Below the pieces are notes generated by a model that saw nothing but the letters and a program-made list of their open reading frames with translations, did not search any database and was not told the DNA's origin. Shown here one piece after another: positions 1 to 64,000 of a stretch of 64,000 nucleotides of DNA. Numbering within the stretch: position 1 is the first letter of the stretch; each line of letters begins with the position of its first letter. Source of the DNA: Kaistia granuli DSM 23481. Its GTDB lineage: Bacteria; Pseudomonadota; Alphaproteobacteria; Rhizobiales; Kaistiaceae. Location of the stretch: NCBI RefSeq assembly GCF_000380505.1, contig NZ_AQYH01000007.1:62001-126000 (forward strand), given 5' to 3'. The translations under genes were made by a program, and so were the position numbers.

Positions 1-215
1 TCGGCCCCGATTATGCAAAACGCTTCGACGGTCTCTATCCGGATCTGGCCGCCAAGCATGGCGCGATGCTATATCCGTTCTTCCTCGACGGCGTCGCAGC
101 CGAGCAGGACCTGCTGCTGGCCGACGGGATGCATCCCAACGCGGCCGGCATCGCGGTGATCGTCGAGAAAATCCTTCCCGCCGTGGAGGATCTGGTCGCG
201 CAAGCCAAGCGCTGA
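1..215 (+). CDS. GDSL/SGNH-family esterase (arylesterase/TesA-like), C-terminal fragment
   Basis: The reading frame is open from the left edge to a TGA at 213-215, so the N-terminal part lies outside the window. The visible 70 residues end with ADGMHPNAAGIAVI, the block V motif (DGxHPN) of SGNH hydrolases, which carries the catalytic Asp and His. The nucleophile Ser (GDSL block) is not visible. In TesA-like enzymes this tail belongs to a periplasmic lysophospholipase/thioesterase/arylesterase. Substrate cannot be decided from the fragment. It reads in the same direction as the next gene, with a 72-bp gap. Confidence 0.75.
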   Translation, partial: GPDYAKRFDGLYPDLAAKHGAMLYPFFLDGVAAEQDLLLADGMHPNAAGIAVIVEKILPAVEDLVAQAKR

Positions 216-287
216 CCGGTCGTCCGCATCACCCCGCCCGCCGTTGCTTTCCGGCCCCGCCGCGCCAATTTCCCGGAGCTTTTCGCC

Positions 288-1340
288 ATGGAATACCGTT
301 CGCTCGGACGAACCGATCTTCGCGTGTCCGCCATCTGCCTGGGCACGATGACCTGGGGCCAGCAGAACACCGAGGCCGAAGGTCATGCCCAGATGGACTA
401 CGCCTTCGAGCAGGGCGTCAATTTCCTCGATACGGCCGAGCTCTATTCGATCCCGCCGAAGGCGGAGACGCAGGGTGCGACCGAGCGCATCATCGGCAAC
501 TGGATGAAGGCGAAGGGCAATCGCGACAAGGTCATCCTCGCTTCCAAGGTGTGCGGCCGCAACGGCTTCACCTGGTTCCGCGACGGCGGCGTGACGCCGA
601 CGCTGTCGCGCGCCCACATTCGCGCCGCCATCGAGAACAGCCTGAAGCGTCTGCAGACGGACTATCTCGATCTCTACCAGCTGCATTCGCCCGACCGCCA
701 CGTGCCGCAGTGGGGTTCCAACCCGACCGTCTACCGCCATCCCGAGCCGGCGCCTGACGAGGTGCCGATCGAGGAGACGCTGGCCGCCCTCGACGAACTG
801 GTCAAGGAAGGCAAGGTCCGCCATGTCGGCCTGTCGAACGAGACCGCCTGGGGCACGATGCGTTTCGTCGCCGCCGCCGAGGCCGGCAAGGGGCCGCGCG
901 TCGTCTCGGTCCAGAACGCCTACAACCTCCTGAACCGCACCTATGAGGTCAATCTGGCCGAAGTGTCGATGCGCGAGCAGGTCGGCCTGCTCGTCTATTC
1001 GCCGCTCGCCCAGGGCTACCTGACCGGCAAGTACCAGAACGGCGCCCGTCCGGCCGGCGCCCGCACGACGCTGTTCAATCGCGGCGACCGCTACGAGACG
1101 CCGGGCGCCCATGAGGCGATCGACGCCTATCTGGCGATTGCCCGCGAGGCGAACCTCGATCCGGCCGCACTGGCCATCGCCTTCGCCACCAGCCGCTGCT
1201 TCGTCACGTCCAACATCATCGGCGCCACCACGCTCGAACAGCTCAAGGTCGATATCGCGGCGGCGGATGTCATCATCACGTCCGAACTCGAGGCGAAGAT
1301 CGACGCCGTTCACCAGTGGCGGGGAAATCCCTGCCCCTGA
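288..1340 (+). CDS. aldo/keto reductase (Tas-like)
   Basis: 350 residues, a cytosolic NADP(H)-dependent oxidoreductase of the AKR superfamily. The N-terminus EYRSLGRTDLRVSAICLGTM and the run NFLDTAELYS carry the catalytic Asp and Tyr. The strand with the active-site Lys (VILASKV) and the His in LYQLHSPDR complete the tetrad. The insertion after HSPDR (HVPQWGSNP...) and the length near 346-350 match the E. coli Tas/YajO group rather than short AKRs. The ATG follows CCCGGAGCTTTTCGCC, which gives a GGAG ribosome site. Physiological substrate unknown. It stands alone between the esterase and thpR. Confidence 0.88.
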   Translation: MEYRSLGRTDLRVSAICLGTMTWGQQNTEAEGHAQMDYAFEQGVNFLDTAELYSIPPKAETQGATERIIGNWMKAKGNRDKVILASKVCGRNGFTWFRDGGVTPTLSRAHIRAAIENSLKRLQTDYLDLYQLHSPDRHVPQWGSNPTVYRHPEPAPDEVPIEETLAALDELVKEGKVRHVGLSNETAWGTMRFVAAAEAGKGPRVVSVQNAYNLLNRTYEVNLAEVSMREQVGLLVYSPLAQGYLTGKYQNGARPAGARTTLFNRGDRYETPGAHEAIDAYLAIAREANLDPAALAIAFATSRCFVTSNIIGATTLEQLKVDIAAADVIITSELEAKIDAVHQWRGNPCP

Positions 1341-1419
1341 GCGGGTCGGAAAAGGCTTTACAGCCGGCCGGCAAACCGCGACCCTTGGCACTCCCGCCAC
1401 CCGACAAAGGAGGGCGACC

Positions 1420-1974
1420 ATGCCGCGCCTGTTCACCGGTCTCGAGATCCCGGAGGACCTCGCCCAACGGCTCTCGCTCCTGCGCGGCGGCCTCGCCGGC
1501 GCGCGATGGATCGATGCGGAGAACTACCACGTCACCCTGCGTTTCATCGGCGACATCGACGATCGAACCGCCGATGAGATCGCCGATGCGATGGCCAGGG
1601 TCCGCCGGCGCGAGTTCGATCTGCAGTTCTCCGGGCTCGATTCGTTCGGCAGCGCCAAGCCGCATTCGATCGTCGCGCGGATCGCGGCCTCGCGGGCGCT
1701 GTCCGAGCTGCAGGCGGAGCAGGAGCGCATCATCCAGCGGATCGGCTTGCCGCCCGAGGGACGCAAATACACGCCGCATGTCACGCTGGCGCGCCTGCGC
1801 AACACGCCGCATCGCGACGTCGCGGACTATCTGGCGTTGCGCGGCGGGCTCGTCGCGGCCGGCCTGCATGTCGCCCGATTCGTCCTGTTCTCGTCGAAGG
1901 CGTCGACCGGCGGCGGCCCCTATGTGGTCGAGCAGACCTATCCGCTCGCCGAATATTCGGAGGCACGCGGATGA
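1420..1974 (+). CDS. thpR: RNA 2',3'-cyclic phosphodiesterase (2H phosphoesterase)
   Basis: 184 residues. It shows the two HxT motifs of the 2H phosphoesterase fold: YHVTLRFIG near residue 36 and PHVTLARL near residue 122. Each supplies one catalytic His and Thr. The N-terminus [12 protein letters not shown] is typical of the ThpR/LigT family, which opens 2',3'-cyclic phosphates on RNA ends. The start was set at the ATG at 1420 because AAAGGAGGG lies 8-15 bp upstream; a longer open frame further upstream overlaps the preceding gene and lacks homology. The stop codon overlaps the next start as ATGA, so the two genes are probably co-translated. Confidence 0.9.
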
Positions 1975-2261
1975 TCGCACGACTGGGAGAGGCGGAGCGG
2001 GCGACGGCGCTGGCCGGGCTTGATGGCTGGACGCTGACCGAGGGCCGCGAGGCCATCACCAAGGTCTTCACCTTTGGCGATTTCCAGGAGGCGTTCGCCT
2101 TCATGACGCGGGTGGCGCTCCTGGCCGAACGGATGAACCACCATCCCGAATGGGCCAATATCTACCGCACGGTCACGGTGACGCTGGCGACGCATGACGC
2201 CGACGGGCTGACCGAGCGCGACATCGCGATGGCGGAAGCGATGGACCGGTTCGCGCGCTAG
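1971..2261 (+). CDS. 4a-hydroxytetrahydrobiopterin (pterin-4-alpha-carbinolamine) dehydratase
   Basis: 96 residues, the usual length for the family. The signature [13 protein letters not shown] with the HHPEW core supplies the catalytic histidines, and the preceding FKFxDFxEAFxFM-like helix is present as [13 protein letters not shown]. The enzyme dehydrates 4a-hydroxytetrahydropterins during aromatic amino acid hydroxylation. No phenylalanine hydroxylase is seen nearby, so its partner may be encoded elsewhere, or it may act in another pterin or molybdopterin context. The gene overlaps thpR by 4 bp. Many alphaproteobacterial genomes carry one such stand-alone copy. Confidence 0.92.
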
Positions 2262-2288
2262 GCGCCACGATCCGAGCCGCGGCTGTCG

Positions 2289-3986
2289 CTACGCCCAGGG
2301 CGGGGTCAGGCTGGCCGCCCCGCTCAGATGGCCCTGGATGCGATCAACACCCCAGCCGGCCAGCAGGGCGACGGTTTCCTCGTCCTGCACCCATTCCGCC
2401 ACCGTCTCGATGCCAAGATCCTGCGCCAGTTCGACCAGCCGGCGCACGAAGACCTGGTCGTCCGGACTGGCGGGCAGCGTCGCGATGAAACTGCCATCGA
2501 TCTTGACCATGTCGATCCGGAGCGCCCGCAAATTGCGGAACGAGGTGAAGCCGGCGCCGAAATCGTCGATGGCGAGGCGGGCGCCGAGATCATGCACGGT
2601 GGAAACGAAATAGGCCGTCTCGTCGAGATTGCGGATGGCGCTGGTCTCGGTGATCTCGACGATGATCCGGCTGCCGATATCGGGGCGCTGGCCGACGATG
2701 CGGGCGAATTTGGCCAGCCAGTCGGCGCCCGCCGCCGTCTCCGGCGCCACGTTGAGCGAGAGGCGCGCCTCGGGGTGGCGGGCGAGCGTATCGAGGACGC
2801 GGTCGAGCACGGCGAGGTCGAACAGGCGCGAGAGGCCGAGGCGCTCTGCGAGCGGCACGATCTGCCCGGCCGAGGCGATGCTGCCGTCCGGTTGCGCCAG
2901 GCGCAGCAACGCTTCGTGGAAGACCGTCTCGCGGGTGCGGATGTCGACGACCGGCTGGAAGGCGAGCCGCAGCCGCTGCTCGGACAGGGCGCCGATCAAC
3001 TGCTGGGACAGTGCGATATTGGATTGCCGCTCGGCTTCGCGCTCGGGCGAGGGGGTGTATCCGACGAAGCGGCCACGGCCGGCATTGCGCGCCCTGCCGA
3101 GGCTTTCCTGGACCCGCTCCATCGCCTCTTCGCGGTTGCCGGCGTCGCGCGGCACGGCGACGCCGCCGATCGAGATGGTGATCGATACAGTGCCGTCGGC
3201 CGTCGCCACGACGTCGTCGCGGATGGCGGCCAGGAAGCGTTCGGCCGCGAAGGCCATCTCGTTCTCGTCGCAGGCCATCAGCACGAGGCCGAGCTTGTGG
3301 CCGGAAAAGCGGCCCATGATGTCGCCGTCGCGCAGCCGGCCGCGGATTCGTCGCGCCACGGCGGCGAGCACGCGGTCGCCGGCGCGGTAACCATAGGCAT
3401 CGTTGATCAGGCGGAAATCGTCGATGGCGACGAGCAGGAAGGCGGCGCTGCTGCGCTGCTCCCGGGCATCGGTGATGGTTTGGTCGAGAATGTCGAGCAG
3501 GGCGGAGCGGTTGTAGAGGCCGGTGACGTCGTCATAGCGCGACAGGAAGGCGAGGCGCTGCTCGCGGGCATGGCGCTCGTTGATGACGCGCAGCACGCCT
3601 TCGGCGCGCCGGGCCGCCTCGCCGCCATCGGCGTACCAGCGGCCTGTGTCCTCGATCCAGAGGGTCGGGCCGCGCGGGCCGGCCGGCCGGAGGGCGTATT
3701 CGATCTGGTAGGCGACACCGTCGCCATTGTCGGTGCCGACCAGCAGGCTTTCGTCGCGCGAAAGCGGGCTGGCGTCATCCAGCAACTGCGCGAAGGCCTG
3801 GCCCGTCGCGATCGAATCGGTCGAGTCGAGGCCGAGCAGTGCCAAGGCGTCGCCGCCCCATTCGAGCCGGTCGCCTTCCAGCATCCAGCGATAGGCGACT
3901 TCGCCGATCGTGGACAGAATGGCGGCCGTATCGTCCTGGCGCTCGGTCTGATCTGGGCCGCTCACCATATTCGTCACAATCGGCAT
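2289..3986 (-). CDS. GGDEF/EAL-domain cyclic-di-GMP signalling protein with degenerate GGDEF
   Basis: 565 residues from the ATG at 3986; the frame stays open upstream to 4115 but that part is not conserved. Order: a PAS-like N-terminal sensor region (about 1-150), a GGDEF domain starting DDVTGLYNRSALL, then an EAL domain. The GGDEF catalytic loop reads RFSGHKLGL instead of RxGGDEF, so cyclase activity is probably lost. The EAL domain keeps FHEALLRL, EITET, the IDDFGAG loop 6 residues and ETVAEWV, which fits an active phosphodiesterase. No transmembrane segment is evident, so it is likely cytosolic. An ATG at 3968 is an alternative start. Ligand unknown. Confidence 0.85.
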   Translation of the reverse strand: MPIVTNMVSGPDQTERQDDTAAILSTIGEVAYRWMLEGDRLEWGGDALALLGLDSTDSIATGQAFAQLLDDASPLSRDESLLVGTDNGDGVAYQIEYALRPAGPRGPTLWIEDTGRWYADGGEAARRAEGVLRVINERHAREQRLAFLSRYDDVTGLYNRSALLDILDQTITDAREQRSSAAFLLVAIDDFRLINDAYGYRAGDRVLAAVARRIRGRLRDGDIMGRFSGHKLGLVLMACDENEMAFAAERFLAAIRDDVVATADGTVSITISIGGVAVPRDAGNREEAMERVQESLGRARNAGRGRFVGYTPSPEREAERQSNIALSQQLIGALSEQRLRLAFQPVVDIRTRETVFHEALLRLAQPDGSIASAGQIVPLAERLGLSRLFDLAVLDRVLDTLARHPEARLSLNVAPETAAGADWLAKFARIVGQRPDIGSRIIVEITETSAIRNLDETAYFVSTVHDLGARLAIDDFGAGFTSFRNLRALRIDMVKIDGSFIATLPASPDDQVFVRRLVELAQDLGIETVAEWVQDEETVALLAGWGVDRIQGHLSGAASLTPPWA

Positions 3987-4111
3987 TTCCTTTGCGCAGC
4001 GCCGGCTTCGTCGCTTTCCCGATGCCGTAACGGACCCTAGAGAAAGGCCCGATGGAACGCCATGGGGAGGACCCTCCATCTTTCGGGTTATGCGGAACGG
4101 CTGGACTTGTC

Positions 4112-4145
4112 GCAAAAGAAAAGGGCCGGCTTTGGGCCGACCCTT
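4112..4145 (-). terminator. rho-independent terminator of rpmF
   Basis: On the minus strand a 10-bp stem (arms 4136-4145 and 4121-4130, one G-U pair, 5-nt loop) is followed by a run of T (TTTTCTTTTG). It lies 48 bp after the rpmF stop and before the GGDEF/EAL gene. Confidence 0.7.
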
Positions 4146-4193
4146 GAACTTCGCGTCTCGCGATGATCCGTCGGGCGCGGGCGCCCGGCCGGA

Positions 4194-4379
4194 TTAGCCT
4201 TCGCTCTTCGGCGTCAGGATCTGACGGCCGCGATACATGCCGGTCTTGAGGTCAATGTGATGCGGGCGGCGGAGCTCGCCCGAATTCTTGTCCTCGGTGT
4301 AGGCCGGCTGCGTCAGGGCGTCGTGCGAACGGCGCATGTTACGCTTCGACGGCGACGTCTTTCGCTTCGGAACAGCCAT
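4194..4379 (-). CDS. rpmF: 50S ribosomal protein L32
   Basis: 61 residues. The N-terminus [20 protein letters not shown] is the invariant L32 start and the C-terminal half [10 protein letters not shown] fits alphaproteobacterial L32. The paired zinc cysteines of some L32 forms are absent, as in other alphaproteobacteria. It is a structural protein of the large subunit near the peptidyl-transferase region. The start is preceded by GAAGGAAGAA. It forms a single-gene unit ending at its own terminator; no plsX/fabH neighbours are present, unlike the arrangement in many gammaproteobacteria. Confidence 0.97.
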
Positions 4380-4530
4380 TTCATTCTTCCTTCGTCATAT
4401 GCCGTCGACCGGCGGCGCGCCGCCCGGCAAGGGCACAGCAGATCTATTCGAATGCGGCCTTATACAGAGATCACCGAAGCTTGACCAGTCGGGATCCGGC
4501 AAAAAGATTCGGCCGCGGCTTGCGTTCTTC

Positions 4531-5643
4531 TCAGGCCGACAGCAGGTCGAGTTCGGCGACGATCGCGGCGCCCATCTCCTTGGTGCCGACCTTCTTCGTG
4601 CCCTCGGTATAGATGTCGCCGGTGCGCAGGCCCTTGCTGAGCACGCCCGAGATGGCGCTGTCGAGCAGGTCGGCTTCCCGAACGAGGCCGAAGGAATAGC
4701 GCAGCGCCATCGCGAAGGAGGCGATCATCGCGATCGGGTTGGAAATGCCCTGGCCGGCGATGTCCGGGGCCGAGCCGTGCACGGGCTCGTACATCGCCTT
4801 GCGGCGGCCCGTCGTTGCGTCGGGGGCGCCAAGCGCCGCGGACGGCAGCATGCCGAGCGAGCCGGTCAGCATCGCCGCGACGTCGGACAGGATGTCGCCG
4901 AACAGGTTGTCGCAGACGATGACGTCATACTGCTTCGGGCGGCGGACGAGCTGCATGGCGCAATTGTCGGCGAGCACATGCTCGAGCGCGACATCGGAAT
5001 ATTCTTCCTTGCCGACCTTGGTGACGACCTGGTTCCAGAGCACGCCCGACTTCATGACGTTGCGCTTCTCGGCCGAGGCGACGCGGCTCGAACGGGTCTT
5101 GGCGAGGTCGAAGGCGACGCGGGCGATGCGCTCGATCTCGGAGGTCGTGTAGAGCTGGGTGTCGACGGCGCGCTTCTCGCCGTTCTCCAGCGTGACGATT
5201 TCCTTCGGCGAGCCGAAATAGACGCCGCCGGTCAGCTCGCGCACGATCAGGATGTCGAGGCCCTCGACCAGCTCGCGCTTCAGCGAGGAGGCATCGGCCA
5301 GCGCCGGGTAGCAGATGGCCGGGCGCAGATTGGCGAAGAGCTCCAGATCCTTGCGCAGGCGCAGCAGTGCCGCCTCGGGACGGACGTCATAGGGGACGCT
5401 GTCCCACTTCGGGCCGCCAACGGCGCCGAAAATGACGGCGTCGGATTCCTGCGCCAGCTTCATCGTCGCTTCGGAGATCGCCTTGCCGTGCGCGTCATAG
5501 GCCGCGCCGCCCGCCAGATCCTGCTCATACTCGAAGGCGGCGACGCCGCGCTTGGTGAACCAGTCGATGACCGTCTTCACTTCGGCCATGATTTCCGTGC
5601 CGATGCCATCACCGGGGAGGAGGAGAAGCTTGTAGCTGGTCAT
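4531..5643 (-). CDS. leuB: 3-isopropylmalate dehydrogenase
   Basis: 370 residues, cytosolic. It oxidatively decarboxylates 3-isopropylmalate in leucine synthesis using NAD. It shows the nucleotide/metal segment [12 protein letters not shown] at the N-terminus, the substrate arginines in [18 protein letters not shown], the ELTGGVYFG loop, the metal-binding [11 protein letters not shown] and the NAD-binding [18 protein letters not shown]. Length is normal. The gene stands apart from leuCD. Its start codon lies directly against one arm of a perfect 11-bp inverted repeat in the leader (separate entry), which suggests translational or attenuation control. Confidence 0.97.
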
Positions 5644-5737
5644 GTCGCGGGTTCTCTTGTCGAGCGGGTCTGCGGGCGGGTGAATGCGCGGGCAGCGATA
5701 GCCGCGCAGGTGCAGCGATGCAAGCCGAACCCGCGAC
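5644..5737 (-). promoter_or_regulatory. leuB 5' leader with an 11-bp inverted repeat abutting the start codon
   Basis: Plus-strand 5644-5654 (GTCGCGGGTTC) and 5727-5737 (GAACCCGCGAC) are perfect complements 72 bp apart. In the minus-strand transcript the second arm ends directly at the leuB ATG, and the only purine-rich stretch that could act as ribosome site (GAGAA) lies at that arm's edge. Pairing would mask initiation. No clear T-tract attenuator or tandem Leu codons were seen. An open frame without ATG runs through the leader and stops on the leuB ATGA; it may be chance. Confidence 0.4.
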
Positions 5738-5751
5738 GTCAGGGCCGGGAA

Positions 5752-6132
5752 TCAGGCTTTGAGCGCCGTCACCTCGATCTCGACCTTCATTTCGGGCCGG
5801 ATCAGGCCGCAGACGGTCATCGTCGCGGCCGGGCGGATGTCCCGGAACTGGGGGCCGACGACGGCGAACACCGCGTCGGCGAAGGCGGCGTCGGTGACAT
5901 GATAATGCACGCGAACAACGTCCCCGAGCGCGAAGCCCGCTTCTTCCAGCGCGGCGGTGATCGTCGCCATCGCGTTTTCCGTCTGCGCGCCGACCGCTTC
6001 CGGCATGGTCATGCTGGCATAGTCGTAGCCGGTGGTGCCGGCGACGAAGCACCAGGGCCCCTGGACGACGGCGCGCGAGTAGCCGGCCTGTCGTTCGAAG
6101 GGGGATCCGGTCGAAATCAGCTGACGGGACAT
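5752..6132 (-). CDS. RidA (YjgF/YER057c/UK114) family protein
   Basis: 126 residues from the ATG at 6132, chosen because GGAG sits 7 bp upstream; a longer frame to 6177 adds a non-conserved tail. Family features: the STGSPFERQAGYSRAV start, GTTGYD, the NAMATITAALEEAGFALGDVVRVHYHV helix-strand unit and the closing RPEMKVEIEVTA. RidA proteins are trimers that hydrolyse reactive enamines/imines, and the conserved Arg in this tail contacts the carboxylate. It is a divergent paralog (YxHVTD group) rather than the canonical RidA, so the substrate is open. Same strand as leuB, 108 bp upstream of it. Confidence 0.85.
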   Translation of the reverse strand: MSRQLISTGSPFERQAGYSRAVVQGPWCFVAGTTGYDYASMTMPEAVGAQTENAMATITAALEEAGFALGDVVRVHYHVTDAAFADAVFAVVGPQFRDIRPAATMTVCGLIRPEMKVEIEVTALKA

Positions 6133-6280
6133 GTGGGTCTCCAGGGACGGTGGCGCCTCCGGGCGCGCGCGGCGCATTCGAAGGCTTTCATGAGGGCGTC
6201 AAAGCGGGGCATGATTGCATGCCATCGTCGCGAGTCGCGAAAAGGTCTCCGCATCACCCTGCGTCATGCAAAAGACCGTT

Positions 6281-6308
6281 TTGACCGCGCCGCACAATGG
6301 GGTTAGAA
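6281..6308 (+). promoter_or_regulatory. sdhC operon promoter (sigma-70 type)
   Basis: TTGACC at 6281-6286 and TTAGAA at 6303-6308 form a plausible -35/-10 pair. The 27-bp span matches the mdh promoter region at 13110-13136 with identical spacing and the shared stretch TGGGGTTAGA. This repetition between two TCA operons supports the call. Confidence 0.6.
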
Positions 6309-6333
6309 CCGGTCCAAACTCACGACCCTAAAT

Positions 6334-6351
6334 GCTTACGTTTACGTAAGC
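6334..6351 (+). promoter_or_regulatory. palindromic operator upstream of sdhC
   Basis: GCTTACG-TTTA-CGTAAGC: perfect 7-bp arms with a 4-bp centre, 18 bp before the sdhC start and downstream of the predicted transcription start. Sixteen bases of it match the mdh leader at 13170-13185 at 14 positions, and 14 bases match 13049-13062 at 13. The symmetry resembles LacI/GntR-type operators. Binding protein unknown. Confidence 0.55.
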
Positions 6352-6368
6352 GATTGAGGATGAACACG

Positions 6369-6767
6369 ATGTCGAATGCCGAGGCGAAGACGGGCCGTCC
6401 GCTTTCTCCGCACCTTCAGGTCTATCGCTGGCCGATCACCATGACGGTGTCGATCCTGCAGCGTGTCACGGGCGGCGCGCTCTATTTCGGCACGCTGCTT
6501 CTGGCCTGGTGGGCGATCGCCGCCGCCGCCGGCCCGGGTCCCTTCTCCTGGGTGTCCTGGGTGTTCGGCTCGTGGATCGGCCTGCTGGTGCTGTTCGGCT
6601 ACACATGGGCGCTGATGCAGCACCTGCTCGGCGGCATCCGCCACTTCGTCTGGGATTTCGGCGCGGGCTTCTCGAAGCCGGCGCGCGACAATCTCGCCTG
6701 GGCCAACATCATCGGCTCCGCCGTGCTGACGATCCTGATCTGGGTCGTGGCGCTCGCCGTTCGCTGA
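6369..6767 (+). CDS. sdhC: succinate dehydrogenase cytochrome b556 subunit
   Basis: 132 residues from the ATG at 6369, which has GAGGA 8 bp upstream; upstream codons in frame run through the operator and are unlikely to be translated. It shows the SdhC signature [26 protein letters not shown] (residues about 11-36, quinone site Ser and Arg). Three transmembrane segments follow, and the haem-ligand His lies in [14 protein letters not shown]. It anchors SdhAB in the inner membrane and passes electrons to ubiquinone. First gene of sdhCDA-DUF3052-sdhB; 11 bp before sdhD. Confidence 0.95.
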
Positions 6768-6778
6768 GGGGTAATCAC

Positions 6779-7150
6779 ATGCGTACACCGCTCGGCCGCG
6801 TTCGCGGGCTCGGCTCGGCCAAGGAGGGCACGGGCCATTTCTGGCATCAGCGCCTCACCGGCGCCGCTCTCGCCGTCCTGGCCATCCTGTTTGTCTTCCT
6901 GGTGATCGTGCTGGCCGGCAAGCCCTATCCGGAAGTCGTCGCGACGCTGGCGAACCCGTTCGTCGCGCTGCTGATGGTCCTGATGATCGGCACCGGCGTC
7001 TGGCACATGAAGCTCGGCATGCAGATCATCATCGAGGATTACCTGCATGGCGGTCTGAAGATCGTCGCGCTGGTCGCCAACATGTTCTTCGCGGTCGCCA
7101 TCGGTGTGGCGACCATCCTCGCCTTCCTCAAGATCAGCTTCGGAGGCTGA
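6779..7150 (+). CDS. sdhD: succinate dehydrogenase hydrophobic membrane anchor subunit
   Basis: 123 residues, start ATG at 6779. The conserved beginning [30 protein letters not shown] is typical of alphaproteobacterial SdhD. Three membrane helices follow, with the second ([28 protein letters not shown]) carrying the haem-ligand His and the quinone-site Tyr. It forms the membrane domain of complex II with SdhC. The sdhA start lies 5 bp after its stop, so tight translational coupling is expected. The composition is strongly hydrophobic, as the role demands. Confidence 0.95.
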
Positions 7151-7154
7151 AGCC

Positions 7155-8975
7155 ATGGCTGAAGCCAACGCGAGCGCGTCCATCAACGGCCGCGCCTACA
7201 ACTTTGTCGACCACACCTTCGACGTCGTCGTCGTCGGCGCCGGCGGCGCCGGTCTGCGTGCCACGCTCGGCGCCAGCGAGGCCGGCCTGAAGACCGCCTG
7301 CATCACCAAGGTGTTTCCGACCCGTTCCCATACGGTTGCCGCCCAGGGCGGAATTTCCGCCGCGCTCGGCAACATGGGCGAGGACGACTGGCGCTTCCAC
7401 ATGTACGACACCGTCAAGGGGTCGGACTGGCTGGGCGACCAGGACGCGATCGAATATCTCGTCCGCAATGCGCCGGCCGCCGTCTACGAGCTCGAGCATT
7501 TCGGCGTGCCGTTCTCGCGCACCGAGGAAGGCAAGATCTACCAGCGGCCGTTCGGCGGCATGACGACGAATTTCGGCAAGGGCATCGCGCAGCGCACCTG
7601 CGCCGCCGCCGACCGCACCGGCCACGCCATCCTGCACACGCTCTATGGCCAGTCGCTGCGCCATTCGGCCGAGTTCTTCATCGAATATTTCGCCATCGAC
7701 CTGATCATGGAAGAAGGCGAGTGCCGGGGCGTCGTCGCGCTCTGCCTCGAGGACGGCACGCTGCACCGCTTCCGCGCCGCCAAGACGATCCTGGCCACCG
7801 GCGGCTATGGCCGCGCCTATTTCTCCGCCACCTCGGCCCATACCTGCACCGGCGACGGCGGCGGCATGGTGCTGCGCGCTGGCCTGCCGCTGCAGGACAT
7901 GGAATTCGTGCAGTTCCACCCGACCGGCATCTACGGCGCCGGCTGCCTGATCACCGAGGGCGCGCGCGGCGAGGGCGGTTACCTCACCAATTCCGAGGGC
8001 GAGCGCTTCATGGAGCGCTATGCCCCCTCCGCCAAGGACCTGGCCTCGCGCGACGTCGTCTCGCGCGCCATGACCATGGAGATCCGCGAAGGCCGCGGCG
8101 TCGGCAAGGCGAAGGACCACATCCACCTTCACCTCGACCATCTCGATCCGGCGCTCCTGCATGAGCGACTGCCCGGCATTTCCGAGAGCGCCAAGATCTT
8201 CGCCGGCGTCGACCTGACCAAGGAGCCGATCCCGGTCCTGCCGACCGTCCACTACAACATGGGCGGCATCCCGACGAACTATCACGGCGAGGTGCTGAAC
8301 AAGGTTGGCGGTGATCCGGACCAGATCGTTCCGGGCCTGATGGCCGTCGGCGAGGCCGCCTGCGTCTCCGTGCACGGCGCCAACCGCCTCGGTTCCAACT
8401 CGCTGACCGATCTCGTCGTGTTCGGCCGCGCCGCGGCGCTGCGCTGCGTCGAGACCGTGCAGCCGAACCAGGCCCAGAAGGAACTGGCGAAGGGCGCCGG
8501 CGAGAACTCGGTCGCCCGTCTCGATCGCCTGCGCTACGCTAGCGGCTCGACCTCGACGGCCGAGATGCGCCTGAACATGCAGAAGGTGATGCAGTCGAAC
8601 TGCGCCGTCTTCCGCACCGGCGAGGTGCTCGACGAGGGCCATGAGCTGATCCACCAGGTCTGGAAGGGCTCGGACGACATCAAGGTCACCGATCGCTCGC
8701 TGATCTGGAATTCTGACCTGGTCGAGACGCTCGAATTCGAGAACCTGATCGTCCAGGCCGTCGTCACCATGGATTCGGCGCAGGCCCGCAAGGAATCGCG
8801 CGGCGCGCACGCCCGCGAGGACTATTCCGAGCGCGACGACGTCAACTGGATGAAGCATTCGCTCGCCTATATCGACGCCGACAACAAGACGGTGAAGCTC
8901 GACGACCGGCCGGTGCACACCTACACCATGTCGAACGACATCCAGTACATCGAGCCGAAGGCTCGCGTTTACTAA
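7155..8975 (+). CDS. sdhA: succinate dehydrogenase flavoprotein subunit
   Basis: 606 residues, start ATG at 7155; the upstream in-frame stretch overlaps sdhD. FAD dinucleotide motif [15 protein letters not shown] near residue 24, the covalent FAD His in [11 protein letters not shown], substrate residues in QFHPTGIYG and EGARGEGG, and the C-terminal FAD loop [17 protein letters not shown]. The C-terminal domain ends with the usual helical cap, YIEPKARVY. It oxidises succinate to fumarate on the cytoplasmic face of the inner membrane and passes electrons to SdhB. Complete and of normal length. Confidence 0.98.
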
Positions 8976-8981
8976 GGGCGG

Positions 8982-9431
8982 ATGATGGCCTCCGCGATCT
9001 CTCCCGCAGCCGGCTATTCCGGGCGTTCGCTCCCGGAAAAGCTGGGCTTCAAGCCCGGGATGGCGGTGGCCTTCGTGTCGCTGCCGGCGGGGCTGGAGGG
9101 GTTGCTCGACAGCGTGCCGTTCGGGCGCGTCGTCCGCACGGCGCACTGGGCCGAACCGCTTGGCCCGGATCGCAGCCTGGACGCGGTGCATGCCTTCACG
9201 ACGAGCCGGGCCGAGGTCGACTGTGATCTGGCGCGGCTGCAGGACGTGATCCGGCGCGACGGCATGATCTGGGTGTCGTGGCCGAAGAAGGCCTCGAAGG
9301 TCGAAACCGACGTGACCGAGGATGTCGTCCGCGACGCGGCGCTCCGTCTCGATCTCGTCGACATCAAGGTCGCGGCGGTCGACGCCACATGGTCCGGTTT
9401 GAAACTCATGGTCCGCAAGGACCGTCGCTGA
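8982..9431 (+). CDS. DUF3052 family protein inside the sdh operon
   Basis: 149 residues of the DUF3052 family: [16 protein letters not shown] at the start, then a central segment and the close [12 protein letters not shown]. There are two adjacent in-frame ATGs (8982, 8985). No membrane segment, signal peptide or catalytic motif is visible; the fold looks like a small mixed alpha/beta protein. It lies 6 bp after sdhA and 28 bp before sdhB on the same strand, so it is co-transcribed with complex II. A role in SDH assembly or regulation is only inference from position. Family function unknown. Confidence 0.8.
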
Positions 9432-9459
9432 ACGAATTTTACGCCCGAGGACGCTCACT

Positions 9460-10239
9460 ATGGTCCAGCTGACCCTCCCGAAGAACTCGAAGCTCACAGA
9501 AGGCAAGGTCTGGGACCGGCCGGCTGGCGCCAACAACGTCCGGGAGTTCCGCGTCTATCGCTGGAATCCCGACGACGGCAAGAATCCGCATGTCGACACC
9601 TATTACCTCGACCTCGACGACTGCGGGCCGATGGTTCTCGACGCGCTGATCAAGATCAAGAACGAGATCGACCCCACGCTGACCTTCCGCCGCTCCTGCC
9701 GCGAGGGCATTTGCGGTTCCTGCGCGATGAACATCGACGGCTCGAACACGCTGGCCTGCACGAAGGGCATCGACGAGGTGAAGGGCCCGGTCGCGATCTA
9801 TCCGCTGCCGCACATGGAAGTGGTCAAGGACCTGATCCCCGACCTGACCAATTTCTATGCCCAGCACCGCTCGATCGAGCCCTGGCTGAAGACGGCGACG
9901 CCGGAGCCGCAGAAGGAATGGCTGCAGAGCCATGCCGACCGCGAGAAGCTCGACGGCCTCTATGAGTGCATCCTCTGCGCCTGCTGCTCGACCTCGTGCC
10001 CGAGTTACTGGTGGAACGGCGACCGCTATCTCGGCCCGGCCGTGCTGCTGCAGGCCTATCGCTGGCTGATCGACAGCCGCGACGAGGCGACCGGCGAGCG
10101 GCTCGACAATCTGGAAGATCCCTTCCGCCTGTATCGTTGCCACACGATCATGAATTGCGCCCAGACCTGCCCGAAGGGCCTGAACCCGGCCAAGGCGATC
10201 GCCGAGATCAAGAAGATGATGGTCGAGCGCCGCGTCTGA
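9460..10239 (+). CDS. sdhB: succinate dehydrogenase iron-sulfur subunit
   Basis: 259 residues. The [2Fe-2S] site is [10 protein letters not shown] plus the later LACTKG cysteine. The [4Fe-4S] site is [16 protein letters not shown] and the [3Fe-4S] site is the [18 protein letters not shown] region. It carries electrons from the SdhA flavin to ubiquinone at the SdhCD membrane domain. Length matches alphaproteobacterial SdhB. It is the last gene of the operon and is followed by a strong hairpin terminator. The TGG-containing run [21 protein letters not shown] is a conserved family element. Confidence 0.98.
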
Positions 10240-10265
10240 TCCTCGCTGCCCGGAATTTCGGCATG

Positions 10266-10297
10266 ACGGCGCGGAACCCTTCCGCGCCGTTTTCGTT
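10266..10297 (+). terminator. terminator after sdhB
   Basis: An 11-bp perfect stem (10266-10276 with 10280-10290, loop CCC) is followed by a T-rich tract (TTTTCGTTT). It closes the sdh operon 27 bp after the sdhB stop. Confidence 0.8.
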
Positions 10298-10333
10298 TCC
10301 CCGGACCGATCGCTTTTTCGGAAGGAGACGATC

Positions 10334-10519
10334 ATGACCATCAAGCAGGATATGGAGCCGACCTGGACGATCGAAGCCATCGACAGGCTGCGGGAACTGG
10401 CCGTGGAACGGGTTCCGGCGGATATCATCGCGACGGCGATGCACCGGCCGGAACATGAAATTCGCCAGAAGGCGGCCGAGCTGGGTCTCTCCCTCGAAAT
10501 CGAGCCGATGACGCCCTGA
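10334..10519 (+). CDS. small hypothetical protein (61 aa)
   Basis: 61 residues with a strong ribosome site (GGAAGGAGACGATC before the ATG), so it is likely expressed. Sequence: a charged N-terminus MTIKQDMEPTWTIEAIDRLR, then a region LAVERVPADIIATAMHRPEHEIRQKAAELG that looks like a helix-turn-helix. The composition and the pattern (ADIIATAMHRPEHEIRQKA) resemble the N-terminal HTH of GcrA-like or homeodomain-like short proteins, but no family is firmly recognised. It lies between the sdh terminator and a VOC protein and is followed by a hairpin at 10541-10568. Function unknown. Confidence 0.6.
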   Translation: MTIKQDMEPTWTIEAIDRLRELAVERVPADIIATAMHRPEHEIRQKAAELGLSLEIEPMTP

Positions 10520-10540
10520 CATCGGGCGGAATCGCCGTTA

Positions 10541-10568
10541 CCCTGCCACGCCAGGGCGCGTGGCAGGG
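10541..10568 (+). terminator. hairpin after the 61-aa gene
   Basis: A perfect 10-bp stem (CCCTGCCACG 10541-10550 with CGTGGCAGGG 10559-10568) with an 8-nt loop. No T-tract follows, so termination is uncertain; it may be a processing or stability element. Confidence 0.4.
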
Positions 10569-10598
10569 CGCGCGCCCCGCGCTTGAAAGGGGCGGGCG

Positions 10599-10988
10599 AT
10601 GGGCATTTTCGATCATGTCGGGCTTGTGGTGAGCGATCTCGACCGGGCGACGGCCTTCTATGACGGGGCGCTGGCGCCGCTCGGCATCCGCGAGCTTATG
10701 CGGATCCCCGCCTCGGTGACCGGCCGTGGCGATGTCGTCGGCTATGGCAGTGCGAAGCCGGAACTGTGGCTCAGCCCCGGCGCGCAGACCAAACCCCATG
10801 TCCATCTCGCTCTCGTGGCGGAGAACCGCGCGGCGGTGGATGCCTTCTACAAGGCCGCCCTGGCGGCAGGCGGTGTCGACAACGGCCCGCCCGGCCTTCG
10901 GGCCCATTATCATCCCGACTATTATGGCGCCTTCGTCCTCGATCCTGATGGGCACAATATAGAAGCCTGCTGCCACCGCCCGGCATAG
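10599..10988 (+). CDS. VOC (glyoxalase/bleomycin-resistance) family protein
   Basis: 129 residues, one VOC beta-alpha-beta-beta-beta repeat pair. The start MGIFDHVGLVVSDLDRATAFYDGAL is the classic first motif with a metal-ligand His. The second half HVHLALVAENRAAVDAFYKAAL and DPDGHNIEACCH contain the further His and Glu ligand positions. A run of purines, GAAAGGGGCGGGCG, precedes the ATG. VOC proteins of this size act as isomerases, dioxygenases or resistance-like binders; the substrate cannot be told. It stands alone on the plus strand, 80 bp after the small gene. Confidence 0.85.
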   Translation: MGIFDHVGLVVSDLDRATAFYDGALAPLGIRELMRIPASVTGRGDVVGYGSAKPELWLSPGAQTKPHVHLALVAENRAAVDAFYKAALAAGGVDNGPPGLRAHYHPDYYGAFVLDPDGHNIEACCHRPA

Positions 10989-11245
10989 ATCTGCCGAGTA
11001 GCATGGTGCTTTCTTCGGCGGGTGCGTCCCTGGCGGCCTTGTCGTTGCCGGCGATATGCCGTATTGCGCAAAGCAAGATAGGCTGCGGATTTTCGAGTGA
11101 TTTCCCTTCATCTTTCCCGTTCCGATCGACCGGTGGGCCCGCTTGAGGCGGCGGCCGGTGTGCTGGGCGAAGATTTGGGCGTTCTTCCGTTTGCCTCAAA
11201 GCGGCTCGATTGTGCCCCTAACCTGGTTCGGCACCGAGGATTTCG

Positions 11246-11842
11246 ATGATGGAGAAGCTCATGTCCCGACGTCTCGCGCCGATCGGCCTGGTCGCCACCT
11301 TGGCGGCCGCCTTGAGCGGTTGCGGCTCGTTCGGGGCGATTGGCCTCGGTCCGATGGAGCGTTCCGCCAAGTCGGTCGAAAGCGACACGCTGCCGCCGGT
11401 CGCGACCGCGCCTGTGACCTCGACGGCCCTGCCGCCGCCGCCGATGGATCCGAACGCGCAGATGCCGCCGCAGACAGCGGCCGGCACGCTCCCCGGCACC
11501 GAGCCGCTTCCGGGCACCGCCGCGCCGGCGCCGCCGCCGGTTTCCACCGCCTCGGGCGCCGAGATCGGCCGCACCGATCTGCTCGGCGGCTGGACGCTGC
11601 AGTCCGGCGGCGAGAGCTGCCAGCTGTTCATGACGCTGACCAGCTGGACGGGCGGCTATCGCGCCTCGACGCGCGGCTGCCAGTCCCCGACGCTGAAGTC
11701 GATTTCGGCCTGGAGCCTGTCGGGCTCGCAGGTGGTGCTGGCCGGCGCCAATGGCGTGTCCGTCGCCAGCCTGTCCGCGTCGGGCAAGACCCACTTCAAC
11801 GGCCAGATCAATGGCGGCCAGGCTGTTTCCTTCTATCGCTGA
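11246..11842 (+). CDS. AprI/Inh-like metalloprotease-inhibitor-domain lipoprotein
   Basis: 198 residues. The signal is a lipoprotein type: RRLAPIGLVATLAAALSGCG with lipobox LSGC, the Cys near residue 26 from the first ATG. A proline-rich linker (about 55-105) follows. The C-terminal domain (about 110-198) starts DLLGGWTLQSGGESCQLFMT, with paired Cys and a beta-barrel pattern like the AprI/Inh inhibitor family. Starts at 11246, 11249 and 11261 are all possible; the last has GGAG 6 bp upstream. Likely anchored in the outer membrane. True protease target unknown; the linker and fold suggest a structural or inhibitory role. Confidence 0.8.
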   Translation: MMEKLMSRRLAPIGLVATLAAALSGCGSFGAIGLGPMERSAKSVESDTLPPVATAPVTSTALPPPPMDPNAQMPPQTAAGTLPGTEPLPGTAAPAPPPVSTASGAEIGRTDLLGGWTLQSGGESCQLFMTLTSWTGGYRASTRGCQSPTLKSISAWSLSGSQVVLAGANGVSVASLSASGKTHFNGQINGGQAVSFYR

Positions 11843-11882
11843 GTGAGCCGGCTGCGATGTTCGCGGCGGCGGGGGTAATCGG

Positions 11883-13049
11883 GTGAGCCAGGGCCTGCCG
11901 GTCGTTTCGCGCGTCGCAGACGCCTATCGGGACCTTGTCGCGCGCGGCGAGGTCGAGGAGGACCCGGCCCAGCAGGTTCTGGTCGGCAAGCTCGACGCCC
12001 TCAATGCGCGCCTTGCCGAACGGCGTCTCGCCCGCAAGTCGAGTGCGCTTGGCTGGTTGTTCGGCAAGCGCGAGGCGGCGACGCCAGCGGTTCGCGGCCT
12101 CTACATCCATGGCGATGTCGGCCGCGGCAAGACCATGCTGATGGACCTGTTCTTCGAGCGCGCCGCGCCGCAGCGCAAGCGCAGGGCCCATTTCAACGAT
12201 TTCATGGCCGACGTGCATGCCCGCATCTTCAGGATGCGAGAGGCGATCAAGGCCGGCAAGGTTTCCGGCGAGGATCCGATCGCGCCGGTCGCCGACGAGA
12301 TCGCGGAAGAGACGCAGCTTCTCTGCTTCGACGAATTCACCGTGACCAACATCGCCGACGCCATGATCCTCGGGCGGCTGTTCACGCAGCTGTTCTCGCG
12401 CGACGTGGTGCTGGTGGCGACCTCCAACGTCGCGCCGGACGATCTCTATGCCGGCGGCCTCAACCGGAACCTGTTCCTGCCCTTCATCACGCTGCTGAAA
12501 GAGCGGGTCGAGGTGGTGCGGCTGGCAGCGAGAACCGATTATCGGCACGAAAAGACGTCCCGCGCGCCGGTCTATCTGACGCCGCTCGGACCCGAATCAG
12601 ATGCGGCCCTCGATGCGGCATGGCTTCACCTGACGTCAACGTCATCTGGCGAGGCGTCGACCCTGTCGGTGCTCGGTCGCGACGTTGTCGTACCGCAGGC
12701 GGTGGACGGCGTCGCCCGTTTCAACTTTACCGACCTCTGCGCCAGGCCGCTCGGCGCCAGCGACTATCTCGCCATCGCGCATGCCTTTCACACGGTTCTT
12801 ATCGATCACATCCCGGTGATGGGCGATGCGCGTCGCAATGAAGCCAAGCGTTTCATTACGTTGATTGACGCGCTCTATGACGGCCATGTCAAAATCATCG
12901 TTTCGGCCGCGGCCGAGCCGGGCCGGCTCTACACGGCGGAGGACGGCGTCGAGGCGTTCGAATTCGCCCGCACGGCGTCGCGCCTGACCGAGATGCGGTC
13001 CGAGGAATATCTCGCCCAGCCGCATCGCGGCTTCATCGTCGAGACATGA
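11883..13049 (+). CDS. zapE: cell division protein ZapE / AFG1-like ATPase
   Basis: 388 residues with a GTG start at 11883. Walker A YIHGDVGRGKTMLMDLFF near residue 82, then the RAHFNDFMADVH helix and Walker B LLCFDEFTVTNIADAMI with the next sensor RLFTQLFSRDVVLVATSN. This is the one-domain AAA+ protein (AFG1/LACE1 in mitochondria, ZapE in bacteria) that acts at the division ring or in quality control of respiratory proteins. It sits directly upstream of mdh, as is common in alphaproteobacteria. Its stop codon lies inside a candidate operator of mdh (13049-13062). Confidence 0.93.
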   Translation: MSQGLPVVSRVADAYRDLVARGEVEEDPAQQVLVGKLDALNARLAERRLARKSSALGWLFGKREAATPAVRGLYIHGDVGRGKTMLMDLFFERAAPQRKRRAHFNDFMADVHARIFRMREAIKAGKVSGEDPIAPVADEIAEETQLLCFDEFTVTNIADAMILGRLFTQLFSRDVVLVATSNVAPDDLYAGGLNRNLFLPFITLLKERVEVVRLAARTDYRHEKTSRAPVYLTPLGPESDAALDAAWLHLTSTSSGEASTLSVLGRDVVVPQAVDGVARFNFTDLCARPLGASDYLAIAHAFHTVLIDHIPVMGDARRNEAKRFITLIDALYDGHVKIIVSAAAEPGRLYTAEDGVEAFEFARTASRLTEMRSEEYLAQPHRGFIVET

Positions 13050-13062
13050 CGTTAACGTAAGC
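13049..13062 (+). promoter_or_regulatory. upstream copy of the TCA operon box
   Basis: ACGTTAACGTAAGC matches 13 of 14 bases of the sdhC box (6338-6351). It starts at the last base of the zapE stop codon, about 90 bp before the likely mdh transcription start and about 121 bp before the second mdh box. Confidence 0.45.
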
Positions 13063-13109
13063 TGCTGCGCGAATTGGCGGATTGCCGCCACGGAAGGCGC
13101 GGGACTGAC

Positions 13110-13137
13110 TTGCACCGGTCGAGCATTGGGGTTAGAC
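13110..13137 (+). promoter_or_regulatory. mdh promoter
   Basis: TTGCAC at 13110-13115 and TTAGAC at 13132-13137 have the same spacing as the sdhC promoter, with the shared TGGGGTTAGA and a similar position before a palindromic box. No experimental start is known. Confidence 0.55.
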
Positions 13138-13169
13138 CACCCGCGTTCCGACAGAGTCATACTGTCGCA

Positions 13170-14172
<1,003 letters not shown>

Positions 14173-14220
14173 TCTTTCGAACGAAGCACAGAGACAGCCC
14201 CTAAAGGCGGAACGTCATCT

Positions 14221-15419
<1,199 letters not shown>

Positions 15420-15420
<1 letters not shown>

Positions 15421-16304
15421 TGTCCATCCTGATCGACAAGAACACCAAGCTCATCACCCAGGGCTTCACCGGCAAGAACGGCACGTTCCACTCCGAGCAG
15501 GCGCTCGCCTACGGCACCAAGGTCGTCGGCGGCACGTCGCCCGGCAAGGGCGGCCAGACCCATCTCGGCCTGCCGGTGTTCGACACCGTCGCCGAAGCGC
15601 GCGACGCCACCGGCGCCGACGCCTCGGTCATCTACGTGCCGCCGCCTGGCGCCGCCGACGCGATCTGCGAGGCGATCGACGCCGAGATCCCGCTGATCGT
15701 CTGCATCACCGAGGGCATTCCGGTTCTCGACATGGTGCGCGTCAAGCGTTCGCTCTCCGGTTCGAAGTCGCGCCTGATCGGCCCGAACTGCCCCGGCATC
15801 GTCACCGCCGACGCCTCGAAGATCGGCATCATGCCGGCCAACATCTTCAAGAAGGGCTCGGTCGGCATCGTCTCGCGCTCCGGCACGCTGACCTACGAAG
15901 CCGTGTTCCAGACGACCCAGGAAGGCCTCGGCCAGACCACGGCCGTCGGCATCGGCGGCGATCCGGTCAAGGGCACCGAGTTCATCGACATTTTGGAAAT
16001 GTTCCTGGCCGATGATGAGACCACGTCGATCGTCATGATCGGTGAAATCGGCGGTTCGGCCGAGGAAGACGCGGCGCAGTTCCTGGCCGACGAGGCCAAG
16101 CGCGGCCGCAAGAAGCCGATGGTCGGTTTCATCGCCGGTCGCACGGCGCCTCCGGGACGTCGCATGGGCCATGCCGGTGCGATCATCTCCGGCGGCAAGG
16201 GCGGCGCGGAAGACAAGATCGCGGCGATGGAAGCCGCGGGTATCCGGGTGTCGCCGTCGCCGGCGCGCCTTGGAAAGACCTTGGTTGAGGTCTTGAAGGG
16301 CTAA
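15420..16304 (+). CDS. sucD: succinyl-CoA synthetase alpha subunit
   Basis: 294 residues, start ATG at 15420 overlapping the sucC stop by one base. The N-terminal CoA-binding Rossmann domain has [17 protein letters not shown] and the [10 protein letters not shown] loop. The IGPNCPGIV motif and the catalytic phospho-His in [12 protein letters not shown] are present in the C-terminal part. It is the CoA-binding and phosphorylated subunit of the enzyme. A 14-bp perfect hairpin follows the stop before sucA, which may lower read-through into the next genes. Confidence 0.97.
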
Positions 16305-16310
16305 GAGGCA

Positions 16311-16343
16311 AGACCGACATTCCGACTGCCGGAATGTCGGTCT
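16311..16343 (+). terminator. hairpin between sucD and sucA
   Basis: A perfect 14-bp stem (16311-16324 with 16330-16343) with loop ACTGC. There is no long T-tract, so it could be a partial terminator or a 3'-end stabiliser of the sucCD message rather than a full stop. Confidence 0.55.
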
Positions 16344-16413
16344 ATTCAGCAAGAGCGCGGCGCGTGGCCGCGCGATAAGGGAGAGAGGGGCGTGGCGCTC
16401 CTCAACCAGCATC

Positions 16414-19395
16414 ATGTCACGCGAGCAAGCCAACGCGGCCTTTGCGACCTCATCCTTTCTTTATGGCGGCAATGCCAGCTATATCGAGGATCTGTATGCC
16501 CGCTACCAGAACGATCCCGCTTCGGTGGACGCCGAGTGGCGGACGTTCTTTTCAGCGCTGAAGGATGATCCGAAGGCCGTCGTGGCGGAGGCGCGGGGTG
16601 CGCCCTGGAAGCGCGCCGACTGGCCTCTCCATGCCAATGGCGAACTCGTTTCGGCCATGGACGGCAACTGGGGTCAGATCGAGAAGTCGGTCACCGACAA
16701 GCTGAAGGCCAAGGCCGCCCAGGTGGCGCCGCCGGCGGCGAACGGCCAGGCGGCCGGCGCGGCGCTTTCGGAAGCGGCGATCCAGCAGGCCGCCCGCGAT
16801 TCGGTCCGCGCGATCATGATGATCCGCGCCTATCGCATGCGCGGCCATCTGCATGCCGATCTCGATCCCTTGCACATCGCCACCGTCGGCGACCACGAGG
16901 AGCTGCATCCCTCCTCCTACGGCTTCACCGAGGCCGACTACAGCCGCAAGATCTTCATCGACAACGTGCTCGGGCTCGAATTCGCCACCATCCCCGAGAT
17001 GCTGGAGATCCTGAAGCGCACCTATTGCTCGACGCTCGGCGTCGAGTTCATGCACATTTCCGATCCGGCCGAGAAGGCCTGGATCCAGGAGCGCATCGAG
17101 GGGCCGGACAAGGCGATCACCTTCACGCCGGAAGGCAAGAAGGCGATCCTCAACAAGCTGATCGAGGCCGAGGGCTTCGAGAAGTTCCTGGACGTCAAGT
17201 TCACCGGCACCAAGCGCTTCGGCCTGGATGGCGCCGAGGGCCTGATTCCGGCGCTCGAGCAGATCATCAAGCGCGGCGGCACGCTCGGCGTGCACGAGAT
17301 CGTCGTCGGCATGGCCCATCGCGGCCGCCTCAACGTCCTGACGCAGGTGATGGCCAAGCCGCACCGCGCGCTGTTCCACGAGTTCAAGGGCGGCTCCTAC
17401 GCCCCCGACGACGTCGAGGGCTCGGGCGATGTGAAGTACCATCTGGGTGCTTCCTCGGACCGTTCCTTCGACGGCAACGAAGTCCACCTGTCGCTGACCG
17501 CCAACCCGTCGCATCTCGAGATCGTCGATCCCGTCGTGCTCGGCAAGGCGCGCGCCAAGCAGGACCTGCACAAGGACTACATCCGCACCGGCACGCTGCC
17601 GCTGCTGATCCATGGCGACGCGGCCTTCGCCGGCCAGGGCGTCGTGGCGGAGTGCTTCGGCCTGTCGGGCCTGAAGGGTCACCGCACGGGCGGTTCGATC
17701 CACTTCATCGTCAACAATCAGATCGGCTTCACGACGAACCCGCGCTTCTCGCGCTCGTCGCCCTATCCGTCCGACGTTGCCAAGATGATCGAGGCGCCGA
17801 TCTTCCACGTGAACGGTGATGATCCGGAAGCGGTCGTCTTCGCCGCGAAGATCGCGATCGAGTTCCGCCAGAAGTTCCACAAGCCCGTCGTCATCGACAT
17901 GTTCTGCTACCGTCGCTTCGGTCATAACGAAGGCGACGAGCCGGGCTTCACCCAGCCGCTGATGTACAAGAACATCCGCAGCCATCCGGCGATCGTCGAG
18001 ATCTACTCGTCGAAGCTGATCGCCGAGGGCCTGGTGACGACCGAGGAAGTCGAGGCCGCGAAGGCGTCGTGGCGTTCGCGCCTCGAGGTCGAGTTCGAGG
18101 CCGGTCAGTCCTACAAGCCGAACAAGGCCGACTGGCTCGACGGCGCCTGGGCGGGCCTCAAGGCCGCCGCCGCCGACGACGAGCCGCGTCGCGGCAAGAC
18201 CGGTGTCGAGATCGACAAGCTGAAGGCGCTCGGCGCCAAGCTTACCGACGTGCCGGCCGACTTCCACGTCCACCGCACCGTCCAGCGCTTCCTCGACAAT
18301 CGCAAGAAGGCGATCGAGAGCGGCGTCGGCATCGACTGGGCCACCGCCGAGGCGCTCGCCTTCGCGACGCTCGCCGATGAAGGCCATCCCATCCGCCTGT
18401 CCGGTCAGGACGTCGAGCGCGGCACCTTCTCGCAGCGCCATTCGGTGCTGTACGACCAGGAGAACGAGGAGCGCTTCATCCCGCTCAACAATCTCCGCGA
18501 GGGCCAGGCGCGCTACGAGGTCATCAACTCGATGCTCTCGGAAGAGGCGGTGCTCGGTTTCGAGTACGGCTATTCGCTGTCGGAGCCGAACGCGTTGACC
18601 CTCTGGGAAGCCCAGTTCGGCGACTTCGCCAACGGCGCCCAAGTGGTGTTCGACCAGTTCATCTCGTCGGGCGAGCGCAAGTGGCTGCGCATGTCGGGCC
18701 TCGTCTGCCTGCTGCCGCACGGCTATGAGGGCCAGGGTCCGGAGCATTCCTCCGCCCGTCTCGAGCGCTTCCTGCAGATGTGCGCGGAAGACAACATGCA
18801 GGTCGCCAACGTCACGACGCCGGCGAACTACTTCCACATCCTGCGCCGGCAGCTGAAGCGCGACATCCGCAAGCCGCTGATCCTGATGACGCCGAAGTCG
18901 CTGCTGCGCCACAAGCGCGCCGTGTCGACGCTGGCGCAGCTCGGGGCGGACTCCTCGTTCCACCGTCTTCTGTGGGACGATGCGGAGTTCCTGAAGGACG
19001 AGCCGATCCAGCTGGTGCAGGACGATCGGATGCGCCGCGTCGTCATCTCCTCGGGCAAGGTCTATTACGACCTGTACGAGGAGCGCGAGAAGCGCGGCAT
19101 CAATGACGTCTACCTGCTGCGCGTCGAGCAGCTCTATCCGTTCCCGCTCAAGGCGCTGGTTCAGGAGCTGTCGCGCTTCAAGAACGCCGAGATCGTCTGG
19201 TGCCAGGAAGAGCCGAAGAACCAGGGTTCCTGGGCGCATGTCGAGCCCTATCTGGAATGGGTGCTCGGCCAGGTCGGCGGCAAGTCGACCCGCGCCCGCT
19301 ACACGGGACGCCCGGCTTCGGCGGCGACGGCGACAGGCCTGATGTCCAAGCATCTGGCCCAGCTCAACGCCTTCCTCGAAGACGCGCTCGCTTAA
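16414..19395 (+). CDS. sucA: 2-oxoglutarate dehydrogenase E1 component
   Basis: 993 residues, thiamine-diphosphate dependent. The N-terminal start FLYGGNASYIEDLYARYQ is the E1o arm. Catalytic and TPP elements follow: GMAHRGRLNVL, HLGASSDRSF, GDAAFAGQG, and GHNEGDEPGFTQPLMY. The C-terminal half has the transketolase-like FISSGERKW and LPHGYEGQGPEHSSARLERF runs. It decarboxylates 2-oxoglutarate and transfers succinyl to the lipoyl arm of SucB. The purine-rich stretch GGGAGAGAGGGG lies more than 20 bp before the ATG, an unusually long distance. It is separated from sucD and sucB by hairpins. Confidence 0.97.
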   Translation: MSREQANAAFATSSFLYGGNASYIEDLYARYQNDPASVDAEWRTFFSALKDDPKAVVAEARGAPWKRADWPLHANGELVSAMDGNWGQIEKSVTDKLKAKAAQVAPPAANGQAAGAALSEAAIQQAARDSVRAIMMIRAYRMRGHLHADLDPLHIATVGDHEELHPSSYGFTEADYSRKIFIDNVLGLEFATIPEMLEILKRTYCSTLGVEFMHISDPAEKAWIQERIEGPDKAITFTPEGKKAILNKLIEAEGFEKFLDVKFTGTKRFGLDGAEGLIPALEQIIKRGGTLGVHEIVVGMAHRGRLNVLTQVMAKPHRALFHEFKGGSYAPDDVEGSGDVKYHLGASSDRSFDGNEVHLSLTANPSHLEIVDPVVLGKARAKQDLHKDYIRTGTLPLLIHGDAAFAGQGVVAECFGLSGLKGHRTGGSIHFIVNNQIGFTTNPRFSRSSPYPSDVAKMIEAPIFHVNGDDPEAVVFAAKIAIEFRQKFHKPVVIDMFCYRRFGHNEGDEPGFTQPLMYKNIRSHPAIVEIYSSKLIAEGLVTTEEVEAAKASWRSRLEVEFEAGQSYKPNKADWLDGAWAGLKAAAADDEPRRGKTGVEIDKLKALGAKLTDVPADFHVHRTVQRFLDNRKKAIESGVGIDWATAEALAFATLADEGHPIRLSGQDVERGTFSQRHSVLYDQENEERFIPLNNLREGQARYEVINSMLSEEAVLGFEYGYSLSEPNALTLWEAQFGDFANGAQVVFDQFISSGERKWLRMSGLVCLLPHGYEGQGPEHSSARLERFLQMCAEDNMQVANVTTPANYFHILRRQLKRDIRKPLILMTPKSLLRHKRAVSTLAQLGADSSFHRLLWDDAEFLKDEPIQLVQDDRMRRVVISSGKVYYDLYEEREKRGINDVYLLRVEQLYPFPLKALVQELSRFKNAEIVWCQEEPKNQGSWAHVEPYLEWVLGQVGGKSTRARYTGRPASAATATGLMSKHLAQLNAFLEDALA

Positions 19396-19405
19396 GTTGA
19401 ATTTC

Positions 19406-19433
19406 GGGATCGGCGCCGCAGGGTGCCGATCCC
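19406..19433 (+). terminator. hairpin between sucA and sucB
   Basis: GGGATCGGC (19406-19414) pairs with GCCGATCCC (19425-19433), extended by three more pairs around a 4-nt loop. There is no T-tract. It lies 11 bp after the sucA stop and could adjust the sucA:sucB ratio. Confidence 0.5.
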
Positions 19434-19485
19434 CATCGTTTCATCCAGAACGTCCACCCAAGTTCGAACGGTAAGAGACCAAGCC

Positions 19486-20706
19486 ATGGCAACCGAAATC
19501 CGTGTCCCGACCCTCGGCGAGTCCGTGACTGAGGCCACTATTGGACGGTGGTTCAAGAAAGTCGGCGAGACCGTCGCGGTCGATGAGCCGGTTGTCGAGC
19601 TCGAGACCGACAAGGTCACGATCGAGGTTCCCTCGCCGGTCGCCGGCGTGATCGAGGCCGTCGCCGCCAAGGATGGCGACACGGTCGGCGTCGGCGCGCT
19701 GCTCGGCACGATCTCGGCCAGCGGCGCTGCCGCCGCCGCGCCTGCCAAGGCCGAGGCTCCCAAGGCTGCTGCTCCTGCTGCCGCCGCCGCTGCGGCTCCG
19801 GCCAAGTCGGCTGCCGCCGACGCGAACGGCCCGGCTGTCGCCAAGCTCGCCGCCGAGAGCGGCGTTGACGTTTCCGGTGTCGCCGGTTCCGGCAAGGACG
19901 GCCGCGTCACCAAGGGCGACCTGCTCGGCGCCATTGCCGGCGTTGCTGCCGCGCCCGCGCCGGCTGCCCCGGTCCAGGTCCGCGCTCCTGTTTCGGCCGA
20001 CGACGCGTCGCGCGAAGAGCGCGTCCGTATGACCAAGCTGCGCCAGACCATCGCGCGCCGCCTGAAGGATGCGCAGAACACCGCCGCCATGCTGACGACC
20101 TTCAACGAGGTCGACATGGGCGCCGTGATGGCTCTGCGCAGCCAGTACAAGGATCTGTTCGAGAAGAAGCACGGCGTGAAGCTCGGCTTCATGAGCTTCT
20201 TCACCAAGGCCGTGATCCAGGCGCTGAAGGAAATCCCGGCTGTGAACGCCGAGATCGACGGCACCGACCTGATCTACAAGAACTACTACAACATCGGCAT
20301 CGCCGTCGGCACCGATAAGGGCCTCGTCGTGCCGGTGCTGCGCGACGCCGACCAGCTGTCGCTCGCCGGCATCGAGAAGACGATCGCCGGTCTCGGCAAG
20401 CGGGCCCGTGATGGCCAGCTCAAGATCGACGAGATGCAGGGCGGCACCTTCACGATCACCAATGGCGGCATCTACGGTTCGCTGATGTCGACGCCGATCC
20501 TGAACGCGCCGCAGTCGGGCATCCTCGGCATGCACAAGATCCAGGAGCGGCCGATGGTCGTCGGCGGCAAGATCGAGATCCGCCCGATGATGTATCTGGC
20601 GCTCTCCTATGATCACCGCATCGTCGACGGCAAGGAAGCCGTGACCTTCCTGGTGCGCGTCAAGGAGAACCTCGAGGATCCGCAGCGTCTCGTCCTCGAT
20701 CTCTGA
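19486..20706 (+). CDS. sucB: 2-oxoglutarate dehydrogenase E2 (dihydrolipoamide succinyltransferase)
   Basis: 406 residues from the ATG at 19486. The N-terminal lipoyl domain holds the lipoylated Lys in [15 protein letters not shown] (about residue 43). An Ala/Pro-rich linker (about 80-125) and a peripheral subunit-binding domain ([20 protein letters not shown]) follow. The catalytic domain ends with the His/Asp motif [13 protein letters not shown] near residue 378. It transfers the succinyl group to CoA and forms the core of the complex. The Ala-rich linker shows repeated AAAAP units, typical of flexible linkers in this family. Confidence 0.97.
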
Positions 20707-20815
20707 TCGCCAGGACGGAACCGACATGGCTTTCGTCCCTCAATTCCAGTCGATCCCGGCACGCCCCCGCGTTCCGGGTCGTCTTCTGGTGGCAGGGGCG
20801 GATGCCCGCGAACTT

Positions 20816-20838
20816 GGCGCGCCCCTTCCGGGCGCGCT
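20816..20838 (+). other. hairpin in the sucB-lpdA gap
   Basis: The 254-bp gap between sucB and lpdA holds a GC-rich palindrome (GCGCGCC...GGGCGCGC, about 20816-20838) followed by TTCTCC. A 47-codon frame starting at 20726 ends at 20869 but shows no homology and no clear ribosome site, so it was not called. The gap may carry the lpdA promoter. Confidence 0.35.
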
Positions 20839-20960
20839 TCTCCATTCAGCCGGCCGGAGCATCGGATAGGCGCATCGCGCCGCCGAACGCATCCGGCCAT
20901 TTTCGTATTTGCGCGGTACATCGCGCCGCTGGCTAACGCCAAAATCGTCCGGGAGACCCC

Positions 20961-22358
<1,398 letters not shown>

Positions 22359-22400
22359 GGGTCGGCCGTCGCCGGTGTTTTTCGGCGGCGCAGACAACGG

Positions 22401-22440
22401 AAAGCCGGCGCCCTTGCACAAAGGGCGCCGGCTTTCTTGT
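22401..22440. terminator. bidirectional terminator between lpdA and the MFS gene
   Basis: A perfect 15-bp stem (22401-22415 with 22421-22435, loop GCACA) with AAA and TTT ends on both sides. It lies between two convergent genes and suits both directions. Confidence 0.85.
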
Positions 22441-22448
22441 TTTGAGGT

Positions 22449-23768
22449 TCAGGTCAGCGGCTTCTGCTTGGTCTCGACGTCGATCGCCGCCGTGGCGACG
22501 GCGCCGAGCAGCAAGATCACGGCGAACAGGCCGAGCGCGACGTTGAAGGAATAGGCGACGACCGCGCCCACCAGCGTCGGTGCCAGCAGGCCGCCGAGGC
22601 GCGCCATCGCGCCGGCGAGACCCATGCCGCTGGCGCGCAGCGGCGTCGGGTAGAGTTCCGGCGTGAAGGCGTAGAGCGCGCCCCAGGTGCCGAGCAGCGC
22701 GAAGCTCATCAGCATCATCGCCGCGCCGATCCAGAACGGGTCCGCCAGCACGGCATAGAGGAAGCAGCCGGCCGCCGAGAGCAGCAGGAAGGCGATCAGC
22801 GTCGGCTTGCGACCCCAGCTCTCGACGCCCCAGGCGGCGAGCGCGTAGCCCGGGATCTGCGCCAGCGCCAGCAGCACCAGGAAGCCGTAGCCGCGCAGAT
22901 AGCCATAGCCTTCGCCGCCGGAGACCAGCTTGCCCGGCAGCCAGACGAAGATGCCGTAATAGGAGATCGACACCAGCAGCCAGGCGGCGAGGATCAGCCA
23001 GGAGCGGCGGGCATAGGGTCCGGTGAACAGGGCCGAGAGCGGCAGGCGCGGTTCGTTGGTGTCGGTCAGCCTGCCGGCCAGGATCGGCTTGCCGTTGGTG
23101 GTGGCGATCTGGTCGAGCACCTTCTTGGCTTCGAGCGCCTTGCCGGTGCGCAGCAGGTAGAAGGGCGATTCCGGCACCCAGAAGCGCAGCGCCAGGCCGA
23201 TCAGAGCCGGCAGCGCCGTGATGATGAAGATGAAGCGCCAGGCGTCCGCCATCTCGTTGGCGGCGGCATACCAGGCGGCGAGCGCGACGATCACGGTACC
23301 GACGGCCCAGAAGCCCTCGAGACCGACCAGCCAGCGGCCGCGCCGGTTCGCGGGCAGGAACTCGGCCATCATCGCGTAGTCGACCGGCAGCGTGCCGCCG
23401 ACGGCGAGGCCGGTCAGGAAGCGGAACACCAAGAGCATGGTGAAATCGGAGGCGAAGGCCGAGGCGAGACCGAACAGCGCATCCATCAGCACGGTGATGA
23501 TCAGCAGGTTGCGGCGGCCGATGCGGTCGGCAAGGCGCCCGAAGGCGGCGGCGCCGATCAGCATGCCGACGAAGAAGATCGTGCCGGTCTGGAGCGCGGC
23601 GGGCAGGCTCAGCCCGAAGGTCCTGGCGATCGCCGGCGCCGTGAAGCCGATCGACAGCACCTGCATGGCGTCGGCCGTCCAGACGAGGCCGAAGATCAGG
23701 AACAGGCGGCGCTGGAACGCCCCGGTTCCGGCGGCGTTCAGCCCCTCGTCGATGGTAAGGTTGCGCAT
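22449..23768 (-). CDS. MFS transporter (sugar/aromatic-acid porter-like)
   Basis: 439 residues from the ATG at 23768, chosen because GGGGAG lies 6 bp upstream; a longer frame to 23888 adds unlike sequence. About twelve membrane helices. The loop 2-3 motif is GRLADRIGRRNLLIITVL and the matching later half has WGVESWGRKPTLIAFL. The long central loop (LRTGKALEAKKVLDQIA...) is typical of the sugar porter/MhpT-type families. It is in the inner membrane and imports or exports an unknown small organic solute. No enzymes of a catabolic pathway lie beside it. Confidence 0.85.
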   Translation of the reverse strand: MRNLTIDEGLNAAGTGAFQRRLFLIFGLVWTADAMQVLSIGFTAPAIARTFGLSLPAALQTGTIFFVGMLIGAAAFGRLADRIGRRNLLIITVLMDALFGLASAFASDFTMLLVFRFLTGLAVGGTLPVDYAMMAEFLPANRRGRWLVGLEGFWAVGTVIVALAAWYAAANEMADAWRFIFIITALPALIGLALRFWVPESPFYLLRTGKALEAKKVLDQIATTNGKPILAGRLTDTNEPRLPLSALFTGPYARRSWLILAAWLLVSISYYGIFVWLPGKLVSGGEGYGYLRGYGFLVLLALAQIPGYALAAWGVESWGRKPTLIAFLLLSAAGCFLYAVLADPFWIGAAMMLMSFALLGTWGALYAFTPELYPTPLRASGMGLAGAMARLGGLLAPTLVGAVVAYSFNVALGLFAVILLLGAVATAAIDVETKQKPLT

Positions 23769-23970
23769 CGTCACTCCCCGTATGCCCGGCGCCGCGAATC
23801 GGAGCCCCCTCGGACGCTGCGTCAATCGGACAGGAGGGGGACGAGACCAAATCAACATTGGTTTCATCTTGAAAGATCCATGCTGCACTGCGGCGTTTTT
23901 GTTGGGCCACGGCCTTGATCGCGACGCGCCGACCCCTTAACCAGACCGGCCCTTCACGGAGTTCTCGATC

Positions 23971-25233
23971 ATGACAGCCTGCGGCCTCGACTTCGGCACG
24001 TCCAACACGACGCTCGGCGTGTCTGCCGCCGAAGGCCCGGCGCTGATCGCCCTCGAAGGCGCGAGCGTGACGATTCCGAGCGCGATCTTCTACACGCCAA
24101 ACGGAGCGGAACCCGCCGTCGGCCGCGCCGCCATCCGCGCCTATGTCGAGGGCACCAACGGCCGCCTCATGCGCAGCCTGAAGTCGGTGCTCGGCAGTTC
24201 GCTGATCAACGAATCGACCGCCATCGGCCGAGGCCGCGTCTCGTTCCGCGATGTGATCTCGCAATATGTCGGCATCATCAAGCAGCGCGCCGAGACGGTC
24301 GCCGACAGGCCGCTCGACGCCGTCGTGCATGGCCGTCCCGTGCATTTCGTCGACAGCGACCCCGACGGCGACCGCAAGGCCGAGGAAGCGCTGCAGGCGA
24401 TCGCCAACGAGGTCGGCTTCCGCCACATTTCCTTCCAGTACGAGCCGATCGCGGCGGCGCTCGATTATGAGCGCCAGGTCGGCGACGAGGAAATCGCGTT
24501 GATCGCCGATATCGGCGGTGGCACCTCGGATTTTTCCGTCGTCCGTCTCGGCCCGGAGCGCCGCCACAAGGCGGATCGGCTCGATGATATCCTGGCCAAT
24601 GACGGCATCCGTATCGGCGGCACGGATTTCGACCACTATCTCTCGATCGGCACCGCGATGCCGCTGCTCGGCTTCGGCTCCGGCATGAAGCGGGCCGGCC
24701 TGCCGGTCCCGTCCGGCTACTATCACGACCTCGCCACCTGGTCGTCGATCAACCGGCTCTATGAGAGCGGCATCATGCGGCAGCTGCACGAGGTGCGGCG
24801 CGAGGCGCTGCATCCCGAACTGATCGAGCGGCTGATCCATGTCGTCGAGGAGCAGGGCGGCCATCGCCTCGCCATCGACATCGAGGCGGCCAAGATCGCG
24901 CTTTCGGACGAGACGCAGGTCGAGGTCCTCCTGAACTGGATCGAGAGCGGCCTCGCCATGACGGTCGATCGGGGCGTCCTGGTCGACAAGACCCGCGGCC
25001 TCGCCGACCGTATCGCCGCGCGTATCGACGATTGCCTGCGCGATGCGGGGGTCGGGCGCGACGCCATCGACGCCGTGTTCCTGACCGGTGGCTCGACCCG
25101 GCTCGCCCATGTCCACGCGGCGATCCTCGGCACGGTGCCGGATGCGCGCGTCGTCGACGGCGACACGTTCGGCTCCGTCGGCACTGGCCTGACCATCGAG
25201 GCCGCCGCCCGCTACGGGGTCGTCGCGGCCTGA
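23971..25233 (+). CDS. Hsp70-family ATPase-domain protein (YegD-like)
   Basis: 420 residues. It keeps the Hsp70/actin-fold nucleotide motifs: phosphate-1 GLDFGTSNTTLGV at the start, phosphate-2 IADIGGGTSDFSVVRLG near residue 173 and the adenosine motif FLTGGSTRLAHVH near residue 370. The substrate-binding beta domain of DnaK is missing. This matches the YegD group, whose function is poorly known. The 3' end overlaps the tail of the opposite-strand XRE gene by 22 bp. The start lies about 200 bp from the divergent MFS gene. No J-protein or GrpE nearby. Confidence 0.85.
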   Translation: MTACGLDFGTSNTTLGVSAAEGPALIALEGASVTIPSAIFYTPNGAEPAVGRAAIRAYVEGTNGRLMRSLKSVLGSSLINESTAIGRGRVSFRDVISQYVGIIKQRAETVADRPLDAVVHGRPVHFVDSDPDGDRKAEEALQAIANEVGFRHISFQYEPIAAALDYERQVGDEEIALIADIGGGTSDFSVVRLGPERRHKADRLDDILANDGIRIGGTDFDHYLSIGTAMPLLGFGSGMKRAGLPVPSGYYHDLATWSSINRLYESGIMRQLHEVRREALHPELIERLIHVVEEQGGHRLAIDIEAAKIALSDETQVEVLLNWIESGLAMTVDRGVLVDKTRGLADRIAARIDDCLRDAGVGRDAIDAVFLTGGSTRLAHVHAAILGTVPDARVVDGDTFGSVGTGLTIEAAARYGVVAA

Positions 25234-26057
25234 TCCCGATCGTCGCTGGCCGGCGTCAGCAGGACCAGCTTGATGTCCGGATGGCGCGCCAGCAGGAAGG
25301 TTGTCTGTTCGTAGCGCAGGAAGCCGTCCACCGGATGGTCGAAGGTGCGCAGCCCGCCTTCACGGTCAACGACGGCGTGGGCTTCCCACGCCTCGGCAAA
25401 GAACGGGCTGGCGCGGGAAAGCTCGTCGACGAGCGCCCGCATTTCGGGCGATTCCAGATGGCGGCTGTAGTCGGCGCGGAACTCCGCCGCGACCCGCCTC
25501 GCGCGCGTCGCCCAGTCATGGATGACCGTCCGCGCCAGCGGCACGCGGAAGATGTAGCGCAGCAGATTGTTTTCACATGAAACGCTTCCCGGGGCCGAGG
25601 CCCCGTCGAGCCAGCCGCTGAAGAGATGCGCCGCGGCGGCGTTCCAGGCGAGCGCCGTCCAGGCGCGGTCGAGGACATATGCGGGCGTCGGCAGCGCATC
25701 GAGCGTTGCGGGGAGGCCGGCCGGCAGGACGTCGGCGCTGGCATCCCCGGCCGCCTGCGGATCGCGCCGGCCGCCAAGATCGAACAGGTAAGCCCGCTCG
25801 GCCGGCGTCAGCCGCATCACCCGCGCCAGTCGCGCCAGTGCGTTGGCAGAGACGGCGATGTCGCGGCCCTGTTCGATCCAGCTCAGCCAGGTAGCGCCGA
25901 CGCCGGAGAGCTGCGCCAGCTCCTCACGGCGCAGGCCGGGCGTGCGCCGGCGCGCGCCCGGATCCAGCCCGAACATGGATGGTTGCAGGCGCTCGCGATG
26001 GGCGCGGACGAATTCGCCCAGCTCCTGGCGGCGGACGGTCTCGGTTTCCGGGATCAT
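25212..26057 (-). CDS. XRE-family regulator with MmyB-like ligand domain
   Basis: 281 residues from the ATG at 26057. The N-terminal HTH contains LRREELAQLSGVGATWLSWIEQGRDI followed by ANALARLARVMRLTPAERAYLFDL. The C-terminal part (about 105-270) is the MmyB-like PAS-type ligand-binding region, with TPAYVLDRAWTALAWNAAA and FHVK/ENNLLRYIF-type segments. Such proteins bind small ligands, often fatty acids. It is transcribed away from the SAM methyltransferase gene at 26172, and a 25-bp inverted repeat lies in the gap, so it probably controls that gene and itself. Ligand unknown. Confidence 0.85.
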   Translation of the reverse strand: MIPETETVRRQELGEFVRAHRERLQPSMFGLDPGARRRTPGLRREELAQLSGVGATWLSWIEQGRDIAVSANALARLARVMRLTPAERAYLFDLGGRRDPQAAGDASADVLPAGLPATLDALPTPAYVLDRAWTALAWNAAAAHLFSGWLDGASAPGSVSCENNLLRYIFRVPLARTVIHDWATRARRVAAEFRADYSRHLESPEMRALVDELSRASPFFAEAWEAHAVVDREGGLRTFDHPVDGFLRYEQTTFLLARHPDIKLVLLTPASDDRDQAATTP

Positions 26058-26068
26058 GGTAGCATTTA

Positions 26069-26093
26069 TACCAGGATAAACTTGGATCTGGTA
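26069..26093. promoter_or_regulatory. inverted repeat between the XRE and methyltransferase genes
   Basis: TACCAG-N13-CTGGTA, with perfect 6-bp arms 26069-26074 and 26088-26093. It is 12 bp from the XRE start and 79 bp from the divergent gene. Likely operator for the XRE regulator. Confidence 0.4.
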
Positions 26094-26171
26094 CGGGGTT
26101 ATCGGGGCTGGCATGCACGACGTCGACGGTTGATCATCACCACCCACCGGACGACCGCACGGATAGGCATC

Positions 26172-26978
26172 ATGACCCAGTCACCCTCCGCTTCCACGCC
26201 ACCCCCGGCGACCCGCAACGCCAGCCACGAGGCGCTGGTCGTGCAGCAGTTCGGCGCGCAGGCCTCCGCCTATGTCGCCAGCGCCGTGCACGCCGCCGGC
26301 GACGATCTCGGCCAGATGGTCGCGATTGCCGGCCGGACGCCGGGCGCGAAGGCGCTGGATCTCGGCTGCGGCGGCGGCCATGTCAGCTATGGTGTCGCGC
26401 CGGTGGTCGCCTCCGTCGTCGCCTACGACCTGTCGGCGGAGATGTTGGCAGCCGTGGCGGCCGAGGCGATGAAGCGCGGCATCGCCAATCTGACGACGCG
26501 GCAGGGCGCCGCCGAGGCCTTGCCCTTCGCGGACGGGTCGTTCGACGTCGTGCTGTCGCGCTATTCGGCGCATCACTGGCAGGATGTGCGCAAGGGCGTT
26601 CGCGAGGCGCGGCGTGTGTTGCGCGCCGGCGGTACGGCCGTGATCTCCGACATCATCGCGCCGGAGAGCCCGGTCTGCGATACCTTCCTGCAGACCTTCG
26701 AGATGCTGCGCGATCCCTCGCATGTGCGGGACTATTCGAGCGCCGAATGGGTGGCGATCGCGACCGAGGCCGGCTTCGCCGTCACCGGCGTGACGCGCCG
26801 CCGCCTGCCGCTCGATTTTTCCGCCTGGGTCGGCCGCATGCGGACGCCGGAGGTGCAGGTCGCGGCGATCCGGGCGCTGCAGGCGGCGATGTCCGAGCCG
26901 GTGCGCCGGCATTTCGAGATCGCGGCGGACGGCTCCTTCGCGATCGATCAGGCGGTGTTCGAGCTGGTCGCGCTCTGA
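26172..26978 (+). CDS. class I SAM-dependent methyltransferase (UbiE/Methyltransf_11-like)
   Basis: 268 residues from the ATG at 26172. SAM motif I KALDLGCGGGHVSYGVA near residue 60, acidic loop VVAYDLSAEML, and the post-motif DVVLSRYSAHHWQDVRKGVREARRVLRAGG. The C-terminal part (about 180-268) has a fold expected of small-molecule methyltransferases. Cytosolic. It is regulated most likely by the adjacent divergent XRE protein. The substrate cannot be told from sequence; UbiE-like quinone methylation is unlikely since this is not the canonical ubiE. It directly abuts xerC tail to tail. Confidence 0.85.
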   Translation: MTQSPSASTPPPATRNASHEALVVQQFGAQASAYVASAVHAAGDDLGQMVAIAGRTPGAKALDLGCGGGHVSYGVAPVVASVVAYDLSAEMLAAVAAEAMKRGIANLTTRQGAAEALPFADGSFDVVLSRYSAHHWQDVRKGVREARRVLRAGGTAVISDIIAPESPVCDTFLQTFEMLRDPSHVRDYSSAEWVAIATEAGFAVTGVTRRRLPLDFSAWVGRMRTPEVQVAAIRALQAAMSEPVRRHFEIAADGSFAIDQAVFELVAL

Positions 26979-27938
26979 TCAGTCGGCGCGGTTGCCGTCG
27001 GAGCGCGGATGCGCGCTCTCGAACACGGCGAGCAGGCGCTCGGTGTCGACGGCGGTATAGACCTGCGTCGTCGACAGGCTGGCATGGCCGAGCAGTTCCT
27101 GGATGGCGCGGAGATCGCCGCCATTGGCGAGCAGATGCGTTGCGAAGGAGTGTCGCAGCGCGTGCGGCGTGGCGCTGTCGGCGAGACCGAGCGCGCCGCG
27201 CAGCCGCGCCATGGCGAGCTGGATGATCCGCGCCTTGAGCGGGCCACCGCGCACGCCGAGGAAGAGCGGCCCCTCCGGCTTCGATTGCGACGGCGCCAGG
27301 CGGAGATATTCTGAGACCGCCTCCGCCACGACGGGCAGTACGGGCACGAGCCTTGTCTTGCCGCCCTTGCCGACGACGCGCAGAGTGGCGCTCGCATCGA
27401 GCGGCGCCTCGGCGCGGCGGATGCCGAGCGCTTCGGAGATGCGCAGGCCCGAGCCGTAGCAGAGCGCCAGCACGGCGGCGTTGCGCGCCGCCACCCAGGG
27501 CTCCTCGTCGAGCTGCTCATCCATCTCGACCACACGCAGCGCCGCCGGTGCGGCGAGCGGCCGGGGCAGGGTCTTTGGTTGACGCGGGGCGCGCATGGCG
27601 CGGAAGGCGGCGCCGTTGGCGAGGCCCTCGCGCTCCAGGAAGCCGATGAAGGAGCGGATGCCGGCCAGCCCGCGCGCCAGCGTCCTGGCGCCCGCGCCGG
27701 CGCCACGGCGCGTCGCCATGAAGCCTCTGAGGTCGGCGGTGCGCAGGGCGGCGATGTCGGCGACAGCAGGCGGATTGCCGATATGGCCGGTCAGGAAGGA
27801 CAGGAACTGTTCGAGATCGCGCGAATAGGCTTCCAGCGTCTTCGGCGACAGCCGTTTCTCGCCGCGCAGATGTTCGCCCCACGCCTCGATCTGGTCGAGC
27901 GTGTCGCGGGCGGCGATGACAAGGGGCGGCGCGGACAT
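26979..27938 (-). CDS. xerC: tyrosine recombinase XerC
   Basis: 319 residues. The N-terminal SAM-like domain (about 10-100) has LRGEKRLSPKTLEAYSRDLEQFLSFL. The catalytic residues are Arg in CYGSGLRISEALG, Lys in the KGGKTRLVPV region, HALRHSFATHL (His-Arg) and GHASLSTTQVYTAV (His and the nucleophilic Tyr). It resolves chromosome dimers at dif with XerD. It is complete and lies at a chromosomal location beside priA, as in related genomes. It should not be confused with the island integrase at 49615-50733. Confidence 0.92.
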   Translation of the reverse strand: MSAPPLVIAARDTLDQIEAWGEHLRGEKRLSPKTLEAYSRDLEQFLSFLTGHIGNPPAVADIAALRTADLRGFMATRRGAGAGARTLARGLAGIRSFIGFLEREGLANGAAFRAMRAPRQPKTLPRPLAAPAALRVVEMDEQLDEEPWVAARNAAVLALCYGSGLRISEALGIRRAEAPLDASATLRVVGKGGKTRLVPVLPVVAEAVSEYLRLAPSQSKPEGPLFLGVRGGPLKARIIQLAMARLRGALGLADSATPHALRHSFATHLLANGGDLRAIQELLGHASLSTTQVYTAVDTERLLAVFESAHPRSDGNRAD

Positions 27939-28452
27939 GGCTGGATGAAGCCGCCGGCACGGTTAGGAAACCGTTAAGGAAGGGCTCCGGCGGGGATAGA
28001 TCCGCGATCTGTGCTCGCTCGTCCGGCGCATGGGATGATGAGCCGTTCCCGCCCATGAAGAGGGCGAACCGGTCGTTCCGAGACGCGGGCGGGGATGCGA
28101 GGGCTGTGGCGGTGGGGCGTAACGAACTTTCACCGTTCCGGCGGCGCGGTCGCAGGCACTGGTCCCCGCAAGCGCTGGGGTCCGGGGCGGGGCGGGAGCG
28201 ATCCCAGCGCCGCCGGGCGGGTGGAGAAAGAAAAGCGTTAGCACCCGGAGTCACTGCGGTCGTGTGAAAACCCTCGCCGCGCGGGGCCTCGGATCGTCCT
28301 GGCGGGCGGTGCGAGCACCGAATTCAAGGATCCTTTCGCCGGCAGCCGCTCGCCGCCGGCGGACCGATGTGCCCCGCGCGCCTCTTCACCGTCGCCGGCA
28401 AACCGCCCGCGCGGCGAAACCGGCTGCCGGATGGTCTTCGCTCGGGCGGTCG
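27939..28452. other. 514-bp gap before the ABM gene, no gene recognised
   Basis: GC-rich stretch between xerC (minus) and the ABM gene (minus). A short hairpin, ACGGTT-AGGA-AACCGT, lies near 27959-27974 next to the xerC start. Several open frames cross the region but none show homology, a ribosome site or biased codon use. It may hold the xerC promoter. Confidence 0.4.
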
Positions 28453-28749
28453 CTACAGCGGCAGCGGCTCGGTGAAATGCGTCACCGTCGGGAAGGGCTC
28501 GTAGAAGTCGTGCAGCAGCGCCTTCCAGCGCAGGTAGCGGTCGGAGGCGCGGAAGCCCGGGTCGTGGTCGGTGAGCGCCTCCCAGCGCACCAGCAGCAGG
28601 TAGGTGCCGGGCTGCTCGATCGACGGCCGAACCTCCATGCCGAGGAAGCCGGGACTGGCGGCGATCAGGGGCGCCGCCTCGGCCATGGCGGTTTCGAAAG
28701 CCGCCGATTGGCCGGGCTTCACGTTGAGAAGGGCATGTTCCAGGATCAT
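28453..28749 (-). CDS. antibiotic-biosynthesis-monooxygenase (ABM) domain protein
   Basis: 98 residues from the ATG at 28749. Family features: MILEHALLNVKPGQSAAFETAMAEAAPLIAASPGFLGMEV, then the YLLLVRWEALTDHDPGFRASDRYLRW strand-loop. This is a dimeric ferredoxin-like alpha/beta fold seen in quinol monooxygenases such as YgiN and in haem-degrading enzymes. There is no haem-binding signature, so the substrate is open. A longer frame to 28860 overlaps the priA upstream region and is not conserved. It is divergent from priA with an 82-bp gap. Confidence 0.8.
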   Translation of the reverse strand: MILEHALLNVKPGQSAAFETAMAEAAPLIAASPGFLGMEVRPSIEQPGTYLLLVRWEALTDHDPGFRASDRYLRWKALLHDFYEPFPTVTHFTEPLPL

Positions 28750-28831
28750 GATGGCTCGCCTCGTGCAGAGAACGCTATTATGGGGGCCATGAAGGCGGCA
28801 TCGTCGACCGCTTCGTTCATCGCTCCGTCGA

Positions 28832-31018
28832 TTGGGTTTCGGATTGGAATTGGGCCGCACCGTGTCCGTCCTGCTGCCGCTGGCGGTGGATGGACCCTAT
28901 ACCTACAAAGTGCCGGCTGGCCTCGATCTGGCGCCGGGCGACATCGTGCGCGTGCCGCTCGGCCCGCGCGAGATGATCGGCGCCGTCTGGGACGATCCTG
29001 TCGATCCCTCCGTCGGCCACAACCGGCTGCGGGCCGTCCTGCATCGCTATGATTCGCCGCCGCTCGACGAGACACTTCGCCGATTCGTCGACTGGGTGGC
29101 GAACTACACGCTCACCCAGCGCGGCATGGTGCTGCGGATGGTGCTGCGCGCACCGGAGGCGCTGGAACCCGAGCGATCCGTGCCGGCGCTTCGCCATTCC
29201 GGCCGGCAGCCGGATCGCATCACGGCGGCCCGCCAGCGTGTGCTGGATGCGCTGGCCGGCGGCGAGCCGATGCCGAAAAGCGCCGTGGCGGGCTTCGCCG
29301 CCGTCTCCTCCAGCGTCGTCAACGGCCTCGTCGAGCAGGGCGTGCTGGAGGCACTGATGCTGCCGCCGCCGGCGCTGACCCTGCCGCCCGAGCCGGATTT
29401 CGCCCGGCCGACCTTCGATCCCGGCCAGGCCGACGCGGCGACGGTCCTGCGCGCCAGCGTCGACGAGGGCGCCTTCTCGGTGACTCTGATCGACGGCGTC
29501 ACCGGCTCGGGCAAGACGGAGGTCTATTTCGAGGCGCTGGCGGAGACGCTGCGCGCCGGCCGGCAGGCGCTGGTGCTGCTGCCCGAGATCGCGCTGACCG
29601 TCGACTTCCTTGATCGATTCGCCCGTCGATTCGGTCACCGCCCGGCCGAATGGCACTCCGAGATGCAGCCGCGCATGCGCGAGCGGGTGTGGCGTGGTGT
29701 CGCCACGGGCGCGGTGCAGGCCGTCGTCGGCGCTCGCTCGGCCCTGTTCCTGCCGTTCGCGAAGCTCGGCCTCGTCGTCGTCGACGAAGAGCATGACACC
29801 GCCTACAAGCAGGAGGAGGGCGTCATCTACAACGCCCGCGACATGGCGGTCGTGCGCGGCCATCTCGGCGGCTTCCCGGTAGTGCTCGCCTCGGCGACGC
29901 CGTCGATCGAGAGCCGCGTCAATGCCGATCAGGGCCGCTACCGGCGCATCGTGCTCTCGGCCCGCTACGCGGCGGCGAAGCTGCCGGAGATCAAGCCGGT
30001 CGACCTGCGCATCGACGCGCCGGAGCGCGGCCAGTTCCTGGCGCCGTCGCTGGTCACGGCGATCGAGGAGACCATCGCCGCCAAGGGCCAGGCGCTGCTC
30101 TTCCTCAACCGGCGCGGTTACGCGCCGCTGACGCTCTGCCGGAGCTGCGGCCACCGCTTCCAATGCCCCAACTGCTCGACCTGGCTGGTCGACCATCGGT
30201 TTCGCGGCCAGCTCGTCTGTCACCACTGCGGCCATACCGAGCGCCGCCCCGATCAGTGCCCGGTCTGCGACGCCGAGGACAGCCTCGTCGCCTGCGGACC
30301 CGGCGTCGAGCGCGTGGCGGAGGAGGTGGCCACGCGCTTCCCCGATGCGCGAAAAATCGTGCTGTCGAGCGACCTGCTCGGCGGCGTCAAGCGGATGCGC
30401 CAGGAACTCGACGCCATCCGGGACGGTGCCGCCGACATCATCATCGGCACGCAGCTGGTCGCCAAGGGCCACAATTTCCCGCTGTTGGCGCTGGTCGGCG
30501 TCGTCGATGCCGATCTCGGCCTCGCCCATGGCGACCCGCGCGCGGCCGAGCGCACCTTCCAGCTGCTGGCGCAGGTGACCGGCCGCGCCGGTCGCGCCGG
30601 CGGCGACAGCCGGGCGCTGCTGCAGACCTACGCGCCGGAGCATCCCGTCATTGCCGCCATTGCCTCGGGCGACCGCGAGGCGTTCTACGCCCGCGAGATC
30701 GAGGCGCGCCGCGTCGCCGTGTTGCCGCCCTTCGGCCGGCTCGCCGGCATCATCGTCTCGGCCGCCGACCGGGCGACGTCCTATGGCTATGCCATGGCGC
30801 TGCGCCGGAGCGCGCCGGAGAGCGGGCCGGTGATGGTGCTCGGCCCCTCCGAGGCGCCGCTCGCCGTGCTGCGCGGCCGGCACCGCTTCCGCCTGCTCGT
30901 CCAGGCGCCCCGCGCCGTCGACCTGCAGGGCTTCCTGCGCGCCTGGCTGGCCGATGCGCCGGCGGCCCGCGGCAGCCTCCGCGTGCAGGTCGATATCGAC
31001 CCGCAGAGCTTTCTTTGA
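28832..31018 (+). CDS. priA: primosomal protein N' (replication restart helicase PriA)
   Basis: About 728 residues if the TTG at 28832 is used; a TTG at 28844 or GTG at 28862 (directly before SVLLPLAVDGPYTY) are alternatives, and no ATG fits. DNA-binding N-terminus, then SF2 motifs: GVTGSGKTEVYFEAL, VVDEEHDTAYKQEEG, LASATPSIES. Zinc cluster of paired Cys: CRSCGHRFQCPNC, CHHCGHTERRPDQCPVC. The end carries QVTGRAGRAG. It unwinds lagging-strand forks to restart replication. Single gene, followed by 213 bp before atpH. Confidence 0.93.
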   Translation: MGFGLELGRTVSVLLPLAVDGPYTYKVPAGLDLAPGDIVRVPLGPREMIGAVWDDPVDPSVGHNRLRAVLHRYDSPPLDETLRRFVDWVANYTLTQRGMVLRMVLRAPEALEPERSVPALRHSGRQPDRITAARQRVLDALAGGEPMPKSAVAGFAAVSSSVVNGLVEQGVLEALMLPPPALTLPPEPDFARPTFDPGQADAATVLRASVDEGAFSVTLIDGVTGSGKTEVYFEALAETLRAGRQALVLLPEIALTVDFLDRFARRFGHRPAEWHSEMQPRMRERVWRGVATGAVQAVVGARSALFLPFAKLGLVVVDEEHDTAYKQEEGVIYNARDMAVVRGHLGGFPVVLASATPSIESRVNADQGRYRRIVLSARYAAAKLPEIKPVDLRIDAPERGQFLAPSLVTAIEETIAAKGQALLFLNRRGYAPLTLCRSCGHRFQCPNCSTWLVDHRFRGQLVCHHCGHTERRPDQCPVCDAEDSLVACGPGVERVAEEVATRFPDARKIVLSSDLLGGVKRMRQELDAIRDGAADIIIGTQLVAKGHNFPLLALVGVVDADLGLAHGDPRAAERTFQLLAQVTGRAGRAGGDSRALLQTYAPEHPVIAAIASGDREAFYAREIEARRVAVLPPFGRLAGIIVSAADRATSYGYAMALRRSAPESGPVMVLGPSEAPLAVLRGRHRFRLLVQAPRAVDLQGFLRAWLADAPAARGSLRVQVDIDPQSFL

Positions 31019-31231
31019 TGGGTGACGTGCACGTCCGGCGGCCTTTCTGGACGATTCAAGCGGCCGGCCGTGTTGCGAGTCGCCGGATGCTGTGCTAACG
31101 AACGCGCGGCTTCGGGGAATGTCGTTTTTGACGGCTTCCACCCGCAGGAAAAATCTTCAATACGTTCAAGGCGTTGCGTGCAGCTCCCGGATCAACCCGG
31201 AAGTGGGGGCGCGTCACAGAGCGAGGATCAG

Positions 31232-33321
<2,090 letters not shown>

Positions 33322-33333
33322 ACCTAGGTTTGG

Positions 33334-33363
33334 ACCGGGTCGCCGTCGGCGGCCCGGTTTTCA
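33334..33363 (+). terminator. stem-loop between atpA and atpG
   Basis: ACCGGGTCGCC (33334-33344) pairs with GGCGGCCCGGT (33348-33358) with one G-T pair and loop GTC, followed by TTTTC. It is 13 bp after atpA and could reduce expression of distal genes relative to alpha or protect the upstream message. Confidence 0.5.
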
Positions 33364-33384
33364 TGCCGCTCGACAGGGACGCTC

Positions 33385-35728
<2,344 letters not shown>

Positions 35729-35754
35729 TCGTCTGACGAGAGAAAGAGGCCAAA

Positions 35755-36159
35755 ATGGCAGATCCGTTCCCGTTCGAACTCGTATCGCCCGAGCGGCTCC
35801 TGCTGTCGGAGTCGGTCCTGTCGGTCGTGGTGCCGGGTGCTGAGGGCGAGTTCACGGTCCTCAAGGACCACGCTCCCTTCATGGCAACCGTCAAGCCCGG
35901 TTGCGTTGTCGTGACCCTGGTCGGTGGTGGCGTGCAGAAGTTCTTCGTTCGCGGCGGCTTCGCCGACGTGAACGGGGGCGGCCTGACCATCCTCGCCGAG
36001 CAGGCGGTCCCGGTCGAAAGCCTCAGCGCCGAGGTGATTGCCACCGAGATCCGCAACGCCGAGGAAGATGTCGCCGACGCGCGGGACGATGCGACCCGCA
36101 TCGTCGCGCAGACCAAGCTGGCACAGCTCCAGGACGTCCGCGCCGCTCTCGCGAGCTAA
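35755..36159 (+). CDS. atpC: ATP synthase F1 epsilon subunit
   Basis: 134 residues. N-terminal beta-sandwich ADPFPFELVSPERLLLSESVLSVVVPGAEGEFTVL, VTLVGGGVQKFFVRGGFADVN, then a helical C-terminus (AEVIATEIRNAEEDVADARDD...LAQLQDVRAAL). It couples the F1 head to the c-ring through the central stalk and may inhibit ATP hydrolysis. Last gene of the operon, followed by a strong terminator. Typical length for alphaproteobacteria. Confidence 0.95.
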   Translation: MADPFPFELVSPERLLLSESVLSVVVPGAEGEFTVLKDHAPFMATVKPGCVVVTLVGGGVQKFFVRGGFADVNGGGLTILAEQAVPVESLSAEVIATEIRNAEEDVADARDDATRIVAQTKLAQLQDVRAALAS

Positions 36160-36198
36160 TATCGCCGCCCGGTCGACGCCGGACGAGCCCCAAAACAA

Positions 36199-36232
36199 AA
36201 AAAACCCGCCATCGGCTGATGGCGGGTTTTTT
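36199..36232. terminator. atp operon terminator
   Basis: A perfect 15-bp stem (36199-36213 with 36218-36232), loop GGCT, with six A at the 5' side and six T at the 3' side. It can act in both directions and also closes the opposite-strand RcnB-like gene. Confidence 0.9.
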
Positions 36233-36273
36233 GTTATCCGGCTGTTAGCGGCGCGTTACCCCGCCACCGGGGC

Positions 36274-36618
36274 TCAGCGGCCCGCAGTGGCGATCGCGGC
36301 GATCAGGCCGGTGGCGATGCCGATCATCAGATACTGTCCGTCATTCTCGACCCACTGGTAGCCACGCGGCGGCGCCTTCAGGTTGTGACGGTGATAGTCC
36401 ACGTTGCGGCGATATTCCTTCGGCACCCGCTGGCCCTTCGACCAGTGATGACGCTTCTTCTGCTTCGCGCGGTAGTCACGATGATCCTTGCGATGCGACT
36501 GCTCGTAGCCATGGCCACGATGATCGCGGCCTGGGTCGCGATCGCGATAGGACTGGGCGTAGGCGGCCGGCGTCGCCAGCATCGACAGGGCGACCGTTGC
36601 GAGGAGGATGCGCTTCAT
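36274..36618 (-). CDS. RcnB-family periplasmic protein
   Basis: 114 residues. Signal peptide MKRILLATVALSMLATPAAYAQS with cleavage after AYA. The mature part is rich in His, Arg, Lys and Asp (RDHRGHGYEQSHRKDHRDYR), followed by KGQRVPKEYRRNVDYHRHNL and PPRGYQWVENDGQYLMIGIATGLIAAI. These are typical of the RcnB/DUF1236-like small family, in which RcnB acts in nickel/cobalt tolerance. The His-rich stretch could bind metal but is not proof. GAGAGG lies before the ATG at 36618. It forms a single unit next to rppH. Confidence 0.75.
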   Translation of the reverse strand: MKRILLATVALSMLATPAAYAQSYRDRDPGRDHRGHGYEQSHRKDHRDYRAKQKKRHHWSKGQRVPKEYRRNVDYHRHNLKAPPRGYQWVENDGQYLMIGIATGLIAAIATAGR

Positions 36619-36714
36619 GGGGGACCTCTCTGGTTGGTGACCCCGTTCTAGCGCGCCGCCTCTGAACCGAAACTGAATGCAAGCCTTACTTATCATTCAG
36701 ACTCGGGCGCGACC

Positions 36715-37236
36715 TCAGGGCGCCGCGAGATGGCGGAAGGCGTCGACGACCTGCTCGTAGACCTTTCGTTTGAACGGCACGATCAGCGACGGCAGCGTCG
36801 CCAGCCGCTCCCAGCGCCAGGAAATGAACTCCGCCTCGAACTGGCCGCCACCGGGCTGCAGCACATCGATCTCGCTCTCGTCGCCGTCGAAGCGGAAGGC
36901 GAACCACTTCTGCCGCTGGCCGCGATATTTGCCTTTGAGGGCGATACCGACCAGCTCCGGCGGCAGATCATAGTCGAACCAGCCCTCGGCCTCGTGCAGC
37001 AGCGAGGCGGACCGGATGTTGGTCTCCTCGTAGAGCTCGCGCCGCGCCGCGGGCAGCGGCTCCTCGCCCTTGTCGATGCCGCCCTGCGGCAATTGCCAGA
37101 CGGGATCGCCCGGCGTCAGTTCGGCGTTGGGCGAGCGCTCGCCGACGAAGACGAGGCCGTCCCGGTTGAAAACGACCGTGCCGACGCAGGGCCGGTAGGG
37201 GAGCAGGGTTGGGTCGACGGGCTTCTTGGCAGTCAT
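36715..37236 (-). CDS. rppH: RNA pyrophosphohydrolase (Nudix)
   Basis: 173 residues from the ATG at 37236. Nudix box [20 protein letters not shown] (about residues 49-68) holds the Glu metal ligands. The N-terminus [25 protein letters not shown] and the [12 protein letters not shown] and [14 protein letters not shown] segments are characteristic of RppH. It removes pyrophosphate from 5'-triphosphate RNA ends and starts RNase E decay. A longer upstream frame is not conserved. It lies between the RcnB-like gene and ctpA on the minus strand. Confidence 0.93.
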
Positions 37237-37451
37237 GGTCTCAGGCACCTGGGAATTTTGGAAAGCCGGGCGCCGGGGGCGACGCCGGAGGGCGGTGTGG
37301 ATCGGGCGCGACGATAGCACGACCGGCATCCGCTCCGCAGCGGGGGGACAATCGCCGCCCGGGAACAGCAGAGCCGCCAGCGGCCGCCTCAGGGCCGGCC
37401 GGAGCCGTCAGGAAGCCGTGCCGGGTCGACTGCGCGGACCCGCGCGGGCGG

Positions 37452-37483
37452 AACGAAAAACGGCGCCCCGAGGGGCGCCGTTT
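37452..37483 (-). terminator. terminator after ctpA
   Basis: On the minus strand AAACGGCGCCC (rc of 37473-37483) pairs with GGGCGCCGTTT (rc of 37458-37468), 11 bp, loop CTCG, followed by TTTCGTTC. It ends the minus-strand proB-to-ctpA run, 7 bp after the ctpA stop. Confidence 0.8.
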
Positions 37484-37489
37484 CTGGCT

Positions 37490-38824
37490 TCAGTTGGGGA
37501 CCGCCGCCTGCGGGTTCGGCGGGAAGGCGCTGTTGGCCTGGCGGCCGTCGAGAAGGCCGATCGCCTCCTGCAGCTGCTTGTCGTCCTTCGCCTCCGGCGG
37601 CACATAGGCCTGCGAGCCGGTGCCCTCGTCACCGCCACCCTCATTGGTGAGGTGGCCCTTGAGCGAGGCCTCGCCCTTGGTGTCGGTGATCTTGTCCTTC
37701 AGTTCCGGCGGCAGATCCTGCACGACCTGGATATCGGGATCGATGCCCTTGGCCTGGATCGACTTGCCGGACGGTGTGTAGTAGCGCGCCGTCGTCAGTC
37801 GGATGGCGCCGTTCGAGCCGAGCGGCACGATCGTCTGCACCGAGCCCTTGCCGAACGACCGCGTGCCGAGGATGGTGGCGCGCTTGTGATCCTGCAGCGC
37901 GCCGGCGACGATCTCAGAAGCCGAGGCCGAGCCGCCATTGATCAGCACGATGACCGGCTTGCCGTCGGTCAGGTCGCCCGGGCGGGCGTCGTAGCGCATG
38001 TTCTGGTCGGCATGGCGGCCGCGCGTCGAGACGACCTCGCCCTTGTCGAGGAAGGCGTCGCCGACGAGCTCCGCCTGGTCGAGCAGGCCGCCCGGATTGT
38101 TGCGCAGATCGAGGATGTAGCCCTTGATCTTGTCCTTGCCGATATCCTGCTTCAGCTTGTCGATCGCCGACTTCAGCCCGTCATAGGTCTGCTCGTTGAA
38201 GCTGGAGATGCGCAGGTAGCCGATATCGCCCTCGGCGCGCGAACGGACCGACTGCACGCGGATGACGTCGCGGACGATCTTCACGTCAAAGGGCTTCTCG
38301 GTGCCCTTGCGCTGGATCGTCACCGTGATCGGCGTGTTGACGGCGCCGCGCATCTTGTCGACGGCCTGGTTCAGATTCATGTTCTGGATCTGCTCGCCGT
38401 CGAGCGCGACGATCAGGTCGCCCGCCAGAATGCCAGCCTTGGCCGCCGGGGTGTCGTCGATCGGCGACACGACCTTGACGAGCCCGTCCTCCATGGTCAC
38501 TTCGATGCCGAGCCCGCCGAACTCGCCGCGGGTCTGGACCTGCATGTCCTTGAAGTCTTTGGGGTTCATGTAGCTCGAATGGGGATCGAGCGAGGTCAGC
38601 ATGCCATTGACCGCGGCCTCGATGAGGGCGCTGTCATCCGGCTTCTCGACATAGTCGGACCGGATCCGTTCGAACACGTCGCCGAACAGATTGAGCTGCC
38701 GATAGGTATCCGAGACCGCGGCATGCGCGACGCCCGGAATGAGGCTCGGTACCTGGGTAAACGTCACGGCTGCCGTCGCGCCGATGATGGTGCCGGCCAG
38801 GAGCAGCGAAGCGTTGCGTATCAT
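37490..38824 (-). CDS. ctpA: carboxyl-terminal processing protease (S41 family, CtpA)
   Basis: 444 residues from the ATG at 38824. N-terminal signal/anchor IRNASLLLAGTIIGATAAVTF, then LTSLDPHSSYM, a PDZ domain (GLGIEVTMEDGLVKVVSPIDDTPA...LAGDLIVALDGEQI), and the protease core with INGGSASASEIVAGALQDH (catalytic Ser) and RSFGKGSVQT (Lys). It cleaves periplasmic protein C-termini, and CtpA types also process hydrolase activators. The tail is rich in acidic residues. The start overlaps the envC stop (ATGA), so the two proteins are coupled. Periplasmic. Confidence 0.93.
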   Translation of the reverse strand: MIRNASLLLAGTIIGATAAVTFTQVPSLIPGVAHAAVSDTYRQLNLFGDVFERIRSDYVEKPDDSALIEAAVNGMLTSLDPHSSYMNPKDFKDMQVQTRGEFGGLGIEVTMEDGLVKVVSPIDDTPAAKAGILAGDLIVALDGEQIQNMNLNQAVDKMRGAVNTPITVTIQRKGTEKPFDVKIVRDVIRVQSVRSRAEGDIGYLRISSFNEQTYDGLKSAIDKLKQDIGKDKIKGYILDLRNNPGGLLDQAELVGDAFLDKGEVVSTRGRHADQNMRYDARPGDLTDGKPVIVLINGGSASASEIVAGALQDHKRATILGTRSFGKGSVQTIVPLGSNGAIRLTTARYYTPSGKSIQAKGIDPDIQVVQDLPPELKDKITDTKGEASLKGHLTNEGGGDEGTGSQAYVPPEAKDDKQLQEAIGLLDGRQANSAFPPNPQAAVPN

Positions 38825-40158
38825 CCGCCAACCTTTTCGTCGTTGGATCGGGCCCACCATGGGGCCGGGTCGATCGAGTTACCGTCTTTGCGAAATTCGA
38901 CGTAGAGCACGGGCTGTGTCGCACCAACGCTGACGGTGCTGCTGCTTGCCAGAAGCCGCGACCCCATCTGCGCCACAGGTTCCCCTGCGAGGACGAATTG
39001 GCCCAGTTCGACGTCGATCCGTTCCATTCCTGCCAGCAGGATATGATACCCGCCGCCGGCATTGATGATCAAGAGTTGTCCGTAGGATCTGAACGGTCCG
39101 GCATAGACCACCCAGCCGTCCGACGGCGAGGAAACCCGGGCCGTGGCCCGGGTCGCGATCGACAGGCCCTGCGTCGTGCCGCCGAGCCCGTCGGGGTCCC
39201 CGAAGGCCTTCAGCTGCGCGCCGTTGGCCGGTCGGGGCAGCAATCCCTTGGTCGAGGCGAAGGCCACGGCCGGTGCAATGCGATCGGCCTCGCCGAGGCT
39301 TTCGGCCTGGCGGGAGGCGCTGCCATCCGCGATCGCCGCCTGGTTGGCCGCTTCGGCTTTCCGGGCGGCCTCGGCCGCCTCCGCCGCCGCGGTCAGCTGG
39401 CCTTCGAGGTCGGCGATCAGGCCCTGCAGGCTGGTCGCGTGCTTGGCCAGTTCTTCCGATTTCGCCTGCTCTTCCGCCAGTTGCTGCTCGGAGCGGGCGC
39501 GGGCCTTGCGCTTGTCGTCGACCAGGAATTCGATCCGGGTCCGCTCCTCGGCGAGCGCGCTGGCATCGGCCCGCATGCGGTCGCGCTCGCGCGCCTGTTC
39601 GGTCTTCAGGGCGACCAAGTGCTGCAGGTCGGCCGCCAGCGCCTCCGCCTCCTCGCGCAGCTCCGGAACAACCGAGCCGAGCAGCATGGCGCTGCGCACC
39701 GAGGCGAGCGCGTCTTCCGGCCGGACGACGATGGCCGGCGGCGGCTTGCGGCCCATGCGCTGCAGGGCGCCGAGCACATTGGCCAGCACCCCCCGCCGCG
39801 CGATCAAAGAGGCGTGAACGGTCTTCTCCTCGTCGAGCAGACCGCCCATCCGCTGCTCGGCCTGATCGATCTGGCGCTCGAGGCCGCGTGCCCGTTCGCC
39901 GGTTTCGATCAGCGACTTGTTGAGCGCGGTGCGATCCTGGTCGAGCCGGTCCAGTTCGGCCCGCAGCGCCGCCTGGCGCTCCGACGTCACCGCGATATCG
40001 CGGGTAATGGCATCGAGTTCAGCGCGACGGGCCGCACGCTGCTGTTCGGTCTCGCTGAGGTCCGCACCGGCCGCGGCCTGCGGCGCGGGCGCTTCCTGCG
40101 CCCAGACGGGGAAGCCCGCCGATGCCGCGATGACCGTCACGACGGCGGCTCGCGCCAT
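38821..40158 (-). CDS. envC: EnvC-like murein hydrolase activator (degenerate LytM/M23 domain)
   Basis: 445 residues from the ATG at 40158, where AGGTGG sits about 8 bp upstream; a TTG at 40206 is possible. Signal peptide ARAAVVTVIAASAGFPVWAQ. A long coiled coil (about 30-310) with LDAITRDIAVTSERQAALRAEL and similar heptads. The C-terminal LytM domain runs from SPSDGWVVYAGPFRSYGQLL to FRKDGNSIDPAPWW. The M23 zinc ligands (HxxxD and HxH) are not intact: GGGYHILLAGM keeps one His only. This fits an activator of amidases rather than an enzyme. It acts in the periplasm in daughter-cell separation. Confidence 0.9.
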   Translation of the reverse strand: MARAAVVTVIAASAGFPVWAQEAPAPQAAAGADLSETEQQRAARRAELDAITRDIAVTSERQAALRAELDRLDQDRTALNKSLIETGERARGLERQIDQAEQRMGGLLDEEKTVHASLIARRGVLANVLGALQRMGRKPPPAIVVRPEDALASVRSAMLLGSVVPELREEAEALAADLQHLVALKTEQARERDRMRADASALAEERTRIEFLVDDKRKARARSEQQLAEEQAKSEELAKHATSLQGLIADLEGQLTAAAEAAEAARKAEAANQAAIADGSASRQAESLGEADRIAPAVAFASTKGLLPRPANGAQLKAFGDPDGLGGTTQGLSIATRATARVSSPSDGWVVYAGPFRSYGQLLIINAGGGYHILLAGMERIDVELGQFVLAGEPVAQMGSRLLASSSTVSVGATQPVLYVEFRKDGNSIDPAPWWARSNDEKVGG

Positions 40159-40327
40159 CGCGGGAACCACCTGTCGAGGCAACGCAGGGACCCAGTTTCG
40201 AAGCAAGAGCAGGCGCTCGACGGCTATGGCTGACTGAACAGCGGAGAGCTATGGCTGCGAAATCCTAACGGACCGTCAACCGTGATTGACCCATCGTAGC
40301 CTCGGATTGCGGCCGAAGCGCGACAGC

Positions 40328-40807
40328 TCATTCGCGATGATAGGGGTGGCCGGAGAGAATCGTCATGGCCCGATAGACCTGCTCCGCCAGCAGCATCCGC
40401 ACGATCTGGTGCGGCCAGGTCATGGCGCCGAAAGCGAGCTTCAGATCGGCGCGCTTTCGGATCGCGTCGCCATGGCCGTCCGGACCGCCGATGGCGAAGA
40501 CCAGGTCGCGGGCGCCCTGATCGCGCCAGTCCCCGAGGCGGCGCGCGAAAGCGGTGCTGCCGGGCGTCTCGCCGCGTTCGTCGAGGGCGACCAGAATGGC
40601 GCCATCGGGCAGGGCGGCGAGCAGGGTCGTGGCTTCCTGCGCCATCCGTTCGTCGGCGCGCGCGGCGCGGCTTTCCACGAATTCGCGGACGGAGAGTGTC
40701 AGGCCGAGACTACGCCCGGCCTGCGAGGCCCTGTCGACATAGCGATCGACGAGCGCGCGATCGGGGCCGGCTTTGAGCCGACCCACGGCGGCGATCATGA
40801 TGCGCAT
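40328..40807 (-). CDS. rlmH: 23S rRNA (pseudouridine1915-N3)-methyltransferase
   Basis: 159 residues. SPOUT fold: RIMIAAVGRLKAGPDRALVDRYVDRA at the start, LVALDERGETPGSTAFARRL in the middle, and the knot region FAIGGPDGHGDAIRKRADLKLAFGAMTWPHQIVRMLLAEQVYRAMTI. This methylates pseudouridine 1915 in helix 69 using SAM. The length is typical. It is downstream of rsfS with a 22-bp gap, which is the standard gene pair in many bacteria. Upstream of envC by 169 bp. Confidence 0.95.
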   Translation of the reverse strand: MRIMIAAVGRLKAGPDRALVDRYVDRASQAGRSLGLTLSVREFVESRAARADERMAQEATTLLAALPDGAILVALDERGETPGSTAFARRLGDWRDQGARDLVFAIGGPDGHGDAIRKRADLKLAFGAMTWPHQIVRMLLAEQVYRAMTILSGHPYHRE

Positions 40808-40829
40808 CCTGCGACCTGCCGGATCCGGA

Positions 40830-41255
40830 CTATTCGCGTGCCGGAGCCGAGGTCGGAGATGCCGCCGATTGCGGCTCTTCTGCCGACCACATCTTCTCGA
40901 GGTTATAGAAGGAACGAACCTCGGGACGGAAGATGTGCACGATCACGTCGCCCGCATCCAGCAGCACCCAATCGCAATGGGGCACGCCTTCGACGCGCGC
41001 GACGCGTCCGCCGGCTTCGGTGAGGTCGCGGCTGATATGTTCAGCAATCGAGCTGACATGTCGCTGCGACCGGCCCGTGGCGACGACCATATAGTCGGCC
41101 AAGGCGGATTTGCCGGCGATATCGATGGAGACAATATCCTCAGCCTTCGAATCTTCGAGGGTGGTGAGGATCGCTTTGAGAGCTTCGTCCGCCGCAATCT
41201 GCCGGCGCACGGCCACTCGGTGAGGCGCGCGTTGAATGGCGCCCTCAGGCTGCAT
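40830..41255 (-). CDS. rsfS: ribosome silencing factor RsfS
   Basis: 141 residues. The family region starts LKAILTTLEDSKAEDIVSIDIAGKSALADYMVVATGRSQRHVSSIAEHISRDL and continues to VPHCDWVLLDAGDVIVHIFRPEVRSFYNLEKMW. RsfS binds ribosomal protein L14 and blocks 30S joining during starvation. The N-terminal 20 residues are an extension; the C-terminal tail after KMW is low-complexity. The nadD start lies 128 bp upstream. The pair nadD-rsfS-rlmH is widespread. Confidence 0.95.
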   Translation of the reverse strand: MQPEGAIQRAPHRVAVRRQIAADEALKAILTTLEDSKAEDIVSIDIAGKSALADYMVVATGRSQRHVSSIAEHISRDLTEAGGRVARVEGVPHCDWVLLDAGDVIVHIFRPEVRSFYNLEKMWSAEEPQSAASPTSAPARE

Positions 41256-41382
41256 TGCCGTCGTCAGTGGTCAGTCCTTTCGCCATGGGGCGTGCTTGGC
41301 CTTTTGGTTGGCCAGGAGCATCAGCGCTCCGCGCGACGCAAATCGTCGCAAAAAAGTACATAGGCACGACCCTGTGGCGCTT

Positions 41383-42048
41383 TCAAGACGCTACGGCGCT
41401 CTTCGTGCGCTTGGCGCGCAGTTCCGTCGAAGAAAGCGCGATCCGGGGCCCATGCAGGAAGGTCCAGGCTGGTGTCGGCGCTGTCGGAAGCTGAGCCGCG
41501 TCGCGTTCCCGCAGCCGGTCGCGACGGAGAGCGACCGCCGCCGGCGAGGCCGGGCCGGTAAAGGTGCTGCCCGGCCGGTCATAGACGGCGATCGGCATCA
41601 AGGCCGCGATCTGGCGCCAATGCCGCCAGCGGTGGAACTGGCGCAAATTGTCGGCACCCATGATCCAGACCAGATCGACATTCGGCAGGCGTTCGGAGAG
41701 GATCGCCAGCGTATCCGCGGTGAAACGCGTATTGAGCGTCGCCTCGATCGCCGTGACGTGGATCCGCGGATGGCGGGCCATGGCGCGCGCGGCGGCGACC
41801 CGGCGACCGAGGTCGTCGGGCGCGTGGCGCTTGAGCGGATTGCCCGGTGTCACCAGCCACCAGATGGCGTCGAGCTTCAGCCGGTGCAGCGCCATCAGGC
41901 TGACGGTCAGGTGACCCCGGTGCGGCGGATCGAAGGATCCGCCGAACAGGCCGATGCGCTGGCCAGGGGCCGCGAAAGGAAGCTTCAGGGCCGAACGGAG
42001 CGCCGGATCGACCACCACCTCGTTCTGGTCGGCCCCCGGCAAGTTCAC
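41383..42048 (-). CDS. nadD: nicotinate-nucleotide adenylyltransferase
   Basis: 221 residues with a GTG start at 42048, overlapping the proA stop by 4 bp (GTGA). Nucleotidyltransferase motif [19 protein letters not shown] near residue 33, then [15 protein letters not shown] and the [18 protein letters not shown] run. The C-terminal IALSSTELR corresponds to the (S/T)xSST.IR motif that binds the ATP phosphates. It transfers AMP to nicotinate mononucleotide in NAD synthesis. It belongs to the proB-proA-nadD-rsfS-rlmH-envC-ctpA run. The family C-terminal helix is short but present. Confidence 0.95.
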
Positions 42049-43334
42049 GGCCGCGTCTGCCCGGCGCCGTTGACGCGGTACTTGAACGAGGTCAGCTGCT
42101 CGACACCGACCGGGCCGCGCGCATGCATGCGGCCGGTGGCGATGCCGATCTCGCCGCCGAAGCCGAACTCGCCGCCATCGGCGAATTGCGTGGAAGCGTT
42201 GTGGACGACGATGGCGGAATCGACTTCGGCCAGGAAGCGCGCTGCGGCGGCTGCGTCATCGGTGATGATGCCGTCGGTATGGTGCGAGCTGTAGGTCTCG
42301 ATATGGTCGATCGCCTCATCGAGGCCGGCGACGACCTTCACCGAGAGGATCGCGTCGAGATATTCGGTCGACCAGTCCTGCTCGGTCGCAAGCGTGGCGG
42401 CCGGGAAGCGCTCGCAGACCTCGCGGTCGCCGCGGATGGCGCAGCCCGCCGAGACGAGCGCGTCCAGGACCGGCACCAGATGGGTGTCGAGAATCGCACG
42501 GTCGATCAGCATCGTCTCGGTGGCGCCACAGACGCCGGTCCGGCGCATCTTGCCGTTGACCAGCAACGTCTTCGCCATGGCGAGGTCGGCTCCGGCGTGG
42601 ACATAGAGATGCACGATCGCCTCGAGATGGGCGAAGACCGGCACGCGCGCTTCTTCCTGGACGCGGGCGACCAGGCTCTTGCCGCCGCGCGGCACAATCA
42701 CGTCGATGGCGCCGTCGAGGCCGGACAGCATGAAGCCGACGGCGGCGCGATCGCGGGTCGGCACCATCTGGATGGCGTCGGCAGGCAGGCCGGCGGCGAC
42801 CAGCCCCTCGGCAAGCGCCGCATGGATGGCGGAGGACGAATGGAACGAGTCCGAGCCGCCGCGCAGGATCACGACATTGCCAGCCTTGAGGCAGAGCGCG
42901 CCGGCATCCGCCGTCACGTTGGGACGGCTCTCATAGATGACGCCGATGACGCCGAGCGGCGTGCGCACACGCTCGAGATGCAGGCCGTTCGGGCGATCCC
43001 AGGCGGCGATCACGGTGCCGACGGGATCGGGCAGGGCGGCGATCTCCTCGATCGCGGTGGCGATGCCCTCGATGCGGGCCGGCGTCAGCGTCAGGCGGTC
43101 GAGGAAGGAGGCGAGCGCGCCTTCCTGCTGCATCGCCGCGACATCCTTGGCGTTGGCCGCGAGGATGGCGTCGGTGCGGGCGCGGATGGCGGCGGCCATC
43201 GCGGCCAGCGCCGCGTTCTTGGTTTCGGCCGGAGCCAGCGCCAGGCGTCGGGCCGCGGCACGGGCGCGGCGGCCGATTTCCAGCATCACGGTCTCGACCG
43301 TCTCGGTGTTCTCGCTGAGGAGGGACGTCGTCAT
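42045..43334 (-). CDS. proA: gamma-glutamyl phosphate reductase
   Basis: 429 residues, aldehyde-dehydrogenase fold. The N-terminal [27 protein letters not shown] region, the [21 protein letters not shown] run, and the catalytic Cys in [17 protein letters not shown]. The C-terminal conserved element is [42 protein letters not shown]. It reduces gamma-glutamyl phosphate to glutamate semialdehyde in proline synthesis, using NADPH. It lies 9 bp after proB, so the two are in one operon, and overlaps nadD by 4 bp. Confidence 0.97.
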
Positions 43335-43343
43335 GATGGGTTC

Positions 43344-44501
43344 CTATTCGCCACGCAGCGCCATGTCGTCGCGATGGACCATGGCCGCCCGGCCGGCAAA
43401 GCCGAGAATGGTTTCGATTTCCTTGGTGTTGCGGCCGGCGATCCGCTCGGCATCGGCGGCGTCATAGGCGACGAGACCGCGCGCGATCTCCTCGCCGTTC
43501 GGCCCCTGCACGATGATCGCGTCGCCGCGCTGGAACCGGCCTTCGACCCGGCGCACGCCAGCCGGCAGCAGGCTCTTGCCGGTCCGGAGCGCCTTGACCG
43601 CGCCCTCGTCGATGACCAGCACGCCGCGCGTCTCCAGATGGCCGGAGATCCATTTCTTGCGCGCGGTGACGGGGTTTACCTCGGGCAGGAACCAGGTCGC
43701 CTTGGCGCCCTCGGCGATCCGCTTCAGCGGGTTCTGCGGCTTGCCGAGTGCGATCAGCATGGCGGCGCCGGCCACCGTCGCGATCTTCGCCGCCTCGACC
43801 TTCGTCTTCATGCCACCGCGCGAAAACTCCGAGCCGGCGCCGCCGGCCATCGCCTCGATCTCGGCGGTAATGCGCTCGACGATGGGGATGAAGGTGGCGT
43901 TGGGATCGGCATGCGGCGGCGCGGTGTAGAGCCCGTCGATGTCGGAGAGCAGCACCAGGAGGTCGGCGCCCATCATCGAGGCGACGCGGGCGGCGAGGCG
44001 ATCATTGTCGCCATAGCGGATCTCGCTGGTGGCGACCGTGTCGTTCTCGTTGATGACGGGGATAGCGCCGAGTTTCAGCAGCGTGCCGATGGTCGAGCGG
44101 GCGTTCAGGTAGCGCCGCCGCTCCTCGGTGTCGCCCAGCGTCAGCAGGATCTGTCCCGCCTTCAGATCGTGCCGGCCGAGCATCTCGGAATAGGCGCGGG
44201 CGAGCGCGATCTGGCCGACGGCGGCCGCCGCCTGGCTCTCCTCCAGCTTCAGCGCGCCCTTGGGCAGACCGAGCACGCCGCGCCCGAGCGCGATGGCGCC
44301 GGACGAGACGAGCAGCACCTCGCGCCCACCGGAGGCCAGCGCCGCGACGTCGTCGACGAAGGCGGCGAGCCAGTCCTCGCGCAGCCGGCCCGTCGCGCGG
44401 TCGACCAAGAGGGCCGAGCCGACCTTGACGACGATACGGCGGAAATTCTCCGGCTTGAGCTTAGCCGCGATGTCGGCGGTCTGTTCCGCGATCATGCTCA
44501 T
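43344..44501 (-). CDS. proB: glutamate 5-kinase
   Basis: 385 residues from the ATG at 44501 (another ATG at 44495). The kinase domain has [54 protein letters not shown] and [13 protein letters not shown]. The C-terminal PUA domain starts about residue 290 ([24 protein letters not shown]) and ends in [23 protein letters not shown]. It phosphorylates glutamate, the first and feedback-inhibited step of proline synthesis. 72 bp downstream of obgE, so likely co-transcribed with it or read from its own promoter. Confidence 0.96.
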
Positions 44502-44573
44502 TTTGTCTGTGCTCTTCGATCCGATGGGGGCGGTCCCCCGTTGCAAGGCTCAATGCGGTAAGGCGATTGAGCG

Positions 44574-46142
<1,569 letters not shown>

Positions 46143-46168
<26 letters not shown>

Positions 46169-46829
46169 CGTCGCTCGTCCTTGTCTTCGAGGCGGCAGGC
46201 GCTGAATCCGCGCCCCTTGTCGCGCTGAAATCCGTCGCCGCCGTGGCGCCCCAGGATTTCAGGCTCTGCCAGACCCGTCGCTCGAGCACGAAATGCTCGA
46301 CCGGCACCGCGCCGCGCGCCGCCAGCGATCGCACCATGCCGGTATCGCGGAACTGGAAGCCGCATTTGGCGACCACCCGGCGCGCCGCCGTGTTGGTGAC
46401 GCGAACCGAGCACCAGAGCCGCTCGACCCGGCCGGCGTCGAAGGCATGGTCGATCGTCGCATGGGCGATCTCGGTGCCGAAGCCTTCGCCCCAGAACCGT
46501 TCCGCCACGAAGAAGGAGAGCGCGTGGCCGCCGGGCCGGGTGGCGCTCGGCCGATGCAGGCCGGCGCCGACGACGCCGCCGGATCGCGCCAGAACGGCGA
46601 CATGCGCGGCCATGCCGTCGCCGGCACGATCCTCGGCGATCCAGGCCTCGGCGTCGGCGCGCCGATAGGGATGGGGCACGGTCACGAGATGGCTCGCGAC
46701 GCGCGGATTGTCGATCGTGGCGGCGAGGATTGCCGCGTCCTCCGTCCTGGGCCGCCTGAGGATCAGCCGCGCCGTCAGGACGCTCCGTTCTTCGTCTTCG
46801 CTTGCCTCGTCCGCATCGTGGTCCCGCAT
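46143..46829 (-). CDS. GNAT acetyltransferase, second copy
   Basis: 228 residues from the ATG at 46829, with GGGAGG 6 bp upstream; a longer frame to 47078 is not conserved. It matches the RimJ/RimL pattern of the next gene: LTARLILRRPRTEDAAILAATIDNPRVASHLVTVPHPY and ERFWGEGFGTEIAHATIDHAFDAG, with the CoA loop GEGFGTE. The end RVTNTAARRVVAKCGFQFRDTGM is typical, followed by a poorly conserved tail (about residues 165-228). Overlaps the next gene by 26 bp. Substrate unknown. Confidence 0.85.
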
Positions 46830-46849
46830 TGGTGCCTCCCATCGGGCCA

Positions 46850-46883
46850 AAGAAAAGGGGGAGATGGTGTCCCATCTCCCCCT
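46850..46883 (-). terminator. rplU-rpmA operon terminator
   Basis: A perfect 12-bp stem (46856-46867 with 46872-46883), loop TGTC on the plus strand; on the minus strand it is followed by TTTTCTTT. It closes the rplU-rpmA transcript 74 bp after rpmA and before the GNAT genes. Confidence 0.85.
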
Positions 46884-46956
46884 GATCACTTGCGGATCAC
46901 TTTGCCGTTCGGTCGGCCGGGTCTGATGCGACACCGGCGTTCCTTGGAAAAGCCGG

Positions 46957-47229
46957 TTATTCTGCAGCCTCCAGCGCCGCCGGGGCGACGGAGACGTAGG
47001 TACGGCCATTGGCTTTCTTACGGAAGGATACGTGTCCGTCCGTGGTGGCGAAGATCGTGTGATCCTTGCCGAGGCCAACGCCGGTGCCCGGATGCCACTG
47101 CGTCCCGCGCTGGCGCAGGATGATGTTGCCGGAAATGACGGCTTCGCCGCCGAACTTCTTGACGCCGAGACGGCGACCCGCGGAATCGCGACCGTTGCGC
47201 GAAGAACCGCCTGCCTTTTTGTGTGCCAT
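46957..47229 (-). CDS. rpmA: 50S ribosomal protein L27
   Basis: 90 residues, starting [28 protein letters not shown], the invariant L27 N-terminus that reaches the peptidyl-transferase centre. It continues [48 protein letters not shown]. No N-terminal processing extension of the Firmicute type. 46 bp after rplU on the same strand. Ends with its own terminator. Confidence 0.97.
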
Positions 47230-47275
47230 GATCGAACTCCCGATCCGTTGTTAGGGGCGCGCTAGGAAGCGCGGC

Positions 47276-47941
47276 TCAGCGATCTTCGCCGGACTTCAGC
47301 TCTGCCTGGTCGACCTTGGCGCGCGGCGGCTTGCCGGCGAGAAGCTCGGAGGCCTGCTGGACCCACTCTTCACGAACAACCCGGCCACGCAGGGCGAGTT
47401 CTTCATCATACTTGGCGATGTCGGCATCGGTCCAGGCGGCAATCTGCTCCCAGGAGGTGATGCCGGCGGCGCGCAGCTTCTTCTCGATGGTCGGGCCGAT
47501 GCCCGAGATCAGCGAGAGGTTGGAGCTGTCGAGCCCGCCGCTGACGAGGGCAGCCGGTGCTGCGTCGGTCGCGGGTGCCGCAACCTTGGCCTTGGCCTTG
47601 GCCGGCTTCTTGCCGGATGCCTTGGCGCCATTGGTCAGGATCTCGGTGATCCGGACGATGGTCAGGTGCTGGCGATGGCCGCGGCTGCGCTTGGAATTCT
47701 GACGGCGACGCTTCTTGAAGACCAGGATCTTGCGCGTGCGCATCTGATCGATGATCTCGGCCGAAACCGAAGCGCCTTCGACGAAGGGGGCACCGATGGT
47801 GACGCCGGCTTCGCCGCCGACGAGGAGGATCTCGCCGAAGGTAACCATATCGCCGGGCGCTCCTTCGAGCAGCTCGACTTCCAGTTCGTCATTGGCGGCA
47901 ACCGAGTACTGCTTGCCACCCGTCTTGATGACTGCGAACAT
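47276..47941 (-). CDS. rplU: 50S ribosomal protein L21 with long C-terminal extension
   Basis: 221 residues, about twice the usual 103. Residues 1-103 are normal L21: MFAVIKTGGKQYSVAANDELEVE, then KILVFKKRRRQNSKRSRGHRQHLT. A lysine/alanine-rich linker (about 104-133) leads to a C-terminal domain (about 138-205) with SNLSLISGIGPTIEKKLRAAG, a helix-hairpin-helix-like segment seen also in NuoE-type extensions, and ADIAKYDEELALRGRVVREEW. Such extended L21 forms occur in Hyphomicrobiales. The role of the tail is unknown. It starts the rplU-rpmA operon. Confidence 0.95.
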   Translation of the reverse strand: MFAVIKTGGKQYSVAANDELEVELLEGAPGDMVTFGEILLVGGEAGVTIGAPFVEGASVSAEIIDQMRTRKILVFKKRRRQNSKRSRGHRQHLTIVRITEILTNGAKASGKKPAKAKAKVAAPATDAAPAALVSGGLDSSNLSLISGIGPTIEKKLRAAGITSWEQIAAWTDADIAKYDEELALRGRVVREEWVQQASELLAGKPPRAKVDQAELKSGEDR

Positions 47942-48387
47942 TGTTCTATCCAGTTGTTCAGCGTGACCTCGAAGGGCCCGCTTCTTCAGTCAGGGTTCAT
48001 GAAATGGAAATGGCGCAGCCAGAAGCCACGCCGCCATTCCGGGCGCACTTATAGGGATGGAGCCCCACCTGTCAAGCGAAACAGGGCGTCCGAAACGCCG
48101 AAAATCAAGCGCAGCGCGGGCGTGAGGCGAGGTCGTCGGCCATGGATTCTGTCGCCCGGCGAGCGGGCGAGCTGAGCACTTTCTTCTGCGGGCCGCTTCT
48201 TCGGGAACCTCCGATGTCGGCCGTCGGCCGGCCGGTTCGGCATTGCTGCGTCATGACGGGCTGTGCGCGTGGGCGGATGCCCGCCTTGCACGGCTGGATG
48301 TCCACAAGCCGTGGGAAAGGCAGCGAAGGGACTTGTCATCGCCTGCCGACCCATGTATCAGGCCAATCGCGCTGACAGCGCCACCGC

Positions 48388-48477
48388 GGAGAGGTGGCAG
48401 AGTGGTCGATTGCACCGCACTCGAAATGCGGCATACTCGCAAGGGTATCGGGAGTTCGAATCTCCCCCTCTCCGCCA
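48388..48477 (+). tRNA. tRNA-Ser (anticodon CGA)
   Basis: Acceptor stem GGAGAGG (48388-48394) pairs with CCTCTCC (48467-48473), discriminator G, then encoded CCA. The anticodon stem CCGCA/TGCGG encloses CTCGAAA with anticodon CGA. A long variable arm (class II, typical of Ser) and the TTCGAAT T-loop are present. The 3' end is directly followed by AT-rich DNA and the island genes, marking a probable integration site. Confidence 0.93.
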
Positions 48478-48713
48478 TTTAACTCTTTCATCTATCTGAT
48501 TTATTTAATCTTTTCGCATCAACTGGCGTACCGGCCCATCATCAAGCCCATCAGTCAGCCGGCGTGGATCGTTGATCGTGTGCCCTATTGCCAAATGTAA
48601 TTGCGTGAGGCACATAGGGTTTGCCTGATCTTGCTTGATCAGAGTGCATCTTAGCTGCGCAGGACGTGCGGCGGGTGATTTCTTCCCACCATTGGTTGGA
48701 TGGATCCCTGCGT

Positions 48714-49112
48714 ATGTCCACGTCACCACAATTTAGTCTCCCCTTTGGGGATGGCCAAGATCATTCCCCGGAAACGACGATTAATCCCGTTTCTGTGAGA
48801 GGGCGCTCGCCAACGTCTGTTGGTCCGCCCACACCGAAAGCAATTAGTCCGAAATCAAAGCCATCAGCCTCTCAGGATGTACTAGCTGTTTCGGCGTCGG
48901 CCGCAACGCAACCCCATCCAAAGGCTGTGACTTACGTCTCCGTTCGGCAACTCGCATCGCGGCTTTCCGTGAGCGTGCCGACGATTTGGCGCTGGGCGGC
49001 CACTATGCCCGATTTTCCAAAGCCGATTAGCCTATCGCCCGGGACGACACGTTGGGATCTGCATGAGATCCTCGCCTTCGAGGCCGCCCGTCGCGAGTCT
49101 TCGCGATGCTGA
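48714..49112 (+). CDS. AlpA-like helix-turn-helix protein
   Basis: 132 residues from the ATG at 48714. The first 70 residues are low complexity and proline/serine-rich. The last 60 form an AlpA/excisionase-type HTH: VTYVSVRQLASRLSVSVPTIWRW, then PDFPKPISLSPGTTRWDLHEILAFEAAR. AlpA proteins bind DNA at phage-like integrases as activators or directionality factors. It overlaps the next gene by 7 bp and lies upstream of the integrase, so it is a good candidate for excision control of the island. Confidence 0.75.
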   Translation: MSTSPQFSLPFGDGQDHSPETTINPVSVRGRSPTSVGPPTPKAISPKSKPSASQDVLAVSASAATQPHPKAVTYVSVRQLASRLSVSVPTIWRWAATMPDFPKPISLSPGTTRWDLHEILAFEAARRESSRC

Positions 49113-49555
49113 GCCGACCGGAACGCAAGCCTTCGCGTATCAATCACTCGCCCAAGAAGGCCCGGCAGAATTGGGTGTACGAGTTCGCCGAGGTCGTTGA
49201 TCTCTATCAGGTCCACCCGAATACGGTCCGCAACTGGATCAAGCAGGGGCTGCCTCATATCCGAAACGGCAAGAAGCGTCTGTTTCGTGGCGAGGACCTC
49301 AATACGTTCCACAGCAGGGGACGCGAGCGCCGGAAGTTCTCCTGCCGGCCGGGCGAGCTCTTCTGCGTCCGCTGCAAACAGCGTCATTCGCTCGTAGGGC
49401 GTCGCGTTTCGTTTCACTGGACGAGCCCGGTCGCTGGTCTTCTCGATTGGGAATGCCCTGACTGTCGTAGGCGCAATGTGACCCACATGACGCACGCCGG
49501 CTATGACCGCCTGACCAAGGCGGGCGTCAATCTCAGCAGCGACATCGACGATTAG
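49106..49555 (+). CDS. HTH / zinc-ribbon protein
   Basis: 149 residues. The N-terminal HTH is VYEFAEVVDLYQVHPNTVRNWIKQGLPHIRNGKKRLFRGEDLNTFH, which is a MerR/excisionase-like wing. Near the middle and C-terminus lie FCVRCKQRH and ECPDCRRRN, two CxxC pairs that suggest a zinc ribbon. No enzyme motif. Position between the AlpA-like gene and the integrase, with start overlapping the former by 7 bp, suggests a joint role in recombination. Function unknown. Confidence 0.7.
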   Translation: MLSRPERKPSRINHSPKKARQNWVYEFAEVVDLYQVHPNTVRNWIKQGLPHIRNGKKRLFRGEDLNTFHSRGRERRKFSCRPGELFCVRCKQRHSLVGRRVSFHWTSPVAGLLDWECPDCRRRNVTHMTHAGYDRLTKAGVNLSSDIDD

Positions 49556-49614
49556 GGCTCATCTCTCGTCCCTGCTCAACTTGTGATGAACAACCCCTAA
49601 ATTGGTTCACTGGC

Positions 49615-50733
49615 ATGACTGTTGAAAACGACATCCTGCGCTTTCACTACCGTCGCTACATGGAGCACGCCAAAGGCTATTCCCCGAAAACGATCGACAG
49701 CCATCTGCGGGCCATCGTCAGTTTCGATCAGTTCCAGCGTGGTCGCGACTTCGGAACGATCACCACGGATCAGATCATCTCCTTTCGGAAACACCTTCTT
49801 GAAAAGTCGTCCGAGGTGACGGGAAGGGTGCTTTCCGCGTCCACCATCGTCCACACCCTGGGTGCGCTGAAGGACTTCTTTCACTGGTTGGCCGAAACGG
49901 GGTTCCCGAAGTTTGACCGGAGCGCGATCGACTACTTCACGCCACCGAAGCGCACCGAGCTTAACGCTCGCACTCGGCCGCGCCGTCCTATCGCCACCCC
50001 TCAGGATGTCGCCAGGATGATTGAGGCAACGCCGCGCGACACTCTGGAAGGACTCCGCGATGCCGCCGTGATCTCGATTGTCTTCCTGACCGGGATTCGG
50101 GTTGGTGCGCTCATCTCTCTCAAGATCAAGCATGTTCGTCCCGACGCACGCCAGATCGATCAGGATTCCGACGAGGTCCAGACCAAGTTCGGCAAGAACC
50201 AGGTGACGACGTGGTTCTCGGTCGGCGAGCCGTACGAGACCATCCTTCTCGAGTGGCTGGAGGTTCGCAAAGCGGCCGGCGCGACGGACGAGGATCCGCT
50301 CTTTCCTAGGAAGCACTCGGCGTTCGGGAGCCATTCCGAGGAACAGGATACGGAGCTGCCCTGGGTCTCGTCACGGCCGATCAACGAGATCTTCAAGAAG
50401 GCCTGTCGCGAAGCCGGGCTTCCCTACTTCAATCCGCACTCCATCCGGAACACACTGACCCGCATGGCGCGCACCGTGTGTCGGACGGATGAGGAGAAGA
50501 AGGCCTGGAGCCAGAACCTCGGCCACAAGCACATGCGGACGACCGACGAAAGCTATGGCCACGTCGACACCGATCGCCAGCATGAATTGCTGGTGGCACT
50601 GCGCTCGCGGAGTGGCAAGCGTCAGAAGGACGAGGCGCTGGTGGAGGCCATTCTGGCCGCTTCCGACGCCGTGAAAGACGCGATCGATGTCATCCTGCGC
50701 ACGCAGATGCCGTTCCTCGGTACTGCTTCCTAA
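49615..50733 (+). CDS. island tyrosine recombinase (integrase)
   Basis: 372 residues. N-terminal arm-type SAM-like domain (ENDILRFHYRRYMEHAKGYSPKTIDSHL), then the catalytic part: Arg in FLTGIRVGALISL, Lys candidate region, HxxR in NPHSIRNTLTRMA and the GHKHMRTTDESYGHV motif with the final Tyr. It differs from XerC. It is placed next to tRNA-Ser and two HTH genes, typical of a self-inserting island. The gene ends with a strong hairpin at 50784-50819. No strong ribosome site is visible before the ATG. Confidence 0.88.
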   Translation: MTVENDILRFHYRRYMEHAKGYSPKTIDSHLRAIVSFDQFQRGRDFGTITTDQIISFRKHLLEKSSEVTGRVLSASTIVHTLGALKDFFHWLAETGFPKFDRSAIDYFTPPKRTELNARTRPRRPIATPQDVARMIEATPRDTLEGLRDAAVISIVFLTGIRVGALISLKIKHVRPDARQIDQDSDEVQTKFGKNQVTTWFSVGEPYETILLEWLEVRKAAGATDEDPLFPRKHSAFGSHSEEQDTELPWVSSRPINEIFKKACREAGLPYFNPHSIRNTLTRMARTVCRTDEEKKAWSQNLGHKHMRTTDESYGHVDTDRQHELLVALRSRSGKRQKDEALVEAILAASDAVKDAIDVILRTQMPFLGTAS

Positions 50734-50783
50734 GCGGCCTCGTCGCGAATTCTTCTATAGGCTTCGGGCCCAAGAAGACGACT

Positions 50784-50823
50784 AACCACCAGCGCCCGCA
50801 CTCGCAGGCGCTGGTGGTTGCTT
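50784..50823 (+). terminator. terminator after the integrase
   Basis: A perfect 13-bp stem AACCACCAGCGCC (50784-50796) with GGCGCTGGTGGTT (50807-50819), 10-nt loop, then GCTTT. It closes the integrase unit. Confidence 0.7.
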
Positions 50824-51060
50824 TGAGGCACCGGGTCCGTGGAACTTGCATGCCATGGCGGGGACCAAATTACCTCGCCTGCCGGCGACCCAATCAGGGC
50901 CTCTGTAGCTCATCTAGGATGATGGCCGCGTTCTCCTGTCATGAGCGGGCTGCTCCGAGGTGGCGCGTAACTGTGGCTCGACACACCCGCAGTTCGGGGG
51001 CAACGAAGAGCGAGCTACGCCTCCTCATGCCAAGGGGCTTCCCTGACGATTCGGGCGACC
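50824..51060. other. gap after the integrase, no gene recognised
   Basis: No convincing reading frame. On the minus strand near 51015-51090 a short run (KLGIGVSTVARIV) looks like the C-terminal HTH of a serine resolvase. It is too short to call a gene and may be a chance or decayed fragment. Confidence 0.35.
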
Positions 51061-51440
51061 GTGCTGACGCCGATGCCGAGTTTCGGCGCGGCCGCGGTGG
51101 AGGTGGCCCAGTACGTGCTGGCGGCGACGCAAGGCGCGGTCCTGCCATTGGTCCCGTACCTCGATACCCTGCGCTGGGAGTTCATCGTCGTTGCTCTCGG
51201 AGGGATCGCGGACGATCTACGCTCCGCTCGACGACTTGCGGCGAGGGCGGCGATGATCGGCGGGCTGTTCACCGGGATCGCCACCAGCCCATGGATTCGA
51301 GCGGCGCTGCGCTACGGAGCCGTCGCTCTGGCTGTGTTCCTGCTTTTGCTTCGGCGCTCCGGGGAGCGAGCAGGACGCCTCTCCGAACGCCTTGAAATCA
51401 CGGGCAATGCCAATGACGTCCAACGCCGGATGCTGGAAAC
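51061..51440 (+). pseudogene. decayed phage lysis-type membrane protein fragment
   Basis: The frame from 51061 has YLDTLRWEFIVVALGGIADD, then a hydrophobic segment ALRYGAVALAVFLLLLRRSG and RAGRLSERLEITGNANDVQRRMLE. This pattern resembles small membrane proteins found next to endolysins in rhizobial prophages (holin or Rz-like). After about 51430 the frame continues as unlike sequence into the region opposite the next gene, so the C-terminus seems broken. No partner lysis genes remain. Confidence is limited. Confidence 0.35.
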
Positions 51441-51633
51441 GGCGGCTCGCCGTCCTTGCTTTCCGCCACTCTCGGCAGGATCAGGCAGAACGTGTTCCCC
51501 CGCGGATTGGCGCAAGGTTTCCCTGCCCAACGACTGTCGTGCCATGGAACACGGACAGAAACGTGCATGGTGGGCAAGCGTCTTGCTCCGGCGAACATTG
51601 GCATTCCTTCCTGCAGGGCAGTCGCGCGCTGCC
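51441..51633. other. gap before the ATPase-helicase gene
   Basis: Unlike the core sequence around it and without a clear gene. It contains the 3' side of the broken phage-type frame. No hairpin with T-tract for the minus-strand gene was seen. Confidence 0.3.
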
Positions 51634-54600
51634 TCAAGTATCAAAAAACCGCCTGCAGAAGTAATAGGCGAGACGATCTTTAAAGTTTATAATGTTGTCT
51701 TCAACGGTCATGATCTCACAGTGAGCGGTGCCGCCGTTCGTCGGTCCTCTGAGGCCCCGGCCAACCATCTGCATGTAGAGTACGGGGCTGAAGACAGGTC
51801 TTGAGATTAGGACCATGTCGGCCTTGGGAGCATCAAAGCCAGTCGTCAGCACACTGTGATTGCAGATTACCCGTAGATCGCCGGCACGGAACCGTCTTGT
51901 GAAATGCTGCCTCGCAAGTCGGTCCGTCTGTCCGCTGACCGCGGCGGCAGGACAACCCGCAAGATGCAGCCTCGCTGCAAGGTACTGCGCGTGGGCGACG
52001 GAGTTGGCGAAGAGGAGGATGGACTCTGCCCTGCTGTTTGCGATGGCTCCAATGATCAGATCGTTCCGGTCGGTGTCTTCGCCCATTCGATCCACGACGC
52101 TGTCAGGCAGCTCCCCAAACGTGTCGACGTGCTGTTGTTCGCGTTCTGTCAGGGTGATCGGCCTGTCGTAGCGAAGGGGGCGATAGCTTCGGTCCGCGAG
52201 CACGCCCATCTCGGAGAGCTTGTCGTGAAGGCCGGCTTGGTCGGCGGGGAACCAGCGACGGTCAAAGCGCGCCGCAAGCCGCTCGGACTCGTCCTCATTG
52301 TACCCGCGCCATGGCGTTGCGCTGAGGCCGAGAACGGGCGCTTCACGCTCCCGCGCACGCTCGCTGCCGACCTGAACATCGAGCCATCGCAACAGGTCGG
52401 TGTAGCTCGAGGTTATCGCGTGATGGCACTCATCGATGACGATGATCCCCGTTTGAGCGACCCACGCGAGTTCCGGACGACCGCTTCTGCTGCTCAAGGT
52501 TTGGATGCTTGCGATCACTACGGTTGGCTCGTCACCCTCCGGCGGTGACGGGTTTCGCTGCCCCCCCCACAGCCGCACGATACGAAGATCTTCGCCGGGC
52601 TCTCCCACATTGACCCAGAGCTGGCGAAAGCACTGGACCGCCTGCTCGCACAGTTCATCGGTCTGGGCTATCCAGAGTGCGGTACGGCGTCCATCTCCCT
52701 TCAAGACGAGCCGCACGACAGCCTCAGCAGCGACACGCGTTTTGCCGCCGCCTGTAGGCAGGCTGACCACAGCCCGGCGGCGGCCAGTGCCTGTGTCGAG
52801 AAGCGAGCCTATGCTCGTCAGGATATCTTCCTGGTAATCGTGAAGCGGTGGCAGGTGGATCGGCCCGCTTACAGAGATTTCTGCATCTCTGCGGCCGCCG
52901 ACCGAAGAAGCAAACTCGATCGGGAAGCCAAGCTGTTGCACAAACAGGCGCGATTGCTCTCCACCCCATCGATTGGGAGGCGCAAGTCCTTGAAGCTCGA
53001 GTGCGTTCCTGAGCCTGCTGAGGAGCGTCGGTCCGTGAACCGCCAGTGCCAGTCTGGCAAGGCTCTCCGGATCGACATCGTTCCCAACTGCTTGACGGGT
53101 AGCAGGAGTGAGGGTCCCGAGGAGGTTCTCGAGATCACCACCGATCGCCTTCAGCAACCTGAGCTCAAGCGATTTCTCTTCTCGAACTGCCTTGCGTGCC
53201 TCGTCTGACCGCCGATCCATGATCCGGGAAAGGATTTCTTCCAGATCTGCCCCGTCCTGAATGATCCCGTGGCGCGCAAGACAACGAAGTAGCAGTTCGA
53301 TGCTCTCCTTTCGGCCACGAATGCCGAACTGCTCACTATCAATGAGAAATGCGCCGTCTGCGTCCATCCCGACCGTCACTGCTCGACTGAAGGGTCCGAC
53401 GCTTTCTTCAAGGCCGCTGACCCAGACGGCCAGTACTGTTCTGAGGACATCAGCGCCTTCCGGTACTGCCGCCAACTCCGGGAAAAGGTCGAGAAGGTAG
53501 GACGGCGCTGACAGACGCTTCGCGAATGACATCGAGGGCCCAGTGCCAAGCTCGATTGCGCCGGCTGCTACCCACGCCGAAGCAACATCCTCGGACAACA
53601 AAACAATCCTGCCATCATCGAGATCGTGCCCTACGCTCGGATCGGACGTCACATAGATGTCCGACAATGGGAGCGCGCCGTCGGCGCTGGGCAAGTTTGC
53701 GGGAATGGCTCCTTCAGCATGCGCCATCTCCCAAACTGGCCGAAGTGCCTTGAAGCCGCTTTTTCGCTCCGCGAGTGATTTGAATACCTCTTCCCAGAAA
53801 CGCGCGGCGGCTTCTCGCGTGAGTTTGGCCCTGCTCCACGCAAAGCGTGATCCTAAGTCCGTCTCAGCGTCTCTCGCTCGGAGAAAACCGTCTACAGCTT
53901 TGAAACCGGGGGCTTCAACTCCATCCAAGATTTCAGCAAGTTCGGGGGGGATGCACTTCAACGGCACTACGAGGTTGCCGACACGTATCCGTCCATGCTC
54001 CGTCAGCCAGAAATAAGCCGGATGCGGTGCTGTCACCTTTGGGTATGAGTCCGGACGTGTCGGGTGGACGATTGTTACCTTGAACGCACCTTCGGCAGCT
54101 TGCGGGATTGCACTCAAGAGCATCTGGCTCAAATGTGCAGAACTTGCCGAAGGCAGCACGGGGAGAAGCCGCCAGCCGGGTGGCATTCGGATCGAATAGC
54201 TGGAAGTCTTGGGCAAGTATCGCGGCGTGCTGCCAGAGTGCTTCCTGCAGACTTCGTCGAAGGCAGGGCTCAACAACCGGAAGTAGTCCGTGAGATTCGG
54301 ATCGCCTCGATCCACGGACTCCTCGGCACTAGGGAATTCCGTCAGCCATTCATTTGGAGCCGAGGCTTCGATCTCCTGCCGGAACTGCGGATCCATGACA
54401 TGGTCATCGGGAAAACCCGCGGGGTTCACCCATACAACCAGTAGGTTCCTGCTTGTCCACTTTCCCGAAACCGCGCGAAATTTGAGCCGCTCCACATCAA
54501 GGTCATCGATGTAGTCTTGCCTCGCCTCCTGCTGTGCAGAGGCGATGTTGTGCCAGAAGTTCTCCCAGTCTTCCGCCCGATCGGATTCCTCCGCTGTCGT

Positions 54601-56340
54601 TAGGGATGTTTCCAGGATGTCGGACCACGCCGCTGCCGCCAGTTCGGTGACGTGCAACTGATTTATCAGGATGTCTCGGCTCTGCTTGTCCGAAGCAATT
54701 TCTTCAGCGACTGCTAGGAAGCCTGCGGGCGGAGCCGACCCGGATACGATCACTGCCTCGGAAGGGGTGGCCAAGTGCCCGTCCGCAGTTGGGATCAGGC
54801 GTGCCTCAGGAACGCTGAACAACCCGTGTTTGTAGTTTTCCTGCAGGAGGCGACCAACGAACGCCAAGGCATTTCTCGCCAGAGCGAGATCGGTATTCGC
54901 GATGCAGTTTAGCCATTCATCGGCGGGCGGCTTCGCGAGGACCTGCATGTCCCGGCGCCGCGCTTCCTCGATGAGCGCCTTCAAACGCGAGCCCCTTGCC
55001 TCGGAGGAGTAGCAGTCCGGATGCAGATAGCGTTCTCTCGCATCCGCGCCTGCTAGGTCGGCCCACGATCTGCAGATTTCCGTGTTCTCAACAAAATGCC
55101 GAACAAGCTTGCTTGGTTTGCGCGGGATACCGTTCACGTCAGGCAACACCTCAGACGAAACGATTTTGTCCCAAAGAGACCGAACAAGGGGTACGGCGAT
55201 TTCGTCCTGTCGTTCCGGTTGACGCGGGAACGCACTTACTGCGGCCCCGCAGTCCTCGGCTGTCGACAGCGCAGTGAGAGAGCCGCTAATCAGATCAGCC
55301 GCTGCCAGCATTATCGCTTCGTTCCATGGTCCCCTGATCAGGTTGGTCCTGTCACTGTTGAGCTTCCAAGGAGCATTGAGAATGCCCGAAGTGCGGCTCT
55401 GCGTTTCGGTCGGGAAGAACGCCCAGAAGCGACCAGCCTGTTCACGACCACCGACCGGCACGGCCCAAGACAGTGGCACCTGCTCCCTCGCCTGGATGTG
55501 AGTTGCGTCGGAGCGCGCGGCCTGGCTTTCGACCTTTGCCGAAGCCTCGAAGACCTTCCATCGGGCCTCGTTGGTTCCGTCACCCACAACGGCAAATCCG
55601 TCTTCAAACCGCTTGGTCAAGAGACGGGGTGCAGCCCCTTCAACTTCAAGCTCGAGGGAGATAGCCGAGGGCAAGAACAACAGGAACTCTGCCGGAAAAT
55701 CGGCAATTTCCTGGCTCAGTCGATCGAATGCGGCGTCATCCGATATCTCCGCCGAGACGACCGTGGTCGCCCAGCTCCACCTGCTTGTACTGAAGAGTGG
55801 ACTGCTTTCGGCAGCAGGGTCCAGTACCTCAGCAAGTCGCATGCCAGGGGCGGGTGCGTTCTTGGCAAGACCAAGATGTCCACGAATGCGATCACGGCAC
55901 GCTTCGGGGTCGAAGCGCAGTCCTACTGATCTGGATGTCAGGTCAACGCGACCGCCCAGTTTAAGCAGCGACTTGAACCCGATCCCAAATCGCCCAATTT
56001 GATTGCCGCGCTTGGGGGAGCTGCGCGCATTAAGGAGCGCTACGATTCCCGGTTCATCCAAGGCGGCGCCGGTGTTAGCTGCCTCCAACCGATTGGGGGA
56101 AAGGCGGACATGGATCCGGCCTTCGGGCTCCGCGGCCTCAAGGATCGCGTCGGCAGCGTTCTGCACCAGTTCGAACAACTGACGATAGGCGTATCCACCC
56201 GACAGGACCTCGTTCTCGGTCTCGAAATGCTCGGCCGCGTCCCGGGGTTGTGCCTCGTAGGCCTTAAGGCGCTTCTGGCATTCGTCGTGAACGAACTCTG
56301 CTAGCTGCTTTAGATCGGAGTCTTGGCTGCGAATATCCAT
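51634..56340 (-). CDS. sacsin/GHKL-type ATPase fused to SF2 helicase, candidate defence protein
   Basis: 1568 residues from the ATG at 56340, chosen because GAGG lies 5 bp upstream; the frame is open to 56388. Residues 55-125 are a GHKL (Hsp90/sacsin) ATPase: FELVQNAADAILEA (Asn61), ANTGAALDEPG, GNQIGRFGIGFKS. The middle (about 250-1150) is unrecognised. Residues about 1190-1568 are an SF2 helicase: SLPTGGGKTRVAAEA near 1198, DECHH near 1303, LSATPWRG near 1347, and QMVGRGLRG near 1527. Such fusions occur in anti-phage islands; the function here is inference. It stands alone on its strand, opposite the MerR/VIT-VWA unit. Confidence 0.8.
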   Translation of the reverse strand: MDIRSQDSDLKQLAEFVHDECQKRLKAYEAQPRDAAEHFETENEVLSGGYAYRQLFELVQNAADAILEAAEPEGRIHVRLSPNRLEAANTGAALDEPGIVALLNARSSPKRGNQIGRFGIGFKSLLKLGGRVDLTSRSVGLRFDPEACRDRIRGHLGLAKNAPAPGMRLAEVLDPAAESSPLFSTSRWSWATTVVSAEISDDAAFDRLSQEIADFPAEFLLFLPSAISLELEVEGAAPRLLTKRFEDGFAVVGDGTNEARWKVFEASAKVESQAARSDATHIQAREQVPLSWAVPVGGREQAGRFWAFFPTETQSRTSGILNAPWKLNSDRTNLIRGPWNEAIMLAAADLISGSLTALSTAEDCGAAVSAFPRQPERQDEIAVPLVRSLWDKIVSSEVLPDVNGIPRKPSKLVRHFVENTEICRSWADLAGADARERYLHPDCYSSEARGSRLKALIEEARRRDMQVLAKPPADEWLNCIANTDLALARNALAFVGRLLQENYKHGLFSVPEARLIPTADGHLATPSEAVIVSGSAPPAGFLAVAEEIASDKQSRDILINQLHVTELAAAAWSDILETSLTTAEESDRAEDWENFWHNIASAQQEARQDYIDDLDVERLKFRAVSGKWTSRNLLVVWVNPAGFPDDHVMDPQFRQEIEASAPNEWLTEFPSAEESVDRGDPNLTDYFRLLSPAFDEVCRKHSGSTPRYLPKTSSYSIRMPPGWRLLPVLPSASSAHLSQMLLSAIPQAAEGAFKVTIVHPTRPDSYPKVTAPHPAYFWLTEHGRIRVGNLVVPLKCIPPELAEILDGVEAPGFKAVDGFLRARDAETDLGSRFAWSRAKLTREAAARFWEEVFKSLAERKSGFKALRPVWEMAHAEGAIPANLPSADGALPLSDIYVTSDPSVGHDLDDGRIVLLSEDVASAWVAAGAIELGTGPSMSFAKRLSAPSYLLDLFPELAAVPEGADVLRTVLAVWVSGLEESVGPFSRAVTVGMDADGAFLIDSEQFGIRGRKESIELLLRCLARHGIIQDGADLEEILSRIMDRRSDEARKAVREEKSLELRLLKAIGGDLENLLGTLTPATRQAVGNDVDPESLARLALAVHGPTLLSRLRNALELQGLAPPNRWGGEQSRLFVQQLGFPIEFASSVGGRRDAEISVSGPIHLPPLHDYQEDILTSIGSLLDTGTGRRRAVVSLPTGGGKTRVAAEAVVRLVLKGDGRRTALWIAQTDELCEQAVQCFRQLWVNVGEPGEDLRIVRLWGGQRNPSPPEGDEPTVVIASIQTLSSRSGRPELAWVAQTGIIVIDECHHAITSSYTDLLRWLDVQVGSERAREREAPVLGLSATPWRGYNEDESERLAARFDRRWFPADQAGLHDKLSEMGVLADRSYRPLRYDRPITLTEREQQHVDTFGELPDSVVDRMGEDTDRNDLIIGAIANSRAESILLFANSVAHAQYLAARLHLAGCPAAAVSGQTDRLARQHFTRRFRAGDLRVICNHSVLTTGFDAPKADMVLISRPVFSPVLYMQMVGRGLRGPTNGGTAHCEIMTVEDNIINFKDRLAYYFCRRFFDT

Positions 56341-56763
56341 GCACGCCTCAAAATCCCTAAGGGAAACATCTGCGTAGGCTGTTCCCACCCGCCCTCACCA
56401 CGTTTGCGAGACTAGCCGCGAGAGATGGAGGGCGACAACAACTTACGAGAGCATCGGTGTCGCTTTTGGTCTGCCCCCTGAAAGTTCTCTCATCGCATTG
56501 GTCAAGCTGGTTGATCGGGCTTTGCGCACACGCCGGGTTCATGGTTCTCTCCGCGGTCGGTCTCGGTGGATCGCCGCGTGTTGGCGTCAGATTGTCGGAT
56601 CAACCGAAGCGATCCTCGTGGTTGCCGAAAGCACCGCATTTCCAGGGACGGCTTGATCCGCGCCAAGCGACGCGATCCACCAGAAGCCAGGATTAAACAC
56701 CTCGCCACTTAGGTTCGTACCGAGGTGTTGTTCCGTGAAACAGCGTCGGCTGCGGGGGCAAGG
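56341..56763. other. intergenic region between divergent defence genes
   Basis: About 420 bp separate the ATPase-helicase start and the first MerR operator. Frames cross it but none starts well or shows homology. It should contain the promoter of the minus-strand gene. A short stretch near 56472-56490 resembles the end of the IS3-type element at 59934, but the match is weak. Confidence 0.35.
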
Positions 56764-56788
56764 CTTTTGACGAAGAATTTGTCAAAAG
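56764..56788 (+). promoter_or_regulatory. operator 1 of the MerR/VIT-VWA unit
   Basis: CTTTTGAC (56764-56771), 9-nt spacer, GTCAAAAG (56781-56788): a perfect 8-bp inverted repeat. It repeats at 56817-56841 with another spacer sequence, 53 bp centre to centre, about five helical turns. This resembles HAIR-type sites bound by MerR-like HspR. Confidence 0.6.
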
Positions 56789-56816
56789 ACTCGACGGGCC
56801 GCTAGCTCGCACCTAG

Positions 56817-56841
56817 CTTTTGACATCATGGCTGTCAAAAG
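56817..56841 (+). promoter_or_regulatory. operator 2 of the MerR/VIT-VWA unit
   Basis: CTTTTGAC (56817-56824), 9-nt spacer, GTCAAAAG (56834-56841). The arm AAAAGG (56837-56842) also serves as ribosome site for the GTG at 56851, so a bound protein would block translation-linked transcription of the unit. Confidence 0.6.
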
Positions 56842-56850
56842 GCGCCTTCA

Positions 56851-57219
56851 GTGAACATGACGGAACTCCTGACCGAGGCGGACGACGAGCGCGTGACCGC
56901 GCGTTTCGTCCGTTTCCTTGTTGCCGAGGGTGTCATCCCGCCGCCGCGCGGCGGTCGCGCCAATGCTGACTATGGCGCGGATCACCTCAACGGAATCCGA
57001 CGTTACCTGTCGTTGCGTGGTCTCGGCCTGTCCGCCGCAAGGGTGAAGGAGATTGTCGCGGGCGCCGCCGATATCGGCATACCCGTGCTGATCGCGCCCG
57101 GGATCACCCTGATCCTCGACCCGAAGAAGCTCGAGCGGCCGCTGAAGCCGGAACAGATCGCTGAAGCGCTCAAACGAACTCTTAACCTGATCGCCCCGGA
57201 GGATGACACCGATGCCTAG
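56851..57219 (+). CDS. MerR-type regulator of a VIT/VWA unit
   Basis: 122 residues from a GTG at 56851 with AAAAGG 8 bp upstream; an ATG at 56857 is a little far from that site. The HTH region YGADHLNGIRRYLSLRGLGLSAARVKEIVAG matches the winged helix of MerR proteins. No metal-binding Cys is seen and the C-terminal part is short, so it resembles small HspR-like members. It lies between two inverted repeats and the VIT/VWA gene and likely binds them. It overlaps the next gene by 8 bp, so both are one transcript. Confidence 0.75.
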   Translation: MNMTELLTEADDERVTARFVRFLVAEGVIPPPRGGRANADYGADHLNGIRRYLSLRGLGLSAARVKEIVAGAADIGIPVLIAPGITLILDPKKLERPLKPEQIAEALKRTLNLIAPEDDTDA

Positions 57220-59224
57220 CTCTCTCGAGTCCGGCCAGCTTGCCACGCGATATTTTGGGGGGGATGCTCCGGAAGGCTCCAGGATCCCTCTTGTCGGTGA
57301 GCGGATGCGGATTCTCATCCGTGGCGGACTGGCGCTTGTCACCCGCGAGCAGCGCTTCCAAAATGGTGAGGAGACCTCCATCGAGGCGAGCATCACCTTC
57401 CCCGTGCCGGTCCATGCAACGCTTTGTCGGCTGTCGGCTCAGGTCGGCGAGCGCGTGCTGATCGCCCAGGCCCAGCTGCGCCAGCAGGCGCGAGAGACCT
57501 ATGAGCACGCGGTCGATGAGGGGAAAGCCGCGATCCTGCACGAGGAGTTGGTACGAGGCGTCCATATGCTATCGATCACCCATATCCCTCCGGGTGAAGA
57601 GATCACGGTCAGCCATAGTTGGATTCTGCCCCTCGCGTCGCAAGGAGCGGGCAAGGCGCTCCTGCGTATCCCGGTCACTCTGGGCGACGTCTATGGCCGC
57701 TCGCCGTTCAGCGACGCTGACGACCTCGTGACGTCGCCCCATGTCGTCCATGAAGCGGAGATCGAAGTCGATGCTGGCGGCGCGCATGCAGAGGTGCGAG
57801 GCTTGGCCAAAGGCACGACCAGGCTGCGGCTCGACGCGCCGGTCGATATCCATCTCTCCGGCGACATCTGGGGCTTCAGCAATGGCCGCGCGGCTGATGG
57901 GCGAGCCGTCGCGATGTCAGTGGTGCCCCATGCCGTCGATGCCGTTGAAATCACCGCCGCTGTTCTGGTCGACCGATCCGGCTCGATGGCGAGCGGTGCC
58001 TCCCTGCGAGGCCGAGGCGGCGCGGCGACGAAACATGAGGCGGTCAAAGCTGGCCTCGCCGGCGCGGCGCAGGCGCTGAAGCCTCGCGATCAGGTTGAGC
58101 TTTGGCAGTTCGACAACGCCTGTGAGCGTGTATCCGGGCCCGACATTCCGTTGGGCATGGCTGTCGGGAAGCTCGGAGAACCACAGGGGGGAACCGATAT
58201 CGGCGGGGCGCTCGCCCGTGTTGTCGGCGGTTCCGAGGCCGGGGAAATCATTCTCGTCACCGACGGGCTGAGCCATGCCCTCGACGTTCAGGCTCTCGCC
58301 AACAGCGGACGGCGGTTCACGGTGGTCCTGGTCGGTGACGATGCGCTTGAGGCCAATGTCGGGCGGCTCGCTGCGCTCACTGGCGGGGAGATATTCCTCG
58401 TGACCGGAGCAAACGATCCTGCTGCGGCGGTGCAAGCGGCCATCGCCTCGGTCAGGCGGCCGGCAACGACGTTCGCAACGGGCACCTGGCCGTTCGAGAC
58501 GGTCTCAACCTTTGTTGGCGGCGCGCTGGTAAGCGCTGAATGGTCTGGCGAGAAGGTTGCGGTTGAACCGTCCGGATTCGATCAGGCCGTCGGCGCCATG
58601 GCCGCAGCGATCGCATTGCCCAGACTTTCTGAAGAGCAAGCGGCGACGGTCGCGACCGGTCACGGCATTGTCTGCCATCTGACCAGCCTGGTCCTGGTCG
58701 ACGAAGCTGGTGCGGTTCAGGAGGGATTGCCCGCTCAGCGCAAGATCCCGCTGATGGTCGTAGACGCACTCCGCGAGGCGCCCAGCTATCTGGCCTTTGA
58801 AGCGCCCAGCCATTTGGCTCCTGTCCAAGCTCAAATGCGGCACCCGACGCTATTCGCGAGGCTTGCGTCCAATCGCCCGGCAGACTCGGAATCCGTCTCC
58901 TTGCTTCGTCGTGTCGCTCCGGCGGCGAGGTCCCCCGCTGCCATGGCGGCCCGAATCGATTGGGCTCTCGATCCTGACACCTTGCGCCGGGGCGAGTTGA
59001 GCCGATTGCCGGCCGGCATTGCCGATCGCGTGCGGGAGGCGGCAAAGGTTCCTGAAGTGTTGGCGCTGAGCGGGCCCGGGCGCGAAGCGACAGCTATTGT
59101 CCTGGCGCTCATGGCACGGTCGCTCGGCATGTGGAAGCGGTCCGCGGCGCGGGTTGCTCGGTCGGTGCTCAAGGGCCTTGATCGAGAGGCCGTGGAGCGC
59201 GCTGCGACTGCATTGGGGCTTTAG
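57212..59224 (+). CDS. VIT and VWA domain protein
   Basis: 670 residues from the ATG at 57212; the ATG at 57203 directly abuts GGAGG and cannot be used. The N-terminal VIT region (about 10-140) has ALVTREQRFQNGEETSIEASITFPVP and ARETYEHAVDEG. The VWA domain (about 245-405) has the MIDAS residues DRSGSMASG, a Thr-containing GGTDIGGALARVVGG and VTDGLS. No signal peptide, membrane helix or enzyme motif is seen, so it may be an intracellular scaffold. VIT-VWA proteins of this kind occur in conflict systems, but no partner ATPase is next to it. Function unknown. Confidence 0.8.
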   Translation: MPSSLESGQLATRYFGGDAPEGSRIPLVGERMRILIRGGLALVTREQRFQNGEETSIEASITFPVPVHATLCRLSAQVGERVLIAQAQLRQQARETYEHAVDEGKAAILHEELVRGVHMLSITHIPPGEEITVSHSWILPLASQGAGKALLRIPVTLGDVYGRSPFSDADDLVTSPHVVHEAEIEVDAGGAHAEVRGLAKGTTRLRLDAPVDIHLSGDIWGFSNGRAADGRAVAMSVVPHAVDAVEITAAVLVDRSGSMASGASLRGRGGAATKHEAVKAGLAGAAQALKPRDQVELWQFDNACERVSGPDIPLGMAVGKLGEPQGGTDIGGALARVVGGSEAGEIILVTDGLSHALDVQALANSGRRFTVVLVGDDALEANVGRLAALTGGEIFLVTGANDPAAAVQAAIASVRRPATTFATGTWPFETVSTFVGGALVSAEWSGEKVAVEPSGFDQAVGAMAAAIALPRLSEEQAATVATGHGIVCHLTSLVLVDEAGAVQEGLPAQRKIPLMVVDALREAPSYLAFEAPSHLAPVQAQMRHPTLFARLASNRPADSESVSLLRRVAPAARSPAAMAARIDWALDPDTLRRGELSRLPAGIADRVREAAKVPEVLALSGPGREATAIVLALMARSLGMWKRSAARVARSVLKGLDREAVERAATALGL

Positions 59225-59267
59225 CCTGTCATTATCCGTGTCGCTTCGGAAGGAATTCACCGTCGCG

Positions 59268-59933
59268 GCCGGTTCGGCGTCGGGGCATGGATGCCCCGGT
59301 TCCCATGGTCGCGCCGACATGGTGCAGCCTTGTCCTGCGGTGTGGTGCAGACCGGCTTGCCGCGGACGACGCCGTGAAGGACGAGGTCGGTCATCAGCCG
59401 CTCGTCCGTGCAGCGCGAGACGGTCAGACCTCGCGTGCCCATACATCTCCGGCGAAGACACGCTCGATCTCGGGCTTCAGCGTCAAGTCCCGCTTCGCCC
59501 GCGCCGAAAGCTTCTCTGGATCGACGCGCTTGACGACATGGTCGCGGTAGGTCGACGGGGCGATCAGCAGCACATTGCAGATCGGCTCGACACATGCGCC
59601 TCGCGGTGATCGTCGCGAAACGCGATCATCGTTTGAATGGTCGGTCGAGCTCCGCATGGGCAAAATAAGCGGAAGCCTTGCGCAGGATCTGGTTGGCCTG
59701 ACGAAGCTCCCGGTTCTCCCGCTCCAGCGCCTTCAGCTTCGCTGCCATGTCCGTCGGCACGCCGGCCCGCTTGCCGCATCGACCTAGGCCCTCCTCACCC
59801 ACTCGTTCAGGTCTGCCCGTGCAGCCGAGCTTGGACGAGATCGACATGAATATCGACCAGCGCGAGTGATGTTCATGCTCGTGATCCGGCACCAGCCGCA
59901 TGGCTCGTTGGCGCACTTCCGGGGAGAATGACC
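59268..59933 (-). mobile_element. degenerate IS3-family element (minus strand)
   Basis: Remnants of orfA (about 59626-59933: SPEVRQRAMRLV near the start, then KLKALERENRELRQANQILR and ASAYFAHAELDRPFKR) and orfB (about 59268-59632: NVLLIAPSTYRDHVVKRVDP, KAAPC, GIHAPTPNR) lie in several shifted frames. Multiple frameshifts make it non-functional. It stops abruptly at the end of the next IS copy (59934), which may have cut its 5' side. Confidence 0.75.
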
Positions 59934-59992
59934 TGTCCCCTGAAAAGTGGTTCTCCGCGAGGTAGGCTTTTGAGCCTTTGGAGGAAGCCGCT

Positions 59993-60271
59993 ATGGCGCA
60001 GAAGAAGCACAAGCACGAAGAGATCGTCGCGAAGCTTGGGCAGGTCGACGTGTTGTTGTCGCAGGGTCGCCCTGTGGCCGAGGCGATCCGAACGATTAGA
60101 GTGACGGCGTTCACGTATTATCGCTGGCGGAAGGAGTTCGGCGGCCTGAAGAGTGACCAGGTGAAGCGACTGAAGGACCTCGAGAAGGAGAACGAGCGGC
60201 TACGCAAGGCCGTCTCGGACCTGACGCTTGAGAAGCTGATCCTCGCGGAGGCTGCCCGGGGAAACTTCTGA
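59993..60271 (+). CDS. IS3-family transposase OrfA
   Basis: 92 residues from the ATG at 59993, with GGAGG 8 bp upstream. HTH region KHEEIVAKLGQVDVLLSQG...AFTYYRWRKEFGGL, then a leucine-zipper-like stretch VKRLKDLEKENERLRKAVSDL and LEKLILAEAARGNF. This is the usual OrfA, which would be fused to OrfB by frameshifting. OrfA itself looks intact, but the partner is broken, so transposition is not expected. Confidence 0.85.
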   Translation: MAQKKHKHEEIVAKLGQVDVLLSQGRPVAEAIRTIRVTAFTYYRWRKEFGGLKSDQVKRLKDLEKENERLRKAVSDLTLEKLILAEAARGNF

Positions 60272-60975
60272 GCCCCGCCCGGCGTCTTCGCTGTATCGAG
60301 CACGTCATGACGCAACTGCGCGTGTCGGAGCGGCTGGCGTGCCGGGTATTGGGGCAGCACCGTTCGACACAGCGGAAGCGGCCGGTGGGCCGAGCTGACG
60401 AGGTGGCTTTGACGGCCGATATCGTCGAGCTCGCCACCCAATATGGGCGCTACGGCTATCGGCGGATCGCGGCGATGCTGTGGTCTGCGGGATGGGTGGT
60501 GAACGTCAAACGCGTCGAGCGCATCTGGCGGCGAGAAGGCTCAAGGTGTCTCAGAAGCGGCCGAAGAAGGGGCGCCTCTGGCTGAACGATGGATCCTGCG
60601 TGCGACTTCGACCGGAGCTTGTCGGACCTCTTCATCCTGCGTGGGGTGCCGGGGCACGTGCGTTTAGACAACGGCCCGGAGTTCGTCGCCAGGGCGGTGC
60701 GGGACTGGATCGCAGCCGTCGCAGCGAGGACAGCCTTCATCGAGCCAGATTCGCGGTGGGAGAATGGCTATTGCGAGAGCTTCAACTCCAAACTCCGGGA
60801 CTAGCTCCTGAACGGCGAGATCTTCTACAGTCTCGCGGAAGCGAAGGCCGTCATCGAGAGCTGGCGCCGGTACTACAACACTAGGCGCCCGCACTCCTCG
60901 CTCGGCTACAAGCCGCCGGCGCCGGCCGCTATCGTGCCGTCGTCACACATGGCCGCAACGCCGACCATGCAATAG
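60268..60975 (+). pseudogene. IS3-family transposase OrfB, broken
   Basis: The frame begins LSPARRLRCIEHVMTQL and runs to RRIAAMLWSAG, then has a frameshift near 60539, an internal deletion near 60615 that removes the first catalytic Asp region, and an in-frame TAG at 60802-60804 (normally Glu) before LLNGEIFYSL. The DNGPEF element with the second Asp and the later Glu region are still visible. Three lesions make it non-functional. Confidence 0.85.
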
Positions 60976-61094
60976 ATTGAAGCCGGGACCACTTAAGTGG
61001 GGCAAGCCAGTCTGGAACGCCCTCAACCAGCGTTGCGCGAAATTCGAAGGGATCGTTAAAGCCTGTGTAGTGTTGGCAGTAGATGACACTCTAG

Positions 61095-61138
61095 CTTAAG
61101 TTCTGCAGGGCGTAGGCACTGGGCGAGCAGAACTTGAG
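61095..61138 (-). other. inverted repeat downstream of the NERD-helicase gene
   Basis: AAGTTCTGC (61098-61106) and GCAGAACTT (61127-61135) pair perfectly, with three more pairs outside (61095-61097 with 61136-61138, one G-T). The loop is 20 nt. It lies 36 bp after the minus-strand gene's stop and has no T-tract; it could be a terminator or a relic of a transposon end. The rest of 61006-61173 holds nothing recognised. Confidence 0.4.
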
Positions 61139-61173
61139 AAGACTGCGTTTACCTGCCGATACGGGATTCCCGC

Positions 61174-62793
61174 TCATGCCTCTGCCTGACGGAGCCAGCT
61201 GAGCATCTCCGGTTCACCGGCGACGACGAGGTGAACACGCGGTCTCGACAGGGCGACGTAAGCCAGTTCGTTGATGTCTGATAGGTCGCGCGTTGCAGCC
61301 AAGATAACCACAGGCTTCTCCAGCCCCTTGAAGTCGCGCACTTTTTCGATGCTGATGTCGTCGAACGCAGCGAGCTTTTTCGCTAGGGTGTCGATCATCA
61401 CATCGGACGCACAGAGAACGACAATGTTCTCTGGATTCACCTCATCGTCACCCGTTAGCCTGCGCACGACCTCCAGCACCTTCAGATCGACGTTGCGCGC
61501 CGTTGTTTCGATCCACTCGACTGTCGTGCCGGCAGGGCCGTCCGCAAGCAGCTCCGTGCCCTCGTAGAATTTCGAGGCCGCGTCGTGGATGGTGCGTGTA
61601 TTCCGCAGATTGCGGGTGAGGCGTATCGGTGCGATCTGGAAGGAAGCCAGCTCGCCTGAAACATCACCATAGACACTCTGGTTTGTGTCGAAAAACACAT
61701 GCAGGCAGGACTTCTCCCGGCTGTTTAACAGGTCCTCAAAGGCGACCCAGCAGGTGGACCTGATGTCCTGACCTTCGTCGACCACGATTGCATCGTAGCG
61801 CAGGTCCGGCCGTTTCTCGGCCGATCTGCAGATCAGCGTCGCGATCTGGTCGGGGTCAAGGGGACCGGTGGGGATCAATATGCCGGCTTCGCTCGCAAGT
61901 GAGCGGCACAGGCGATCAAGATCCCAGACATAGACGCCAGTATTCAGCAGGCGCTGTGTCAGATGTTGTGCAAGCGGCGGACTAAGGCACACAAGTGCCG
62001 TACGATGACCCGCAGCAGCTTTTCGAGCAGCATCTTCGATCGCAAGAATGGTTTTGCCGGTTCCTGCGCCACCGCCCGCTGCCATGCGCGGTGCGTCCTG
62101 AACGGCTGTGAGGATATGATATTGCTGCGGCGTGAGCTCTGCGATTGCTTGGTCATCATCGTCCAAGTAGTGCCCCATCGGAACACTGAGCTCGAAAGGC
62201 CTCGCGAGAACATCTCTGAACGCCTGAACACCGGCTTCTCCCATGGGCTGCTCGTCACCCGTCGACAGTCGGTGCCTAACCCAGTCAGAAATAGTCTTTA
62301 GCTCCGGCCGGCAGCAGAACATCTCGCGCGGCATATCCGGTCCAAGGGCTTCCGCAGGCGGAAGGGAGTCCGTGAACACGACACCATGTCGCGCGCGGAT
62401 GAAGCGGTTTGGCCACGAGGGTGAATTTTTCACGGCCTTAAGCAGTTCGTGCTGTGCAGAGACCGCCTGTCTTACCGGGTTCTTGATATTGTGCTTGATG
62501 CCGTAGCGGTCCGTACTGGTCCACTGGTCGGCTGCTGGGTCGAATGCGATCGCGCCCCCCTTGACCTCGATTGTGAGATACCCGCGGACGGCATGCACTA
62601 CGACAAAGTCAGCCTCGCCATCTTTTTCAACACCGGCAGGGGTAAGCCCCAGCCACGGACGGCTATAAAACACAGTCCATTCGGGCCCGAGCTGCTCTGC
62701 GAGCAGGTCGTAGACCTTTACTTCCGCTTCACGCAGCGGATTATCCCGCACCTGCCGTGGAAGAATGGCAGGCCACATCTGTGCACCGCTCAT
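61174..62793 (-). CDS. NERD nuclease-SF1 helicase fusion protein
   Basis: 539 residues. The N-terminal NERD nuclease domain (about 17-130) has GEADFVVV and YLTIEVKGG, giving D62, E76 and K78. The helicase part starts with Walker A AAGGGAGTGKTILAIEDAA (about 238-256), then Walker B IVVDEGQDI (about 336-344), a middle RLTRNLRNTRTIHDAA motif and the end AYVALSRPRVHLVVAG (UvrD-type motif VI). It acts on DNA in the cytosol. Its start overlaps the DUF1998 gene stop by 4 bp (ATGA). In DISARM loci this place holds drmC (a PLD nuclease), so it may take over that role; this is inference. Confidence 0.85.
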   Translation of the reverse strand: MSGAQMWPAILPRQVRDNPLREAEVKVYDLLAEQLGPEWTVFYSRPWLGLTPAGVEKDGEADFVVVHAVRGYLTIEVKGGAIAFDPAADQWTSTDRYGIKHNIKNPVRQAVSAQHELLKAVKNSPSWPNRFIRARHGVVFTDSLPPAEALGPDMPREMFCCRPELKTISDWVRHRLSTGDEQPMGEAGVQAFRDVLARPFELSVPMGHYLDDDDQAIAELTPQQYHILTAVQDAPRMAAGGGAGTGKTILAIEDAARKAAAGHRTALVCLSPPLAQHLTQRLLNTGVYVWDLDRLCRSLASEAGILIPTGPLDPDQIATLICRSAEKRPDLRYDAIVVDEGQDIRSTCWVAFEDLLNSREKSCLHVFFDTNQSVYGDVSGELASFQIAPIRLTRNLRNTRTIHDAASKFYEGTELLADGPAGTTVEWIETTARNVDLKVLEVVRRLTGDDEVNPENIVVLCASDVMIDTLAKKLAAFDDISIEKVRDFKGLEKPVVILAATRDLSDINELAYVALSRPRVHLVVAGEPEMLSWLRQAEA

Positions 62794-64000
62794 GATGCTC
62801 CTTCCGTAAGAGAGTGGAAGAAGCCTGTCTCGTGATCATCCGGTGTGCCCACCAGCATCGCGCGGTCAAGGAAGCGATTGAATTCTTCGCAGGACGTCTC
62901 GGGTGAGAGAACACATGAGTGGCAGGCTGCGAGGGAGAGCCCGTCATCGGGCGCCATCATGTCTTCGATGCAGAGCGGATCGGATGAGCACCATGCCTGC
63001 GCATGGATGGCGGCCTGAACTGTCCGGCTGATGAGTTTCGGGTCACCCTGGCGCTGCAGACCACCAAGCGTTCCGTCGTCATCCGTCGTTGCCGTGTAGA
63101 TCAGCACGCCCGCCATCGGGACTGATGGATCGCTCTCGACATAAACTCTTTCCCTCAGCGCCGTGGAAGAGTAGCCGCAGTCGAGGGTGAGCTGCCGCAT
63201 GAGCGCATGCGCGAAGGTGTGCACCAGCAGAAAACGCGGCGTGATCTCACGCGGTGGTGCCGACTTGGCGCCGTGACGCTCTTTCCACTCTGCCTCCCAC
63301 CGGTCATTGATCCTTGCTGCACGGCCTGATGGTCCGCTCAGCTTTTCCCATTTAGCGAGCGCAGCCTGATCAAACTCTAGGAAGACGCCCTCACCACGAA
63401 CCTCGATGGCGGGCAGCCACTCGAGAGGCGTGGCAGACAGCTGCGCCACGTTCGTCTGGCCATCGCCAGGCGGTTGAATGCGTGTAAATCCGGTCATGGC
63501 GCGCACTTCGCGCAGGCGCGTGACCTTTACGAGACGTGAGAACCACGGCTTCAGCGCATCCGGTATCTTCTGTGGACGTATTTCAAATTCGCGGTCGAGG
63601 CCCTGCACGTAGGTGCCGCCGGTGAACTGGCGATACTCCTCGATACGCAGATTGTCGGTGTTGATCACTGTCTCGGCGGAGACGCGTTTCTGCACTTCAT
63701 CGGCCACCTGTTTCGGTGTCATGTCGAGCTCTTTCATGACGCCTGCAAGAGGGCCGCCCGCCATGACGTCGATGAACTGAACACGCTGCGTGGGATCCGG
63801 CACGTTAATGATGGCATCCCAGTACATGCCGAGCGCTTCCTGCAGGCGGTCCGACCATGGCGGAATGCTGAGTGCGGACTCAACGACCGGGAAATACAGG
63901 TTGGAGGCACCGCGCTGCAATGCGCGCGGCTTACAGGTACAGGTTTCGTCTGCATCCGTGAGCCATGGCCGGTGACCGCGGCAGTTTGAAAAGCGGTCCC
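62790..64000 (-). CDS. drmB: DUF1998 (DrmB-like) protein, partial at the right edge
   Basis: The minus-strand frame is open to the window edge; about 402 C-terminal residues are visible and the N-terminus is missing. Upstream codons include cysteines (NCRGH, ETCTCKPRALQ), then QRGASNLYFPVVESALSIPPW, a hallmark of DrmB. The DUF1998 core is LLVHTFAHALMRQLTLDCGYSSTALRERVY, followed by GVLIYTATTDDDGTLGGL and ACHSCVLSPETSCEEFNRFLDRAML with zinc-type cysteines. DrmB is part of the DISARM anti-phage system with DrmA. The drmA gene, if present, would lie beyond the edge. The gene symbol is by similarity only. Confidence 0.75.
   Translation of the reverse strand, partial: DRFSNCRGHRPWLTDADETCTCKPRALQRGASNLYFPVVESALSIPPWSDRLQEALGMYWDAIINVPDPTQRVQFIDVMAGGPLAGVMKELDMTPKQVADEVQKRVSAETVINTDNLRIEEYRQFTGGTYVQGLDREFEIRPQKIPDALKPWFSRLVKVTRLREVRAMTGFTRIQPPGDGQTNVAQLSATPLEWLPAIEVRGEGVFLEFDQAALAKWEKLSGPSGRAARINDRWEAEWKERHGAKSAPPREITPRFLLVHTFAHALMRQLTLDCGYSSTALRERVYVESDPSVPMAGVLIYTATTDDDGTLGGLQRQGDPKLISRTVQAAIHAQAWCSSDPLCIEDMMAPDDGLSLAACHSCVLSPETSCEEFNRFLDRAMLVGTPDDHETGFFHSLTEGAS

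Follow-up and report, generated by a model that had tools for sequence, protein, structure and literature searches.

A sacsin-type GHKL ATPase fused to a RadD-like SF2 helicase, often encoded beside DISARM core genes, in a probable integrative island of Kaistia granuli

Tiamat is defined as a single gene with anti-phage activity. The accessible text of a 2026 review places it among the systems of unknown mechanism (PMC12926258), and VcSduA was reported to lose its anti-phage activity in a variant designed to impair the GHKL ATPase (PMC12137116). In DISARM, DrmAB has been described as auto-inhibited, as activated by DNA with a 5' overhang and as having a lower ATPase rate with 5mC DNA (from the accessible part of PMC9142583). 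ARMADA has been delimited by a YprA helicase encoded together with BrxHII-like and PglX-like proteins, and the same source mentions many uncharacterised DISARM-like classes (PMC12458937). GHKL proteins, SF2 helicases and methyltransferases have also been grouped into restriction neighbourhoods, and DNA looping was suggested for these; the MORC/paraMORC GHKL and SF2 neighbourhoods among them also encode C5 methyltransferases along with Vsr, EcoRII-like and HNH proteins (PMC2292703, accessible part).

We analysed a stretch of 64,000 nucleotides from K. granuli DSM 23481 (the window), which encodes on its minus strand a protein with a sacsin-type GHKL ATPase at one end and a RadD-like SF2 helicase at the other (Table 1). 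The longest form of the ORF (51634-56388) begins with GTG and yields 1584 aa; the ATG at 56340, common to four close relatives (L037, L071, L081 and L094), yields the 1568-residue protein that an earlier note on this DNA had described. A chance ORF was rejected, as 65 full-length members could be aligned. The GHKL motif set consists of the E and N of the N-box, a glycine-rich lid motif and a downstream arginine, and the fusion carries all of these, together with motifs I, II, III and VI of RadD-like SF2 helicases. The NCBIfam model of the sacsin ATP-binding domain (NF047352) matched residues 53-132 above its cut-off (E=1.3e-16), and the Pfam models matched this end weakly, below cut-off (HATPase_c, E=0.03; SACS, E=0.2). 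At the C-terminus, Pfam ResIII (6.9e-20) and Helicase_C (5.6e-13) were found; the nearest NCBIfam family was RadD (1.5e-29; 102.7 bits against an equivalog cut-off of 720), and the nearest solved structure by sequence was 6jde (3.4e-15). We know of no RadD with a GHKL part. All 65 full-length members share E57, N61, D64, G91, G116, G119, G121 and R331 on the ATPase side and K1200, T1201, D1303, E1304, H1306, R1528 and R1531 on the helicase side, so that both the intact ATPase with Asn61 and the intact helicase announced by the earlier note were confirmed. Its DECHH motif was also read correctly, though C1305 varies across the family (A in 40 members, C in 22 and S in three). By analogy with the available part of PMC9880540, we infer that R331 is the putative catalytic arginine of the GHKL ATPase.

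Table 1. Coordinates of the fusion gene, its parts and features of the surrounding island (window numbering; aa, amino acids)
Feature	Coordinates	Strand	Remarks
tRNA-Ser(CGA)	48388..48477	+	
Recombinase gene inside the island	49615..50733	+	ORF; presumably a tyrosine recombinase
Sacsin/GHKL ATPase, middle and RadD-like SF2 helicase fusion gene	51634..56340	-	1568 aa
Helical accessory region and SF2 helicase core, residues 1043-1568	51637..53214	-	
SF2 helicase core, residues ~1166-1550	51691-52845	-	C-terminus of the fusion shortly past motif VI
Middle region, residues 361-1042	53215..55260	-	shares homology with a segment of the free-standing 1096-aa sacsin-type protein
GHKL (Bergerat) ATPase and Hsp90/MutL-like transducer, residues 1-360	55261..56340	-	boundary hand-set from the AlphaFold2 model
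NERD nuclease-UvrD helicase protein	61174..62793	-	539 aa; 4-bp overlap with DrmB
DrmB (DUF1998/MZB)	62790..64754	-	654 aa; one open frame; window edge at 64000
DrmA	64609-67722	-	own genome, outside the window
UvrD	67731-69758	-	own genome, outside the window

Some 900 residues between the two catalytic ends had been taken as unrecognised, which did not hold. With hhalign, positions 17-1042 of a family profile of residues 1-1165 aligned to a free-standing 1096-residue protein from an Arthrobacter plasmid (E=2e-111, 965 columns), and positions 14-636 aligned co-linearly to TmtA of the relative locus L038 (E=1.5e-28). Because of these alignments, the fusion is best described as a sacsin-type protein (approximately residues 1-1042) followed by a helical lead-in and a RadD-like helicase. 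On the Arthrobacter plasmid p2MP (L034:6761-16965), genes for a C5 methyltransferase, a 1096-aa sacsin-type protein, an MzaB-like protein, an MzaD-like protein and Z1 lie consecutively. Structure prediction of the middle had been proposed in the earlier note; residues 1-1165 were modelled with AlphaFold2 (57 sequences; mean pLDDT 88.1); since the pTM was 0.56, the domain arrangement within this model is unsure. For residues 1000-1568 (43 sequences), the mean pLDDT was 87.8 and the pTM 0.83. Foldseek searches with the 1-1165 model returned Hsp90 and PMS2 at low TM-scores by query length (at most 0.21 among the PDB matches listed), and these matches of a predicted model support the ATPase fold only; the 1000-1568 model returned RadD and XPB, with the RadD SF2 core at 25% identity. 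A classical nuclease in the middle was rejected, since no nuclease signature was seen among the positions from 341 to 1072 with at least 95% conservation (W426, H440, R449, W476, V544, L558, W596, P774, G783 and P954); a nuclease of a novel type may nevertheless be present. The idea of tandem repeats in the middle is weak as well: comparison of residues 360-480 with 480-600 by hhalign gave a probability of 41%, and the other 18 window pairs gave less than 5%.

A genome scan yielded 161 related stretches, the best 80 of which, together with a copy from IMG/VR (L037), make up the 81 loci considered here; they include two free-standing helicases (L133 and L134) and several contig-edge fragments. 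Counting blastp matches that run from residue 30 or earlier to residue 1540 or later as full length, 64 loci qualified, or 65 members with the Kaistia fusion. They are distributed over eight phyla (Pseudomonadota, Actinomycetota, Acidobacteriota, Chloroflexota, Verrucomicrobiota, Gemmatimonadota, Myxococcota and Armatimonadota), although single-phylum records may be contaminants because many loci are metagenome-assembled genomes (MAGs). The Kaistia genome has one full copy, and among 385 genomes of the same class it alone gave a full-length match; G367, of this class, carries a copy apparently interrupted by an insertion sequence, the N-terminal part of which is off the contig. In a set of 397 genomes from the order, the only matches to residues 1-1165 besides the own genome were two sacsin-type proteins, of which PADLOC classes one as TmtA, and no match to these residues was found in ten genomes of the same genus. 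The plasmid and phage collections contained no full-length copy, as none of the 133 plasmid and none of the 918 phage records with a match covers 80% of the query; the sole IMG/VR copy adjoins type I restriction genes. A tree built from 71 helicase sequences (65 from fusions, plus six hand-picked free-standing helicases) placed the fusions on one side of a branch with support of 90/58, present in 90% of 200 bootstrap trees. This tree is consistent with one fusion event, without proving it. Some copies are split or broken (L005, L087, L092, L097 and L098), where MAG sequencing errors are possible.

The earlier note had also proposed a survey of the neighbourhoods of homologues. Seed proteins were searched by tblastn in the 81 loci (the gene plus flanks of up to 9 kb a side) and in 17 control stretches, which at 12 kb are shorter than the locus flanks, from elsewhere in genomes of the same set; the control genomes were hand-picked, not random. 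DrmB was detected in 37 loci, DrmA and UvrD in 36 each, C5 methyltransferase in 28, Vsr in 26, RecD-like PDC-S68 in six, NERD in five, BREX PglZ in three and HsdR/HsdM in two, as against none of the 17 controls in every case. UvrD and DrmB are both present in 35 of the 36 DrmA loci, and C5 methyltransferase and Vsr are present in 26 and 24 of these; the exception to the full set is L134, from a Chloroflexota MAG, whose helicase is free-standing. The survey thus placed the fusion with UvrD, DrmA and DrmB in 35 of 81 loci. As these are 30 actinobacterial and five alphaproteobacterial loci, far fewer independent events than 35 are represented.

Gene calling recovered the order fusion, UvrD, DrmA, DrmB on one strand for 23 of these 35 loci, of which four are alphaproteobacterial and 19 actinobacterial, and in the remaining 12 UvrD or DrmB was missed by the gene caller; the gene order rests on a crude GC3-based caller, which left the fusion gene itself uncalled in three of the 81 loci (L091, L102 and L137), and the tblastn counts are independent of it. 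UvrD is the next called gene in 26 loci, and its longest ORF overlaps the end of the fusion in 22 of these, by 4 bp in six loci and by 13-164 bp in the other 16. The fusion likewise shares a 4-bp stop/start overlap with a RecD-like gene in two loci and with the next gene in L083. Homologues of NERD-UvrD lie downstream of DrmA in five alphaproteobacterial loci. Among 101 neighbour genes of 15 loci, PADLOC matched DrmA 10 times, methyltransferase six, GajB-type UvrD six and DrmB three (best 25 of 108 models), and PF16565 (PLD-like) matched two of the 101 genes (best 25 of 70 families); in 127 control genes none of these four PADLOC types was matched, and 11 models had one match each. The PADLOC neighbour and control sets were drawn up without L148, L149 and their controls. 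Distances between fusions and between DrmA proteins in the 30 actinobacterial loci were correlated at r=0.985, a value not reached in any of 1000 permutations, which may reflect shared descent of whole genomes, as fusion and DrmA alone were compared.

No tested partner was detected by tblastn in 32 of the 81 loci, at least nine of which have less than 4 kb downstream. In 116 genes near 24 of these 32, PADLOC matched mad3 (five), PDC-S01 (three), CARF_m8 (two) and pAgo (two), with AriA, HEC-01A and others at one match each (best 25 of 35 models); such scattered matches lend weak support to a defence role there. The neighbours of several Acidobacteriota and Chloroflexota copies appeared ordinary by eye. 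Fusions 84-91% identical to that of Kaistia adjoin DrmAB (L071), type I restriction genes (L037) or a RecD-like gene (L081 and L094). The RecD-like helicase (1211-1286 aa) adjoins the fusion in six alphaproteobacterial loci (L081:13704-17564, L094:13704-17561, L077, L082, L086 and L089), with a 4-bp overlap in two and a divergent arrangement in three, and corresponds to PADLOC PDC-S68 (scanned for L081). In actinobacterial loci, proteins of the PADLOC candidate PDC-M33A were found near the fusion (L139:5713-7833 and L120:3971-5812). Free-standing helicases of the fusion's type are encoded in two Chloroflexota MAGs (L133:7980-10362 and L134:3043-5437) near C5 methyltransferase and DrmB, and in L134 also near DrmA; no sacsin part was found in the L134 locus. 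The protein preceding the helicase in L133 and L134 resembles a MutY/EndoIII-type glycosylase; PADLOC, scanned for L134, calls this gene a type II nicking enzyme. The Rhodobacteraceae SC52 plasmid (L035:5369-10288) carries an operon for an MzaB-like GHKL ATPase, a protein of 210 aa, an SF2 helicase that resembles that of the fusion (34% identity) and a protein of the PLD type; this GHKL protein and helicase are a two-gene counterpart of the fusion.

In K. granuli, the last 14 nt of the tRNA-Ser gene (48464-48477) recur exactly at window-equivalent positions 76090-76103 (L004:12091-12104), 153 bp beyond an integrase gene (74684-75937, window numbering) that we take to be of the P4 type. These repeats are the probable ends of a 27.6-kb integrative island holding the fusion, so that the integrated island with defence genes described in the earlier note is probable. 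The tRNA-Ser matches at 100% in nine same-genus loci (one cut by a contig end), and in these no island or right flank was found within about 0.6-1.5 kb beyond it; nor did these relatives show an empty site. The NERD-UvrD, DrmB, DrmA and UvrD genes of the island are tightly packed, all on the strand of the fusion, and begin 4.8 kb from it. A frame-shifted DrmB, as it appeared at the window edge, was rejected, since the gene is a single frame. Beyond UvrD lie HNH, EcoRII-C, Vsr and C5 methyltransferase genes; EcoRII-C, Vsr and the C5 methyltransferase, which has an N-terminal HTH (L004:6869-10177, window-equivalent 70868-74176), form an apparent EcoRII-type restriction system. The interval between the fusion and NERD-UvrD holds an opposite-strand gene for a protein with VIT and von Willebrand A domains (57203-59224, +) and IS3 remains. 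A small gene (56851-57219, +) precedes the VIT-VWA gene and presumably encodes a protein resembling a MerR-type regulator. An Rfam ALIL pseudoknot (59556-59671, -), an IS3-family frameshift element, has transposase-like remains nearby. The earlier description of the fusion as sitting alone holds only in part: no tested partner was found in 32 loci, but the fusion lies with UvrD, DrmA and DrmB in 35, and in the Kaistia island NERD-UvrD and DrmB lie 4.8 kb off, with DrmA and UvrD next.

Compared with L071, the nearest DrmAB-linked fusion, the Kaistia fusion is 84% identical, and the partners are less so (DrmA 55%, DrmB 53%, UvrD 42%, and NERD 45% with the L071 protein cut by the locus end). Because of this difference, the fusion and DrmAB in the island have separate recent histories, with partners exchanged; nothing else speaks as strongly against a fixed partnership within the Kaistia genome, and the finding fits an exchangeable module. 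DrmA is more conserved than the fusion in four alphaproteobacterial pairs (L075/L076, L075/L078, L076/L078 and L071/L080), whereas in six alphaproteobacterial pairs across two subgroups it is less conserved than the fusion by 5-9 points.

Because relatives in many phyla often share an operon with DISARM core genes, the fusion probably has a part in bacterial immunity that has not been described before. As to its role, we consider it about evenly balanced whether the fusion serves modification-based restriction of phages as an ATP-gated DNA helicase, most often in a DISARM-like system, a reading that rests on sequence comparison: two complete, invariant ATPase sites in one chain, no nuclease signature in the middle, and the UvrD-DrmA-DrmB operon in 35 of 81 loci. 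The sacsin/Hsp90-type ATPase would open and close as a clamp, as in MutL and Hsp90, on invading DNA or a DNA-protein complex; the clamp cycle would license the SF2 motor to load and move; and the motor, with DrmAB and UvrD, would unwind and dismantle DNA that lacks the host 5mC mark. Any cutting would be done by partners (NERD, EcoRII-C, PLD or type I enzymes), not by the fusion. In the Kaistia island, the fusion would be an exchangeable module, 4.8 kb from the DrmAB operon across IS remains and divergent genes; the distance and the different gene order make the link to DrmAB weak there, which counts against this explanation. A bolder version, to which we give somewhat less than even credence, is that a new multi-gene immune class is at hand, in which the clamp-motor fusion with UvrD, DrmA and DrmB would dismantle 5mC-less DNA without a dedicated nuclease, the same module serving as an interchangeable helper of BREX, type I or other systems.

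The 32 loci without a tested partner, and the presence of fusions 84-91% identical beside systems as different as DrmAB, type I restriction and a RecD-like helicase, also suit a self-sufficient single-gene immune protein like Tiamat, in which the ATPase and middle would sense a phage protein or structure, the helicase would be an effector swapped in for the C-terminal domain of TmtA, and the restriction genes would be island company. The co-linear homology to TmtA speaks for this, as does the L038 TmtA, which matches NOV_C weakly at its end (20.1 bits against a cut-off of 22.1) and gave no helicase match. However, where DrmAB is present, the overlaps with UvrD and a gene order common to both Alphaproteobacteria and Actinomycetota suggest that the proteins act together, and we regard self-sufficiency as rather unlikely. 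That the helicase is closest to RadD, together with the ordinary-looking neighbours of the Acidobacteriota and Chloroflexota copies and the scattered PADLOC matches near partnerless loci, would suit a RadD-related factor of DNA repair or genome maintenance that stands in islands by chance. Its patchy spread (full length in the own genome only of the 385 same-class genomes, with one further broken copy; residues 1-1165 in none of ten same-genus genomes) and neighbours such as DrmAB, BREX and type I genes, which are not repair operons, make this improbable. Homologues found only in housekeeping contexts would, according to the earlier note, have refuted its view; the homologues are not so confined, although 32 of 81 loci lack a tested partner. 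Least credible is a passenger or decaying gene without function in the Kaistia island, which we hold to be very improbable: the IS3 remains and divergent genes in front of the DrmAB operon and the split or broken copies elsewhere, for which MAG sequencing errors are possible, could be read in this way, but the Kaistia frame is open, all its motifs are intact and it is 84-91% identical to four others. The fusion links Tiamat-type sacsin ATPases, GHKL-plus-SF2 restriction operons and the DrmAB of DISARM in one chain and operon; as a single polypeptide bears both active sites, two mutants would suffice to ask whether helicase action in immunity is gated by a GHKL clamp, and repeated exchange of the fusion between systems would show that immune operons share a motor.

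Compared with the described systems, the island shares with DISARM a DrmA (PADLOC E=6.4e-208) and a DrmB encoded together, with DrmA present in 36 of the 81 loci, and the fusion is neither of these. Its C5 methyltransferase matches DrmMII, the C5 methyltransferase of class 2 DISARM, at 1.3e-133 and a type II model better (3.1e-155), and sits with EcoRII-C and Vsr. No PADLOC match to DrmC (a PLD nuclease), to the class genes DrmD and DrmE or to DrmMI was found among the nine island proteins scanned; in place of DrmC, DrmD and DrmE, the island has the fusion, UvrD and NERD-UvrD. These nine also gave no PADLOC or Pfam match to PLD, the small ORFs and recombinase at 48.6-51.8 kb lying outside the scan. 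The resemblance to Tiamat covers residues 14-636, from the sacsin-type GHKL ATPase into the middle region. The earlier note had held that a strong match to a named system would refute its view, and in part there is one: the N-terminal 500-600 residues match TmtA (PADLOC E=5.2e-56, residues 11-507 on 7-491 of a 1538-position model, the match ending at 507-608 in the best models). In contrast, the TmtA models have no match on the helicase, and a match of the whole protein to TmtA is absent. The MORC/paraMORC and Mza-type neighbourhoods, to which L034 and L035 are similar, likewise combine a GHKL ATPase with an SF2 helicase; they differ in that separate genes encode the two proteins and that the GHKL families are MutL-like rather than sacsin-like (accessible part of PMC2292703). 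ARMADA and Druantia have in common with the island a YprA-family helicase in a defence operon, with DUF1998 typically fused to the helicase, whereas the Kaistia island has a separate DrmB, as in DISARM (PMC12458937). The BrxHII-like and PglX-like genes of ARMADA had no match among the nine island proteins scanned, and neither sacsin nor GHKL is a term in the main text of PMC12458937; its uncharacterised DISARM-like classes may include the fusion-UvrD-DrmA-DrmB type. The view of the earlier note that this layout lies outside the named systems agrees with PADLOC v2, in which no named system has it, and with the literature as judged by titles and the starts of abstracts, with subscription papers mostly outside, where none of the papers listed describes the fusion. 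The fusion system differs from DISARM, Tiamat and ARMADA, and resembles a GHKL-plus-SF2 restriction module that often travels with the DISARM core.
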